NCBI GenBank assembly: GCA_902613915.1
Contig: CACMJB010000004.1
Span: 1 to 64,000, forward strand
Length of the DNA: 64,000 nucleotides
DNA from: an uncultured Pelagibacteraceae bacterium
Lineage (GTDB): Bacteria; Pseudomonadota; Alphaproteobacteria; Pelagibacterales; Pelagibacteraceae
Reading direction: 5' to 3'
Shown here: piece after piece, positions 1-64,000 of the stretch
Layout of the letters: the number at the start of each line of letters is the position of its first letter
Position numbering within the stretch: position 1 is the first letter of the stretch
Notes under the pieces: model-generated
Told to the model about the DNA's origin: nothing
Databases searched by the model: none
The model's input: the letters and a program-made list of their open reading frames with translations, nothing else
Program-made: the position numbers and the translations under genes

Positions 1-123
1 AAGCCTGGATCGTTTAGGCTTTGGCGAAAAAGAGTGCATAACACAAGTATAAAACACCGAAAAAAATTTAAGCTTGAGAGAAAAAAAATGAAAGAAAAAA
101 TAAAAATTTCTGATATGTATTAA
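1..123 (+). other. Unresolved left edge: possible 3' end of an upstream gene
   Basis: Two forward frames are open from the left edge. One runs to a TAA at 121-123, two bases before the glutaredoxin start, and would encode a very basic 40-residue tail ending ISDMY. The other stops at 50-52 and would encode a tail ending SLDRLGFGEKECITQV. Either could be the C-terminus of a gene starting outside the window. I recognise neither, and the codon use does not settle which is real. The tight spacing to the next gene would fit an operon if the longer frame is real. Confidence 0.3.
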
Positions 124-125
124 TT

Positions 126-380
126 ATGAAAAAAGTAACAATGTATTCAGGTGATCCTTGTACTTATTGCGGTGCTGCAAAGGCACTTCTTAAAAGCAAG
201 AATGTAGAGTTTGAAGAGTTTGATATTTGGAAAGATCCAGCTAAAGCAAAAGAAATGCTTCAGAGAACAAACGGCAAAAGAACAATTCCACAAATGTTTA
301 TAGGAGATCATTACATTGGCGGGAATGATGATTTACAAGCTCTTAATAGAAGCGGCGAGTTAGATAAACTTTTAGCTTAA
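126..380 (+). CDS. grxC: Glutaredoxin 3 (GrxC-type)
   Basis: This is a small dithiol glutaredoxin of 84 residues, the usual GrxC length, which reduces disulfides and glutathionylated proteins in the cytoplasm using glutathione. The redox motif CTYC lies at residues 12-15 (the family usually has CPYC). It is followed by the TIP cis-proline segment near residue 54 and the GG glutathione-binding turn near 66. Only two bases separate its ATG from an upstream stop at 121-123. Its 3' end overlaps the convergent sugar kinase gene by nine bases. No strong Shine-Dalgarno sequence is visible. Confidence 0.93.
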   Translation: MKKVTMYSGDPCTYCGAAKALLKSKNVEFEEFDIWKDPAKAKEMLQRTNGKRTIPQMFIGDHYIGGNDDLQALNRSGELDKLLA

Positions 381-1271
381 ATCTTTTAAAAAAGGCATTG
401 CATTTCCAGCACCTTGTTTGGTTGTTGATGCTCCGGCGACTTTATTTGCAAATTCAAGGCACTCTTTAATAGGTTTATTTTGAGATAAACTATAAGCTAA
501 TCCCCCGTTAAATGCATCTCCTGCTCCAGTAGTATCAGTTACTTTTACAGAATTTGCTTTAAGATAAATGTCCTCTTTACCATCTGAGTAAAATAAGCCT
601 TTTTCTCCTAGCGTAATTACAATTTTTTTTATTCCCATTCCTAAAAGTTTTTCAGAAGCAACTTTAGCTTCTTTTTCATTTGTAATTTTAATTCCCGTAT
701 AAAATTCTGCTTCAGTTTCATTTGGTGTAAAGAAATCTATATAGTCAAAAAAACCTTTAATCTCTGAAGCGGGTGCTGGATTTAGAATAGTTAAACAATT
801 ATTTTCTTTTGCAGCTTTAAGACAATGCAAAGTTACTTCTTTTGGTACTTCTAATTGTGTTAAGAAAATTTTTGATTTTTTTATAGTATCAATGTGATTA
901 TCAAGCTCTTTAGTAGTAAGTGATGACGGTGCGCCTGTAATAACGTTAATTGCATTTTTGCCAGAGTTTTGATCAACTAATATTCCTGCAACACCTGTTT
1001 GAGAATTTTCATCCTGAATAATGTTAGTGGTGCTTATGTTATCTTTTTTTAATGTGTTTAGTGCAAGTTCACCATAATTATCTTTTCCAATTTTCGAGAT
1101 AAAAGAAACTTTACCTCCCAATCTTGCTACTGCAATAGCTTGGTTACATCCCTTTCCTCCTGGGCCGATATTATATTTAGTTCCTAATATGGTTTCACCA
1201 ATAGCTGGTATTTTTGATCCTGAAAAACTTATGTCTGCAACAAATATACCTAGAACAGAAATTTCACTCAT
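372..1271 (-). CDS. rbsK: Ribokinase-like PfkB-family sugar kinase
   Basis: The 299-residue protein is a PfkB-family kinase that most resembles ribokinase, which phosphorylates D-ribose to ribose 5-phosphate. Visible are the N-terminal substrate-binding segment PGGKGCNQA near residue 37, the NPAP segment, the TPNETEAE motif, and the C-terminal ATP and anion-hole signature DTTGAGDAF with its catalytic aspartate. Length matches E. coli RbsK (about 309). It is translationally coupled to ccdA: the ccdA stop and this start share one base (TAATG). No ribose transporter lies nearby, so the true substrate could be another sugar or nucleoside. Confidence 0.85.
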   Translation of the reverse strand: MSEISVLGIFVADISFSGSKIPAIGETILGTKYNIGPGGKGCNQAIAVARLGGKVSFISKIGKDNYGELALNTLKKDNISTTNIIQDENSQTGVAGILVDQNSGKNAINVITGAPSSLTTKELDNHIDTIKKSKIFLTQLEVPKEVTLHCLKAAKENNCLTILNPAPASEIKGFFDYIDFFTPNETEAEFYTGIKITNEKEAKVASEKLLGMGIKKIVITLGEKGLFYSDGKEDIYLKANSVKVTDTTGAGDAFNGGLAYSLSQNKPIKECLEFANKVAGASTTKQGAGNAMPFLKDLS

Positions 1272-1984
1272 TAACCAAGCGTAGTGAGGATCGGAAAGAT
1301 TGTCAAAATATAATAGCTGATAACTTGAATTTGATTAGTGGCAATTAATATACCCGTTAATAGTAAAATTGCTCCGCCAGTTTTAGTCACTCTTCCATAA
1401 TATTTACTAAAACCTTTTCTCGTAGTTAAAAATCTACTCATATAATAACCAGACAAAATAAAAGGTATTGCTAATCCTAAAGAGTAAAATGAAAGCAATA
1501 ATACACCTGTGCCAATTGAAGCTTCTGTAGCTGACAATGCTAAAATAGATCCTAACACTGGCCCTATACAAGGTGTCCAGCCAAAAGCAAAAGCTGCACC
1601 AACTAATAATGGAAAGGCATAATTGTCTTTATATCCTTTAGTTTCAATTCTTTTATCTTGATTTAAAAAATTGAAATTCAAAATTCCTAACATTTGAAGA
1701 GAGAATAAAATTATTAAAATTCCTGCTGCTATTCGCAATTCATTAGATATAAATAATAATATATTTCCTACTGCTGAAGCTGTTGCACCTAAAATAATAA
1801 AAACAAATGAAAACCCTAATGCAAATAAAATTGTTTTTATAAGAACATTTTTTTTATCTTGTTCAATTTCATTCAAGTTTTTTCCAGTGATATAAGAAAT
1901 GTAGCCAGGTATTATCGGCAGAACACATGGAGTTAAAAAACTTATAAATCCCGCGCCAAATGCAAAAGCTAATTTTACAATCAT
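1271..1984 (-). CDS. ccdA: Cytochrome c biogenesis protein CcdA (DsbD transmembrane-domain family)
   Basis: This 237-residue, roughly six-helix inner-membrane protein moves reducing equivalents from cytoplasmic thioredoxin to periplasmic thiol proteins, usually for c-type cytochrome maturation. The two conserved proline-cysteine motifs, TPCVLP near the N-terminus and WTPCIGPV in the middle, carry the redox cysteines. The short length places it with CcdA rather than full DsbD, as there are no periplasmic domains. It overlaps the downstream sugar kinase by one base and starts 50 bases from a divergent small membrane protein gene. Confidence 0.92.
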   Translation of the reverse strand: MIVKLAFAFGAGFISFLTPCVLPIIPGYISYITGKNLNEIEQDKKNVLIKTILFALGFSFVFIILGATASAVGNILLFISNELRIAAGILIILFSLQMLGILNFNFLNQDKRIETKGYKDNYAFPLLVGAAFAFGWTPCIGPVLGSILALSATEASIGTGVLLLSFYSLGLAIPFILSGYYMSRFLTTRKGFSKYYGRVTKTGGAILLLTGILIATNQIQVISYYILTIFPILTTLG

Positions 1985-2034
1985 TTAATCTTTATATTTG
2001 CCTTTAATCTCTCCCGCAATTACAATATTGGCTC

Positions 2035-2379
2035 ATGATAATAAAATACATTGGTTTTCTATTTACTCTTCTTTGGTCTTACACATTTATTAAAACACAG
2101 AGTTTATTTAAAAAAGGATCTGGGTTTTTGATAACGTTATTTGTTTCAAATATTTCATGGTTAACTTTTATTGCGGCTTGTTTTTATGGCTTTAAAAATT
2201 TTGAGTTTTACTATGTTTTAATAGGGATAGGTTTTATTGTTGCGCTTGTTCAATTAACTTTTGGGCGGATAAGCTTGCTCATTAATTCAAAATTTGAAAA
2301 CAAACAAAACTTAATAAGAATAAAAACAGTTATTGAATACTGTATTATTATTGCAATACTTTATTATATTTTTGCCTAA
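2035..2379 (+). CDS. Small four-helix membrane protein, unknown function
   Basis: This 114-residue protein is almost entirely hydrophobic, with about four predicted membrane segments (near residues 1-20, 30-52, 58-78 and 98-114). Short polar loops between them contain lysines and asparagines. I do not recognise a family. It is transcribed divergently from ccdA and overlaps the 3' end of the histidine phosphatase gene by four bases. Codon use resembles the neighbours, so it looks like a genuine resident gene rather than a chance reading frame. Confidence 0.65.
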   Translation: MIIKYIGFLFTLLWSYTFIKTQSLFKKGSGFLITLFVSNISWLTFIAACFYGFKNFEFYYVLIGIGFIVALVQLTFGRISLLINSKFENKQNLIRIKTVIEYCIIIAILYYIFA

Positions 2380-2939
2380 TCAGTTTGAATTGATCCTAAA
2401 ACATCAAAATCTTTGTTAGTTATTACAATTTCACCTGAACTAGGAACTGCGTTTGTAACAGCAGTTATAATACTGTAGTGAGTAACAAGAACTAAATTTT
2501 TACCTTTTCCATCCCACTTGCTAACATAATCATAAAGTTCATTAAGTTGTTTGCCCTCATTTTTATCGTAAGGAGATTGGAAGGTAGAGTTTAGAGCTGT
2601 AAATTCCCTAAAATCACCGAAAGCATGTTTTGCAGTATCTTTGCATCTGCACCATTGGCTACTTAAAACTTGATCAACTGGCACTTTATTTTTTTTAAAG
2701 AGTTTGCCAATTTTCTTTGACTGGTTAATACCAGTACGATTTAAATTTCTTTGTGTTTTACAGTCATCAATTTTAAAACCTGCAGGATCTCCTCCACCCG
2801 GTGCTAAAGAATGTCTAATTAAAATAATTTTATCTCCCTCTTTTGCTATTTTCCAAGCTTGTTCTGAGGCATTTATCTGAGATGTAAATAAAAAAAATAA
2901 GAATAGGTTTACTAATAGGGAAATAATTTTATTCTTCAT
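2376..2939 (-). CDS. Periplasmic histidine phosphatase superfamily protein
   Basis: The 187-residue protein begins with a clear Sec signal peptide (MKNKI, a hydrophobic core, then INASEQ), so the mature enzyme is probably periplasmic. The catalytic RHG-type motif appears as LIRHSLAPGGG near residue 40. The second conserved histidine is in LVTHYSIITA near residue 153, with a partner arginine in SQWCRC. This is the histidine phosphatase fold (phosphoglycerate mutase / SixA-like). The substrate cannot be read from sequence. The 118 bases upstream are AT-rich with no clear feature and presumably hold its promoter. Confidence 0.82.
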   Translation of the reverse strand: MKNKIISLLVNLFLFFLFTSQINASEQAWKIAKEGDKIILIRHSLAPGGGDPAGFKIDDCKTQRNLNRTGINQSKKIGKLFKKNKVPVDQVLSSQWCRCKDTAKHAFGDFREFTALNSTFQSPYDKNEGKQLNELYDYVSKWDGKGKNLVLVTHYSIITAVTNAVPSSGEIVITNKDFDVLGSIQTD

Positions 2940-3058
2940 GGTGGATGGAAAGTTAGTCTTACGAATTTATGTAGCCTTGGTCTAGAGGACATGGCAAGAT
3001 ATAATGTACCTTGTTGATAGGTTGTATAGTAACACTTAATTGGTTTGTTAATAACTTT

Positions 3059-3436
3059 TCAACTCTTAGGTTTAAAAACTAAGCAAACACCATTATTGCA
3101 ATAGCGTTTTCCTGTGGGTTTTGGACCATCATCAAATACATGGCCATGATGCCCACCACATTTTTTACAGTGATATTCAGTTCTAGGGTAACCAATATGC
3201 ATATCAGTTTTTTCTTCAAAAACATCTGGCAAAGACTCATAAAAAGAAGGCCAACCTGAACCACTTTCGTATTTTGTTGTTGAGTCAAAAAGTTTAGTTC
3301 CACATCCTACGCAATGGTAAGACCCTTCTCTCTTTTCATTATTTAATGGACTGCTACCAGGAGACTCCGTTCCTTCTTGTCTTAAAACGTAGTTTTGCTC
3401 TGGAGTTAAGTTTGGATCCCAGTCTTTACTGCTCAT
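3059..3436 (-). CDS. msrB: Peptide methionine-R-sulfoxide reductase MsrB
   Basis: MsrB reduces methionine-R-sulfoxide in proteins or as the free amino acid. The 125-residue sequence shows two zinc CxxC pairs (VGCGTKLF and CKKCGGHHG), the GSGWPSF motif, and the GHVFDDGP...TGKRYCNNG segment that carries the catalytic cysteine. Length is typical for a stand-alone MsrB. Its start overlaps the end of cysE by 11 bases, so the two are probably co-transcribed, linking sulfur amino acid synthesis with repair. Confidence 0.95.
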
Positions 3437-4004
3437 CTTTAACCTTATCGTCTACACCATAAGGCCTGAAGTTTCCTTTGTTCTCTAACTTAATTGCTTT
3501 TGCAGGAATACCAACCATTGTTGCGTTATCAGGTACATCTTTAACAACAACTGCATTTGCAGCAATTCTTGCACATTTACCAACTTTAATTGGTCCAATT
3601 ATTTGTGCGCCTGATCCAATTACAACATCATCTCCTATTGTAGGATGTCGTTTTTCATGACGTTGTCTTTCGCTGTCAATACTTGGTGAACTTCCTCCTA
3701 AAGTAACTGCATGATAAATAGTAACGTTATCGCCTATCTCTGAAGTCTCACCTATAACAACTCCCATGCCGTGATCGATAAACAAATTTTTTCCAATTTT
3801 TGCTCCTGGGTGGATTTCAACTCCTGTAAAAAATCTTGTAAATTGAGAAATAATTCGAGCCAATAATTCAAAGCCAGCTAAATGAAAAAAACGAGAAATT
3901 TTATGCATGAAAACAGCTTTGACACCAGGATATGTGAGAATAATTCCTAATATCGATTTTGCCGCAGGATCTCTTTTTCTTATAGATTCTAAAAACTCAT
4001 TCAT
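3426..4004 (-). CDS. cysE: Serine O-acetyltransferase CysE
   Basis: CysE acetylates L-serine from acetyl-CoA to O-acetylserine, the acceptor for sulfide in cysteine synthesis. The 192 residues include an N-terminal helical part and a left-handed beta-helix with hexapeptide repeats. The signature [20 protein letters not shown] carries the catalytic histidine and is followed by HAVTLGG. It is shorter than E. coli CysE (273) and matches the compact EpsC/SrpH-like form. It overlaps msrB, and its start faces the VOC gene across 57 AT-rich bases. Confidence 0.93.
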
Positions 4005-4061
4005 AGTTTATATATAATGACTACTTGAATAATTAAAAGGACTATATATATAAGTATCGTA

Positions 4062-4457
4062 ATGAGTAGACCATTTCATTTAGCAGTGCCAGCAGGAGAT
4101 TTAAAAACTGCAACAAAATTTTATACAGATATTCTTGGCTGTAAACTAGGTAATCGAGAAGAAGATAAGTGGGTAGATGTTGATTTTTGGGGTAACGAAT
4201 TAACTCTTCATAAAACTGATATGAAATTACCAAATGAAAGGCATGACGTCGATATGGGTAAAGTTCCTGTGCCTCATTTTGGAGTACATTTAGAGCCTAA
4301 TGTATTTGATACGATAAAAGAGAATCTTAAAAAAAATAACGTTCAATACTTAGATCCACCATACACAAGATTTGAAGGTAAAAAAGAACAACAAGAAACT
4401 TTCTTTATTAAAGACCCACACGGTAATATTTTAGAGCTTAAAACGCTTAAAAATTAA
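4062..4457 (+). CDS. VOC (glyoxalase/dioxygenase) superfamily protein
   Basis: The 131-residue protein has the paired beta-alpha-beta-beta-beta pattern of the vicinal oxygen chelate fold. It opens with FHLAVPAGDLKTATKFYTDILG, whose histidine is a likely metal ligand. A second half contains HFGVHLE, and the C-terminal metal site lies in FIKDPHGNILELK. The exact reaction (glyoxalase, dioxygenase or resistance protein) cannot be assigned. It stops just four bases upstream of the -35 element of the bhmT leader, so it ends its own unit. Confidence 0.82.
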   Translation: MSRPFHLAVPAGDLKTATKFYTDILGCKLGNREEDKWVDVDFWGNELTLHKTDMKLPNERHDVDMGKVPVPHFGVHLEPNVFDTIKENLKKNNVQYLDPPYTRFEGKKEQQETFFIKDPHGNILELKTLKN

Positions 4458-4460
4458 GCA

Positions 4461-4490
4461 TTGACAAATTACTTAAATAATTGATATAAG
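4461..4490 (+). promoter_or_regulatory. Sigma-70 promoter of the bhmT-metY riboswitch leader
   Basis: A perfect -35 hexamer TTGACA (4461-4466) and a -10 TATAAG (4485-4490) are separated by 18 bases. The predicted start of transcription near 4497 coincides with the 5' strand of SAM-II helix P1 (4498-4502), so the transcript would begin almost directly with the aptamer. The promoter is unusually good for this AT-rich genome. Confidence 0.75.
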
Positions 4491-4491
4491 C

Positions 4492-4550
4492 CAATCAGCG
4501 CCGAGTTAAGGCAACTTGCGGGCGCTTAATAAATCCAGCTAAAGCGTCGT
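4492..4550 (+). ncRNA. SAM-II riboswitch aptamer
   Basis: The element fits the SAM-II pattern. Helix P1 is GCGCC (4498-4502) with GGCGC (4521-4525). Its loop carries GAGTTAAG and then ACTTGC. P1 is followed by the conserved TAATAAAT and AGCTAAAG stretches at about 4528-4544, which form the pseudoknot in known SAM-II RNAs. The order and spacing match the SAM-II family found upstream of methionine genes in alphaproteobacteria. Here it lies upstream of bhmT and just before an intrinsic terminator, so SAM binding should promote termination. Confidence 0.87.
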
Positions 4551-4561
4551 AAGTCTGATAG

Positions 4562-4590
4562 ACCACCGCTTTAGCCGGTGGTTTTTTTTT
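4562..4590 (+). terminator. Intrinsic terminator controlled by SAM-II
   Basis: A seven-base-pair stem, ACCACCG (4562-4568) with CGGTGGT (4576-4582), has a seven-base loop and runs into a nine-T tract (4582-4590). The segment CGCTTTAGC (4567-4575) is an exact reverse complement of GCTAAAGCG (4538-4546) in the 3' part of the SAM-II core. A nine-base-pair antiterminator can therefore form when the aptamer is not folded. Confidence 0.88.
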
Positions 4591-4621
4591 GGAACAATCT
4601 AAAATTAAACCGGGTATTTGA

Positions 4622-4670
4622 ACCATATTGTACACCTGGCATTTCGCCGAAGTACTAAAAAGGAGAAGTA
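4622..4670 (+). ncRNA. SAM-V-like riboswitch aptamer
   Basis: Downstream of the terminator a compact element contains GTAC (4630-4633), ACCTGGC, TTTCGCC, a second GTAC (4652-4655) and then TAAAAAGGAG. The GTACTAAAAAGGAG part parallels the 3' core of SAM-II. A tentative fold is a GTAC/GTAC helix with CCT (4635-4637) reaching AGG (4661-4663), which would bury the Shine-Dalgarno AGGAG (4661-4665). SAM-V RNAs following SAM-II upstream of bhmT are known from Pelagibacter. The pairing scheme is my inference from sequence. Confidence 0.72.
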
Positions 4671-4734
4671 GATGAAATCATTAAACTCCCTCAGTAGATT
4701 TCATCTCTCTCCGGTTAAAATGGAGAGAAGATGA
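4662..4734 (+). promoter_or_regulatory. Mutually exclusive hairpins over two initiation sites
   Basis: The segment TCATCTCTCTCC (4701-4712) can pair upstream with the leader-ORF site: AGATGAAATC (4670-4679) with GATTTCATCT (4697-4706), extended by GGAGA (4662-4666) with TCTCC (4708-4712). It can pair downstream with the bhmT site instead: TCTCTCC (4706-4712) with GGAGAGA (4722-4728), plus TCATC (4701-4705) with GATGA (4730-4734). The two folds exclude each other. Functional importance is inferred. Confidence 0.6.
4672..4734 (+). CDS. Candidate 20-codon leader ORF in the bhmT leader
   Basis: The ORF encodes MKSLNSLSRFHLSPVKMERR and stops with a TGA that overlaps the bhmT start as ATGA. It has the best-placed ribosome site in the leader: AGGAG at 4661-4665, six bases before its ATG, inside the SAM-V-like element. 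The peptide has no recognisable domain, so its translation rather than its product is probably what matters. The inferred role is translational coupling: ribosomes finishing this ORF would open the hairpin over the bhmT start. It is unproven whether it is translated. Confidence 0.55.
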   Translation: MKSLNSLSRFHLSPVKMERR

Positions 4735-5789
4735 GTAATATTTTATTAGATACTCTTAAAGATCAACCTTTAATTTGTGCTGAAGGTTATTTATTTGAAA
4801 TGGAACGAAGAGGTTATTTAACTTCTGGCGAATTTGTTCCTGAAGTAGCACTAGAGCATCCTGAAGTTTTAGAAAATCTTCATAAAGAATTTCAACATGC
4901 AGGCTCAAATATAGTTCAAGCTTTTACTTACAACGGTCATAGAGAAAAAATGAGAGTAATAGGTAAAGAGCATTTGTTAGAACCTTTAAATAGAGCTGCA
5001 TTAAGAATTGCCAGAAAATGTGCTGACAATCCGCCAAAAGGTTTAGGTGTTAGCTTAATGGCAGGAAATATTTCTAACAGTAATATCTGGGAAGAAAATA
5101 ATACAAGAGTACAAGCAGAAGTAAAAGGTATGTTTGCTGAAATGGTTCAGTGGGCAAAAGAAGAAAGAGCTGATTTTATTATTGGTGAAACTTTCTATTA
5201 TGCTGAAGAAGCTTTTGCCGCGTTAGAAGAAATTAAAAAATCTGGTTTACCATCTGTAATTACTATTTCACCAATGGGTGAAAATAAAATGAGAGATGGT
5301 TATACTATTCTTGAAACATGTAAGAAGTTAGAAGAATTAGGAGCTGATGTTGTGGGATTAAACTGCTTCAGAGGACCAGCTACAATGCTTCCTTACATTA
5401 AAGAAATTAGAAAAGAACTTAAATGTCATGTTGCTGCTTTACCAGTTCCTTACAGAACAACAGAACAGCATCCAACATTTTTCAATCTTCCAGATAATAA
5501 TGGATGTAATTGTCCATCTCCTCATGGCAGAACTTTCCCTACTGCTATGGATCCATTGCAATGCAATAGATATGAGATTGGAAATTTCGCAAAAGAAGTA
5601 TTTGATCTTGGAGTCAAGTACATCGGTGTTTGTTGTGGAGCTAGCCCAATGCATATACGTGAGGTTGCAGAAGCAATTGGTTTAAGAGTTCCAGCAAGCA
5701 GATTTAGGGAAAATATGAGTAAACATTTCATGTATGGTTCGGATAAAAAAATACCGAAACACATGAAAGAGTATGGAAACGTAGCGTAA
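4731..5789 (+). CDS. bhmT: Betaine-homocysteine S-methyltransferase
   Basis: BhmT transfers a methyl group from glycine betaine to homocysteine, giving methionine and dimethylglycine. The 352-residue protein carries the zinc-thiol ligands of the homocysteine methyltransferase fold: Cys212 in GLNCFRGPA, and Cys301-Cys302 in GVCCGASPMHIREVAEAIG. The GETFYY and VALPVPY segments also fit the family. GGAGAGA at 4722-4728 supports the chosen ATG, whose ATGA overlaps the leader ORF stop. It heads an operon with metY under the SAM-responsive leader, so high SAM should switch it off. Confidence 0.93.
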   Translation: MSNILLDTLKDQPLICAEGYLFEMERRGYLTSGEFVPEVALEHPEVLENLHKEFQHAGSNIVQAFTYNGHREKMRVIGKEHLLEPLNRAALRIARKCADNPPKGLGVSLMAGNISNSNIWEENNTRVQAEVKGMFAEMVQWAKEERADFIIGETFYYAEEAFAALEEIKKSGLPSVITISPMGENKMRDGYTILETCKKLEELGADVVGLNCFRGPATMLPYIKEIRKELKCHVAALPVPYRTTEQHPTFFNLPDNNGCNCPSPHGRTFPTAMDPLQCNRYEIGNFAKEVFDLGVKYIGVCCGASPMHIREVAEAIGLRVPASRFRENMSKHFMYGSDKKIPKHMKEYGNVA

Positions 5790-5802
5790 GGAGGCTATAA
5801 TA

Positions 5803-5853
5803 ATGACAAAAGAAACGACAAGAGAAACAGTAAGGGGGAAAATCAATGGCTGA
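5803..5853 (+). CDS. Candidate 16-codon ORF linking bhmT and metY
   Basis: An ATG at 5803 lies eight bases after a full AAGGAGG (5788-5794), which itself overlaps the end of bhmT. The frame encodes MTKETTRETVRGKING and stops at 5851-5853, inside the first codons of metY. metY has its own strong site, AAGGGGG at 5832-5838, so coupling may be a fine adjustment rather than a requirement. No domain is visible, and the peptide is hydrophilic. It could also be a chance ORF behind a ribosome-standby site. Confidence 0.4.
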   Translation: MTKETTRETVRGKING

Positions 5854-7138
5854 TTTTAAACATCCGGAAACTATTGGCTTACATGGTAGTGATTACAGAG
5901 CTGATCCTGCTACAACAGCTGTAGCAGTTCCGATTTACCAAACAACTTCTTACCAATTTAAAAATGCAGAACACGCCGCAAATTTATTTGGTCTAAAAGA
6001 ATTTGGTAACATTTATACACGTATCATGAACCCTACGGTTGATGTGCTAGAAAAAAGAGTTGCAGCACTTGAAGGTGGTGTGGCTGCATTAGCAGTAGGT
6101 TCAGGTCAAGCAGCATCAGCAATGTGCATTCAAAACTTAGCACAGGCTGGAGACAATATAGTTGCTTCAACTGACTTATACGGAGGTACAGTTAACTTAT
6201 TCAAAAATACTTTAAGACAACAAGGTATTGAAGTTAGATTTGCAGATCCTGCTGATCCTAAAAACTTTGAAAAAGTTACTGATGATAAAACAAGAGCTTA
6301 CTACGGTGAGTCTTGTCCAAATCCTTATCTTCGTGTGTTCCCAATTAAAGAAGTTGCAGATATCGGCAGAAAAAAAGGTATTCCTTTAATTATCGATAAC
6401 ACGGCTTCACCAGTAATTTGTAAACCTTTAGCTCATGGAGCTGCAATTGTAATGCACTCTTTGACTAAATACATTGGTGGTCACGGAACTTCAATTGGTG
6501 GAATAATTGTTGATGGTGGAAACTTTGACTGGGTTAAAGACAGAAAAAGACAACCATTAATAAATGAACCTGATCAAAGTTATGGTGGTGCAATATGGGC
6601 AGATGCTGTTCCTCAGTTAACAGGAGCTAACATTCCTTTTGTAATCAGAGCAAGAGTGGTTTTATTGAGAGACTTAGGTGCTCCTTTAAGTCCATTTAAT
6701 GCTTTCCAAATTATTCAAGGTTTGGAAACAGTTGCTCTTAGAATGAAACAACACTGTAGTAATGCAGAGAAAGTAGTTTCATTTTTAGAAACGCAAAAGA
6801 AAGTTAAGAATGTGATCTACCCTACTAATCACCAAGGTGAGATTAAAGAAAGAGCTAAAAAATATATGCAAGGTGGATATGGTTCTTTAGTTGGGATGGA
6901 TGTTGGTACAAAAGAGGCAGGTGCTAAGTTCATCGATAACTTAAAAATGTTATATCACGTTGCAAATATCGGTGATGCTAGAAGTTTAGCAATTCACCCA
7001 GCTACTACAACGCACAGTCAATTAGATGATGCAGCGTTAGCAGCAGCAGGTGTAACACCTGGTTATGTGAGACTGTCAATTGGTATAGAGCATCCAGACG
7101 ATATCATTGCAGACATTAAACAAGCTTTAGCAGCTTAA
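5846..7138 (+). CDS. metY: O-acetylhomoserine aminocarboxypropyltransferase (sulfhydrylase) MetY
   Basis: MetY is a PLP enzyme that replaces the acetyl group of O-acetylhomoserine with sulfide or methanethiol, giving homocysteine or methionine. The 430 residues match the family length. The Schiff-base lysine is Lys208 in HSLTKYIGGHGTSIGG. YQTTSYQF and SGQAASAM near the N-terminus and IDNTASPV before the lysine are typical of the Cys/Met metabolism PLP family. It follows bhmT by 56 bases and shares its SAM-controlled transcript, so homocysteine formation and its methylation are co-regulated. Confidence 0.93.
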   Translation: MADFKHPETIGLHGSDYRADPATTAVAVPIYQTTSYQFKNAEHAANLFGLKEFGNIYTRIMNPTVDVLEKRVAALEGGVAALAVGSGQAASAMCIQNLAQAGDNIVASTDLYGGTVNLFKNTLRQQGIEVRFADPADPKNFEKVTDDKTRAYYGESCPNPYLRVFPIKEVADIGRKKGIPLIIDNTASPVICKPLAHGAAIVMHSLTKYIGGHGTSIGGIIVDGGNFDWVKDRKRQPLINEPDQSYGGAIWADAVPQLTGANIPFVIRARVVLLRDLGAPLSPFNAFQIIQGLETVALRMKQHCSNAEKVVSFLETQKKVKNVIYPTNHQGEIKERAKKYMQGGYGSLVGMDVGTKEAGAKFIDNLKMLYHVANIGDARSLAIHPATTTHSQLDDAALAAAGVTPGYVRLSIGIEHPDDIIADIKQALAA

Positions 7139-7147
7139 TTTATATTT

Positions 7148-7167
7148 GCCCCACTTTAATGTGGGGC
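7148..7167 (+). other. Perfect GC-rich hairpin between metY and the rhodanese gene
   Basis: GCCCCAC (7148-7154) pairs perfectly with GTGGGGC (7161-7167) around a TTTAAT loop. It is one of the few GC-rich stems in the region. There is no T-tract on either side in either orientation, so a classic terminator is unlikely. It may protect the 3' end of the upstream message or attenuate read-through into the rhodanese gene. Confidence 0.6.
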
Positions 7168-7177
7168 AAGATAAAAT

Positions 7178-7570
7178 ATGATTAAACAAATTAAATCCTC
7201 TGAAGTAAAAAATTATATTAAAGAAAACTCTAATGTGGTTTTACTTGATGTGAGAACTGAAAACGAATGGACTACACTAGGCAAACCTAATGCCGAAGAT
7301 TTAAATTCCAAAACTTATTTTGTTACAGTAAGTCATGATCTATCAAATTGGCAAGTTCCAGATCCAAATTTCGTAGAGAAGGTTAAAAAAAATATTAGTA
7401 AAGATAAAACAATTTTAGTTATGTGTGCTGCAGGTGGAAGATCCATGATAGCAGCAAATCTTCTAGAAGCAGAGGGTTATTCTGCTTTAAATGTTTCTGA
7501 TGGTTATAGTGGTAACGGTCAAGATCCTGGCTGGAAAAATTTGGGGTTACCTTCTATTATAGATAACTGA
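7178..7570 (+). CDS. Rhodanese-like domain protein
   Basis: This single-domain, 130-residue rhodanese starts with the family segment NVVLLDVRTENEW near residue 20. The active-site loop CAAGGRS has its catalytic cysteine at residue 83. Such proteins carry sulfur as a persulfide or act as sulfurtransferases. The position directly after metY fits a role in handling reduced sulfur, but the donor and acceptor are unknown. A six-base loop after the cysteine suggests a sulfur rather than phosphate substrate. Its 3' end overlaps a convergent lipoprotein gene by 24 bases. Confidence 0.87.
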   Translation: MIKQIKSSEVKNYIKENSNVVLLDVRTENEWTTLGKPNAEDLNSKTYFVTVSHDLSNWQVPDPNFVEKVKKNISKDKTILVMCAAGGRSMIAANLLEAEGYSALNVSDGYSGNGQDPGWKNLGLPSIIDN

Positions 7571-7957
7571 TTTTTTAGCTATCTTTTCAATTAGAGATAA
7601 TTCTTTTTCTTTATTTATTTTAGGAAATTTTTGTACGATTTCTGATGTCTTCTTTGCTATTGTGGTATTTTTTAGCTTAATTTGTTTTTTAACAATTGTG
7701 CAAAATTCAGATCTAGTTATTTCAAAGGATGAAATGCAGGTTTCTTTTTTTCTATCTGGATTTTTTTCTTCTGCATAAGCAATAGCGTGTTCTAAAGGAG
7801 TTTTGCCTGTTTGTTTTTTAACCCCATAACTAATCGCTGAATTTAAACCAGATTGAACAAATTTTCCGTTCGAAGCACCTGGGCCGAGTAATGCTAACGA
7901 CTCAGCACAACCGTTGAGTAAAAAAATAGTTGATAATAAAAACAATATTTTTTTCAT
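7547..7957 (-). CDS. Predicted lipoprotein, tandem paralog A
   Basis: The 136-residue product starts with a lipoprotein signal (MKKILFLLSTIFLLNGC, lipobox LNGC, cysteine at residue 17). It is followed by the SLALLGP motif and the block SYGVKKQTGKTPLEHAIAYA, then a cysteine pair around CISSFE...EFC and a lysine-rich C-terminus. I do not recognise a family. A paralog with the same blocks lies 137 bases upstream on the same strand, so the pair arose by tandem duplication. Attachment to a membrane through the lipidated cysteine is inferred. Confidence 0.72.
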   Translation of the reverse strand: MKKILFLLSTIFLLNGCAESLALLGPGASNGKFVQSGLNSAISYGVKKQTGKTPLEHAIAYAEEKNPDRKKETCISSFEITRSEFCTIVKKQIKLKNTTIAKKTSEIVQKFPKINKEKELSLIEKIAKKSVIYNRR

Positions 7958-8094
7958 GATTAACTTGTTTGATTGGTCTGATATATCGGCTTCATCTTTA
8001 AAGAAAAGATAATTGTGAGTTTACTAATTTTTATTAACACAACTCAAGGTGGTTAAGATCTTAAATTTAAAATGATGATTTATTTTAGAATTAA

Positions 8095-8496
8095 TTAATC
8101 TAGATACTTAATTTTAGATTTTTTATTTATTTTAGGCTGTAGTGATGAAGTAAATTTTTCTATAGATATTTCCTTTGATTTATTTAACATCTTCGATTTA
8201 GTTATTTTCAGTTGCTTTTTCACAATAGCGCAAATTTCTGAATTAGTTTTTTCAGCAAATGTTAAACAAGGTTCCTTTTTTTTTTGCGGATTGATTTCTT
8301 CCGCATAGGCTATTGCGTGTTCCATTGGGCTTTTTCCAGTTTGTTTTTTTACGCCGTAATTTACTGCTGAAGAAAAAGCTGACTGGGCAATGTTTCCACC
8401 AGTTGCTGCGGTAGAAGTAGGTCCTAATAGAGCTAAGGACTGTGCACAACCAGTCATTAAGGTGAAACCTAATAAACAGACTAAAATTTTTCTCAT
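8095..8496 (-). CDS. Predicted lipoprotein, tandem paralog B
   Basis: This paralog of the gene at 7547-7957 has a lipoprotein signal ending in the lipobox MTGC. SLALLGP, NYGVKKQTGKSPMEHAIAYA and a conserved cysteine pair (PCLTFAE...EIC) follow. I chose the ATG at 8496 because it gives a textbook signal peptide. The open frame extends upstream to a GTG at 8559 but would then add 21 residues before the signal. AAAGGGAG immediately precedes the ATG, rather close for a ribosome site. Compared with paralog A it has an extra threonine/alanine-rich stretch after LLGP. Confidence 0.7.
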   Translation of the reverse strand: MRKILVCLLGFTLMTGCAQSLALLGPTSTAATGGNIAQSAFSSAVNYGVKKQTGKSPMEHAIAYAEEINPQKKKEPCLTFAEKTNSEICAIVKKQLKITKSKMLNKSKEISIEKFTSSLQPKINKKSKIKYLD

Positions 8497-8603
8497 ACTC
8501 CCTTTTATAATTTCTTTATTTAAAGCAGAGATCTGTTTATTGTTAAATAAACGAATCACTCATAATGAGTTTATACAATACAACCTGTAATAGAAATACT
8601 TGT

Positions 8604-9554
8604 CTATGAGATTTTTCTTATAGGCTTATTTTTTAAACAACTTTCAAGATTTTCTATCATTTGCGAATAAAATTTTGTGTAATTTTCTGCTGTTACGTAA
8701 CCTATATGAGGAAGTAATAGAGCATTAGAGAGAAATCTTAATTTATGATCTTGAGGCAATGGTTCTTGATCATAAACATCTAAACCAGCTCCAGCTATTT
8801 TTTCATCTTTAAGAACTTCGACTAAATCATTTTCATTAATAATTGGTCCTCTTGAAGTGTTGATAATAAAAGAAGTTTTTTTCATCATTCCCAATTCTTT
8901 TTTTGTTATTAGATTTTTGTATCTTTCACCTAAAACTAGGTGAATTGATATAATATCTGAATTTTTTAATAAATCTTCTTTACTCATAGGTAAAACTCCT
9001 AATTCATTTGCATGAGATAAATTTAGATTTTCGCTCCATGCACATACTTCCATGCCAAAAGCTTTTGCAACTTTTGCAACTTGTGTTCCTATCTTTCCTA
9101 ACCCAATCAAACCTAACATTTTTCCTTTTAGTTCAAAACCAATAGTCGTTTGCCAGTAACCTTGGAACATATTATCGATTTCCTGTTTCATATTACGGTA
9201 AAGACCAAGAATTAAAGCCCAAGTTATTTCGGCTGCAGGGTTAGGATTAATTTCAGTACCACAAACAATAATATTTTTTTTCTTAACTGCTTCTAAATCA
9301 ATAGCTTTATTTCTCATACCTGATGTCATTAAATATTTTAATTTAGGTAAGCTCTCGATTAAAGTTTTAGTCATTGGAGTTCTTTCTCTCATGATAAAAA
9401 AAGCCTCAAAATCCTCTAGTTCAACTATAGCTTCTTTTTCATCTGTAAAAGGCTCATGAAAAACTTTAAATTCAAATTTATCTTTATACTTTTCAGTATT
9501 GATAATTTGTGAAAAGGCATTTTGATAATCGTCTAATACAGCTACTTTAATCAT
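8604..9554 (-). CDS. D-isomer 2-hydroxyacid dehydrogenase
   Basis: The 316-residue protein belongs to the NAD(P)-dependent D-2-hydroxyacid dehydrogenase family. The Rossmann motif GLIGLGKIG is near residue 147. The catalytic triad is visible as Arg in NTSRGPIINE, Glu in GLDVYDQEPLP and His in LLPHIGYVT. The substrate cannot be fixed (glycerate, phosphoglycerate or other 2-oxoacids). It overlaps the upstream transporter gene by eight bases and sits in a three-gene unit with a DadA-like oxidase, suggesting a joint role in metabolising an oxoacid. Confidence 0.87.
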   Translation of the reverse strand: MIKVAVLDDYQNAFSQIINTEKYKDKFEFKVFHEPFTDEKEAIVELEDFEAFFIMRERTPMTKTLIESLPKLKYLMTSGMRNKAIDLEAVKKKNIIVCGTEINPNPAAEITWALILGLYRNMKQEIDNMFQGYWQTTIGFELKGKMLGLIGLGKIGTQVAKVAKAFGMEVCAWSENLNLSHANELGVLPMSKEDLLKNSDIISIHLVLGERYKNLITKKELGMMKKTSFIINTSRGPIINENDLVEVLKDEKIAGAGLDVYDQEPLPQDHKLRFLSNALLLPHIGYVTAENYTKFYSQMIENLESCLKNKPIRKIS

Positions 9555-10440
9555 TGGTTTTTTTATTTGATAGATAAATACCAGAAATTATAAAACTTGC
9601 TCCAATAAAATGGAATAGTTGAAATTTTTCTTTAAAAATTATTATTGCCATTAAAGCACTAAAAAGTGGCATTAGCTGTATAAACATAGATGATCTATTG
9701 GGTCCTATAAGTTCAATTGCTTTCTGCCAACAATAATATGCTGCGATCGCAGGAAAGATAACTACGTAAGTTAAAATAAAGATAAAAGCTTTATTTATTT
9801 TTACATCTAGTCCGATTGATTGTTCGTATAGAAATTGTGGAAACAAAAATATTAATCCTACTGTGACCATTATTTGAATTAAAGAAAATTGAGATAATTC
9901 AAGCTTGCTTTTTTTTAGTAATGTTGAGTATAGTGACCAGCTTAAAACACAAACTAACATCCATATATCGCCAATATTAAAACTTAAAGAAATTATTTTT
10001 TGAAAGCTTGCATTTGAAATAATTGTTCCTACTCCAAATATAGATAAAATTAATCCTGAAATTTGAAATAAATTTGTTTTTTCAATTTTCATAATCGAGG
10101 AAAAAATTATTATCATTGGAGGGATAGCGGCTAACATTAAAACTGCATTTATTACTTGTGTAAAGTTTAAAGCAAAATAAACAACTGAATTAAACATACT
10201 AATTGTCAATATGCCCATAAAACTTATTACTAAGATATTTTGTTTAATATATTTTCTCTTCACTAAAATTTCTTTAATTGTGAAAGGTATCAATATAAAC
10301 CATACCATGAACCATCTTAAAAAATTTAGAGTTAGTGGCGGGACTTCGAATAAAGTTGCAAATTTACCGACAATAAAATTTCCAGACCAAAATAAAGCAG
10401 CCAATGTAAGAAAAGTATAAGCTAAATAATTTTTTGACAA
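9547..10440 (-). CDS. EamA/DMT-family transporter
   Basis: This 297-residue inner-membrane protein has about ten hydrophobic segments arranged as two EamA repeats. The first starts at FLTLAALFWSGNFIVGKFA; the second begins near residue 155 with IGDIWMLVCVLSWSLYS. Members of the drug/metabolite superfamily mostly export amino acids, nucleosides or other metabolites. The substrate is unknown. Its position between the DadA-like oxidase (seven bases upstream) and the 2-hydroxyacid dehydrogenase (overlap) hints at an amino acid or oxoacid. Confidence 0.85.
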   Translation of the reverse strand: MSKNYLAYTFLTLAALFWSGNFIVGKFATLFEVPPLTLNFLRWFMVWFILIPFTIKEILVKRKYIKQNILVISFMGILTISMFNSVVYFALNFTQVINAVLMLAAIPPMIIIFSSIMKIEKTNLFQISGLILSIFGVGTIISNASFQKIISLSFNIGDIWMLVCVLSWSLYSTLLKKSKLELSQFSLIQIMVTVGLIFLFPQFLYEQSIGLDVKINKAFIFILTYVVIFPAIAAYYCWQKAIELIGPNRSSMFIQLMPLFSALMAIIIFKEKFQLFHFIGASFIISGIYLSNKKTND

Positions 10441-10447
10441 ATAATTC

Positions 10448-11707
10448 CTAATTAAATCTTTTAGAGCTATAAGGAGTTAAATCTAAATTTGTTTTTTCCC
10501 CTGCTACAATACCTGAAACAATTTTGCCAGTGATAGCTCCTAAAGTCCAGCCTAAATGCTGATGGCCAAATGCATAGATAATATTTTTATTTTTAAGTGA
10601 TGGTCCTAAAATGGGTAGAAAATCTGGAAGTGTTGGTCTAAATCCTAACCACTCATCTTCGTGCTTACCTAGATCTGGAAGCAATTCTTTTGCACATTTA
10701 ATTACGTAATCTATTCTTTTTTTGGAAGGAGGATTTTTTAATCCACCTAATTCTACTGTTCCAACTGCTCTAAGTCCTTGGTTCATTGGTGTCATGCCAA
10801 AACCTCTATCCAGAAATATAACAGGTCTACTTATTAAATGTTCTTTTCCTTTAAAATGAACATGGTAACCTCTTTCAGTATCTAAAGGAATATTCTCGCC
10901 TAATTGATCGGTTAATAATTTTGAAAAAGCTCCTGAAGCAATAACTGTTTTTTCAAATTTATAATCTTCATTTTCAGATCTTATGACTGTTTCGTTAATA
11001 TTAATTTGTTCTAAACTTTTAATATTAGTTTGAATAAATTTTCCGCCTCTCTCCAAGAAAAGTTTAAATATCTTCTTAAGTATGCCATGTGGATCTCTTG
11101 CGTGCATCGCATTTTCATAAATTACTCCAGCATCAAAAACTGGTTGTAAGTTTGGTTCTAAATCTAAAACTTCTTTTTGTGTTAAAAGTTTCTGTTCTAT
11201 TCCAAGCTCATCTCTAACTTTGATTTCTAATTTTCTACTTTTTAAGTTTTTATTAGTCCAAATATAAATTATTCCTTTTTTTTCAACTAAACCTGTTGTG
11301 TCTATTTCTTGAAATATTTCTTCATAAGCGTCATTTGATAAACTTAAAATCTGATGCATATACTTTGCAGTATGCATCATTGATTTGTGATTACAATTTT
11401 TAAAGTAATGTAAAAACCAATTTAACATTTTTGGGATATAACCCCATTTTAATGCTAAAGGACCATAAGAGCTTACTAGCATTTTAGGAACATCATATAA
11501 AACATCAGGACGGTTAAACTGTAAAACTGCATAAGGTGAAAAATGACCTGCGTTTCCGTAAGAAGCTGGTTTAAACTCTTTAGACAAAGGGTCGTGTCTA
11601 TCAAAGATAGTTACAGGAATACCTTTTTTAATTAATTGCAAGCCAGTGCAAACACCTTGAATTCCAGAGCCTACTATACCAACAGATTTACATTTATGAT
11701 TTTCCAT
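10448..11707 (-). CDS. FAD-dependent D-amino acid dehydrogenase-like oxidoreductase
   Basis: The 419-residue protein is a DAO-fold flavoenzyme close to DadA, which oxidises D-amino acids to 2-oxoacids and passes electrons to the respiratory chain. The dinucleotide-binding motif is VGIVGSGIQGVCTGLQL at residues 8-24. The C-terminal FAD segment appears as FGHQHLGWTLGAITGKIVSG, with GFRPTLPDFLPILG before it. It is the first gene of a unit with a DMT transporter and a 2-hydroxyacid dehydrogenase. Substrate specificity cannot be read from the sequence. Confidence 0.83.
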   Translation of the reverse strand: MENHKCKSVGIVGSGIQGVCTGLQLIKKGIPVTIFDRHDPLSKEFKPASYGNAGHFSPYAVLQFNRPDVLYDVPKMLVSSYGPLALKWGYIPKMLNWFLHYFKNCNHKSMMHTAKYMHQILSLSNDAYEEIFQEIDTTGLVEKKGIIYIWTNKNLKSRKLEIKVRDELGIEQKLLTQKEVLDLEPNLQPVFDAGVIYENAMHARDPHGILKKIFKLFLERGGKFIQTNIKSLEQININETVIRSENEDYKFEKTVIASGAFSKLLTDQLGENIPLDTERGYHVHFKGKEHLISRPVIFLDRGFGMTPMNQGLRAVGTVELGGLKNPPSKKRIDYVIKCAKELLPDLGKHEDEWLGFRPTLPDFLPILGPSLKNKNIIYAFGHQHLGWTLGAITGKIVSGIVAGEKTNLDLTPYSSKRFN

Positions 11708-11752
11708 TAAAGGAATTATATTGCAATGTTAGAAAATTAGTAGTGCGGTAGA

Positions 11753-12217
11753 TTAGGCGATGGCTTCTTTATTAACGACTTCTGGTCTGTCTTCTGAACT
11801 ATCTGTAGATGAAGAAGTTTCTTTTTTGTCTTTCTTATTGAATAAGAAACTGTCAGTTAATTTTGATTTAGAGCCACTAGTTTTTTTAATGTATCCATCA
11901 ATATCAGCTCCATTTTCTGTTCTTAGGTTAACGCCAAATTCTATATCTCCTTTAACTGTACCAGTTGAACCTATTACAATATTTTGTGCTGTAACTTTGC
12001 CATCTAAATGACCATGTATTTCTACATCGTCAGCTTCAATTGTTCCCGTGATAGAACCTGTGTCTCTTACTATTAGTTCTTTTGAAATGACTGGGCCTTT
12101 AACTAACCCTGCAACATCTATGGCTCCAGAGCTATTAATAGTTCCTTCAATGCTTACTGTCTCACTTATAAGAGATCGTTCTGAATCTTTAATTTTATTT
12201 TTCTTATCACCAAACAT
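11753..12217 (-). CDS. Bactofilin-family cytoskeletal protein
   Basis: Bactofilins polymerise without nucleotide and scaffold cell wall enzymes. The 154-residue protein has the central right-handed beta-helix domain (about residues 15-110) with repeats such as IEGTINSSGAIDVAGLVKG, ITGTIEADDVEIHGHLDGKV and GTVKGDIEFG. It has a charged N-terminus and a lysine/serine-rich tail. It lies downstream of rodA in the mre cluster after a 79-base gap, so it may be part of the elongation machinery. The gap is AT-rich with no clear terminator. Confidence 0.88.
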   Translation of the reverse strand: MFGDKKNKIKDSERSLISETVSIEGTINSSGAIDVAGLVKGPVISKELIVRDTGSITGTIEADDVEIHGHLDGKVTAQNIVIGSTGTVKGDIEFGVNLRTENGADIDGYIKKTSGSKSKLTDSFLFNKKDKKETSSSTDSSEDRPEVVNKEAIA

Positions 12218-12296
12218 ATAATTTTTCTTAAATTAATCACCTTATCTAATTTAATACAAGTTTTTTTTTAAATCAAATTTGGTCATTTTAGGTTTA

Positions 12297-13421
12297 TTAA
12301 TTTACAGGAACATCCTTGTAAATTTTGCATGACATCACAATTCCAAGACCAAACATAATCGCTAACATAGACGATCCACCATATGACATAATAGGAAGAG
12401 GTGATCCAACGATAGGAAGAAGTCCTAATACCATCATCATATTAACAACAACATATATAAAGAAGGCTGTACCAAAGCTATAACAGTATAACTTACCAAA
12501 ATTACTTCTAGTCATGTTACCTATTCTAATTATCCTAGAAATAATAAGCGCGTATAGTAATAAAATGAATAGTGAACCAAAAAACCCGAACTCTTCAGAG
12601 AATAAGGTAAATATAAAGTCTGTGTGTTTCTCTGGTAAGTAGTCCAAATAACTCTGAGAACCGTTTAAAAAACCTTTACCAAATAAACCTCCTGAACCAA
12701 TAGCTATTTTAGACTGAATAATTTGATAACCAGCTCCTAAAGGATCTCTTTCTGGGTTTAAAAAAGTCAAAATTCTAGATTTTTGATAAGGTTTTAAAAA
12801 AGATATGGCTATTGGCAATAAAGCTATCATTGCAACACCAGAATAAATGAAAAATTTTGGTCTTACGCCTGCTAGCCAAGCTACAACTATACCACCAGAT
12901 GCAATTAATATTGAAGTTCCAAGATCTGGTTGTGTAGCAACCAAAATAACGGGACCTATTAGAGCTGTAATAGGCAAAACTAAATGTCTAAAGCTATTTA
13001 TATTTTCAATTGATATACGGTGATAATACTTTGCTAGAAACAGTATTAATCCAATTTTCATCAGCTCAGAAGGCTGAAGGTTCATGAAATAAAGATTTAA
13101 CCAACGCTGTGAACCTGATGAAGTTAAACCAAAATATTTAACTCCAAGTAATAAAAGGAAAAATGTAAAATAAATTAAATAACTTGCTTCATGCCAAAAT
13201 CTAATTTGAATTAAAGAAATTACAAAAAACATTCCAAAGAAGACAAAAAAACGTAGAATGTGACTATTAGTATGATATTTAAATTCACCACCATCTGTTG
13301 AGTACATAGCAAACATACTTATGATACCTAAAACTAAAATTGAAAAGATTAAAACATAATCAAAAGATAAGATTTTATCTCTTAAAGATTGTGAGGATTG
13401 AATTGATCTTTGCTGTAACAT
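12297..13421 (-). CDS. rodA: Rod-shape SEDS glycosyltransferase RodA
   Basis: RodA is a SEDS-family peptidoglycan polymerase that works with PBP2 during cell elongation. The 374-residue protein has about ten membrane segments. Signatures include QPSELMKIGLILFLAKY, the segment VATQPDLGTS with its catalytic-loop aspartate, the ERDPLGAGYQ loop, and SPLPIMSYGGSSM near the C-terminus. Its start overlaps the mrdA stop by one base, fixing the pair as a translationally coupled unit. A second SEDS protein, ftsW, is in the dcw cluster of this window. Confidence 0.95.
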   Translation of the reverse strand: MLQQRSIQSSQSLRDKILSFDYVLIFSILVLGIISMFAMYSTDGGEFKYHTNSHILRFFVFFGMFFVISLIQIRFWHEASYLIYFTFFLLLLGVKYFGLTSSGSQRWLNLYFMNLQPSELMKIGLILFLAKYYHRISIENINSFRHLVLPITALIGPVILVATQPDLGTSILIASGGIVVAWLAGVRPKFFIYSGVAMIALLPIAISFLKPYQKSRILTFLNPERDPLGAGYQIIQSKIAIGSGGLFGKGFLNGSQSYLDYLPEKHTDFIFTLFSEEFGFFGSLFILLLYALIISRIIRIGNMTRSNFGKLYCYSFGTAFFIYVVVNMMMVLGLLPIVGSPLPIMSYGGSSMLAIMFGLGIVMSCKIYKDVPVN

Positions 13422-15355
13422 TAAACAGACTCTCCAATTAAATTATTAGCGCTTCTTCTCAGCTCATGCCTTTCTAAAACTTTTTTAATTACTTGTTTTG
13501 CAATTGGGGCTGCTGCTTTACCACCAGAGCCACCATGTTCTACTAAAACACTAATTGCGTATTGAGGATTTTTATAAGGAGCAAACGCTACAAATAATGC
13601 GTGATCTCTATCTTTGTAAGGTAAACTTTCTTGTTTCACCTCTGCTTCTCTTTGTTCTTCAGTAAATTTTTTAATCTGTGATGAGCCAGTTTTCCCTGCG
13701 AAAGTAAATTTTGGATCTTCAAATCTATGTCTGTAAGATGTTCCACCAGGTTCATTTGATGATGAGAACATAGCGTCTTTAATTAAGTTTATGTGTTCTT
13801 GATTTTTAAAAAGAGGTTTTAAATTAAAATTAGATACCAATAAGTCAGTTGGCAAAGGTTCATTAGGATTTTCATTTTTGTGTTTCAAATATTTTCTGAG
13901 GTTATCATTTTTTTCATCAAATATAATTCTTGGATTAATTTCAAAACCGCCGTTAGCAATTTGTGCTGTCATTAGGCAAAGTTGCAAAGGTGTGCTTTGG
14001 AAATAGCCTTGTCCAATTCCAGAATGAAGTGTTTCACCTAAGTACCAGTTTTGCCCAATAAATTTTTTCTTCCATTTAGTATTAGGTACAACTCCAGATC
14101 TTTCCTCAATAAAATCATTTAAAACTTTTTTTCCTAAACCAAATCTTTTTGCTGTTTCTGAAAGACGATCAACACCCAGCTTTCTTGCAATCTCGTAAAA
14201 ATAAACATCGCATGATCTTTGAATTCCTTTTCTTAAATTAACAATACCGTGCCCCTCTTTCTCCCAGCAGTGAAATTTTTCACCGTAAAGCTCTATTTTT
14301 CCTTTACATCTAAATGTATCTAAAGGTCTGACAATTTTATTTTCTAAAGCACTTAATGCTACTAAAGTTTTAATAGTTGAGCCTGGAGGGTAAAGACCTG
14401 ATAAAGCTTTATTGGCTAAAGGTTTTTTTTCATTTTTGATTAAACTATTCCAGTATTTTTTATCTAGGCCATGAACGAATTGATTAGGTTCAAAAGTTGG
14501 AGATGAAACTAAAGAGACAATATCACCATTATAAACATCCATAACACAAACCGCAGCTGCTTTATCTTGTAATAATTCCGCAGTATATTTTTGAACTTCA
14601 TAATCTAATGTGGTCTTAAAACTTTTTCCTGCCTGACCTGAATCTATTTTTATCTCTCTAATTCTTTTACCAAAAGCGTTTACTTCGTATCTTTGATAAC
14701 CAACTTTACCAATTATCTGCTCATCAAGTTTTCGCTCTAAACCAGTTTTTCCAACTGCCATTCCTGGAACTGAAAGCTCTTTTAAATATTCTTTTGTTTG
14801 AAGGTCTTTAGCGCTTATCTGTGATACATAACCTAAAATATGAGCAGAAGAATTGTCAGGGTAAGTTCTAGCTACTGATACGATGGGTTCAACTCCTTGA
14901 AGTTCATGTAAAAATAAATTCAGTCTTGAGAAGTCAGACCAGCTTAAGTTTTCAGAAACTATAACTGGTTCCCATGGTTTTTGTTTTCTAATTTTTCTTT
15001 TTAAAAAAGAAACTCTGTTATCAGTAATATTTAATATGGCTTTTAATCTTACAAAAAGATTATCAAGATCTTTAGTGTTTTCTGGCACTAAATGAACTTG
15101 ATACAAAGGTTCATTAGATGCTATTTCTGTATTAAAAAAATCTTTAATGGCTCCTCGTTCAGGAGCCAGCTTCCACTCTCTAAATCTATTTTTATCAGAT
15201 AATGATTTATATTTTGTGGCTTGATTAATTTGAAGGGAGATAAGTCTTCCAACTAACCCAACCATCACAACAGCTTTTGCAGCTGTTATTAAAAACATTC
15301 TTCTGCTAATTAGTTTTGATTTAATTACCGTGTTACCCGATCCTGGACTAAGCAT
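13421..15355 (-). CDS. mrdA: Penicillin-binding protein 2 (transpeptidase MrdA)
   Basis: PBP2 crosslinks peptidoglycan during elongation. The 644-residue protein has one N-terminal membrane segment (about residues 20-42), a pedestal domain and a transpeptidase domain. The three active-site motifs are visible: SxxK as STIK at residues 326-329, SxN as SCD at 381-383, and KTGS near residue 556. The aspartate in place of asparagine in the second motif also occurs in E. coli PBP2. It overlaps mreD by eight bases and rodA by one base. Confidence 0.95.
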   Translation of the reverse strand: MLSPGSGNTVIKSKLISRRMFLITAAKAVVMVGLVGRLISLQINQATKYKSLSDKNRFREWKLAPERGAIKDFFNTEIASNEPLYQVHLVPENTKDLDNLFVRLKAILNITDNRVSFLKRKIRKQKPWEPVIVSENLSWSDFSRLNLFLHELQGVEPIVSVARTYPDNSSAHILGYVSQISAKDLQTKEYLKELSVPGMAVGKTGLERKLDEQIIGKVGYQRYEVNAFGKRIREIKIDSGQAGKSFKTTLDYEVQKYTAELLQDKAAAVCVMDVYNGDIVSLVSSPTFEPNQFVHGLDKKYWNSLIKNEKKPLANKALSGLYPPGSTIKTLVALSALENKIVRPLDTFRCKGKIELYGEKFHCWEKEGHGIVNLRKGIQRSCDVYFYEIARKLGVDRLSETAKRFGLGKKVLNDFIEERSGVVPNTKWKKKFIGQNWYLGETLHSGIGQGYFQSTPLQLCLMTAQIANGGFEINPRIIFDEKNDNLRKYLKHKNENPNEPLPTDLLVSNFNLKPLFKNQEHINLIKDAMFSSSNEPGGTSYRHRFEDPKFTFAGKTGSSQIKKFTEEQREAEVKQESLPYKDRDHALFVAFAPYKNPQYAISVLVEHGGSGGKAAAPIAKQVIKKVLERHELRRSANNLIGESV

Positions 15356-15860
15356 CTTGAGATCCTATAAAGCTCATTTGATATAAATTGAATAGTAACC
15401 AGAAAACTGGAAAAGCAAATAAAGTAAAGAAAGTATTATAACTAATTTTTGTAAACGTAGTTGTTATTTCTGAAAAGTTATTCAACAAAGAGAAGAATAA
15501 TAAATTAGCAAAGATTAAAGCTATAAAGAAAGTAAACCAATCTGATGCTATTGTAGTATTTACACTTTTATTTCTTACATAATTTCCAAAAAAACAAACA
15601 ACTAGGTAAGAAAGTGAGCTTATGCCTAAAGGAAAGCCCATCACAACATCATTAATTAGCCCAGCAAAAAAAATGTGGCCTGTGCCCATTAAGTTAGGAC
15701 GTTTTATTATCCAGAAATAAATTATTATGATTTGTAAATTTAAAGAAAAAACTTCAAATAATTTTTCAAAGTTTGTATCAACTTCACTTATAGATAAATA
15801 GTATAGTAAAAATAAAGGACCAGCTGCGAAAAGTTTATTTAATATATTTTCTTTAGCCAT
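15348..15860 (-). CDS. mreD: Rod-shape-determining protein MreD
   Basis: MreD is a small inner-membrane component of the elongasome. The protein has 170 residues and about five to six hydrophobic segments. The motif FFAGLINDVVMGFPLGISSLSY near the middle is characteristic of the family (loop with DxxxGxPLG). It shares one base with mreC and eight with mrdA. Sequence conservation is low outside that motif, but the gene order makes the assignment secure. Confidence 0.9.
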   Translation of the reverse strand: MAKENILNKLFAAGPLFLLYYLSISEVDTNFEKLFEVFSLNLQIIIIYFWIIKRPNLMGTGHIFFAGLINDVVMGFPLGISSLSYLVVCFFGNYVRNKSVNTTIASDWFTFFIALIFANLLFFSLLNNFSEITTTFTKISYNTFFTLFAFPVFWLLFNLYQMSFIGSQDA

Positions 15861-16705
15861 TAAAAGACTTCCTTAGTTGGTTTAATCAAATTAACAGTTA
15901 CGAAAGACAATTGGTTTGGATCTACAAATAAATCTACTTCACCATTATCTTTTGTTTTACCTACTGGAGTTCCCGCATTAAAAATTCCATCTTTACCAGA
16001 TGCAAAAACTGTAATGTCATCCTCAAAAATATAATCTTCAGGTAAATACTCTAAAGTTGGTTTACGTGTTCCATGTCCAGTTAAGATTGCTTGGGTACTA
16101 CTTGTGTCAAACGTAACAGGTATTCTGCTATTTAAATCATTTAATAATAATACTCTTGAAGATAAATAATTAGTTTCAACAATACGGCCAATTAAATATT
16201 TATTTTGAGTAACTGGCATGCCTTTTTTTATACCTTCTTTGCTACCTTTATTAATAATAATTGATTTTAAAAATGGGCTGTTGCGATCAACTAATACTTT
16301 TGCCAGAACAATATTTGAAACTTTTTCTACATCTTCTGTATCTAAAACCTTTTTAAGGTTTTTGTTTTCATTAGAAATATACTCTAAATTTAAATCTAAA
16401 GCTTTGTATCTCTCTATTACCTGTTTAAGTTTTTCATTTTCTTCTTTTAAATTGAAATGACTAGCTATCCCTTTATTAATTCCAGGAAATAATCTTGTTG
16501 GCGTTGATGCTAAATAAGTAACTCGATAAACTAAATCGTTAATTAAGCTTCTAGTCGTTTTAACGGCCTGAAAACCATAAACATCTAGAAAAAAAATTAT
16601 TAAAGCTACGATAATTAAAGAAAGTATTGAAAATTTATGTGAAGCTCCTCTTTGTAAAAGAGCTGAACGAAACGCTATACCAAAATCATCTCTACTAACT
16701 GACAT
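15860..16705 (-). CDS. mreC: Rod-shape-determining protein MreC
   Basis: MreC is a periplasmic scaffold anchored by one N-terminal helix. The 281-residue protein has a membrane segment around residues 25-45 and a coiled-coil stretch around 85-120 (LKEENEKLKQVIERYKAL). The MreC beta-barrel domain follows, with segments such as SPFLKSIIINKGSKEGIKKG and NKYLIGRIVETN. It lies 18 bases downstream of mreB and touches mreD, as in most proteobacteria. Confidence 0.93.
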   Translation of the reverse strand: MSVSRDDFGIAFRSALLQRGASHKFSILSLIIVALIIFFLDVYGFQAVKTTRSLINDLVYRVTYLASTPTRLFPGINKGIASHFNLKEENEKLKQVIERYKALDLNLEYISNENKNLKKVLDTEDVEKVSNIVLAKVLVDRNSPFLKSIIINKGSKEGIKKGMPVTQNKYLIGRIVETNYLSSRVLLLNDLNSRIPVTFDTSSTQAILTGHGTRKPTLEYLPEDYIFEDDITVFASGKDGIFNAGTPVGKTKDNGEVDLFVDPNQLSFVTVNLIKPTKEVF

Positions 16706-16723
16706 CTAATCATTAAGTATAAA

Positions 16724-19328
<2,605 letters not shown>

Positions 19329-19428
19329 GTTTAAAACTTTTAAAAATCAAAAGTTCCACATAATACAATCAAAGATAGAATTTGCAATAATTATGTAGCT
19401 TATTGAGGTTTTAGTAAATCAGATTGGG

Positions 19429-20457
<1,029 letters not shown>

Positions 20458-21009
20458 CTATTGTGTAAAAACTTCTTTTCCTCTGGTCATGGCTACCGCA
20501 CCAGTTCTTGAAGTGCTAATTAACCCTAAAGGCTTCAAATTTGCAATCAATTTATCAATATCTCTTCTTAATGCGGTAACCTGAATAACAAAAGATTTTT
20601 GTGTTTTATCAAGTATTACTGAATTAAATTTTTTGCACATTAACTTAGCTTTTTTTTGTTTTGCTGCAGTTCCTACTAACTTAAAAAGCGCTAGCTCTTT
20701 AAATATAATATCTGGATCATTTCTTGAAAAATCAGCAACTTTATGAACTGGTATAAGTTTTCCTAGTTGTAACTTAATTTGTTGAATAACTTCTGGTGTT
20801 CCTTTGGTTACAATTGTTATTCTAGAAACATGTTTTTTTTTATCCACCTCAGCAACTGCAAGTGATTCAATGTTATATCCTCTACCAGAAAATAAACCGA
20901 TTACTCTAGCCAATACTCCAGCTTCGTTATCAACCCAAACAACAATAATATGGTGATCCTCTTTTCCAAATTTAGTTGGTTGGCTGTATGCTGATTTTGG
21001 TTTTGGCAT
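20458..21009 (-). CDS. ilvN: Acetolactate synthase small (regulatory) subunit
   Basis: This subunit activates the catalytic acetolactate synthase subunit and confers valine feedback inhibition. The 183 residues contain an N-terminal ACT domain (VWVDNEAGVLARVIGLFSGR and NIESLAV, about residues 24-55) and a C-terminal ACT-like domain. The size corresponds to the long IlvH/IlvN type. Its start overlaps the large-subunit stop by one base, as expected for partners made in a fixed ratio. An N-terminal extension of about 18 residues rich in lysine and proline precedes the ACT domain. Confidence 0.94.
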   Translation of the reverse strand: MPKPKSAYSQPTKFGKEDHHIIVVWVDNEAGVLARVIGLFSGRGYNIESLAVAEVDKKKHVSRITIVTKGTPEVIQQIKLQLGKLIPVHKVADFSRNDPDIIFKELALFKLVGTAAKQKKAKLMCKKFNSVILDKTQKSFVIQVTALRRDIDKLIANLKPLGLISTSRTGAVAMTRGKEVFTQ

Positions 21010-22778
21010 TATACTAAAGTTTTTCCTTCGTCTGAAACTTCTTCTTTTTCATCTTCAGGTCCAAGAAGCATTTGGTTGTGAGGTTTTCCAGATGGTATCA
21101 TTGGGTAACAGTTTTCTACTTTGTCTACTACACAGTCAAAAATTACAGGTTTATCTGTAGAGATCATCTCTTTGATTTTTTCATCTAATTCATCAGGTGT
21201 TTTTGCTCTTATTCCAACAGCGCCATATGCTTCGGCTAATTTAACAAAATCAGGTAGAGCTTCAGTGTAACTTTCTGAATAATTCTTATCATGTAAAAGC
21301 TCTTGCCACTGTCGTACCATTCCCATGTATTCATTGTTTAAAATAAAAATTTTTATAGGAAGTCTATATTGTATTGCAGTCGACATCTCTTGAATATTCA
21401 TTAATATCGAAGCTTCACCAGCTACATCTACAACTAGTTTTTTTGGATGTGCTATTTGAACTCCAATAGCTGCAGGCAAACCATAACCCATTGTGCCTAA
21501 TCCTCCAGATGTCATCCATCTATTAGGTTTATTAAACTTATAATGTTGTGCAGCCCACATTTGGTGTTGACCAACTTCTGTAGTAATAAAAGTATCTTGA
21601 TCTTTGGTTAATTCATAAAGTCTTTGAATAGCATGCTGAGGTTTTATAGTTTCTTTACTATTAATAAAGTTAAGAGATTTTTTGTCTCTCCATTTATCTA
21701 TTTGACTCCACCATTTTGCTGTTTTTTGTTTATTTGAAGAAATAAAGTTATTATTTTTTTCTTTAAATCTTTTTATCACCGCTTGTAACAGCTGAGATAC
21801 ATCGCTTGTGATTGCAAGATCTACTTGTACATTCTTCCCGATAGAAGATGGATCTATATCAACATGAATCTTTTTAGACTTTGGTGAAAACTCATCTATC
21901 TTACCAGTAATTCTATCATCAAATCGTGCACCAATATTGATCATCAAATCACAATCATGCATTGCGTTATTGGCTTCATAAGTTCCATGCATTCCAAGCA
22001 TTCCTAAAAATTGCGGATCGTCGCCTGGGTAAGCTCCTAATCCCTGTAATGTTGAAGTGATTGGAAAACCTGTTAAAGAAACTAACTCTCTCAATAATTC
22101 ACTTGCTACAGGTCCTGAGTTGATTACTCCACCACCTGTATAAAAAATTGGTTTAGAAGATTGTTTAATCATTTCAATAAACCTGTCTACATCTTTTAAA
22201 TTTATTTTATTTGATAGAGCGCCATTTAATTTTTTAACTAATTTATTTTTATTAATTTTGTAAACGCCTTTATTAAATTGAATATCTTTTGGAATATCTA
22301 CTAAAACAGGTCCAGGTCGACCTGTTGTTGCAATTTCAAATGCTTGATTCATGATGTCTGCTAAATCATTAACGTCTTTCACTAACCAATTATGTTTAGT
22401 GCAAGGTCTTGTTATTCCTGTCGTATCACATTCTTGAAATGCATCTGTTCCAATTAAATGAGTTGGAACCTGTCCTGAAATACAAACTACAGGAATAGAA
22501 TCCATGTAAGCATCTGTCAAAGCAGTAACGGCGTTTGTTGCTCCAGGTCCTGAAGTAACCAATAAAACTCCGGGCTTGCCGCTTGATCTTGCATAACCTT
22601 CTGCTGCATGTCCCGCACCTTGTTCATGTCTAGCTAAAATATGTTTAATAGATTTATGATTTTTTAATTCATCGTAAATTGGAAGGACCGCACCTCCAGG
22701 ATAGCCAAAAATATATTCAACTTTTTGGTCCTCAAGTGCTTTAAAAACTATCTCTGCTCCACTCAATAATTTTGGCAT
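21009..22778 (-). CDS. ilvB: Acetolactate synthase large (catalytic) subunit
   Basis: This is a thiamine-diphosphate enzyme that condenses two pyruvates, or pyruvate with 2-oxobutyrate. The 589 residues include the activating glutamate in RHEQGAGHAAEGYAR (about residues 49-63), VTSGPGATN, the central FAD-binding region with ARFDDRITG, and the ThDP-Mg segment beginning VVDVAGEASILMNIQE. The usual GDG of the ThDP motif reads AGE here; the following asparagine and flanking context are kept. It opens the ilvBNC-leuA run, 37 bases after miaA. Confidence 0.94.
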   Translation of the reverse strand: MPKLLSGAEIVFKALEDQKVEYIFGYPGGAVLPIYDELKNHKSIKHILARHEQGAGHAAEGYARSSGKPGVLLVTSGPGATNAVTALTDAYMDSIPVVCISGQVPTHLIGTDAFQECDTTGITRPCTKHNWLVKDVNDLADIMNQAFEIATTGRPGPVLVDIPKDIQFNKGVYKINKNKLVKKLNGALSNKINLKDVDRFIEMIKQSSKPIFYTGGGVINSGPVASELLRELVSLTGFPITSTLQGLGAYPGDDPQFLGMLGMHGTYEANNAMHDCDLMINIGARFDDRITGKIDEFSPKSKKIHVDIDPSSIGKNVQVDLAITSDVSQLLQAVIKRFKEKNNNFISSNKQKTAKWWSQIDKWRDKKSLNFINSKETIKPQHAIQRLYELTKDQDTFITTEVGQHQMWAAQHYKFNKPNRWMTSGGLGTMGYGLPAAIGVQIAHPKKLVVDVAGEASILMNIQEMSTAIQYRLPIKIFILNNEYMGMVRQWQELLHDKNYSESYTEALPDFVKLAEAYGAVGIRAKTPDELDEKIKEMISTDKPVIFDCVVDKVENCYPMIPSGKPHNQMLLGPEDEKEEVSDEGKTLV

Positions 22779-22815
22779 TCATACAATCTAGCCTAGAAAT
22801 ACTTATCGTCAAGTT

Positions 22816-23733
22816 TTAGCTTACAGCTTTTAAAGATTTTTTTAAAAGAATAGAGAAATTTTTTGAATATAGCTTGTTCCAATTCTTCATATGGCCTCTG
22901 GCCCATGTATTTTGTCTTTTCGCGTACTGTCTAGTCTTTATATTAATAAATTCTCGACACTCTTCTAATGAAATCATTCCTTTCAAATATTGATTAATTT
23001 CATTAATTCCAATGAGCTTATTAGCTGATAAACTCTTATTTATTCTTAATCTGTTAAATTTTTTAACTTCAGCAATACAATTTTCTTCGAACATTAGTTC
23101 TGTCCTTTTTGAAATTTTTTGTAACAGTTCATCTCTTGGTATATTAATAAAAACTGTTTTAAGCTTAAAATCTAAAAATTCTGATTTAGTTTTTAATATC
23201 CATTCAAATAAGGATTTCTTTGTTTTTAATTTTACTTCATAGGCTCTTTGCATGCGCTGAGAATCAGAAGGTAAAATTTTATTTTTAACATAAGGATCTA
23301 GCTCAATAAGTCGTTCGTAAAATTTTTGATAGCCAAGCCGGTTGTATAAAGATCTTACCTTAGATCTTGTTTTAAAGTCTATTTCAGGTATTTTACTAAT
23401 ACCCTTGGTTATTGTATTAAAATATAATCCTGTGCCACCGACCACAATCGGTGTTTTTTTCTTTTTTAAACAAGTATTTATCTTTTTTTTTGCTTCTTTA
23501 AACCAGTCTCCTGCTGAAAAATGTTTTTTTACAGAAATTATTCCATAAAGATGATGTTTAACTTTTTTTATTTCGAGTTTAGTAGGTCTTGAAGATAAAA
23601 TAGAAAATTCTTTGTAAATTTGCATGCTATCTGCATTAATGATTTCCCCATTAAGTTTTTTTGCGATCTGAATAGCAAGTTTTGATTTTCCAGAGGCTGT
23701 TGGTCCTGCTAAGAGAATTATTTTGTTTGACAA
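22816..23733 (-). CDS. miaA: tRNA dimethylallyltransferase MiaA
   Basis: MiaA adds an isopentenyl group to A37 of tRNAs reading UNN codons. The 305-residue protein has the P-loop GPTASGKSKLA at residues 9-19, the catalytic-site segment INADSMQIYKE, the IVVGGTGLYFN motif, and the tRNA-binding tail RQYAKRQNTWARGHM. Length is normal. It abuts degP with a single base between them on the same strand. A high UNN codon content is expected in such an AT-rich genome, which fits retention of this gene. Confidence 0.95.
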   Translation of the reverse strand: MSNKIILLAGPTASGKSKLAIQIAKKLNGEIINADSMQIYKEFSILSSRPTKLEIKKVKHHLYGIISVKKHFSAGDWFKEAKKKINTCLKKKKTPIVVGGTGLYFNTITKGISKIPEIDFKTRSKVRSLYNRLGYQKFYERLIELDPYVKNKILPSDSQRMQRAYEVKLKTKKSLFEWILKTKSEFLDFKLKTVFINIPRDELLQKISKRTELMFEENCIAEVKKFNRLRINKSLSANKLIGINEINQYLKGMISLEECREFINIKTRQYAKRQNTWARGHMKNWNKLYSKNFSILLKKSLKAVS

Positions 23734-23734
23734 A

Positions 23735-25138
23735 TTAATTTATCTTTACACCAAGGTATCTTCTTCGATTGTTATTATTAATAACAGTTAACAGTAAAGT
23801 TTTTTCACCTTTTTTGAAAATGCTATTAACAATTTTATTCAAGTCTGAAGAATTTTTTACAGAAGTTTTTTGAACCTCTATGATTATATCGTTCACATTT
23901 AAAAGATTCGCTAGAGGACTCCGATTAGAAATTTCAGTTATTACAACTCCTTTAGTTTTTTTGTTTAAATTTCTTCTAGAGATATCTTGATCATTTAAAT
24001 TTCTTACTGCAATTTTTAAGCTTTGAATGTCTACATCTTTTTTAACAATTTTTGGTTTGGTTTCTTTAAATTCCTCTGATGTTTCGAGTCTTCCTAAAGT
24101 TAATCTTTTTGAGATTAATTTTTTGTTTCTCCAAATTTTAAGTTCAACACTTTTTCCTACTTCAGTGCTTGCAACAACATTAGGAAGTTTTTTCATTGTA
24201 TTTATTTTTTTTCCATCAAATTCTAAAATAATATCACCTGCTTTAATTCCTGCTTTTTCTGCCGGACTACCTTGTCCAACACTTGCCACAAGAGCTCCTT
24301 CTGGTTTTTTAAGTTTTTCAACATCTGCTATTTCTTTTGTTACCTCTTGAATTCTTACTCCTAACCATCCTCTTTTTGTTTCACCAAATTTTATTAATTG
24401 ATCAATTACATTTGATGCTGCGTTGGCTGGTATTGCAAAACCGATTCCAATTGAACCAGATTGACCTGGGGCGATGATTGCGGTGTTAACTCCGATAACT
24501 TCTCCTTTGAGATTAAATAACGGTCCACCAGAATTACCTTGGTTGATTGATGCATCAGTTTGAATAAAATCTTCATATCGCGTTAAACCAATTTGCCTGT
24601 TTCTTGCTGAAATAATTCCTGATGTTACAGTTCCTCCTAAACCAAAAGGATTACCAATTGCGACTACCCAGTCACCCACTCTTGCTTTGGTTGAGTCGCC
24701 AAACCGCACAGGTTTAAATTTATCTGTCGTTTTCATTTTTAAAACTGCAAGATCCATATAAGGATCTGCACCTATGACCTCTGCATTATATTCCTTGTCA
24801 CCCACACGTATTAAAATATCCTCGGCATTGGCAATCACATGGTTATTTGTAATAACTATACCATCTTCTTTAATTATAAAACCAGAACCTAAAGATGAAG
24901 CTTTTCTCTCTGTAGGTCTCTCAAAATCTTTAAACATTTCACCAAAGGGTGAACCTGGAGGAAACTGAAATGGGAATTGATTAGTCGTTGTTTTTACAGT
25001 TTGAGTAGTTGAAATATTAACAACTGACGGCATTAGTTTTTCTGCTAAATCAGCAAAAGAGCTTGGAACTGCTTTAACTTGAATAGTTGAAAAATTTAAA
25101 ATTAATAATACAAAAAATATTTTCTTCAGAATATTCAT
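23735..25138 (-). CDS. degP: DegP/HtrA-type periplasmic serine protease
   Basis: This 467-residue protein is a periplasmic chaperone-protease for misfolded envelope proteins. It has a signal peptide (cleavage near IQVKA), then a trypsin-like domain with the triad His in NNHVIANA, Asp in YMDLAVLKM and Ser in QGNSGGPLF. Two PDZ domains follow (about residues 265-355 and 375-465). It lies directly after the small DUF2065 gene and hflKC, the common alphaproteobacterial order, so envelope and membrane quality control are grouped. Confidence 0.94.
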   Translation of the reverse strand: MNILKKIFFVLLILNFSTIQVKAVPSSFADLAEKLMPSVVNISTTQTVKTTTNQFPFQFPPGSPFGEMFKDFERPTERKASSLGSGFIIKEDGIVITNNHVIANAEDILIRVGDKEYNAEVIGADPYMDLAVLKMKTTDKFKPVRFGDSTKARVGDWVVAIGNPFGLGGTVTSGIISARNRQIGLTRYEDFIQTDASINQGNSGGPLFNLKGEVIGVNTAIIAPGQSGSIGIGFAIPANAASNVIDQLIKFGETKRGWLGVRIQEVTKEIADVEKLKKPEGALVASVGQGSPAEKAGIKAGDIILEFDGKKINTMKKLPNVVASTEVGKSVELKIWRNKKLISKRLTLGRLETSEEFKETKPKIVKKDVDIQSLKIAVRNLNDQDISRRNLNKKTKGVVITEISNRSPLANLLNVNDIIIEVQKTSVKNSSDLNKIVNSIFKKGEKTLLLTVINNNNRRRYLGVKIN

Positions 25139-25139
25139 G

Positions 25140-25325
25140 TTAATTTTTTATATACCAAATTATTAAAAAACCGATAATCAAAAAAAACAACCCAAATGAT
25201 CTCAGTTTGTTTTCTGGTGTTTTTTTGATCATCTCTAACATATTTTTTATTCTTGACGGGAAAATGGCAAGGAAAAGACCTTCTATAAAGAAAAGCAATC
25301 CGATTGCAGTAATAAGCTCTTTCAC
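25140..25325 (-). CDS. DUF2065 (YjeT-like) small membrane protein
   Basis: This 61-residue protein has two hydrophobic segments (about residues 5-24 and 43-58) flanking the short polar loop FPSRIKNMLEMIKKTPENKL. The family is conserved beside hflC in many proteobacteria but has no defined function. Here it lies 12 bases after hflC and one base before degP, which supports it being a real co-transcribed gene. A role with the HflKC complex is only inferred from location. Confidence 0.85.
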   Translation of the reverse strand: MKELITAIGLLFFIEGLFLAIFPSRIKNMLEMIKKTPENKLRSFGLFFLIIGFLIIWYIKN

Positions 25326-25337
25326 AAAGTGATTAGC

Positions 25338-26213
25338 TTATCTTTTAATATTTGGCTTTATAGATTTACCAAAAAATTTGAAGAATTCGCTGTCAGGAGA
25401 TAATACAAGTGAAGTTTCTCCACCGATTAGGGCTTTTTCATAAGCCTGCATTGCTCGATAGAAAGCAAAAAACTGAGGGTCTCTTCCAAAGGCATTAGCA
25501 AAGATTTTATTTCTTTCACCATCGCCTTCTCCTTTCATAATTTCTGACTTCTTATTAGCTTCTGCTAAAATTACTGTTACATCTTTATCGGCAGTTGATC
25601 TAATTTTTTGTGCAATCTCAGCTCCTTGTGCTCTAAACTCTTTAGCTTCTCTCTCCCTTTCAGTTTGCATTCGTTTGTAAATAGCTTCACTGTTTGCTGG
25701 GGGTAAATCAGCTCTTTTAATTCTAACATCTACAATTTGAATTCCAAAATTCTCTGCTTCTTGATTTACCTGGGATTGAATGTCTTGCATTTGTCTTGCT
25801 CTATCAGTTGATAATAAAGTCGCTAATTCTTGTGTACCCAATACACCTCTTATTCTAGAGTTTATGATTGTAGAAAGTCTTGATCTAGCAACTCTTTCAT
25901 TTCCAACCGAAATATAGAATTTTAATGGATCAACAATTTTAAATCTTGCAAAAGCATCAACGATTAATCTTTTTTGGTCTGCAGCAATTACTTCTTCTGG
26001 ATCGTTATCTAAGTTTAAAATTCTTTTATCAAGATAAACTACGTTTTGAATAAATGGTAATTTAAAGTTTAATCCTGCTTTAGTTATAATCTTTTTAGGG
26101 TCACCAAATTGAAGAACTATTGCTTGGCTAATCTCTTGAACTATAAATAAAGATTGAAATACTACTACCGCTATCAAAACAGTTGCAGGAATAATAAGTT
26201 TAACGCCTCTCAT
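25338..26213 (-). CDS. hflC: HflC, SPFH-domain modulator of FtsH
   Basis: HflC forms with HflK a large periplasmic cage around the FtsH protease. The 291-residue protein has an N-terminal membrane anchor (about residues 5-24), an SPFH/band-7 domain starting at QAIVLQFGDPKK, and a long helix rich in charged residues. Its QTEREREAKEFRAQGAE segment is typical of HflC. It overlaps the hflK stop by one base. The C-terminal LSPDSEFFKFF motif is also usual for the family. Confidence 0.95.
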   Translation of the reverse strand: MRGVKLIIPATVLIAVVVFQSLFIVQEISQAIVLQFGDPKKIITKAGLNFKLPFIQNVVYLDKRILNLDNDPEEVIAADQKRLIVDAFARFKIVDPLKFYISVGNERVARSRLSTIINSRIRGVLGTQELATLLSTDRARQMQDIQSQVNQEAENFGIQIVDVRIKRADLPPANSEAIYKRMQTEREREAKEFRAQGAEIAQKIRSTADKDVTVILAEANKKSEIMKGEGDGERNKIFANAFGRDPQFFAFYRAMQAYEKALIGGETSLVLSPDSEFFKFFGKSIKPNIKR

Positions 26214-27328
26214 TAATTATTGCTCCCTGATTTTTTTAGTTCTGGTAATGGTAGATAAGGAACTACACCTGAGCCTGACTCTTTATCTATTATCACTTTA
26301 TCTATATCGGCTAAAACTTTTTCCATAGTTTCTAAATACATTCTCTCTTGGGTTACTTGTTTTGCATTTTTGTACTCATTATATATTGCTAAAAACCTGC
26401 TTGCTTCACCTTCTGCCTTTGCAACAACTTCTTTTTTATAGGCTTCTGCCTGTTGTAAAACTTGTTCTGCTTCCCCTCGTGCTCTTGGAATTACATCATT
26501 AGCATAAGCTTCGGCTTCATTCTTTGATCTTTCTCTATCAGCCCTTGCGGCCTGTACATCTCTAAAAGCATCAATAACTTGTTCAGGTGGATCGGCTTGT
26601 TGAGTTTGAACCTGTGTAACCTGTATTCCTGAGCCATACTCATCTAAAATTATCTGAGTGATTTCCTGAACTTCTACTTCGATTTTCGACCTACCTTCTG
26701 TTAAAATATTTTGGATTCTGTTTTTTGCTATAACTTCTCTCATAGCAGTTTCTGAAGCTGCTTTTACTGTTTCTATTGGTGCCTGAATATTAAATAAAAA
26801 TTTCTGAGCATCTTTTATTACCCAAAAAACTGAGTAGTTAATATCAACTATATTTTCATCTCCAGTTAACATTAAACTTTCTTCTGGAACATTACCAACA
26901 CCAGAAGATCTTCCAGTATCACTTGCAGGTCTAAACCCAACATCAACTCTATTAACTTTTGTAACTTTAGGAGTTAATACTCTCTCGAAAGGTGTTGGAA
27001 AGTGATAGTGTAAACCTGGTTGAGTAGTATTCACATATTTTCCAAATCTTAAAACAACACCTTGTTCATCGGGTAAAACTCTATAAAGACCACTCGCTAC
27101 ATAAAGAACAGCTAAAATTAATAAACCAATTATTATTGGACGTGAACCACCTGATTTTCCGCCAGAAAATTTATTAATCGTTTTTTGAAAATTTTTAATT
27201 ATATCGTCAAGACTCGGAGGATCCTGTCTTGAGCCTGATCCATTTCCACCCGGCATACGCCCTCCGCCACCTGGAGGAGGTGATCCCCAAGGGGATTGAT
27301 TTTTAAAAATCTTGTCTTTGAAGCTCAT
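26213..27328 (-). CDS. hflK: HflK, SPFH-domain modulator of FtsH
   Basis: This is the partner of HflC in the FtsH-associated membrane complex. The 371-residue protein begins with a glycine/proline-rich cytoplasmic tail (WGSPPPGGGG), then one membrane helix around residues 66-83. The SPFH domain starts at EQGVVLRFGKYVN, and a long C-terminal helix includes DPPEQVIDAFRDVQAARADR. It heads the 15.5-kb minus-strand run and diverges from mrp across 54 bases, which must hold promoters for both. Confidence 0.95.
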   Translation of the reverse strand: MSFKDKIFKNQSPWGSPPPGGGGRMPGGNGSGSRQDPPSLDDIIKNFQKTINKFSGGKSGGSRPIIIGLLILAVLYVASGLYRVLPDEQGVVLRFGKYVNTTQPGLHYHFPTPFERVLTPKVTKVNRVDVGFRPASDTGRSSGVGNVPEESLMLTGDENIVDINYSVFWVIKDAQKFLFNIQAPIETVKAASETAMREVIAKNRIQNILTEGRSKIEVEVQEITQIILDEYGSGIQVTQVQTQQADPPEQVIDAFRDVQAARADRERSKNEAEAYANDVIPRARGEAEQVLQQAEAYKKEVVAKAEGEASRFLAIYNEYKNAKQVTQERMYLETMEKVLADIDKVIIDKESGSGVVPYLPLPELKKSGSNN

Positions 27329-27382
27329 GACACTTTATATAGTGACTTTTACTCCAAAAACAAGTTATGTAAGAGCGATATT

Positions 27383-28210
27383 ATGTCTGAAAAAAAAGTA
27401 GAAATGAGCAAAACAATGAAAGAAAGGCTTGCTCCCAAGCAATTTACTAAAACTCCAATAAATGGGACTAAAAACACAATATTAGTTTCAAGCGCAAAAG
27501 GTGGTGTAGGCAAATCTACAGTCGCAATTAATCTTGCGTTTGCTCTACAAAATTTAGGACTCAAAATTGGAATTTTAGATGCCGATGTTTATGGACCGTC
27601 TTTACCAAAATTAATTAAATTAAATGAAAAACCTAAAAGCGAAGATGGCAAAGCTTTAATCCCTTTAGAAAAATATGATGCTCAATGTATGTCGATGGGT
27701 TTTTTAGTCGATGAGCAAACACCAATGATTTGGAGAGGTCCAATGGTCATCAGCGCTTTGAAAACAATGACACAAAAAGTTTTGTGGAAAGATCGAGATG
27801 TAATCATAGTTGATATGCCTCCTGGAACTGGTGACACTCAATTAACATTTGCGCAAGAGGTTAAAGTTGATGGAGCAATAATTGTTTCAACTCCTCAAGA
27901 CTTGGCATTATTAGATGTAAAAAGAGGAATTCAAATGTTTGATAAAACAGGCGTAAAAATTTTGGGATTAATTGATAACATGAGTTATTTTAAGGGTGAC
28001 GACGGAAAAGAATATAAAATTTTTGGTGAAAGCGGAGTAGAAAACACTGCTAAAGAATTTGATAAAGAATTTTTAGGTCATATTCCCATTCACCAAGATT
28101 TAAGAAGTTCAGCTGATAAGGGCGATCCATTAACACACTCAAATCCTGATCATGAAGTCTCAAAATTATTTAAAAATATAGCTGAAAAAATCAAACAATC
28201 TTTTCTTTAA
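27383..28210 (+). CDS. mrp: Mrp/ApbC-family iron-sulfur carrier ATPase
   Basis: Mrp proteins bind and transfer Fe-S clusters using a P-loop NTPase fold. The deviant Walker A motif [13 protein letters not shown] is complete, followed by [14 protein letters not shown] (Walker A') and [15 protein letters not shown] chose the ATG at 27383, giving 275 residues, since the open frame upstream (to 27296) overlaps hflK and the -10 region. The N-terminal DUF59 domain of longer Mrp proteins is absent, as is the CxxC motif often seen near the C-terminus. It overlaps convergent thyX by 20 bases. Confidence 0.9.
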
Positions 28211-29138
28211 AATCAAAAGAAGTCATTAATTCGTTCCATTCTCTTTTAGAAAGACCAGAACTTTCGTAATTTACTTTTTCACCTTTAGCCATTAGTTGAA
28301 TAACTTTTTTGCCTTTAGCAGACACATGAACGGCACCTACTCTATAATCCAAGAATGCAGCATGAGTAATCGGAACCCATTTTTTTACAGTATCTAACAT
28401 GGTCTCTGCATAAACTCTTATTTCGTACTGAGCGTGACTATCTGCTCTTAGAAATAAAAAATTTAATAAATTTAATAAATCTGTTTTCCAATACCATTGT
28501 GTGTAAGAATTTAAAGTAAGATTCATTCTGGCTAGTTCTCTAGCAAGACCAGCTTTGCCTTCATCTATAGTACTTCCATCAAATCTTTCGTTAAGCATTT
28601 TTTCATAATTATCATAAGTTCTTGTAGCATCATCTTTTAAGATCTTTAAAACTTCATCTGCTTGGTCACCAGTTATTAGGTCTCCTCTACCTTGTCTATT
28701 AGATGATGATTGAGCTGATAATTGGTCCTTAGCTGGAATATAAAATTCTTTATCTAAAATAGAGTATCTCGCTGAATACTCATTTACATTTGCTGTTCTA
28801 TGCCTAATCCATTGTCGAGCAATAAATATTGGAAGTTTTACATGGTATTTTATCTCACACATTTCAAAAGGAGTAGAATGCCAATGTCTCATTAAATATT
28901 TTATTAAACCCTCATCTGTTGAAACCTTCTTTGTTCCTTTTCCATAAGATACTCTAGCAGACTGAACGATAGAGCTGTCATCTCCCATATAATCAACTAC
29001 TCTAACGAATCCATGATCTAAAACAGGTAAAGCTTCATAAAGTATTTTTTCTAACTCTGGTGAAGTTACTCTTTTTGTTGAGTTTTTTTGGGCTTGTTGA
29101 TCTGCAATTTCTTGCTTTTGTTCTGGTGTCAGTTTCAT
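28191..29138 (-). CDS. thyX: Flavin-dependent thymidylate synthase ThyX
   Basis: ThyX makes dTMP from dUMP with methylenetetrahydrofolate and FAD/NADPH. The 315-residue protein carries the ThyX motif as [14 protein letters not shown] (RHRx7S), preceded by [19 protein letters not shown], and later [20 protein letters not shown]. It is longer than the minimal ThyX (about 220), with an N-terminal extension of roughly 45 residues, as in alphaproteobacterial forms. No thyA is seen in this window. The start lies just before the ssrA acceptor piece, which is on the opposite strand. Confidence 0.94.
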
Positions 29139-29174
29139 TTGAATAAATTTATTGAATCTCTGTTTAAGAGTTTT

Positions 29175-29446
29175 ATATTAATAGTGTTGGTTTTCCAACT
29201 ATGACGATAAACGAATTTCGTAATAAACATTACGGACGTGGGGGCAGTACCCACCACCTCCACCATTTACAACTTATGGGGGTGAATTAGGATCGACGGA
29301 TGTCTAAAGGCTATTCTTTCGTACGAGATGGTTCCGACGTAACGGGCCAATTTACAAATGCTAACGAAAGTTACGCACTTGCAGCTTAATTAACTTTGTT
29401 AATTAAGTAACGGGGTTTGGGGCACCTGGCAACAGAACGCCCCTAT
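29175..29446 (+). ncRNA. ssrA: tmRNA, circularly permuted two-piece form
   Basis: The gene is permuted. The acceptor piece comes first and ends CTCCACCA at 29258-29265, preceded by a T-arm starting GGACGTGGGGG. After a 12-base spacer (29266-29277) the coding piece starts GGGGGTG (29278-29284), followed by GGATCGACGGATGTC. The two pieces pair as an acceptor stem (GGGGGTG with CACCTCC) that keeps a G-U at the third pair, the alanine identity element. The likely tag is ANESYALAA (29360-29386, stop 29387-29389). A ten-base-pair stem (29385-29394 with 29398-29407) encloses the stop. The outer ends are approximate. Confidence 0.9.
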
Positions 29447-29453
29447 TAAATTT

Positions 29454-29693
29454 TTATCCAAAATAAATATTGATTAAACCAATTAAATAAATTCCAGCTA
29501 AACCTGAATTTAATGCCACTAAAGATTTTTCATTCCACAACCAAGAAACTACTGCTAAACCACTATTACCAATTAAAAAAATAAAACAATATAGAGGATA
29601 GTATCCAAGCGCTGCTGTCATTGCTCCCATTAAGATAGTTAAAGTAGAACACCAAGCCCAAAATTGGTGTGGTTTAGGTTTCAGTTTTTTCAT
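29454..29693 (-). CDS. Small membrane protein, unknown function
   Basis: With the ATG at 29693 the product has 79 residues: a basic start (MKKLKPKPHQFW) and about three hydrophobic segments. I prefer this start over one 63 bases upstream because its ATG shares a base with the stop of a 27-codon ORF just upstream (TAATG), implying translational coupling. The longer start would overlap that ORF completely. I recognise no family. It lies downstream of a MazG-like gene and ends just past the tmRNA 3' end on the other strand. Confidence 0.62.
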   Translation of the reverse strand: MKKLKPKPHQFWAWCSTLTILMGAMTAALGYYPLYCFIFLIGNSGLAVVSWLWNEKSLVALNSGLAGIYLIGLINIYFG

Positions 29694-29776
29694 TAAAAAA
29701 CATATTTGTCTGCTAAATAAATCAATATACCTGCAGCTATCCCTAATAAAATCCAATACAAATTTTCTTTAATCAT
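29693..29776 (-). CDS. 27-residue single-pass membrane micropeptide (candidate)
   Basis: The ORF starts with an ATG overlapping the MazG-like stop (ATGA, 29773-29776) and ends with a TAA overlapping the next start (TAATG, 29691-29695). It encodes a lysine/glutamate N-terminus (MIKENLYW), a hydrophobic core with LLGIAAGILIYL, and the tail ADKYVF, so one membrane segment. Codon choice is the same as in neighbouring genes. Both junctions being coupled is strong circumstantial support for a real gene. Function is unknown. Confidence 0.6.
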   Translation of the reverse strand: MIKENLYWILLGIAAGILIYLADKYVF

Positions 29777-30144
29777 GCTACGAACTTGGTCAAGTTTGGT
29801 TTAAAATAGTTAGGTCCCTTCATTACTTTGCCTTTATCATTATAGATTGGCTTACCATCAACTCCAAGCTTACTCATATTTGAATTTTGAACTTCTTCAA
29901 AACATTTATCTAAATCAATTCCAAATGCATGGCCTGCCCCGTAAGTTACATATAATATGTCAGTCAAAGCATCTGCTACTTCTTTTATATCTTTTTTATC
30001 AATCGCCTCTTTCAATTCATCTAGCTCTTCTTTGATCAGTTCATATCTAAGAGAGGAAATTTTATCACTTGGAAAGCTTGCTTTTTCTTTGATTTCTTGA
30101 CCAAAAGTTTCCATAAATTTTCTAACACTTTTAAAATTACTCAT
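29773..30144 (-). CDS. MazG-like all-alpha NTP pyrophosphohydrolase
   Basis: The ATG at 30144, preceded by AAAGGA, gives 123 residues. The metal-binding helices are [16 protein letters not shown]-type, read here as [10 protein letters not shown] followed by [15 protein letters not shown] (ExxE ... ExxD pattern) of MazG/dUTPase-like all-alpha NTP pyrophosphatases. These hydrolyse (d)NTPs to monophosphates, often to clean the nucleotide pool. The C-terminal segment [19 protein letters not shown] is also seen in relatives acting on phosphoribosyl-ATP-like substrates. It is coupled to two small membrane protein genes downstream and diverges from fumC. Confidence 0.85.
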
Positions 30145-30203
30145 TTTTAATCCTTTTAATTTATAATTTCTTAATAAGAGTGTATTATACCAAAGAATCA
30201 AAG

Positions 30204-31592
30204 ATGAAATACAGAACAGAATTCGATAGTATTGGAAAAATTAAAGTTCCTGGTGATAAGTACTGGGGTGCATCTACTGAGAGATCTAACAAATATTTTA
30301 ATATTGGGGATTTTTTAGTAAGGCCGTTAGTAATTCATTCTATAGCGATTATTAAAAAAGCTGCAGCAATAGTTAACACTAAAAATGGAGATTTAGATCC
30401 TAAAATAACTAAATACATCATTAAAGCTTCTGAAGAAATTATCAAAGGAAAGCTCGATAATCATTTTCCTTTAAAAGTTTGGCAAACTGGCTCTGGCACA
30501 CAAACAAATATGAATGTTAACGAAGTTATAGCAAACAGGGCAATCGAAATGATGGGTGGTAAATTAGGATCAAAAAAACCAGTTCATCCTAACGATCATG
30601 TTAATAAATCTCAGTCTACAAACGACGTATTTCCAACAGCAATGCACATTGCTGTTGCTATTAAAGCTAAAGAAAAACTCTTACCCTCTTTACGACTATT
30701 AGAAAAAGAATTACTTAAAAAATCAAAAGAATTTAAATCAATAGTAAAAGTAGGGAGAACTCACCTACAAGACGCAACCCCGTTAACACTTGGGCAGGAA
30801 TTCTCTGGATATCACTCTCAACTTAAAGATTGTATTTCAAGAATAGAATCCGCGCTTAAAGAAATTTATTTTTTAGCACAAGGTGGAACTGCTGTAGGAA
30901 CAGGTTTAAATACAAGAAAAAACTTTGATAAAAAAATTATAAAAGAAATAAGTAAAATTACAAAATTACCTTTCAAGCCTGCTCGAAATAAATTTGCTGC
31001 TCTTGCAGCACATGATGAAATTGTTAACTTTTCTGGAACTTTAAATACCACGGCTGTTTGTTTAATGAAAATAGCTAATGACATTAGATTTCTAGGCTCT
31101 GGTCCCAGAGCAGGTTACGGAGAGCTTATTCTTCCTTCCAATGAACCTGGTTCTTCCATCATGCCTGGAAAAGTTAATCCAACTCAGTCTGAAGCAGTGA
31201 CAATGGTTTGTGTAAAAGTAATTGGTAACCACAATGGAATTACAATGGCAGGTTCTCATGGACATTTTGAATTAAATGTTTTCAAACCATTAATTATTCA
31301 TAATATTTTACAATCAATCGAAATTATGAGCGACTCTTCTAAAACATTCTCCATGTATTGTGTGAAAGGAATTAAAGCTGATAAAAAGAGAATTAAACAT
31401 TTGTTAGATAATTCTTTGATGTTAGTAACAGCACTTGCACCAAAGATTGGTTACGATAAGGCAGCATTAATTGCAAAAACAGCACACAAAAATGGTACTA
31501 CTTTAAAGCAAGAAGTTATTAGGGCAGGACTTATAGAAGAAAAAGAATATGATAAAATTATGAATCCTTTAAAAATGACAAAACCTAAATAA
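30204..31592 (+). CDS. fumC: Class II fumarate hydratase FumC
   Basis: FumC interconverts fumarate and malate in the TCA cycle without an Fe-S cluster. With the ATG at 30204 the protein has 462 residues, near E. coli FumC (467). The signature [12 protein letters not shown] is present near residue 310, with [14 protein letters not shown] and [17 protein letters not shown] earlier, contributing the substrate-binding loops. The open frame extends eight codons upstream, but the family normally starts at MKYRTEFD-like sequence. Its 3' end overlaps the convergent AsmA-like gene by eight bases. Confidence 0.95.
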
Positions 31593-32973
31593 TTTCTAAA
31601 ATAAAACTTTTTATCTTTTTTAAAACAAAAATTTCTGAAAAACTTTTATCAAAAAAAATATTTTCAAAAGATTCCTTATAGTAATTTAAATCTTCTTTAG
31701 ATGAGATCTTTTCATTTAATAATATCTTTTCATAATTAATTTTTTTATTTAATAAATTTAAATCTCCCTTGGCTTTAATTCTTAAGATATCTTTATTGCT
31801 TTTTGTTTTTATTGAAAATTTTTTAAATAAATCTTTTTTATTATTTACAAGTATAAAACAGTCAAAATATATCACAGGAAATTCTTCTAATAAATTTAGA
31901 TTACTTTTGCATTCAAAAAAATTTTTGGTTAATGAAAATTTTTTTTTCAAGTCAAGTCTTCCATACGCTAAATTGATTTGTAAATTAAAATCATCAATAA
32001 AACTTTTAGAAAAATTTTTTGGTTTGTAAGTTATTAAGTTTTGGCTATTAATTTTTTTTATAATATGTTTAAATTCTAGAAGTTTATATAAATTTATTCT
32101 TTCAAATATATCTAAATTTATCTCTTCAATTTCTAAATTTGTATTTACATTATGAAATGGAATAAATGTTATTAAACTTTTATGATTAAATGAGAGATTT
32201 TTACTTCTAAAATAAGAATTTAAAATTTTTAAATTTTCATTGTCATATTTAAAATTAAATTTAAGATTTGAATTAAGAATTTTAGATTTAAAGATACCAG
32301 TCCTTTTTTTCTCATCTAAATCAAGAGAAACGCTAATACCTGAGTTTAATATTTTAAATTTGATAGACTTAAGTTTATCACTTAGCTCTGCCTTGAATTT
32401 TTTTTCAAAAATTTTTCCTTTAATAATATTTTTTTGATAACCAAAATTTGCAAAAGTTATATTATCAAGTTTTAATAACAGTTTATTGTTATTCATAATT
32501 TTTAAGTTCAGATTATTGAAATATATTTTTTTCTTTTGACTCAATACTTGCTTAATAAAAATTGGAAAATTTGTAATTTCGAGATTTGTAATACTTTCTT
32601 TTAAAATAATTTTATTCACCTCAAAATGATTCAAGTTGTAAATACTTAAAATTTTTGGATAAATTTTTAGGTTGCTTACATTTAAATTTATGTTTGATTT
32701 TATAAAATTTATACGGGCTTTTTTTAATTCTAGCCTAGGAACTGGAAAAGCTTTATATTTAATATTATCATATTCACCTATTCTAAAATTGTATTCTTTT
32801 ATAAAGTAATTTTTTATTAAATCCTCTTTTTCCTCATAATTAAAAAAAATAGGAGTCGTCAAAAATAAAGAAATAGATACAAAGAAAATTGCAAATAAAT
32901 ATCTTAAGAAAAAAATAAACTTAAAAAATCGTGAATACTTATTGTGAATTGTTTTTAAAAATTTATTTAACAT
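31585..32973 (-). CDS. AsmA-like envelope protein, weakly conserved
   Basis: The 462-residue protein has one N-terminal membrane segment (about residues 17-45). A long region rich in lysine, asparagine, leucine and isoleucine follows, with alternating beta-like patterns such as [19 protein letters not shown] and [12 protein letters not shown]. This is the pattern of AsmA/TamB-related proteins, which line lipid-transfer paths or affect outer-membrane assembly. Similarity is to the pattern rather than to a motif, so the family call is tentative. The gene faces the helicase gene across 44 bases. Confidence 0.55.
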
Positions 32974-33017
32974 TTTTTTTATTTTTATAACTGGTATATA
33001 AATGAAATTTCTCTCTT

Positions 33018-35050
33018 ATGAATAACATAGATAGCTTAATAAAAAACCTTAACAAAGAACAAAAAGAAGCAGTTTTAAGTACTGAAGGTCCCAACTTAAT
33101 TGTGGCAGGAGCAGGTTCCGGAAAAACAAGAGTTTTAACTACAAGACTTATTCATATAATAAATGAAAAAAAAGCATGGCCTAATCAAATCCTATGTGTG
33201 ACTTTTACAAATAAAGCTGCGAAAGAAATGCAAAATAGAGTCATGCAATATGTAAAAGGGAATTCTAACGCAGTGCCTTGGTTGGGCACTTTTCATTCGA
33301 TAAGTGTAAAATTTCTTAGAAGACATGCTGAGGCCTTAGATTACAAAAGTAATTTTACAATTCTAGACACTGATGATCAAAAAAAACTAATTCGAAATAT
33401 TGTTAAAGGTGAAAATTTAGATGCAAAAAAATTTTCCCCTCAACTGATTATGTATCATATTGATCAATGGAAAAATAAGGGTTTATTACCAAAAGATGTT
33501 AAGATTGAAAAATCAGGATCAATACTTAAATCGATATTAAAAGTTTACAAAATATACCAGGATAAAACTAAAGATTTAAATGCGTTTGATTTTGGTGATC
33601 TAATTTTGTTTTGCGTAAAACTTTTTGAGGAACATAGAGATATAAGAGAAATATATCAGAAGAATTTTAAATACATTTTAGTTGATGAGTTTCAGGACAC
33701 AAATTTTATACAAAATAAATGGTTAAATCTTCTGGTTAATGAAGATGAAAATATTTGTTGTGTAGGTGATGATGATCAATCTATTTACAGTTGGAGAGGT
33801 GCTGAAATAAAAAACTTTCTAACTTTTGATCAAATTTATAAAAATTGTAAAGTATTTAAATTGGAACAAAACTATCGATCTACAAAAAATATTTTAGACA
33901 CTGCGTCAAATTTAATTTCAAATAACTCAAACAGGGTTGGTAAAAAGTTATGGTCATCAGCTAATCAAGGTGAACTTGTAAAATTAAATTGTTACCGAAC
34001 TGGCAAAGAAGAAGCTCAAGGAATCAGTGATATTATAGAACAAAAGCTTAAAAAAAAATATTCCTTAAATGATGTGTCAATTTTGGTTAGAGCTATCTAT
34101 CAAACTCGAGAATTTGAAGAAAGATTTCTTCAAATTGGAATTGGGTATCGTGTTTTGGGAGGAATAAAATTTTATGAAAGAGCTGAAATTAAAGATGCCG
34201 TTTCTTATTTAAGAATCATTAATCAAAAATTTGATGATTTAGCTTTAGAAAGAGTTATTGGTGTACCTAAAAGGGGAGTTGGAGAAAGCACTTTGAGCCA
34301 AATCTATACTTTTGGTAAATCAAATAAATTATGCCTTGAAGACTCGATTATCAAGTTAATAGAAAAGGATAGTTTTAAACCCAAGATAAAAACAGCTCTT
34401 AGCCAATTAATAAATATCATGCATAAATGGAGAAAAGACTCATTAAAAATGAAACATTTTGATTTATTAAAACTGGTATTAGATGAGTCGGGTTATTCCT
34501 CAATGTTAAAAAATAAAAAAGATTTAGAAAATGAAAATAGATTAGAAAACTTAAAAGAATTACTTAGGGCAATGCAGGATTATGACAACTTACAGAGTTT
34601 TTTAGAACATGTAGCTTTAGCTACATCAATTGATCAGGAATGGGAAGGAGCAAAAATAAATTTGATGACAATGCATGCTGCCAAAGGTTTAGAATTTGAT
34701 GTTGTTTTTCTACCAGGATGGGAAGAGGGTTTATTTCCTCATCAAAAATCTCTTGAAGAAAAAGGAGATTTTGCCTTAGAGGAAGAAAGACGACTTGCTT
34801 ACGTTGGCATAACTAGAGCTAAAAAAGAAGCATACTTATCATTCGCAATGAAAAGAGCTTACCACGGTGATTGGATGGATGCTTTACCATCAAGATTTAT
34901 AAATGAAATACCTGAAGAAAGTGTTGAAAAAAATGAAATAGATCTAAACAATGATGATGACTTTGAGTTTAACCAAGATAATTCAATTGAATTTGATGAA
35001 GAATATAGAAGTCCTGGATGGGATAGGTATAAAAAAAATAAAATGATTAA

Positions 35051-35063
<13 letters not shown>
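33018..35063 (+). CDS. uvrD: UvrD/PcrA-type SF1 DNA helicase
   Basis: This superfamily 1A helicase of 681 residues unwinds DNA 3' to 5' in repair and replication restart. It carries motif I GAGSGKTRVLTTR, motif Ia CVTFTNKAAKEM, motif II LVDEFQDTN, motif III GDDDQSIYSWRGA, motif IV LEQNYRST, motif V MTMHAAKGLEFDVVF and motif VI RRLAYVGITRAKKE. Its acidic C-terminal tail (DLNNDDDFEF) ends near a final WDRYKKNKMIKWKK. The call between UvrD, PcrA and Rep is not certain. It overlaps the next gene by 13 bases. Confidence 0.9.
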
Positions 35064-39618
<4,555 letters not shown>

Positions 39619-39667
39619 TAAAAATTATTATCAGATTTTTTGTAAAATTATATTTAAAAATTAAAAA

Positions 39668-40609
39668 TTAACCGTTTACAGCTATTTTTATTGAAGTTTG
39701 AGATTTGTATTTTTTTGAAAATGTAAATTCACCTTGTTTTCTGTCTAGCGCTATTTTGTCAGATTTCAGAAGTTTTCTTAAGAATAAATTTGTCAGTTGA
39801 TGACCGCCTTGATAACACTTAACCTTGCCTAATATTTTATAACCTGAAAGATTAAAATCTCCCAAGAGATCTAAAATTTTATGATTAACAAATTCTTTAT
39901 TATTTCTTAGCCCCTCTTTGTTTAGTACTTTTTCCTCATCAACAACTATAGCATTGTCTAGTGATCCGCCTTTGGCCAAACCTGCCTTTTTGATTTCTTC
40001 TATATCTTTTAAAAGGCAAAATGTTCTTGACTGATGAATATCCTCAATATTATCCTTATCAAAATTTACGATATTTTTTTGTGATCCTATTATCTTGTTT
40101 TTATAGTTAAGCTGAAACTCAATCTCAAGAGTTTCGTCACCTGGCTCTAAAGAAATTTTTCTATCACCATCTAAAAGCTCGACTTTCTCTTTTACTTTAA
40201 GAAATTTTCTTTTTTCAGGTAACGTTTCAATTTCAGAAGTTTTTAAAATTTCTAAAAACGTTTTTGCAGAACCGTCCATGATTGGTACTTCTTCAGATGA
40301 AATCTCTACTAGAACATTGTCAATTCCAGCAATGTAAAAAGCTGCTAGTAAGTGCTCAACAGTCGATACTTTTGTTCCGAATTTATTCTCAAGTGTTGTA
40401 CAAAGTTTTGTTGAATTCACATTTAAGTAATCAGCTTTAACTGTGTTATTTTTTTTAATATCTACTCTTTTAAATACAATTCCGCTATTAGCCTCAGCTG
40501 GGCTAATTTTAATCCTAGACTCTAATCCTGTGTGAAGTCCAATACCTTTAAGATTAACCGGATTGACTATTGTTGTTTGAAATATTTTATTCACATTGAA
40601 CTTATACAC
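39668..40609 (-). CDS. lpxC: UDP-3-O-acyl-N-acetylglucosamine deacetylase LpxC
   Basis: LpxC catalyses the committed step of lipid A synthesis. The 313-residue zinc enzyme shows the ligands His in STVEHLLAAFYIAGIDN, and His and Asp in NHKILDLLGDF, plus the general acid/base His in GGHQLTN. GIGLHTG lies near the N-terminus. It confirms that this organism makes lipid A. It sits 50 bases downstream of ftsA, where ftsZ would lie between them in the usual order. Confidence 0.95.
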   Translation of the reverse strand: MYKFNVNKIFQTTIVNPVNLKGIGLHTGLESRIKISPAEANSGIVFKRVDIKKNNTVKADYLNVNSTKLCTTLENKFGTKVSTVEHLLAAFYIAGIDNVLVEISSEEVPIMDGSAKTFLEILKTSEIETLPEKRKFLKVKEKVELLDGDRKISLEPGDETLEIEFQLNYKNKIIGSQKNIVNFDKDNIEDIHQSRTFCLLKDIEEIKKAGLAKGGSLDNAIVVDEEKVLNKEGLRNNKEFVNHKILDLLGDFNLSGYKILGKVKCYQGGHQLTNLFLRKLLKSDKIALDRKQGEFTFSKKYKSQTSIKIAVNG

Positions 40610-40659
40610 AATAAGCCTATCTCGCTTAAAACAACTAATGTTTCTAAAAATATCAATGA

Positions 40660-41790
40660 TTAATTAAAAATTGCTCGAAAAACCCTTGATATCATTGATT
40701 TATCACTTCTTGTGATGGGTATTGCCTCAGTTTTCCAACCATAATGGGTAATTTTATAAGCAGTCTCAATAAGTTCTCTAATTTCTACCTTATCAAAAGT
40801 TTTAATTTTAAATTTTCCATTAGAAGAAAAACAATCAATAAATATATCCTTAAAAAATTCTAATTGATTTTTATCAGCAATTTCTAAATAGATGTGCTTT
40901 GCATCAAGTAAAAATTTTACAAAATTTATGTTTTTATAATAAATTTTATTGCTTAATTCTTTTATCCTTGCTTCAGCTATATCGAAGATCAACTTTTTAT
41001 TTATTTTTTTAGAATTAGAATCGTTATTAATAATTCTTTTTACTTCTTCTTGGTTTAAAGAAGTAACTTTTGAAATATCTCTTAAAATTATTTCTGTGCC
41101 AAAATTAAATTTTTGCTCGTATTTTAAAGCATCATTTTGAATGAAAAAAATTTTAGTATAATCTTGTTCTATATTAATATAAAGAAAAGTATTTATTTCA
41201 GAATTATAATTGCTTTTTAAAGATCCTTTTACAAAACTATCAGATAAAATTTTTTTTATTTTTAAATTACACTCATCAAAAATCTCTTTTAAATTTTCAT
41301 AGTCATTTTCTTTTATCAAATTAAATGACAACTCATGAGAGTAAAAATCACCGAACAAACCAATAGGTAAATTTTCAAATTTTTTTTTATCTAAAATATA
41401 TTGTGAATTAAAAATATGTAAAATTATTTTTTTTTTTTCTAAACTATCAATACAAGATTTTAATGAATTTATTATATAAAAAATGTTTTCTTTTGAAATC
41501 TGTGTTCCATTAAGTTTTTTGAAACCAGTTAAATTTAAAAAAGATAAATCAAAATTATCTAAAATTATTATTAAATCTTTAAATGTGTAATTGATTTTTT
41601 GTTCAATAATAATAAGATTTTTTTTTATGTAACTTGAAATTTTTTTTATATCAGAAATTATATCTCTATCATAAGATACGCTTGATGACTGTAAAATCCT
41701 AAAATTGTTATTTTGATCATAATCTCCTACATAAAATAATAACTTTTCTTTAGTAATTTTCATAAAAAGTTTTGGAGAGTTTATGTTCAT
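40660..41790 (-). CDS. ftsA: FtsA, highly diverged cell-division actin homolog
   Basis: Position between ftsQ and lpxC and the C-terminal amphipathic helix (SMISRVFRAIFN), which tethers FtsA to the membrane, support the call. The 376-residue body is poorly conserved. The phosphate-1 motif DxGSS is not visible at the N-terminus, phosphate-2 DxGxGTT is replaced near residue 205 by a stretch reading YINIEQDYTKI, and the adenosine GGGA motif is absent. It may thus be a scaffold that no longer binds ATP in the usual way. It starts one base after the ftsQ stop. Confidence 0.75.
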   Translation of the reverse strand: MNINSPKLFMKITKEKLLFYVGDYDQNNNFRILQSSSVSYDRDIISDIKKISSYIKKNLIIIEQKINYTFKDLIIILDNFDLSFLNLTGFKKLNGTQISKENIFYIINSLKSCIDSLEKKKIILHIFNSQYILDKKKFENLPIGLFGDFYSHELSFNLIKENDYENLKEIFDECNLKIKKILSDSFVKGSLKSNYNSEINTFLYINIEQDYTKIFFIQNDALKYEQKFNFGTEIILRDISKVTSLNQEEVKRIINNDSNSKKINKKLIFDIAEARIKELSNKIYYKNINFVKFLLDAKHIYLEIADKNQLEFFKDIFIDCFSSNGKFKIKTFDKVEIRELIETAYKITHYGWKTEAIPITRSDKSMISRVFRAIFN

Positions 41791-41791
41791 T

Positions 41792-42448
41792 TTATTTTAA
41801 AATAAGTTGATCTTTTATTCTATAGTCAAAAATTTTATATTTATCAAAACTTCTATTTGCTCTGATTTGCATAAAATTTTTTAGACTTTGTTTGTAATCT
41901 TTTATTGGTAATTTTATTATTTTATCATTAGCTAGTCGAATGTTCCATCTCTTTGAATTAAAAAGATAATACTCGAGAATAATTTCTAATGGAAAATTAA
42001 TTTTTTTTAGAACTCTATATAAAGTTTTAAAATCTTCCCTGTTTCCATAAATTTTAGGAAGATTTTTATAACTATCAATTTCTAGGTATTCTATTAAATT
42101 AATTTTTTTTCCCAAAAAATATTTATTGTTATTTTCAAATATTATAGCTATAGGTTTTTCCTCAAAAACTTTTACTACTAATTTATTTGGATAAATTTTT
42201 TTAATCTCAAAGTTTTTAATAAAACTTTTTTGACTTATTTTTTTTTTAATTTCATAAGTATTTAAAAAAATAATATTTTGGTTATATAAAAATGAAAAAA
42301 TTTTTATCAGTTCTTGGTCTTTTAAAATCTTGTTATTTTCTATCTTTATTTCTTTAATTTCAAATTTATTGATTGTGAATTTATGTTGGGGAATGAAAGT
42401 TGAAAATAGAATAAATAATGCAATTCCTAAAATAGGTTTATTTTTCAT
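41792..42448 (-). CDS. ftsQ: Cell-division protein FtsQ
   Basis: FtsQ is a bitopic protein that links early and late divisome parts (FtsB, FtsL). The 218 residues comprise an N-terminal membrane segment (about residues 5-20) and a POTRA domain beginning KINNKI-like, seen as FEIKEIKIENNKILKDQELIKI. The FtsQ beta domain ends in RWNIRLANDKIIKLP. The cytoplasmic N-tail is almost missing compared with E. coli (276 residues). It overlaps the ddl stop by four bases (ATGA type). Confidence 0.86.
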   Translation of the reverse strand: MKNKPILGIALFILFSTFIPQHKFTINKFEIKEIKIENNKILKDQELIKIFSFLYNQNIIFLNTYEIKKKISQKSFIKNFEIKKIYPNKLVVKVFEEKPIAIIFENNNKYFLGKKINLIEYLEIDSYKNLPKIYGNREDFKTLYRVLKKINFPLEIILEYYLFNSKRWNIRLANDKIIKLPIKDYKQSLKNFMQIRANRSFDKYKIFDYRIKDQLILK

Positions 42449-43380
42449 TTATTGATACTTGCATCCAACAAAATTTTTTCAACTAATTGTTCAAAATTAA
42501 TACCTTTATAATTTGCTATTTCAGGTACTAAAGAAAGACTAGTCATGCCTGGTTGAGTATTAATTTCTAGTAAATAAAAATTACCTTTATAGAATTTAAA
42601 ATCTGCTCTTGTGACTCCTCTACATTTAAAAGCATCATGTGTTTTTTTTGCAATATTTAAAACTTCTGAATATTTAAACTTGGATAACCTTGCAGGCATA
42701 ATATGTTTTGTTTTTGCAGATTTAGTATATTTAGCTTTATAGTCATAAAACTGGCGCTTAGGTATAAGTTCAATAGCACCGAGTGGCTTTCCATTAATAA
42801 TAGCTACTTGAATTTCTTGTCCTGGAATATATTGTTCTATCATTACTCGATCATATTTTTTCAATAACTTCCTCATTGAATTTATTAAATTTTTTTTACT
42901 ATTACATAATTTCACACCTAAGCTTGATCCTTCATTTATTGGTTTAACAATAACTGGATAAATAATTTTTTTTAATTTTAAACTTTTTTCTACTGAAGAA
43001 ATCTTATCATTCTTATTTATTGAAAAATATTTTGGTGTTTTAATTTTATTTTTTATAAAAATTTTTTTAGAAATTAATTTATCCATTGCATTAAAAGAAC
43101 TTATTACTCCAGAATGAGTATATGGAATTTTAAGATATTCAAAGTAACTTTGAGCTACACCATCTTCGCCATCCTTACCATGCAAGGCATTAAAAATAGC
43201 ATCAGTTTTAATTTTATTTATTAAGTTAAAATTTTTTTTTTGGGGGTCAAATGAGTATACTTTGTACTTAATTTTTTTAAGTGCTTTAATACAAGCTTTA
43301 CCACTTTCTAAACTAACAGCTCTTTCACCTGAAGTGCCACCTAAAACTACTAGAATGTTTTTAAACTTTTTTTTATTCAC
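42445..43380 (-). CDS. ddl: D-alanine-D-alanine ligase
   Basis: Ddl makes the D-Ala-D-Ala dipeptide for peptidoglycan. The 311-residue ATP-grasp protein shows VVLGGTSGERAVSLESG near the N-terminus, LHGKDGEDG, VKPINEGSSLGVKL in the ATP-binding part, and the C-terminal metal-binding motif LLEINTQPGMTSLSLVPE. Length equals E. coli DdlB. It overlaps murB by eight bases and ftsQ by four. Confidence 0.94.
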   Translation of the reverse strand: MNKKKFKNILVVLGGTSGERAVSLESGKACIKALKKIKYKVYSFDPQKKNFNLINKIKTDAIFNALHGKDGEDGVAQSYFEYLKIPYTHSGVISSFNAMDKLISKKIFIKNKIKTPKYFSINKNDKISSVEKSLKLKKIIYPVIVKPINEGSSLGVKLCNSKKNLINSMRKLLKKYDRVMIEQYIPGQEIQVAIINGKPLGAIELIPKRQFYDYKAKYTKSAKTKHIMPARLSKFKYSEVLNIAKKTHDAFKCRGVTRADFKFYKGNFYLLEINTQPGMTSLSLVPEIANYKGINFEQLVEKILLDASINK

Positions 43381-44278
43381 CTACTATCTTTATTTCTAGT
43401 TCTAAATTTATTTTAGTTTTTTCATAAACCTTACTTTTTACTTTTTTTATTAAATTTTCGATATCTATGGATTTTGCTTTCCCTTTATTAATAAAAAAGT
43501 TACAATGTTTTTTTGAGATAACAGCATCACCTTCTTGATAATTTTCACATCCAGATTCTTTAATTAACATCCAGGCTTTTTTTTCTTTGCTTATATTTTT
43601 GAATGTACTCCCACAAGTTTTAATTTGACTGGGCTGCGATAATTTTTTTCTCTGCACTAACTCACTTTGTTTTTTTTCAATTTTTTCTTTTTTATCTAAA
43701 GATCCTTTTAATTTAGCTGAAATAATAATTAAATCCTCAGGTAAATTATTACCCCTGTATACAAAATTTATATCTTCTTTTTTAATTTCAATTTCTTTAC
43801 ATTTTTTTTTATCTATTGCTTGAATTGATATAAGTACTTGAGAAATATCGTGTTCGTAACACCCGCTATTCATTATTATTGTTCCTCCTATAGAACCAGG
43901 AATACATGATAAAAATTCTAAGTTTGTAAGATTATTTTCTTTAGCGAAATCTGCCACTTTACGATCTAATGTACCAGCGCCAACTTCAATAATGTCTTTT
44001 CCAATTAATCTAGTGAATGAAAAATTTTTACCAAGCTTTATAACGGCTCCCTTAACGCCATTATCTCTGAATAAAGTATTTGATCCTGCACCGAGGAATA
44101 TTGTTTTAATATCATTTTTTTTTGCTTCTTTAAAAAATTCTAATAATTCTTTCTTATTCTTTGGTTTGAAAAAAAATTCAGCATTTCCTCCTAGATTAAA
44201 CCAGCTATAATTAGATAGTTTAACTTTTTGACTTAAACTCTCGCCAAACTTTTTTGTAAAATCAATCAAATTACTCAT
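43373..44278 (-). CDS. murB: UDP-N-acetylenolpyruvoylglucosamine reductase MurB
   Basis: MurB reduces the enolpyruvyl group to UDP-MurNAc using NADPH and FAD. The 301-residue protein is the type IIa form, with FAD-binding LGAGSNTLFRDNGVKGAVIK, FLSCIPGSIGGTIIMNSGCY, and the substrate segment TCGSTFKN containing the proton-donor serine. The conserved C-terminal part NFFINKGKAKSIDI is present. It overlaps murC and ddl. Confidence 0.94.
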   Translation of the reverse strand: MSNLIDFTKKFGESLSQKVKLSNYSWFNLGGNAEFFFKPKNKKELLEFFKEAKKNDIKTIFLGAGSNTLFRDNGVKGAVIKLGKNFSFTRLIGKDIIEVGAGTLDRKVADFAKENNLTNLEFLSCIPGSIGGTIIMNSGCYEHDISQVLISIQAIDKKKCKEIEIKKEDINFVYRGNNLPEDLIIISAKLKGSLDKKEKIEKKQSELVQRKKLSQPSQIKTCGSTFKNISKEKKAWMLIKESGCENYQEGDAVISKKHCNFFINKGKAKSIDIENLIKKVKSKVYEKTKINLELEIKIVGE

Positions 44279-45672
44279 AAAGAAGTTTTAAGTCCGTAAA
44301 TCCATTTAGAAATTAGTCCCGCACCCATTCCAATAATTATTTCATTGCTAATCAAGTTTTTTTTAAAAAAATTACGAAGCTCTATTTCATTTTTAACCAT
44401 TACTACTTGAGTCGAAGAATTTTTAGCGATTAAAGAAGAAAAGTTGTTAAAATCAAATTTTGGATCTCTTTTTTCACCAGCAGCATATAAGGGACAAACT
44501 ACTACTAAATTTGATTTTTTGAAACACTTCGAAAATTCATTTTTTAATGAGATAACTCTAGAGTATCTATGAGGTTCAAATACACTTATAATTTTTCTTT
44601 TTTGATTTACATTTCTTACTCCATCTAATATTGAGCTTATTTCCGTAGGATGATGAGCGTAATCATCATAAAAATCATTTTTATTTTTTGAAAATACCTT
44701 CGTCATTCTTCTTTGGACGCCTGAAAAATTTTTAAGCGATTTTTTTATTGTATTTTGGTTTACACCTAAATTTAAACAAACTATTAATGCTGCTGCTGCA
44801 TTCAATACATTGTGTTTTCCTAATAACCTAACATTAATATTTTTTATTGTTTTTAAACTTTTACTCTTATCTTTAAAGCTTAAATTAAATTTTGTACTTT
44901 CATAGTGATATTTAATTTTTGATACTTTGAAATTTGCTTGGCTATTTTCTCCATAAGTAACTATGTTTTTATTCTTAATTCTTTTTAAAATCTTTTTTAT
45001 ATTTTTATTATCGGTGCAAATAACAGATTTACCTGTAGGGGGTGTCTTATTTATAAACTCTATAAAAGATTTTTCTAAATTTGAATAACTTTTATAGTAA
45101 TCTAGGTGTTCATAATCAATATTAGTAACAATAGAATAGTTAATTGGTAATTTTAAAAAACTTCCATCAGATTCGTCAGCTTCGAGAATAGCCCAACTCC
45201 CTTTCCCTAGTTTTGCGTTACTTTTAAAAGAATTAATTACTCCGCCATTAACGATTGTGGGATCTAATTTTTGATCAGTTAATATTTTTGCAACTAAAGA
45301 TGTTGTAGTAGTTTTTCCATGAGAGCCTGTTATAATTATATTTTTCTTCAATGATACTACATCTGCCAAAACTTCAGCTCTGTTATAAATTGGAATTTTA
45401 TTTTTTTTGGCAAATTTAATTTCAATATTATTATTTTTTATCGCTGTAGATTTTACTACTATTGTTGCTCTTTTTAGGTTTTTAGATGAGTGACCTATAT
45501 AAGTTTTAATTCCATTTTTAATACAGGAAATTATATTTTTATTTTTTGTTTGATCACTTCCTTGAACTCTAAACCCCATATTTTTCATTATTTGAGCGAG
45601 CCCACTCATACCGATACCACCAATACCTATAAAATGAATTATATCTTTTTGGCCTAAATTAATTTTTTTCAT
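44275..45672 (-). CDS. murC: UDP-N-acetylmuramate-L-alanine ligase MurC
   Basis: MurC adds L-alanine to UDP-MurNAc. The 465-residue protein has the N-terminal UDP-binding GIGGIGMSGLAQIMKNMG. The ATP motif ITGSHGKTTTTSLVAKIL is near residue 113, followed by ILEADESDGSFLK, NIDYEHLDYYKS and the YDDYAHHPTEI motif in the C-terminal domain. It overlaps murG by 14 bases and murB by four, in normal dcw order. Confidence 0.95.
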   Translation of the reverse strand: MKKINLGQKDIIHFIGIGGIGMSGLAQIMKNMGFRVQGSDQTKNKNIISCIKNGIKTYIGHSSKNLKRATIVVKSTAIKNNNIEIKFAKKNKIPIYNRAEVLADVVSLKKNIIITGSHGKTTTTSLVAKILTDQKLDPTIVNGGVINSFKSNAKLGKGSWAILEADESDGSFLKLPINYSIVTNIDYEHLDYYKSYSNLEKSFIEFINKTPPTGKSVICTDNKNIKKILKRIKNKNIVTYGENSQANFKVSKIKYHYESTKFNLSFKDKSKSLKTIKNINVRLLGKHNVLNAAAALIVCLNLGVNQNTIKKSLKNFSGVQRRMTKVFSKNKNDFYDDYAHHPTEISSILDGVRNVNQKRKIISVFEPHRYSRVISLKNEFSKCFKKSNLVVVCPLYAAGEKRDPKFDFNNFSSLIAKNSSTQVVMVKNEIELRNFFKKNLISNEIIIGMGAGLISKWIYGLKTSL

Positions 45673-46753
45673 TAATAATTTTTTCTATGTTAAAATTTAA
45701 TTTATTGAAAATATCTTTGTCAGAATATTGTCTTTGATTTAATATAATATTATTAAACTTTGAATTATCTTTAAAATTAGAAGAAATAAGCTCATATAAA
45801 TCTTTAGAAATATTTTTTTCCTCTAAAAGAAAACACATTCCTTTTTTTTCATAAAATTTTGCATTAATGTATTGGTGATTATCGGCAGAAGTTGGTAGTG
45901 GAATAGCGATTAGTGGAATTTTAACATTTGTTAATTCTCCCAAAGCCGAAGCTCCGGATCTTGTAATTACAAGATTTGATTTACTATAATAATAAGAAAT
46001 TTTATTTGTAAAATTAAATAATTCAAATTTTATATTTTGATTTTTATAAAATTTGGATAACTCATCTTCCTGACTTGTTTGACACTGCTGATAAACGGTT
46101 AAAGGTATTCCGCTTTCTTTTAAGTCTTTAAAAACTTGTGGCAATTTTTCTGCAAAGATTTTAGCCCCCTGGCTACCACCAAGAACTAGAATATTAATAA
46201 TATCAAATTTATTTTTTAAATTGTTATTATTATTAAATTCAATTATTTCTTCTCTAATAATATTGCCAACTACAATTACTTTTTTTTTATTTTTTTCTTT
46301 AATTCCCTCAAGATCTTTATGTGAAACAAAGATTTTTTCAGCAAAATGAAGCAAATATTTATTAGCTTTTCCTATAATTAAATTATTTTCATAAATGGTA
46401 AATTTAATTCTTAAAATTACTGCGGCTATACAAACAGGAAATGAGGAGTATCCACCCATCCCTATAATAATGTGAGGTCTATTTAAAGAAAGTAAAAAAA
46501 GAGACTTCATTGTTGAGTGACAAATCAAAAATACAGAATATATTAATGTAAAGATATTTTTTTTTAATAACGGTGAAGAAGTTATTTTTTTTAAATTTAT
46601 CTCCTTTATATCGCTAAGGTATTTTAAACCTCTTTTATCAGTAGTAAGTATAACATCATAATTTTTCTTAATTAGATTTTTTGCTAAACTCAGTGCAGGA
46701 AAAATATGTCCACCCGTGCCACCTGTTGCAATCAAAATTGTTTTTTTAGTCAT
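45659..46753 (-). CDS. murG: UDP-GlcNAc lipid I transferase MurG
   Basis: MurG attaches GlcNAc to lipid I to form lipid II at the inner face of the membrane. The 364-residue GT-B protein has the N-terminal glycine-rich GGTGGHIFPALSLA, GMGGYSSFP, and in the second domain LVLGGSQGAKIF, SGASALGELTNVKIPLIAIPLP and ADNHQYINAKFYEKKG. It overlaps ftsW by eight bases. A middle segment rich in phenylalanine and isoleucine (about residues 65-90) matches the membrane-facing patch of the family. Confidence 0.94.
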   Translation of the reverse strand: MTKKTILIATGGTGGHIFPALSLAKNLIKKNYDVILTTDKRGLKYLSDIKEINLKKITSSPLLKKNIFTLIYSVFLICHSTMKSLFLLSLNRPHIIIGMGGYSSFPVCIAAVILRIKFTIYENNLIIGKANKYLLHFAEKIFVSHKDLEGIKEKNKKKVIVVGNIIREEIIEFNNNNNLKNKFDIINILVLGGSQGAKIFAEKLPQVFKDLKESGIPLTVYQQCQTSQEDELSKFYKNQNIKFELFNFTNKISYYYSKSNLVITRSGASALGELTNVKIPLIAIPLPTSADNHQYINAKFYEKKGMCFLLEEKNISKDLYELISSNFKDNSKFNNIILNQRQYSDKDIFNKLNFNIEKIINEKN

Positions 46754-47873
46754 ATAAATAAGTTTTATTTTTAGTATAATTTAAAACTAGTCCAGCTAAA
46801 ATCGCGCTACTCATCAGAGAAGATCCACCGTAACTTAAAAAAGGCAAAGTCATACCAGTTGTTGGCAATAAATTAGTATTTACCCCTGCATGTATAAAAG
46901 TTTGAAAGATTAATAAAGATGCTAATCCACTTAAAGAAATCTTAATAAATTCGTTATCCTGATTAAAGCAATTTTTTATAATCCTAAATGATATATATAA
47001 AAAAATTGTAATTATAATAATTGAGACTAAAGAACCGAATTCTTCAGAAATTACAGCAATTATGTAATCAGTATGAGCTTCCGGAACACTCTCTTTCAAA
47101 ATACCTTCGCCCATTCCTTGACCGGTTAACCCTCCAAGTTTAATTGCATCAAGTGCTGAAGATGATTGAAATTTATCACCTTGGCTAGGATCAAAAAATG
47201 AAATTAAACGGTTGATAATATATCCAAACTTTTCGGGTAAGAAAAATAGTAATGAGCTAAATAATATTAAAAAAATTGTGAGAAAAATCCCAATATATAT
47301 TAAGCTTACACCAGATACAAAAACAGTTGCGATCCAGCTACTAGTTAATAATATTGACTGTCCTAAATCAGGCTGGTCGATTAATAAAATGATTACGCAA
47401 CTTAAAAGTATGAAACTTAAAAGATATTTTATGTGATAATTTTGAAAATTTTTGTAAGTAAGTATCTTAACTGTCATCAAAATGAATAATGGTTTTAATA
47501 TTTCTACAGGCTGTAAATTAAAAAAATATAGATTTAACCATCTTCTAGCTCCTTTTGCCTCTAATCCAATTATCGGAACCATCGCCAAAAAAATAAAAGA
47601 AACTACAAAAGCTGGAATAACAAGTTTAATCAGTACTTCTGTTCTAATAAATGAAATTATCATCATGATTGATATTGCTAAAACTGTAAAAATTAAATGT
47701 TTAGTAAAAAAGAAATAATAGTCTTTGTTTAATCTTTCTCCTGCGAGCGAAGATGTTGATGAAAATGAAAAAAATAGTCCTAGAAAAAATAGTATCAAAA
47801 AACAAAACAAGATCTTTTTATCAATACTTCTCCAATAGTTAAGTATGAAAAATTTAAATGAATTTTCTTGCAT
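46746..47873 (-). CDS. ftsW: SEDS glycosyltransferase FtsW
   Basis: FtsW polymerises septal glycan with FtsI. From the ATG at 47873 the protein has 375 residues and about ten membrane segments, with signatures RRWLNLYFFNLQPVEILK, IDQPDLGQSI, QGMGEGILKESVPEAHTDYI and GMTLPFLSYGGSS. The open frame extends to 47933 but that start would overlap murD by 80 bases; the chosen start overlaps by 20. No clear Shine-Dalgarno sequence supports either, so the start is uncertain. Confidence 0.92.
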   Translation of the reverse strand: MQENSFKFFILNYWRSIDKKILFCFLILFFLGLFFSFSSTSSLAGERLNKDYYFFFTKHLIFTVLAISIMMIISFIRTEVLIKLVIPAFVVSFIFLAMVPIIGLEAKGARRWLNLYFFNLQPVEILKPLFILMTVKILTYKNFQNYHIKYLLSFILLSCVIILLIDQPDLGQSILLTSSWIATVFVSGVSLIYIGIFLTIFLILFSSLLFFLPEKFGYIINRLISFFDPSQGDKFQSSSALDAIKLGGLTGQGMGEGILKESVPEAHTDYIIAVISEEFGSLVSIIIITIFLYISFRIIKNCFNQDNEFIKISLSGLASLLIFQTFIHAGVNTNLLPTTGMTLPFLSYGGSSLMSSAILAGLVLNYTKNKTYLYD

Positions 47874-49131
47874 ATGTTTTACATAATTTTTTAAACTCGG
47901 TTCCTCTAATTTCAAAATTTTTAAATTGGTCAAAAGATGCTGCTGCCGGACTTAATAAAATAAAACACTTTTTTTTCTTAAAAAATACATGATCTTTGAC
48001 TATTTGATTGATTGCCTTATTAAGGGTTTTTGAAATTGAGAAAGAAACTTTTCCTTTTATCTGCTTTTTAAAAAAATTAATATTTTTACCAATTAAATAA
48101 CATTTAATTATATTTCTTTTGTAATTTAATAAATTAATTTTATCTCCTTTTTTTGGAAACCCCCCCAAAATCCAAAAAATATTTTTTAAGCCGGATATAG
48201 CGGTAATAGCAGACTCACAGGTTGTAGCTTTAGAGTCGTTGATAAAAGTAACGTTCTTTTTTTTCATAAAAATTTCAAATCTGTGCTCTAATCCTTTAAA
48301 AGATTCAATGGATTTAACGAATGATTTTTGACTTATATTTATTATTTTAGACAATTCAAAAACAAAGCTTACATTTTCATCGTTAATATTAGAAGCTAAA
48401 TAACTATTTTTAATTTTATACTTTATTTTTTTATAGTCTCTTATTTTCGGAATAATTAATTTACTTTTAAAATTTTTCTTTTTAAAAGCTATCTTTAAAT
48501 TTTTGTTTATAAAAGCATATTGATTTTTATTCTGATTTTTAAATATTTTAAGTTTTGCATTTAAATACTCGTTTGTGCTCCCATGCCAATCTATATGATC
48601 ATTGGTAAAATTTAGAAAAAGAGCAAAGTCTGGACAAATAAATTTTGAATGTGAAAGTTGAAAAGATGAGGCTTCTATTATTACAAAACTATTATTTACT
48701 TTTTTTAAACTTAGTAAAGGCTTTCCTATATTCCCTCCCAATAAACATTTAAATTTATTTTTTTTTAATACATGATCAAGTAATTTGCACGTGGTTGATT
48801 TTCCATTTGTTCCTGTTACAACAATGCTTTTGAATTTTTCTCTATCTAAATAAAATAGATCTAAATCAGTAATAATTTTTTTTTTATATTTCTGGAGATT
48901 TTTGTTTTTATTTAAGCTAATTCCTGGAGACAATATAATATAGTCAACTTGCTTTAATGTTTTATTAAGATTTTTTGTCCAATAACTTTTAAAAAGGTTT
49001 TTATGTTTATCATCATAAACTTTAAAATTTGAAATTTTTTTCTTTTTAAAGAAATTAATTACAGAGCTACCGGTTATTCCGAGCCCGTAAACAAGGAACG
49101 AATGTTCTTTGAGTTTAGGAGTTTTAAACAT
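47854..49131 (-). CDS. murD: UDP-N-acetylmuramoyl-L-alanine-D-glutamate ligase MurD
   Basis: MurD adds D-glutamate to UDP-MurNAc-L-Ala. The 425-residue protein starts with a short UDP-binding domain (VYGLGITGSSVINFF), then the P-loop VTGTNGKSTTCKLLDHVL near residue 107, NFTNDHIDWHGS, and FINDSKATTCES and LSPAAASFDQFKNFEIRG in the C-terminal domain. The last is the MurD signature. It lies between mraY (one base apart) and ftsW. Confidence 0.95.
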   Translation of the reverse strand: MFKTPKLKEHSFLVYGLGITGSSVINFFKKKKISNFKVYDDKHKNLFKSYWTKNLNKTLKQVDYIILSPGISLNKNKNLQKYKKKIITDLDLFYLDREKFKSIVVTGTNGKSTTCKLLDHVLKKNKFKCLLGGNIGKPLLSLKKVNNSFVIIEASSFQLSHSKFICPDFALFLNFTNDHIDWHGSTNEYLNAKLKIFKNQNKNQYAFINKNLKIAFKKKNFKSKLIIPKIRDYKKIKYKIKNSYLASNINDENVSFVFELSKIINISQKSFVKSIESFKGLEHRFEIFMKKKNVTFINDSKATTCESAITAISGLKNIFWILGGFPKKGDKINLLNYKRNIIKCYLIGKNINFFKKQIKGKVSFSISKTLNKAINQIVKDHVFFKKKKCFILLSPAAASFDQFKNFEIRGTEFKKLCKTYARKFI

Positions 49132-49132
49132 C

Positions 49133-50218
49133 TTACCTTAATTTTAATGTTGCTAATCCGATCAATGCTAAGATTATGGCAATAATCCAAAATCTAATTA
49201 CAATTGTAGACTCTGCCCAACCTTTTTTTTCGAAATGGTGATGAATTGGGGCCATTTTAAATATTCTTTTTCCTGTTAATTTAAACGAAAGTACTTGAAT
49301 GATTACAGAAACTGTTTCTAAAACAAATAAACCACCTATTATAGCTAAAACTATTTCATGTTTTACAATAATTGCGATGGCCGCTAGTGATCCTCCTAAT
49401 GAAAGTGAGCCAGTGTCACCCATGAAAATTTTTGCAGGAGGTGCATTATACCAAAGAAAACCTAAACAAGCTCCTACAACTGATCCACAAAAAATAGACA
49501 ATTCTCCAACATCCGGAATATATTGTATTTTCAAATATTCAGAGAAAATTGTGTTTCCTACGACATAGGAAATTAATGTAAAAGAAAGTGCCACTAACAT
49601 TACAGGTACAGTAGCAAGTCCATCTAAACCATCAGTCAAATTTACTGCATTGGATGCTCCAATTATCACAAATAATCCGAATGGAATAAAAAATAGACCC
49701 ATTTGCCAAATTAAATTTTTAAAAAAAGGAAAATAAAGATTGTATAAATATTCGTGATTAGAAAATTTAATTAATAATGTTAAAGTTATTACACCTATAA
49801 TTAATTGACCAAGAAATTTTAAACTTGATTTAAGTCCTCTTGAATTCTTATATTTTATTTTTAGAATATCATCAGCAAATCCTAAACCTCCTAAAGATAA
49901 AGACACAAACATTAGTACCCACACATATATATTTTTTAAATCAGCCCATAACAACGTACCAGAAATAATTCCAATAATGATGATCACACCTCCCATTGTA
50001 GGTGTACCAGACTTTTTTATTATATGATCAATTGGACCATCTTGTCTGATGGGTCCGGTAATCATTTTTTCTGAAAATAACTTAATAAGTGGTCCTCCAA
50101 TAATAAAAACAACTACCAAAGAAGTTACAACAGATAATCCGGTTCTAAATGTTAGATATTTAAAAACATTTAAAAATGAGTATTGATCAACTAAAGATGT
50201 TAAAAGACTGAAGAGCAT
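49133..50218 (-). CDS. mraY: Phospho-MurNAc-pentapeptide transferase MraY
   Basis: MraY transfers phospho-MurNAc-pentapeptide to undecaprenyl phosphate, forming lipid I. The 361-residue protein has ten membrane segments. Diagnostic segments are SGTPTMGGVIIIIGI near residue 72, FADDILKIKYKNSRGL with the aspartate pair, NAVNLTDGLDGLA, FMGDTGSLSLGGSLAAIAI, and KMAPIHHHFEKKGW with the HHH motif. It lies one base after the murEF stop. Confidence 0.96.
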   Translation of the reverse strand: MLFSLLTSLVDQYSFLNVFKYLTFRTGLSVVTSLVVVFIIGGPLIKLFSEKMITGPIRQDGPIDHIIKKSGTPTMGGVIIIIGIISGTLLWADLKNIYVWVLMFVSLSLGGLGFADDILKIKYKNSRGLKSSLKFLGQLIIGVITLTLLIKFSNHEYLYNLYFPFFKNLIWQMGLFFIPFGLFVIIGASNAVNLTDGLDGLATVPVMLVALSFTLISYVVGNTIFSEYLKIQYIPDVGELSIFCGSVVGACLGFLWYNAPPAKIFMGDTGSLSLGGSLAAIAIIVKHEIVLAIIGGLFVLETVSVIIQVLSFKLTGKRIFKMAPIHHHFEKKGWAESTIVIRFWIIAIILALIGLATLKLR

Positions 50219-52975
50219 TTAAATTCCTTTTATAATATTTTTACTAAAGTTATTTAAACCTGTAGCATTAGATCCTTTAATCATTAAATAATCATTATTA
50301 GAAATTATACTTCTTAAGTTTAAGTCTATATCTTGTATGTTTTGCAAAATATTTCCTCTTTTATTTTTATTTAGATTCTTAAAGGTGAATATAGTTTGTT
50401 TTCCTTTAACGAATACTTTGTCGATGTCAGAGTTGTTAATAACTTTTGAAATTTCTTCATGATATTTTCTCGATTTTTGACCTAATTCTAACATGTCGCC
50501 CAATACTAAATACTTTTTAAATTTTTCCTTTTTAAAAGAGTTAAATCTTAAAATAGCATTTTTTACTGATAATGGATTTGCATTATAACTTTCATCTATA
50601 AATTTGAATTTTTTCTTATATCTTAAAATATTATATTTTTTCCCTCTTCCCACAGTTGGTTGTAGATTCTTTATTAGTGATTTAATCTTTTTGATATCAA
50701 TTTTTAACGCATGCATTACAGCTAAACCTGCCAGAATATTATAAATATTAATATCTCTAAAATCATAAATTAATCTCTGATTATCTATATTTACAAAAAT
50801 TTTTGAATTTCCATTATTTTCATTAATCTTTTTTAATAAGATATTTGACTCTCTATGTTTACCAAAAGTAATTATTTCAAGATTTAAGGATTTTGCTTTT
50901 TGATATAGAAGATTGAAAAATTTATCATCTCTATTTAAAATAATTTTTCCACCTTTTTCGATACTTTCTATTATTTCAGATTTTGCTTTAGCTATTCCTT
51001 TTAAATTTTTAAAATTTTCTAAATGAGCTTCACCGATATTGGTAATTATACCTATATGGGGTCTTATTAATTTTGATAAGTTTTTAATTTCTCCGGCCTT
51101 ACTCATTCCAACTTCGAAAACACCGTATTTATCAAATGAACTTAAATTTGATAAGCTTATAGGAACACCTAAATGGTTGTTAAAAGATTTTGGTGAAAAA
51201 TAAGTTTCACCAAATTTTTTTAGCAACTGACCTAGTAAATTTTTTAGGGATGTTTTTCCAGCACTTCCAGTAATAGCAATTATATTTGCAGAGGATTTTT
51301 CACGTTTTAGTTTTGCAAAGTAATTTAAAAATGAGATAGCATTTTTTACCTTTATTATATTTTTTCCAATTTTTTTTGCAGAGTCAGATACGATACAACT
51401 TGCACCTTTATTTAAAGCATCTTTAACAAATTTATTTCCATTATTTTTTTTGCCTTTGAGTGCTAAAAATAAGTTACCCTTTTTTATTGATCTAGTATCA
51501 GTAGATAATCCATCGAAATTAATAAATTTTTTATAACCCGTAATTTTTTGTAAAATTAAATTGTTTTCAAAATAATTAAATTTTTTTTTAGGGAGATGTT
51601 TTGATTTTTTAATAGTTCCTTTTATAATTTTTTTATCAGATATTTTATAAGTTTTATTTTTATATATTTGAATTTCTTCATGCCCTTTTCCTGCTACTAA
51701 TATTATTTCTCCAGGAGTTGCCTTCTTAATAGACTCTTCAATAGCAGTACGTCTATTTCCAATATTAAAACTTTTTTTTCTTTGAATATACTTGCAGAGT
51801 TCTTTTCTAATTTTTTGAGGGTCTTCATTCCTTGGATTGTCATCTGTTATATAAATTTTGTTACAATATTTATTTGCTATCTTAGCCATTAATGGTCTTT
51901 TTTTTTTATCTCTATCTCCTCCACAACCAAAAACTATAGATATATTTTTTTTATTTTCATTTTTAAAACACTCTAAAGTTTTTAAAAGGGCGTCTGGGGT
52001 GTGAGCATAATCTAAAAAAACTTTTGCTTTATTTGGAAGTTTTTTTACTAATTCTAACCTTCCATTTACATCTTTGATCTTTTTGATTTTTTTAAAAATC
52101 AATTGTTCTCTAAGTCCACATATTTTTGCAGCCAAAATTGCCATAGTTAAATTCTTTATCTTAAAATCTGGAAGGGTAGGTAATTGACTTTTAACTTTTA
52201 GAAACTCACTATTTATATCAACTATTTTTAATCCTCTTTTTTTGGATATCTTTTTTAAAATTTTAAATGGTGAAATATTCTCATCTGAAATTATTTTAGT
52301 TTTTTTTCTTAAAATTTTTCTAAATAAGATAAGCTTAGCATTCAAATATGCTTCCATATTCTTATGATAGTCTAAATGGTCTTGGCTAAAGTTAGTAAAA
52401 ACAGCTGATTTAAAATTTATATGATGAAGTCTCTCTTGATGCAAACCATGACTTGAGGCCTCGATAATTACATTTTCAATTTTTTTTTTTTTAAGGAAAT
52501 TCAAAGTTTTATGTAATGATATCGTGTCAGGTGATGTCAGACTTGTTTTTAAAAATTTATTGTTATATTTAATCCCCAATGTTCCGATTGAAGCAACAGG
52601 CCTATTGTTTAACCTAAATAATTGATAAAACATATCAGCAACAGAAGTTTTTCCATTAGTGCCAGTAACTGCAATTATGTTTTTCGGTTTAAAGTTATAA
52701 AACTTTGAAGCAACCTCGCTCAAAAAATTTCTTACGTTTTTCTTTTTAATTACTAGTATATTTTTATCTTTGAATTTAGATTTATTTGAACAAATTATGA
52801 CGGAAGCCCCTTTTTTAATTGCATGTTTGATAAAATTTTCACCGTTCTCCTTTTTCCCTTTAATGGCAAAAAAGATATAATTTTTTTTTGTGCTTTTGCT
52901 ATTTGATGAAATACCTCTAACTAGGATATTTCTTTTATTTAAAGGGATTTCTTTAATTAAATTTTTCAACAACAT
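50219..52975 (-). CDS. murEF: MurE-MurF fusion ligase
   Basis: A single 918-residue reading frame joins two Mur ligases. Residues 1 to about 455 are MurE: the P-loop VTGTNGKTS (103-111), NFSQDHLDYH, YAHTPDAL, and DNPR at 379-382, the motif of meso-diaminopimelate-adding MurE. From about residue 470 follows MurF: the DTRS segment near 493, the P-loop ITGSAGKTS (568-576), and NANPLSVKNAI near 815. No stop or start signal separates the halves, so it probably makes one polypeptide adding diaminopimelate and then D-Ala-D-Ala. It overlaps ftsI by 23 bases. Confidence 0.94.
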   Translation of the reverse strand: MLLKNLIKEIPLNKRNILVRGISSNSKSTKKNYIFFAIKGKKENGENFIKHAIKKGASVIICSNKSKFKDKNILVIKKKNVRNFLSEVASKFYNFKPKNIIAVTGTNGKTSVADMFYQLFRLNNRPVASIGTLGIKYNNKFLKTSLTSPDTISLHKTLNFLKKKKIENVIIEASSHGLHQERLHHINFKSAVFTNFSQDHLDYHKNMEAYLNAKLILFRKILRKKTKIISDENISPFKILKKISKKRGLKIVDINSEFLKVKSQLPTLPDFKIKNLTMAILAAKICGLREQLIFKKIKKIKDVNGRLELVKKLPNKAKVFLDYAHTPDALLKTLECFKNENKKNISIVFGCGGDRDKKKRPLMAKIANKYCNKIYITDDNPRNEDPQKIRKELCKYIQRKKSFNIGNRRTAIEESIKKATPGEIILVAGKGHEEIQIYKNKTYKISDKKIIKGTIKKSKHLPKKKFNYFENNLILQKITGYKKFINFDGLSTDTRSIKKGNLFLALKGKKNNGNKFVKDALNKGASCIVSDSAKKIGKNIIKVKNAISFLNYFAKLKREKSSANIIAITGSAGKTSLKNLLGQLLKKFGETYFSPKSFNNHLGVPISLSNLSSFDKYGVFEVGMSKAGEIKNLSKLIRPHIGIITNIGEAHLENFKNLKGIAKAKSEIIESIEKGGKIILNRDDKFFNLLYQKAKSLNLEIITFGKHRESNILLKKINENNGNSKIFVNIDNQRLIYDFRDINIYNILAGLAVMHALKIDIKKIKSLIKNLQPTVGRGKKYNILRYKKKFKFIDESYNANPLSVKNAILRFNSFKKEKFKKYLVLGDMLELGQKSRKYHEEISKVINNSDIDKVFVKGKQTIFTFKNLNKNKRGNILQNIQDIDLNLRSIISNNDYLMIKGSNATGLNNFSKNIIKGI

Positions 52976-54674
52976 ATTGGTTTAAAAAATCCTTATTATT
53001 TATGGCTAAAATTGGTCCAATTTTTTCTATTATTTTGCCGGCAACATAAACAGAATTCCAACCAGAGGTATTATATGGTGCTTTAGTTTTAATTCCACGA
53101 TAGTTGTAAACTAGATCTTTATTAAGTTTTGGATTCTCAAGCATTACAAATAATGAATAGTTTGGTTTTTGTGTGGGAAAAACAGAAATAAACGAATTTA
53201 TTCTTTGTTTATTATTTCCATAACTTTCTGCGGTCCCTGTTTTTCCTCCCACATAATATCCATCAACATCTGCTAAACTTGCTGTCCCATTTTCGCTACT
53301 AACAACTTGTCTCAAAATACTTGATATTTCTTTACTAGTTTTATTGGATATTATTTTTTTTGTTTCAAAATTATTTCTCTCTTTTATTAAACTAGGCGTG
53401 ACTAAATTTCCTCCATTAGTCAAACTAGCATATAATGTTGTGGCTTGAAGAGGTGTGGTTGTTATTCCGTGACCAAAAGAAACTGTTTCGATTTTGCATT
53501 TATTCCATTTTATTTCATGAGGAATTCCAACTTCTTCTAGTTCAATTTCTGGAACTTTTGTTAAGTTAGTATTTTTTATAAATTTTTTGAAAATATCCTC
53601 ACCTATTTTTTGTGCTAAAATAACTGACCCAACATTTGAAGATCTTACTAAAATTTCCTCTATTGAAAGACTGGTTGGGTGTTCTTTCATATCAGTGATA
53701 TCATGAATGGAACATTTTAATTTTCTGGGAATTTTTTCAATAACTGTATCCTTTTTAACAATATTACTTTCAAGAGCTAATGCTACGGTAAAGGTTTTAA
53801 AAATTGATCCCAATTCATAAACACCTTTTGTAATTTTATTAATATAATTTTTATCTGTTATAGTTTTACGTTGATTTATATTAAAATTAGGTAAAGAAAC
53901 TAATGACAATATATCACCATTATTAACATTCATTAATAAAGCTGCAGCTCCTGAAGCATCAAAAGTTTTTAAAGCTTCGCTTAATTCTTTATTAATTATA
54001 TATTGAATATTGCTATCTAAAGTTAATTCTAATGGACTATCTTTTAAATTTTTACTTTTTAATTCTTTGTCAAAATATTTTTCAAGTCCTGAAATTCCAA
54101 AGTTATCATAATCAACTTGACCAATAACATGGCTAAATAGATCTCCGTGAGTGTACATTCTAGCTTGAAATGATTCGAATTTAATTGCTTTTTCTCCTAA
54201 TGACCAAAGTTTTTGTTTTTCATTTTGAGTTATTCTTGTTTTAATACGAAAATATTTTTTCCCATTAAGTTTTTGTTCAATATCGTCAATTGGAAGATCG
54301 GGAAGAATTAATCTTAATTTTATTAAAAAGTTTTTTTTATCTTTAACTAATTTTGGATCAACCGCAGCATGGTATGCATTAATGTTTCTGGAAATTATAA
54401 TGCCATGTCTGTCAACTATATCTCTCCTTATTAAGTTAAATTTAGAATTTTGAGTATTAAAACCCGAAATCTCCTTTTGGCTCAATGAAATATAAGCAAT
54501 TTTAATTGAAAAAATTGCAATTAAAGAAAAAAAGAAAAAGAATAATAGATAATTTCTATCTTCAAAATAATTATGTTTTTTTAAACTTTTTGATTTTTTA
54601 TTTGTTTCTAGATAATCTTCAAAATAAAAACTTCTTTGATTAGTTGTTTTATTTTTTCCTGTTTTTTTTTTCAT
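52953..54674 (-). CDS. ftsI: Division transpeptidase FtsI (PBP3)
   Basis: FtsI crosslinks septal peptidoglycan. The 573-residue protein has a basic cytoplasmic tail, one membrane helix (about residues 41-66), a pedestal region with RRDIVDRHG, and a transpeptidase domain with SIFK (290-293), SSN (345-347) and KTGTAE (478-483). All active-site residues are intact. It overlaps ftsL by 26 bases and murEF by 23. A C-terminal tail extends past the domain with DFLNQYVVEKFN. Confidence 0.95.
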   Translation of the reverse strand: MKKKTGKNKTTNQRSFYFEDYLETNKKSKSLKKHNYFEDRNYLLFFFFFSLIAIFSIKIAYISLSQKEISGFNTQNSKFNLIRRDIVDRHGIIISRNINAYHAAVDPKLVKDKKNFLIKLRLILPDLPIDDIEQKLNGKKYFRIKTRITQNEKQKLWSLGEKAIKFESFQARMYTHGDLFSHVIGQVDYDNFGISGLEKYFDKELKSKNLKDSPLELTLDSNIQYIINKELSEALKTFDASGAAALLMNVNNGDILSLVSLPNFNINQRKTITDKNYINKITKGVYELGSIFKTFTVALALESNIVKKDTVIEKIPRKLKCSIHDITDMKEHPTSLSIEEILVRSSNVGSVILAQKIGEDIFKKFIKNTNLTKVPEIELEEVGIPHEIKWNKCKIETVSFGHGITTTPLQATTLYASLTNGGNLVTPSLIKERNNFETKKIISNKTSKEISSILRQVVSSENGTASLADVDGYYVGGKTGTAESYGNNKQRINSFISVFPTQKPNYSLFVMLENPKLNKDLVYNYRGIKTKAPYNTSGWNSVYVAGKIIEKIGPILAINNKDFLNQYVVEKFN

Positions 54675-54987
54675 CTATATTTATAAGATTGGATAACTTC
54701 TTTTCGAGTATAATAAAATCATTTATTCCGTAAAATATTTTTGAGTGTTTAATTGGCTCAAATTTTTCTGGGTCTGTGCTATTAAATTTTTTCTCAATTT
54801 CACTTGGAGAAGATAGATATGAAAATTCCATTTCAGCTTCACTAATATTTTTTTCTTTTGCTATAATATTAATATTTAAACTTTTTATTTGTTTTTCTAT
54901 TATTCTCGATTGATTTTTAACTAAAGAAGTTATTATTAAGAAAAATGTAAATACGATTAGCGAAAAAAAAAAATTTGAATTAAACAT
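54649..54987 (-). CDS. ftsL: FtsL-like divisome protein
   Basis: The 112-residue product has one N-terminal membrane helix (about residues 5-22). A heptad-like helical segment (about 28-55) and a C-terminal segment of unknown structure follow. Sequence identity in FtsL is always low; the assignment rests on topology, length and position between rsmH and ftsI. It overlaps rsmH by eight bases. An FtsB-like protein was not seen in the window. Confidence 0.78.
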   Translation of the reverse strand: MFNSNFFFSLIVFTFFLIITSLVKNQSRIIEKQIKSLNINIIAKEKNISEAEMEFSYLSSPSEIEKKFNSTDPEKFEPIKHSKIFYGINDFIILEKKLSNLINIDEKKNRKK

Positions 54988-55990
54988 TTACTGACTCCAA
55001 TTCTAAATAATTTTTAAACTTATTAACTAACTCTTGAGGGTAATGAAAATCAGTATTGCTTCTAATTGCAAACCTTAACTTTGCAGATCTTGCTCTTTTG
55101 TTTATTTCCAATTCTTTTTTAGAAGGTTTAAAAACTTTATTTTTGTATGCCTCAAACAAATATGCTTGCTCAATCTTATTTTCGGGAAGATATCTTGATG
55201 ATCTAGATTTGTTTTTTGAATAGTTATTGAAAAAAAATTTTACTATTTTATCCTCAATAGAATGAAAGGTTACAACTAAAATTTTCCCACCCGGTTTCAA
55301 TTTTTTAGTAGCATTAATAATCCCATTTATTAATTCACTTATTTCTTTATTTACAAAAATTCTAAGAGCCTGAAATGTTTTAGTACAAGGATTTGTTTTT
55401 TTTGAAAAATTTTTCTTTTTACTTTCTTCAATGATTTTTACTAGTTGATGAGTTTTAGTTATCTTTTTTTTCTTTCTAGAATTAACAATGTTTCTTGCAA
55501 TTCTTGTGGCTTCTTTTTCGTCACCAAGAAATTTAATTATTGATTTTAAATCTGGTTCGCTAAGATTATTCACAGCATCCAAAGCAGAGATATTATTAAG
55601 GCCCATTGCCATGTCTAATTGTTTATCTGACTTGAATGAAAAACCTCTTTCAAGATTATCTAATTGAATAGAAGATAGACCTAAATCAAATATTATAGCA
55701 TCAACATGATCCTCGATAATAGTATCTAACTGACTAAATTTTATTTGATAAAATTTAAATCGTTTAGGAAATTTTCTTTCTAGTTCATCTGCAATTGATT
55801 TAATGTTATTATCTCTATCTATTGCTGCTATTTCAGTTTTAGGAATTTTTAAAATTTCTTTAGAATATCCACCTCCACCAAATGTACAGTCAATATATTT
55901 GCCTCCATTAAATGGAGAGGTTATTTTTAAAACCTCATTCAACATCACTGGAAAATGGGAGAATTCCAGTGATGATGTATGATTGTTCAT
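54980..55990 (-). CDS. rsmH: 16S rRNA m4C1402 methyltransferase RsmH (MraW)
   Basis: RsmH methylates N4 of C1402 in 16S rRNA with SAM. The 336-residue protein begins FSHFPVMLNEVL, followed by the SAM-binding DCTFGGGGYSKEIL, then FDLGLSSIQLDNLERGFSF, PCTKTFQALRIFVNKE and LVVTFHSIEDKIVK. All of these are characteristic of the family. It lies 18 bases after the ftsZ stop, where mraZ would normally be its direct upstream neighbour. Confidence 0.95.
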   Translation of the reverse strand: MNNHTSSLEFSHFPVMLNEVLKITSPFNGGKYIDCTFGGGGYSKEILKIPKTEIAAIDRDNNIKSIADELERKFPKRFKFYQIKFSQLDTIIEDHVDAIIFDLGLSSIQLDNLERGFSFKSDKQLDMAMGLNNISALDAVNNLSEPDLKSIIKFLGDEKEATRIARNIVNSRKKKKITKTHQLVKIIEESKKKNFSKKTNPCTKTFQALRIFVNKEISELINGIINATKKLKPGGKILVVTFHSIEDKIVKFFFNNYSKNKSRSSRYLPENKIEQAYLFEAYKNKVFKPSKKELEINKRARSAKLRFAIRSNTDFHYPQELVNKFKNYLELESVNV

Positions 55991-56008
55991 TGCTTAATGA
56001 TTTTTTCA

Positions 56009-57502
56009 TTAAAATTTTTGTTTCCTTAAGAAAGCCGGAATTTCAAAATCTTCTTCTTCATTTAGATCCTGATCAAATAATTCATCTGAGTCTCGGTTAG
56101 ATTGTTCGTTATTTTCATTATTAATTTCTTCGGACATGTTACTTTCTTCAGAAAATAGTTTAGGCGTATATTCTTCCTCATTATTTACACTATCTGCCTG
56201 TTCTGTAATTCTTTCATTGTTCTCTAAACTGGAGTTCTCAATATAAGAGGCGCTTTCAATTGATACTCCTGTCGTAAGATCATTAAAATTATTTTTAGTA
56301 CTAAGATAGTTTGATGCCTCTTCATTAAAGCTAGTTGAAGCATCATTAATTACATCATTTTGAGGTTCATCTTTAATTTCAAAACTTTCGTCAAGTTTTA
56401 ACGCTGTTGCTCCGTCAATCGCACCTAAAGTACTATTATCCATCCTAGGATTATGAGAAAACAAATTTTCTGAATATCCAGTATTTCTATTCTGAATTCT
56501 TGATACCATATTTAAAACTGTTTTGTTTTCTGTTCTGTGACCATCTAAAGCAGTTGCAACAATTGAAACCCTAATTTTTCCATTAAGTTCTGTATCTTCA
56601 ATTGCTCCAAAAATTAATTCTGCTTCAGGATCTACCTCTGCTCTAATTCTGTTAACAGATTCTTCTACCTCAAATAAAGTTAGATCATCTCCTCCAGTTA
56701 TATTTACTAGTAATCCTTTTGCTCCTTTTAAAGAATATTCATCAATAAGAGGATTGTTTAATGCCATTTCAGTAGCTGCTTTTCCTCTATTTTCTCCTTC
56801 AGCTTCACCTGTGCCCATCATAGCTTTACCCATTGAACTCATTACAGTTTCTACATCTGCAAAATCAAGGTTTATCATTCCGGGTCTTACCATAAGGTCT
56901 GTCACACTTTGAACTCCGTGTTTAAGTACATTGTTTGACAAGATAAATGCATTTTTAAAAGTTGTAGTTTCGCTAGCAATTTTAAAAAGATTTTGATTTG
57001 GAACTACTATTACTGTATCTAAATGTTTTTTAAATTCTTCCAAACCTTGCATTGCTCTTCGCATTCTTTTTGGCCCTTCGTATGAAAAAGGAAGTGTCGT
57101 CACTCCAACAGTTAAAATATTTAACTCTCTAGCAGCTTTAGCAATTACATGTGAGGCTCCAGTGCCAGTTCCTCCTCCCATTCCTGAAGTAATAAAAACC
57201 ATATTAGCACCTTGCATATAACTTGTTATTTCATTTAACGACTCATCAGCTGCAGCTTGGCCGATATCATGTTTAGCGCCTGCACCTAAACCTTTAGTTA
57301 AATTCATTCCAATTTGAATTTTTGCATCTGCCTTACTCATTTTTAAATCTTGTGCGTCTGTATTAACTGCAACAAATTCAACACCCTTCATACCTGAGTC
57401 TATCATTGCGTTAATAGCGTTACCACCAGCGCCACCTACTCCTAATACTAAAATTCTAGGTTTTAATTCTTTTAGTTCTCCACCACCAATATTTATACTC
57501 AT
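56009..57502 (-). CDS. ftsZ: Cell-division tubulin homolog FtsZ, at the front of the dcw cluster
   Basis: FtsZ forms the GTP-dependent Z-ring. The 497-residue protein has the GTPase domain with VGGAGGNAINAM, the tubulin signature SGMGGGTGTGASHVIA, and the T7 loop segment NLDFADVETVMS. A long acidic, asparagine-rich linker (about residues 320-480) ends in the conserved tail EDFEIPAFLRKQKF that binds partners. Its start shares one base with the mraZ stop (TAATG), so it is directly coupled to mraZ. Typical clusters place ftsZ after ftsA, about 16 kb downstream in this transcript direction. Confidence 0.96.
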   Translation of the reverse strand: MSINIGGGELKELKPRILVLGVGGAGGNAINAMIDSGMKGVEFVAVNTDAQDLKMSKADAKIQIGMNLTKGLGAGAKHDIGQAAADESLNEITSYMQGANMVFITSGMGGGTGTGASHVIAKAARELNILTVGVTTLPFSYEGPKRMRRAMQGLEEFKKHLDTVIVVPNQNLFKIASETTTFKNAFILSNNVLKHGVQSVTDLMVRPGMINLDFADVETVMSSMGKAMMGTGEAEGENRGKAATEMALNNPLIDEYSLKGAKGLLVNITGGDDLTLFEVEESVNRIRAEVDPEAELIFGAIEDTELNGKIRVSIVATALDGHRTENKTVLNMVSRIQNRNTGYSENLFSHNPRMDNSTLGAIDGATALKLDESFEIKDEPQNDVINDASTSFNEEASNYLSTKNNFNDLTTGVSIESASYIENSSLENNERITEQADSVNNEEEYTPKLFSEESNMSEEINNENNEQSNRDSDELFDQDLNEEEDFEIPAFLRKQKF

Positions 57503-57963
57503 TACAATTCTCCCTTCTGTTTATTTTCCCATTTTAAATTTGATCTATTTTGAAAAGCCTTTTTTCTTGCAACTATTCTAAATTTTTCAAAGTTATTTGG
57601 CTCCCAGATTTGAAATGTTTTTCCTAAACCAACAAATAAAATATTATTTTTGATTTTTGCATGATTAAGCAATTTTTCAGATAATGAAACCCTGCCTTCA
57701 GTATCAAATTGTAAATTTTCACTTTCAGATAAAATCGATGTAGCGAAAAAATCTCTTTTTTCTTCAAATGGATTTAATGAGTCTATAGTGTTTGAAAGTT
57801 TTTCAATTCTGTCTTGTGAGCAAGCTTCTAATGCGGCATGATTAAAAGATGGGTAGCTGATAAATCCATTGTATCCCATAGAATTTAAATGTGATCTAAA
57901 AGTTGCAGGCACTGAAACACGTCCTTTCTTGTCTATTTTGTTTTCGAAACTTGATAAAAACAT
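57502..57963 (-). CDS. mraZ: Transcriptional regulator MraZ
   Basis: MraZ is an AbrB-like DNA-binding ring protein that usually represses its own dcw operon. The 153 residues hold two MraZ repeats: the first with NKIDKKGRVSVPATFRSHL near residue 8, the second with FDTEGRVSLSEKLLNHAKI near 80. These are the DNA-contacting segments. Three TGGGN repeats lie just upstream over the promoter, so autoregulation is predicted. It is the first gene of the operon. Confidence 0.94.
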   Translation of the reverse strand: MFLSSFENKIDKKGRVSVPATFRSHLNSMGYNGFISYPSFNHAALEACSQDRIEKLSNTIDSLNPFEEKRDFFATSILSESENLQFDTEGRVSLSEKLLNHAKIKNNILFVGLGKTFQIWEPNNFEKFRIVARKKAFQNRSNLKWENKQKGEL

Positions 57964-58014
57964 TTTTATTTAAAAAACCTTTATAAATTAAATTTTTATA
58001 TATACTCTCCATAA

Positions 58015-58056
58015 TGGGATTATTTGGGATAGTATGGGTTTTTAAGAATTAGTCAA
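58015..58056 (-). promoter_or_regulatory. mraZ-ftsZ operon promoter with a MraZ box
   Basis: On the plus strand, TGGGA (58015-58019), TGGGA (58025-58029) and TGGGT (58035-58039) are spaced exactly five bases apart, the MraZ-box format of TGGGN repeats. On the coding (minus) strand a -35 TTGACT (58051-58056) and -10 TACTAT (58029-58034) have a 16-base spacer. The boxes cover the -10 and the predicted start site, so bound MraZ should block initiation. Confidence 0.75.
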
Positions 58057-58109
58057 TAAGTTTGTATCTTAACTAAAAGTACAAAAGTAGAACATTTTTA
58101 AGAAGTTTT

Positions 58110-58460
58110 GCCAGACAATCTGTAAGCCGGGTTCTGTCATTGAAGATGTCATTTCTCTAGACTTAAGTTCACACCTAAGCTCAAGCGGTTAACCCAGAAG
58201 ACTAACTAAAGACTGTTTTTTGTGTTTCCACTATGTCTTCTCTATTTAACCTTGCTCCCAGTGGGGTTTGCCGTGCGTTTTTTGTTACCAAAAAACCGGT
58301 GAGCTCTTACCTCGCCGTTTCACCCTTGCCTTGATAAGGCGGTTTATTTTCTGTGGCACTATCCCTGAAGTCACCTTCGCCAGCCATTAGCTGGCACTGT
58401 GTCTTTATGGAGCCCGGACTTTCCTCTATTAATTAATAGCGACAATCCAATTATCTGGCG
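58110..58460 (-). ncRNA. rnpB: RNase P RNA (type A)
   Basis: This is the catalytic RNA that matures tRNA 5' ends. Read on the minus strand, it has GGAAAGTCCGGGCTCC near its 5' end, GAAGGTGACTTCAGGGATAG-like P10/P11 sequence, and the 3' conserved ACAGAACCCGGCTTA. The ends pair as helix P1: GCCAGA near 58454-58459 with TCTGGC at 58110-58115. It lies 43 bases after the amidase gene. No strong terminator is obvious past 58110. The ends are approximate to a few bases. Confidence 0.93.
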
Positions 58461-58503
58461 TGATCCTTTTAATTTAATAAAAGAATTAACGCAAGATCTA
58501 AAA

Positions 58504-59211
58504 TCAATTAGCAAGTATTTGGCTAATTTCAAAGGTTTTTTTATCAATTTCACCAGTTATACTTTTTGGTAAAAAGTGCCTTTGGAATGATTTAACTATC
58601 TTATGATCGACCTTTGTTCTTTTAAAGATATTAAAATATCTATAACCAATTTTTTTTAAATTCTTAAAAAATAATATACGCATATTATTTTTGTCATATT
58701 TTAAAATTTTATGATTTTTTTTATACCACTTTCCAATTTGGTATTTTTCCAGTTTCCTCCAAGGAAATTTTTCGCCAGGGTCGATTTTTCTTAGTGGAGC
58801 AATATCTGAATGTCCTAAAAAATTTTCAGGTTTTATTTTGTATTTTTTTTTTAATCTCTTACAGAGCAAAATAAGACTCTTTAGCTGTTTCTTTGTAAAA
58901 CTTTCATAACCAAATTGATGACCTTTATTAACAAGTTCTATTCCAACAGAATTTAAGTTAAGATTATTAAACTTTTTCCATTTAGATTTTCCTGCGTGCC
59001 AAGCAATTTTTTGATCTTCGACCAGCTGTATAATATTTCCTTTTCTATTAATCAAATAATGACAACTGACTTTAGACTTAGGGTTTTTTAATCTATTTAA
59101 TGATTCAATTTCTGATTGCATTCCAGTATAATGCAAAATAACAAAATTAATATTATTCTTTTTTCTGCTCTTTTTTGAGAAATTAGGGGAAAAATTTGAT
59201 ATTATATTCAT
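58504..59211 (-). CDS. N-acetylmuramoyl-L-alanine amidase (AmpD/AmiD type)
   Basis: The 235-residue protein is an amidase_2 (PGRP-fold) zinc enzyme cutting the bond between MurNAc and L-alanine. Zinc ligands are His in VILHYTGMQ, His in LGHSDIAPLRK and Asp in KIDPGEKFPW; WHAG lies near residue 72. The last 60 residues look like a peptidoglycan-binding domain (FQRHFLPKSITGEIDKKTFEI). No signal peptide is seen, so it could act in the cytoplasm in wall recycling like AmpD, or be exported unconventionally. The extra domain resembles AmiD. Confidence 0.87.
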   Translation of the reverse strand: MNIISNFSPNFSKKSRKKNNINFVILHYTGMQSEIESLNRLKNPKSKVSCHYLINRKGNIIQLVEDQKIAWHAGKSKWKKFNNLNLNSVGIELVNKGHQFGYESFTKKQLKSLILLCKRLKKKYKIKPENFLGHSDIAPLRKIDPGEKFPWRKLEKYQIGKWYKKNHKILKYDKNNMRILFFKNLKKIGYRYFNIFKRTKVDHKIVKSFQRHFLPKSITGEIDKKTFEISQILAN

Positions 59212-59304
59212 AGATTAGAAATGTACTTAAAATCTAGGTAATTTAAAACAAATTTAAAGCATAATTTTATATAGAATATTAATTAAAATTATATATATAG
59301 CCTT

Positions 59305-60060
59305 ATGAGTTATTCTAAAAATATAAATCTGTATATAAAGGTTTTTTTAATAATAACCCTTTTAGCTACAAACATTAAAGCTGCTGAAGAGTGTTTTGAA
59401 GATACAAGTAGGGCAGTTTTTAAATTTAATATGGCTTTAGATAATATGGTCATGGAACCAATTGCCAAAGGATATAATAAATTACCCTCACCAATAAAAA
59501 AAGGTACCAGCAATTTTACTTCTAACTTAGGAAATTTGCTTTCAATACCAAACAATATTTTGCAAGGTAATTTCAAACAACTTGGTCACTCGATCGGCAG
59601 TTTTGCTATCAATACTACTGTTGGAATATTTGGTCTTTTAAACCCTGCGGAAAAAATTGGTTTAAAGCCTAATAAAGAAGATGTCGGACAAACATTAGGT
59701 TCATATGGAATAGGCACAGGATGTTACTTTGTTTTACCTATCCTTGGGCCTACCACAGCAAGAGACTCTATAGGTTTAATAGCTGATACTTTTTTAGATC
59801 CTTTTGCTCATGTCACAATCAGAGAAAATGAAATACTAGGTACTTCGGGTAACTCTTTAGATTACTATTCAGTAAGGGGTACTGAAGTTATTAATTTTAG
59901 GGCAAAGAACGATACCAATTTTACAAGTTTAAAAAATAATTCTATAGACCTTTACTCTTCTATAAAAAGTATTTACCTGCAAGACAGAGAAAATAAAATC
60001 AAAAATTCAGATAAAGATGCAGATGATGATGATTGGGATATTCTTGAAAATAAAAAATGA
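59305..60060 (+). CDS. mlaA: MlaA (VacJ)-family outer-membrane lipid asymmetry protein
   Basis: MlaA extracts mislocalised phospholipids from the outer leaflet and passes them to MlaC. The 251-residue protein has a signal peptide (cleavage near NIKAA) and the family segments RAVFKFNMALDNMVMEPIAKGY, NNILQGNFKQLG and LNPAEKIGL. FGQTLG-like DVGQTLGSYGIGTGCYFVLP and the GPTTARDSIG motif follow. Unlike E. coli MlaA it has no lipobox cysteine: the nearest cysteine follows AEE. It overlaps mlaC by four bases (ATGA). Confidence 0.9.
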   Translation: MSYSKNINLYIKVFLIITLLATNIKAAEECFEDTSRAVFKFNMALDNMVMEPIAKGYNKLPSPIKKGTSNFTSNLGNLLSIPNNILQGNFKQLGHSIGSFAINTTVGIFGLLNPAEKIGLKPNKEDVGQTLGSYGIGTGCYFVLPILGPTTARDSIGLIADTFLDPFAHVTIRENEILGTSGNSLDYYSVRGTEVINFRAKNDTNFTSLKNNSIDLYSSIKSIYLQDRENKIKNSDKDADDDDWDILENKK

Positions 60061-60653
60061 AAAAAACAATTACTTATTTATTTATAATAAACCTCCTGTT
60101 ACATACTGCAGTTCAATCATATAGTTCAAATCCAAAAGAATTTATAAGTGAGTTAGTCAATGATGCTATTTCGCAGCTATCTAACAATAATTTAAATAAA
60201 GAACAAAAAGCCTCGTATATTAAAAAAATTGCATTAGAAAATGTAGATATAAACGCTTTAGGTCTTTATACTCTTGGTGAGTTAAGAAAATCAGCTGACA
60301 AGGCTGATATTGCTAAATATCAAAAATCATTTGAAAAATATTTTATAAAAAGTCTTACCTCTAGATTAAGTGAATACTCTAAAACAAAATTTCAGATTTT
60401 AGGTGAAGATAAAAAAAGTAGTAATTATACAATAATAAACTCAAAAATAGTTCCTGATGAAGATAACCAAGAAATAAAAATTGATTGGAGAGTTTTTACT
60501 AAGAACCCTGATAAACCTCTTATTAGAGATTTGATTGTTGAAGGTTTAAGTTTGGCAAGGACACAAAAAGAGGAATTTGCATCAATTTTAAGTTCAAATA
60601 ATAATGATATTAAGGTCCTAATCGCTAAATTGGAAGAGTTCGTGAATAAATAA
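60057..60653 (+). CDS. mlaC: MlaC-family periplasmic phospholipid-binding protein
   Basis: MlaC carries phospholipids across the periplasm between MlaA and the inner-membrane MlaFEDB transporter. The 198-residue protein has a signal peptide (hydrophobic core about residues 5-20) and the Tol-Tol-Ttg2 fold pattern: FISELVNDAISQL, then LGLYTLGELRKS-type helices, and IKIDWRVFTKNPDKPLIRDLIVEGLSL containing the core strands of the lipid pocket. The MlaBDEF genes are not in this window. It ends two bases before the tRNA. Confidence 0.88.
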   Translation: MKKTITYLFIINLLLHTAVQSYSSNPKEFISELVNDAISQLSNNNLNKEQKASYIKKIALENVDINALGLYTLGELRKSADKADIAKYQKSFEKYFIKSLTSRLSEYSKTKFQILGEDKKSSNYTIINSKIVPDEDNQEIKIDWRVFTKNPDKPLIRDLIVEGLSLARTQKEEFASILSSNNNDIKVLIAKLEEFVNK

Positions 60654-60655
60654 AT

Positions 60656-60732
60656 TGGTGGGCCCGCCAGGACTCGAACCTGGGACCAATACATTATGAG
60701 TGTACTGCTCTAACCAACTGAGCTACAGGCCC
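60656..60732 (-). tRNA. tRNA with CAU anticodon (probably Ile2, otherwise elongator Met)
   Basis: The 77-base gene folds as a standard cloverleaf. The acceptor stem is GGGCCTG with CGGGCCC, the D-arm is GCTCAGTTGGTTAGAGC, the anticodon stem is GTACA/TGTAT with loop CTCATAA, and the T-arm is CCAGG TTCGAGT CCTGG. The discriminator is A, and CCA is encoded (60656-60658 complement). The acceptor and D-arm resemble alphaproteobacterial isoleucine tRNAs, so it may be the lysidine-modified tRNA-Ile2 rather than a methionine tRNA. Confidence 0.92.
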
Positions 60733-60750
60733 TATTTCACAATTCTTATA

Positions 60751-62331
60751 CTATTCCAAGCATTTTTCAATGTTAAAAGAATTAATTAAACCATTCAAAT
60801 ATTTTTGCTCTTTTGAAATACAATTTGATAAAGTATTTTTAAAATAGATTTCATTTTCAGTATCAAAATAACTTGGATAAACAAAAATAATTTTCTTAAT
60901 TTTGTTTTTTCTAATTTTTTCCTTTAAAAATTCTGTATAATATTTGTGATAATTGCTAGATTGTAATGGGTATGAAACGCCAGGGTGGTGCCATTTATTT
61001 ATTTGTTTAATATTATCTTTATTCAATTTTACCTGTAAAAATTGATAATCAGTGATTAATAAGTAGTTATCTTTTTGATAAACATTTAAAAATTCAAAAA
61101 CTTTCTTTAAATTTTCAATTTCCTTATTTGGGTCTTTTTTTAAGCAACTTTTCCACAAAAAGTTAAATTTATTATCAATTATTTTTGTCTTAACAGGTGC
61201 AATATTTTTATATTTATCTATACAAAAATATTGAAACTTTTGTTTAATGATATAAGTGTTTAAATAATAAGAGGAAGATACTGTCAGCACTAATAAATTT
61301 ATAAATATAAATTTTCTAGAGAAATTAGATTTTTTTAAAAATATGTGTGTAAACCCACATATAGTAGGTATATAAAAATAAATAAATTTCGTATTTAAAG
61401 TTAATAATTGATGAAAAATTAGTACGTACGCTGAGCTAATAATTAACGCAATTGTGATAAACTCTTTTGATTTAAAAGATAGCTCATTTATAGATATTTT
61501 TCTAAACAAATAGATTATCAATAAAAAGTAAGATATATGAATTAATTTAAATTTTAAAAAATATCTTGAAAAACTAAAAGGTTTCAAGAAACCTTCTACC
61601 TCAAATCTAATTTCACCAACGCTTGATGCAAAAAATATATACTGGTTCAAAAAGCTATCAACACTAATGCTATGGTAGTGGAATAAAATTAACAAAAAAA
61701 AAATAATAAATAAAGATGAACTTACTAAAAAAAAAATGTTTTTATAATTTCTAAAAAAAATAAAATTATAAATTGAGAAAAAAATTATTAATATCGCAAA
61801 ATAACTAGTTGGTGTTTGTTTGGATAAAAAACCTAGTATCACAAAAATTGGGAGTAAAAACCAATATATATTTTTTCTAAAATTTATACCTAATATTAAA
61901 AATAATACAGAAAGTATTGAAAATAACGAAGAATGATGATCCACAAATGGATTACCAACTTGAGAGTAGAAAATAAGCCCAGTTGATAAAGAATATACAA
62001 AGCTATATTTTTGGTCCAAATCAAATTTTCTCAAAATGAAGTAAAGTAGAATTGTAAATGAAGAGTTTAATATTATTGCGTGTAAAACATAGCTGCCCCA
62101 ATTAACACCATTTATTTTAAATAGTAAAAATTGAAGAAAGTCTAACAATGGTCCAGTTGTCACCCAGTAATCTTTAAAAGGTATGTAGCCTTTCAAAAGT
62201 AAATAACCTGAATTATAATTTGTAAAATTATCTATTGGATTTATTGTAAGAAAACCAAAATACCAGCATGAAATGATAACAAAAATTAAAATAGTGAGAA
62301 CATATAGAGCTTCAGTTAATTTTGAGTTCAT
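60751..62331 (-). CDS. Multi-pass membrane protein, GT-C glycosyltransferase-like
   Basis: The 526-residue protein has about ten to eleven hydrophobic segments in the first 350 residues and a soluble C-terminal part. An acidic loop after the first helix (NPIDNFTNYNSGYLLLKG, then PFKDYWVTTGPLLDF) and a later VDHHSS loop recall polyprenol-dependent GT-C transferases such as the ArnT/PMT group, but no motif fixes the family. It may modify a cell-surface glycan. It stands alone between the tRNA and rpoD. Confidence 0.55.
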   Translation of the reverse strand: MNSKLTEALYVLTILIFVIISCWYFGFLTINPIDNFTNYNSGYLLLKGYIPFKDYWVTTGPLLDFLQFLLFKINGVNWGSYVLHAIILNSSFTILLYFILRKFDLDQKYSFVYSLSTGLIFYSQVGNPFVDHHSSLFSILSVLFLILGINFRKNIYWFLLPIFVILGFLSKQTPTSYFAILIIFFSIYNFIFFRNYKNIFFLVSSSLFIIFFLLILFHYHSISVDSFLNQYIFFASSVGEIRFEVEGFLKPFSFSRYFLKFKLIHISYFLLIIYLFRKISINELSFKSKEFITIALIISSAYVLIFHQLLTLNTKFIYFYIPTICGFTHIFLKKSNFSRKFIFINLLVLTVSSSYYLNTYIIKQKFQYFCIDKYKNIAPVKTKIIDNKFNFLWKSCLKKDPNKEIENLKKVFEFLNVYQKDNYLLITDYQFLQVKLNKDNIKQINKWHHPGVSYPLQSSNYHKYYTEFLKEKIRKNKIKKIIFVYPSYFDTENEIYFKNTLSNCISKEQKYLNGLINSFNIEKCLE

Positions 62332-62355
62332 TTAAATAAGCTTAAAACGAAAAAT

Positions 62356-64000
62356 CTATTTTTCTAGAAAACTTTTCAACTGTTTAGATCTGCTCGGGTG
62401 TTTTAATTTTCTGAGTGCTTTAGCTTCAATTTGTCTTATTCTTTCCCTGGTAACTGAAAATTGTAAACCAACTTCCTCTAAGGTATGATCTGTGTTCATT
62501 CCAATACCAAAACGCATTCTTAAAACTCTTTCTTCTCTTGGAGTAAGGGATGCCAAAATTTTTGTAGTTGACTCACTTAAATTTGATTGGATAGCTGTGT
62601 CCAAAGGTTGTAGTGCATTTTTATCCTCAATAAAATCTCCTAAACTGCTATCTTCTTCATCTCCCACAGGAGTTTCTAATGAAACAGGTTCTTTAGCAAT
62701 TTTTAATACCTTTCTAACTTTTTCTAAAGGCATAGCTAATTTTTTAGCTAGTTCTTCTGGAGTAGGCTCTCTTCCAAACTCACTCATTATTTGTCTTTGC
62801 GTTCTAACTATTTTGTTAATAGTTTCAATCATATGAACAGGTATTCTTATTGTTCTTGCTTGATCTGCTATTGACCTTGTAATTGCTTGTCTGATCCACC
62901 ATGTAGCATATGTTGAAAATTTATAACCTCTTCTATATTCAAATTTATCAACTGCTTTCATTAAACCAATATTGCCCTCTTGTATTAGATCTAAAAATTG
63001 TAAACCTCGGTTAGTGTATTTTTTTGCTATCGAAATAACTAATCTTAGATTCGCCTCAACCATTTCTTTTTTTGCAATTCTAGACTCCCGTTCACCTTTC
63101 TGAATCCTGCTGACAAGTTTTTTAAATTCAGTGACAGTCAGTCCTATTTTTTTACTAAACTCTACAAGTCTATCTCTTATCTCTGAAAAATCTTTTTTAT
63201 ACTTTTTGAAAAAAGCTTTCCATGTAGGATTTTCCTTTAAAAAGCTCTCAAATTTAGGGTTTATTTCATTTCCTATATAATATTTCAAAAATTCTTCTCT
63301 AGATATTTTATTGTCAATAGCTAATCTGAGAAGCACACCTTCCAATGAAACTATCTTTTTATTTTCTTTATAGTGATTTTGTACTAATTCTTCGACTACA
63401 TGTGGGGCTAATTGTAAATCTTTAAAATTATCAACTAATATTTCTTGAATTTTTTTAAAATTTTTATTTTTTGAAATAGAAAGATCTTTTGAAGCCAAAT
63501 GACAATTTAATTTCTCAACTTGATACTTTTGAAGTTTTGAATAGTTTTTGTTTAAAGAGTCCAAAATTCTAATTATTTTTGGTTTAATCTCCTCCTCCAT
63601 TTTTGCTAGAGACACATTAAACTCGTCATCGTCACTACCGGACTCTTGCTCTTTTTCTTTTTTATCCTCATCTAATTTTTTTTCCTTAGATTTTTTATTA
63701 ATTTTTAAATCATCACTATCATCTGATGATTCAAAATCTTCGTAAGTAGAGTCGATATCTATAATATCTCTAACTAGGAGATTTTGATTTTCTATTTGTT
63801 CTTTCCACTCAAAAATTTTTTTACCTACTAAAGGACTTTGAGTTAAAGCATTTATCATCACATCCTTTCCAGCTTCAATTCTTTTTGCAATAGCAATTTC
63901 TCCTTCCCTTGAAAGAAGCTCTACCCCTCCCATTTCTCTTAAATACATTCTAATTGGGTCGTCACTTTTTTCTGAGCTTTTTTCCTCTACTGGATTAGGA
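62356..64000 (-). CDS. rpoD: Primary sigma factor RpoD (5' end outside the window)
   Basis: The frame is open to the right edge. Its first visible residues include [17 protein letters not shown], the region 1.2 entry, so the N-terminal region 1.1 lies outside. After an acidic non-conserved insert (lysine/glutamate/aspartate-rich, about 60-110 residues past DPIRMYL) come region 2 ([27 protein letters not shown] and [18 protein letters not shown]), region 3, and region 4.2 [31 protein letters not shown]. It directs transcription of housekeeping genes. The nearest downstream gene starts 25 bases after its stop. Confidence 0.95.

Follow-up and report, generated by a model that had tools for sequence, protein, structure and literature searches.

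A SAM-V aptamer followed by a predicted three-strand expression platform probably controls bhmT in Pelagibacteraceae

SAM-V is usually portrayed as a very simple riboswitch, in which the aptamer covers the Shine-Dalgarno sequence (SD) of the gene it controls, and the start codon lies typically, though this is not strictly defining, within ten nt of that SD (PMC2704228). The bhmT locus of an uncultured Pelagibacteraceae bacterium does not have this arrangement. In the window (the whole 64,000-nt stretch of DNA analyzed), the SAM-V aptamer matches the RF01826 sequence and structure model over its full length (model positions 1-66; 71.4 bits, gathering score 41) and is the only SAM-V found when the source genome was searched. 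The start of bhmT, which encodes a homocysteine S-methyltransferase according to its PF02574 match, is 66 nt past the AGGAG of the aptamer, and the gene has an SD of its own. Since the SAM-V does not cover that SD, control must be relayed, and the question is by what. A sequence-only reading of the window had proposed that SAM acts on a short leader ORF and that bhmT is switched by translational coupling. Direct inspection of the sequence confirmed the whole anatomy on which this proposal was built, coordinates included: AGGAG (4661-4665) is separated by AAGTAG (6 nt) from an ATG (4672-4674) that opens a 20-codon ORF, MKSLNSLSRFHLSPVKMERR, whose TGA (4732-4734) overlaps the bhmT ATG (4731-4733) as ATGA. 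The features of the region, in window coordinates, are the following:

4488-4562, + strand: degenerate SAM-II-type aptamer, tandem partner of the SAM-V (RF00521, 19.9 bits, short of its gathering score, 36)
4538-4546, + strand: 3' strand of the SAM-II unit, GCTAAAGCG, complementary to 4567-4575, CGCTTTAGC; from sequence, a probable antiterminator pairing
4560-4590, + strand: intrinsic terminator of the SAM-II unit, a 9-pair stem and a T run
4603-4668, + strand: SAM-V aptamer (RF01826, E 1e-9 in the window)
4662-4666, + strand: strand a, GGAGA, part of the aptamer 3' end and putative decoy SD, partner of b in the ON fold
4671-4679, + strand: 5' arm of the upper a:b stem, GATGAAATC, which includes the leader ATG and forms a perfect 9-bp inverted repeat with 4697-4705
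4672-4734, + strand: 20-codon leader ORF, predicted not to be what regulates bhmT
4697-4705, + strand: 3' arm of the upper a:b stem, GATTTCATC, inverted repeat with 4671-4679
4706-4712, + strand: strand b, TCTCTCC, predicted anti-RBS common to two mutually exclusive folds
4722-4728, + strand: strand c, GGAGAGA, the SD of bhmT, facing the same TCTCTCC as does the GGAGA of a
4731-5789, + strand: bhmT, betaine-homocysteine S-methyltransferase (ORF; PF02574, 1.2e-38)

Leaders were fetched from 80 bhmT loci and from SAM-V searches covering 397 genomes across the order and 169 within the genus, giving 141 distinct sequences in which the distance between the SAM-V GGAG and the gene was bimodal, either 7-12 nt or 54-79 nt. 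The first, direct class, where the aptamer SD is the gene's own, includes metY leaders of the genus and eight bhmT leaders, and direct-class metY was also present in 29 loci of a neighbouring genus. The second, which we call the platform class, comprises 100 distinct leaders, 42 of them preceding bhmT, 56 a mini-ORF followed by metY, and two a metE-like gene, so labelled from its sequence, which gave no Pfam match. Strands a, b and c are common to all 100. The bhmT leader of a genome whose SAM-V positions agree with the PMC2704228 table for Candidatus Pelagibacter ubique HTCC1062 (L142) carries the same three strands with a gap of 73 nt, and thus belongs to the platform class. At two loci (L236 and L237) the same SAM-II/SAM-V tandem and platform lie ahead of another gene, judging by its sequence a probable relative of cobalamin-independent methionine synthase. 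In gammaproteobacterial loci labelled SAR86 (L087, L089, L094 and others), bhmT follows a SAM-II-like stretch together with the conserved motif CCCAGG(A/G)TTTAA, and SAM-V was absent from that position in these contigs.

When the platform leaders were folded with c held open, the aptamer GGAG was predicted to pair with b, and when a was held open it was c that paired with b, in 100 of 100 cases and with nearly identical mean energies (-19.5 kcal/mol with c forced open and -19.4 with a forced open). Of the four b bases that pair with a, c also used three or more in every one of these leaders, with both folds below -12 kcal/mol; the same was reached in 3.2% of 2000 shuffles that kept a and c. 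This overlapping pair of helices, which the sequence-only reading had not mentioned, is far beyond chance. The predicted pairing is that of an anti-RBS/anti-anti-RBS system, where one strand pairs alternatively with the RBS of the gene or with a strand of the aptamer.

As a stand-in for SAM binding, the GGAG of a was withheld from pairing, in calculations with nearest-neighbour energies, which leave aside the pseudoknot and triplex of the aptamer. The cost of opening c rose from group medians of 0.6-1.9 kcal/mol with a available to 6.1-9.4 with a withheld, and in the window from 3.1 to 9.6, so that by this proxy for the ligand effect c becomes about 7 kcal/mol harder to open. The unconstrained best fold of the window (-24.1 kcal/mol) is OFF-like, with a paired to a loop CTCC, and lies 5.5 kcal/mol below the ON fold; the ON state would therefore depend here on co-transcriptional order or on ribosomes. 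Most bhmT a:b hairpins have an apical loop CCCTC (4688-4692 in the window) that is conserved across genera, for which visual comparison with strands a and c and with aptamer P1 gave no consistent partner.

The strands have also changed together. In 19 diverged leaders, the a and b arms outside the SD paired at -9.0 kcal/mol with their own partner versus -5.2 when swapped between leaders, and none of 20,000 permutations was as good, in a test that removes the relatedness among leaders only partly. At position 5 of b, counted from its 3' end, 72 leaders have A-T-A across strands a, b and c and 14 have G-C-G, as do six at position 6. An alignment of the arms without gaps gave modest support, its covariation score being matched by 15 of 500 shuffles and its paired cells by 9 of 500; such a count is weakly informative because bulges shift the register, and the swap test was therefore used instead.

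These observations on the sequences, their conservation, the coevolution of a and b and the exclusivity and balance of the predicted folds are brought together by the reading that we consider probable, namely that the SAM-V aptamer works through a downstream three-strand expression platform, with the ribosome site in the aptamer as a decoy and the ORF as a by-product. At low SAM, the GGAG at the aptamer 3' end (a) would pair with the pyrimidine strand b, leaving the bhmT SD (c) free. With SAM present, two G's of a would be drawn into the aptamer, in P2a and the triplex, and the b thus released would pair with c and close bhmT. The site in a would then act as an anti-anti-RBS that competes with the true SD for b, and the simplest reading of its likeness to a true ribosome site is that b must fit both. 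The leader ATG would be there as part of the a:b stem, and in the metY-type leaders it would copy the true start site so that b fits either.

Such an exchange agrees with what has been published on SAM-V. Trimming 2-3 nt from the 3' end of the aptamer abolishes SAM binding, and in the short P2a helix two aptamer bases pair with part of the SD (PMC6061858), so the bases that SAM needs would be those that b also pairs with. SAM binding was observed for the bhmT SAM-V examined in that work, and the copy in the window is predicted to bind it too. That SAM should turn the gene off is suggested by the published SAM-V mechanism and by the induction of bhmT in HTCC1062 under sulfur limitation, 34-fold for the mRNA and 3.6-fold for the protein (PMC5069961). 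The affinity of the bhmT SAM-V is cited there as 120 uM and was 0.5 uM for a 52-nt RNA (PMC6061858), a difference that would fit competition by b if the 120 uM RNA was longer.

The leader ORF would not be needed for any of this, and its history among related leaders points in the same direction. With the leader ATG fixed, 38% of dinucleotide shuffles of the remainder are open to the bhmT start, and the first bases of bhmT, ATGAGTAAT, contain a stop in both other frames, so that taken alone neither the ATGA overlap nor an open frame is remarkable; an ATG 3-12 nt after GGAG arises in 9% of shuffles. This ATG is missing from 18 of the 27 platform bhmT leaders outside the genus, none of which has a GTG or TTG in that range either; a lack of conservation in related leaders, which the sequence-only reading had itself named as refuting its proposal, is thus what the leaders outside the genus show. 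At least six changes of ORF state are required on the BhmT tree among platform leaders, with the platform kept throughout. Within the genus, 16 of the 56 metY-type leaders depart from the modal length of 57 nt, by a number not divisible by three in 15 of the 16; a stop appears within four codons in five of the 56, and GTG replaces ATG in one. The platform hairpins persist wherever the ORF is absent, frame-shifted or stopped early, as also in L048. Selection on the ORF as a coding sequence was rejected, given that no third-position excess was present among the substitutions in the 56 metY-type leader ORFs. What the ATG does show is a consistent place in the RNA structure: it is paired in the predicted ON fold of all 72 genus leaders that have it, and in the 55 metY-type leaders with an ATG it shares at least two b bases with the true ATG in the OFF fold. 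Its seat in the a:b stem could explain why it persists in the genus.

A combination of both ideas fares best among the alternatives, although we think it unlikely. The RNA switch would form the conserved core, to which this genus would add a ribosome that starts at the decoy and redundantly keeps b off c at low SAM, SAM closing both routes. With b paired to c, the decoy SD and ATG of the metY-type leaders stay accessible (0.6 kcal/mol), and a ribosome initiating at them would assist in opening c. ORF and gene start overlap in 14 of the 15 bhmT leaders of the genus, and the OFF-biased fold of the window would benefit from such help, so that leader translation may contribute in this genus. Against this, the natural knock-outs of the ORF described above (the five early stops and the GTG among metY-type leaders, and the early stop in L048) retain the platform, the coding signature is absent, and the 3-nt spacing between SD and ATG in the metY type is short. 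Given that every more distant leader with an ATG is open as far as the gene, translation of the ORF may also play a supplementary role in some lineages, among them this genus.

Coupling alone, by which ribosomes would translate the 20 codons without SAM, melt b:c and re-initiate at bhmT through the ATGA while SAM blocked only the leader start, is very unlikely. The SD, the 6-nt spacing, the ATG and the overlap are real in the window, and coupling would account for the b:c hairpins as well; a B12 riboswitch of M. tuberculosis, with a required uORF and an AUGA overlap, offers a precedent (PMC11260477). Also in its favour, and against the three-strand reading, each of the nine ATG-bearing platform leaders from outside the genus has a frame that stays open up to the gene, versus 0.5 expected in shuffles, these nine representing about four lineages on the tree. 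However, as a conserved mechanism it was rejected because of the missing ATG in 18 of the 27 distant leaders bearing the same strands, the frameshifts and early stops in the metY-type group and the repeated changes on the BhmT tree. In the window, moreover, opening the leader SD and ATG jointly costs 5.7 kcal/mol, the conserved and coevolving a:b helix would oppose initiation there, and bhmT has a strong SD of its own. Of the sequence-only reading, then, the indirect action of SAM-V on a gene with its own SD stands, while a relay through translation of the leader ORF found no support in the 100 leaders. Finally, recruitment of 30S subunits by the riboswitch SD for initiation at the distant gene start, SAM hiding that SD, has a close geometric parallel in the SAM-II leader of S. 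meliloti metA (riboswitch SD required, start 74 nt downstream at AUG2, AUG1 dispensable; PMC9373788), but it is scarcely credible here, as all platform leaders carry an SD that belongs to the gene itself, and 30S recruitment has no need of the a:b helix, which is conserved and coevolving.

A different short ORF of the window may be a better candidate for coupling than the bhmT leader ORF. Between bhmT and metY, at 5803-5853 (+ strand), there is a mini-ORF, MTKETTRETVRGKING and a stop, the stop falling at +8 relative to the metY ATG (ATGGCTGA). Genus loci with this mini-ORF place its start 40, 43 or 46 nt ahead of metY, so that, unlike in the bhmT leader ORF, the frame is constant; no third-position excess was detected in it among genus loci. 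HTCC1062 has a further SAM-V (L142, 364-428, - strand, 57.6 bits) where 72 nt separate bhmT from osmC, some ten nt ahead of the start of osmC. The table in PMC2704228 left gaps under 100 nt outside, and this one with them; a SAM-V at this site would agree with osmC being strongly induced when sulfur is limiting.

Returning to the three-strand platform, its interest lies in that SAR11 bacteria are among the most abundant cells of the ocean, and their bhmT leaders, that of HTCC1062 included, seem to use a relay instead of direct occlusion. An RNA cut at the end of the aptamer would therefore miss the part that switches the gene. The platform also illustrates how RNA pairing with a start site can give rise, as a side effect, to what looks like a leader ORF. 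As a tentative and rather doubtful extension, there may be a second, undescribed form of SAM-V whose aptamer contains the decoy and which serves bhmT, metY and a metE-like gene in SAR11; some lineages would use the decoy as a working mini-cistron as well, RNA pairing and ribosome transit being redundant routes to the ON state, and its logic may extend to the 'translation at a distance' of S. meliloti metA.

The anti-RBS/anti-anti-RBS logic itself is already known; for SAM-V it is apparently undescribed, the founding paper of 2009 (Poiata) left aside. Direct SAM-V (RF01826; metY, Ca. Pelagibacter ubique; PMC6061858, PMC2704228) shares with the present leaders the aptamer, the SD at its 3' end and translational repression by SAM, and differs in that the aptamer provides the gene with its SD, 7-12 nt ahead of the ATG, whereas here a putative decoy 54-79 nt away would be relayed by b and c. 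The bhmT SAM-II/SAM-V tandem of HTCC1062 (PMC11508383, PMC5069961) has the same gene and tandem as the window, as well as strands a, b and c; in the passages considered, the published accounts cover the aptamers, the linker and direct occlusion of the RBS, with the stretch after SAM-V undiscussed. The ppe2 B12 riboswitch of M. tuberculosis (PMC11260477) likewise has an anti-RBS and an anti-anti-RBS, the latter overlapping the aptamer, and a short ORF with an AUGA overlap, but it controls the RBS of the uORF itself and requires uORF translation, whereas here the predicted target is the RBS of the gene and the ORF is not conserved. In the S. meliloti metA SAM-II leader (PMC9373788), an SD and AUG1 lie at the aptamer, AUG1 being unused and the aptamer SD needed for a gene start 74 nt downstream, with a terminator between the two in-frame AUGs. 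30S recruitment was proposed there by authors who state that the structure was not analyzed experimentally, and by analogy a three-strand switch like the one described here would be an alternative for that leader.
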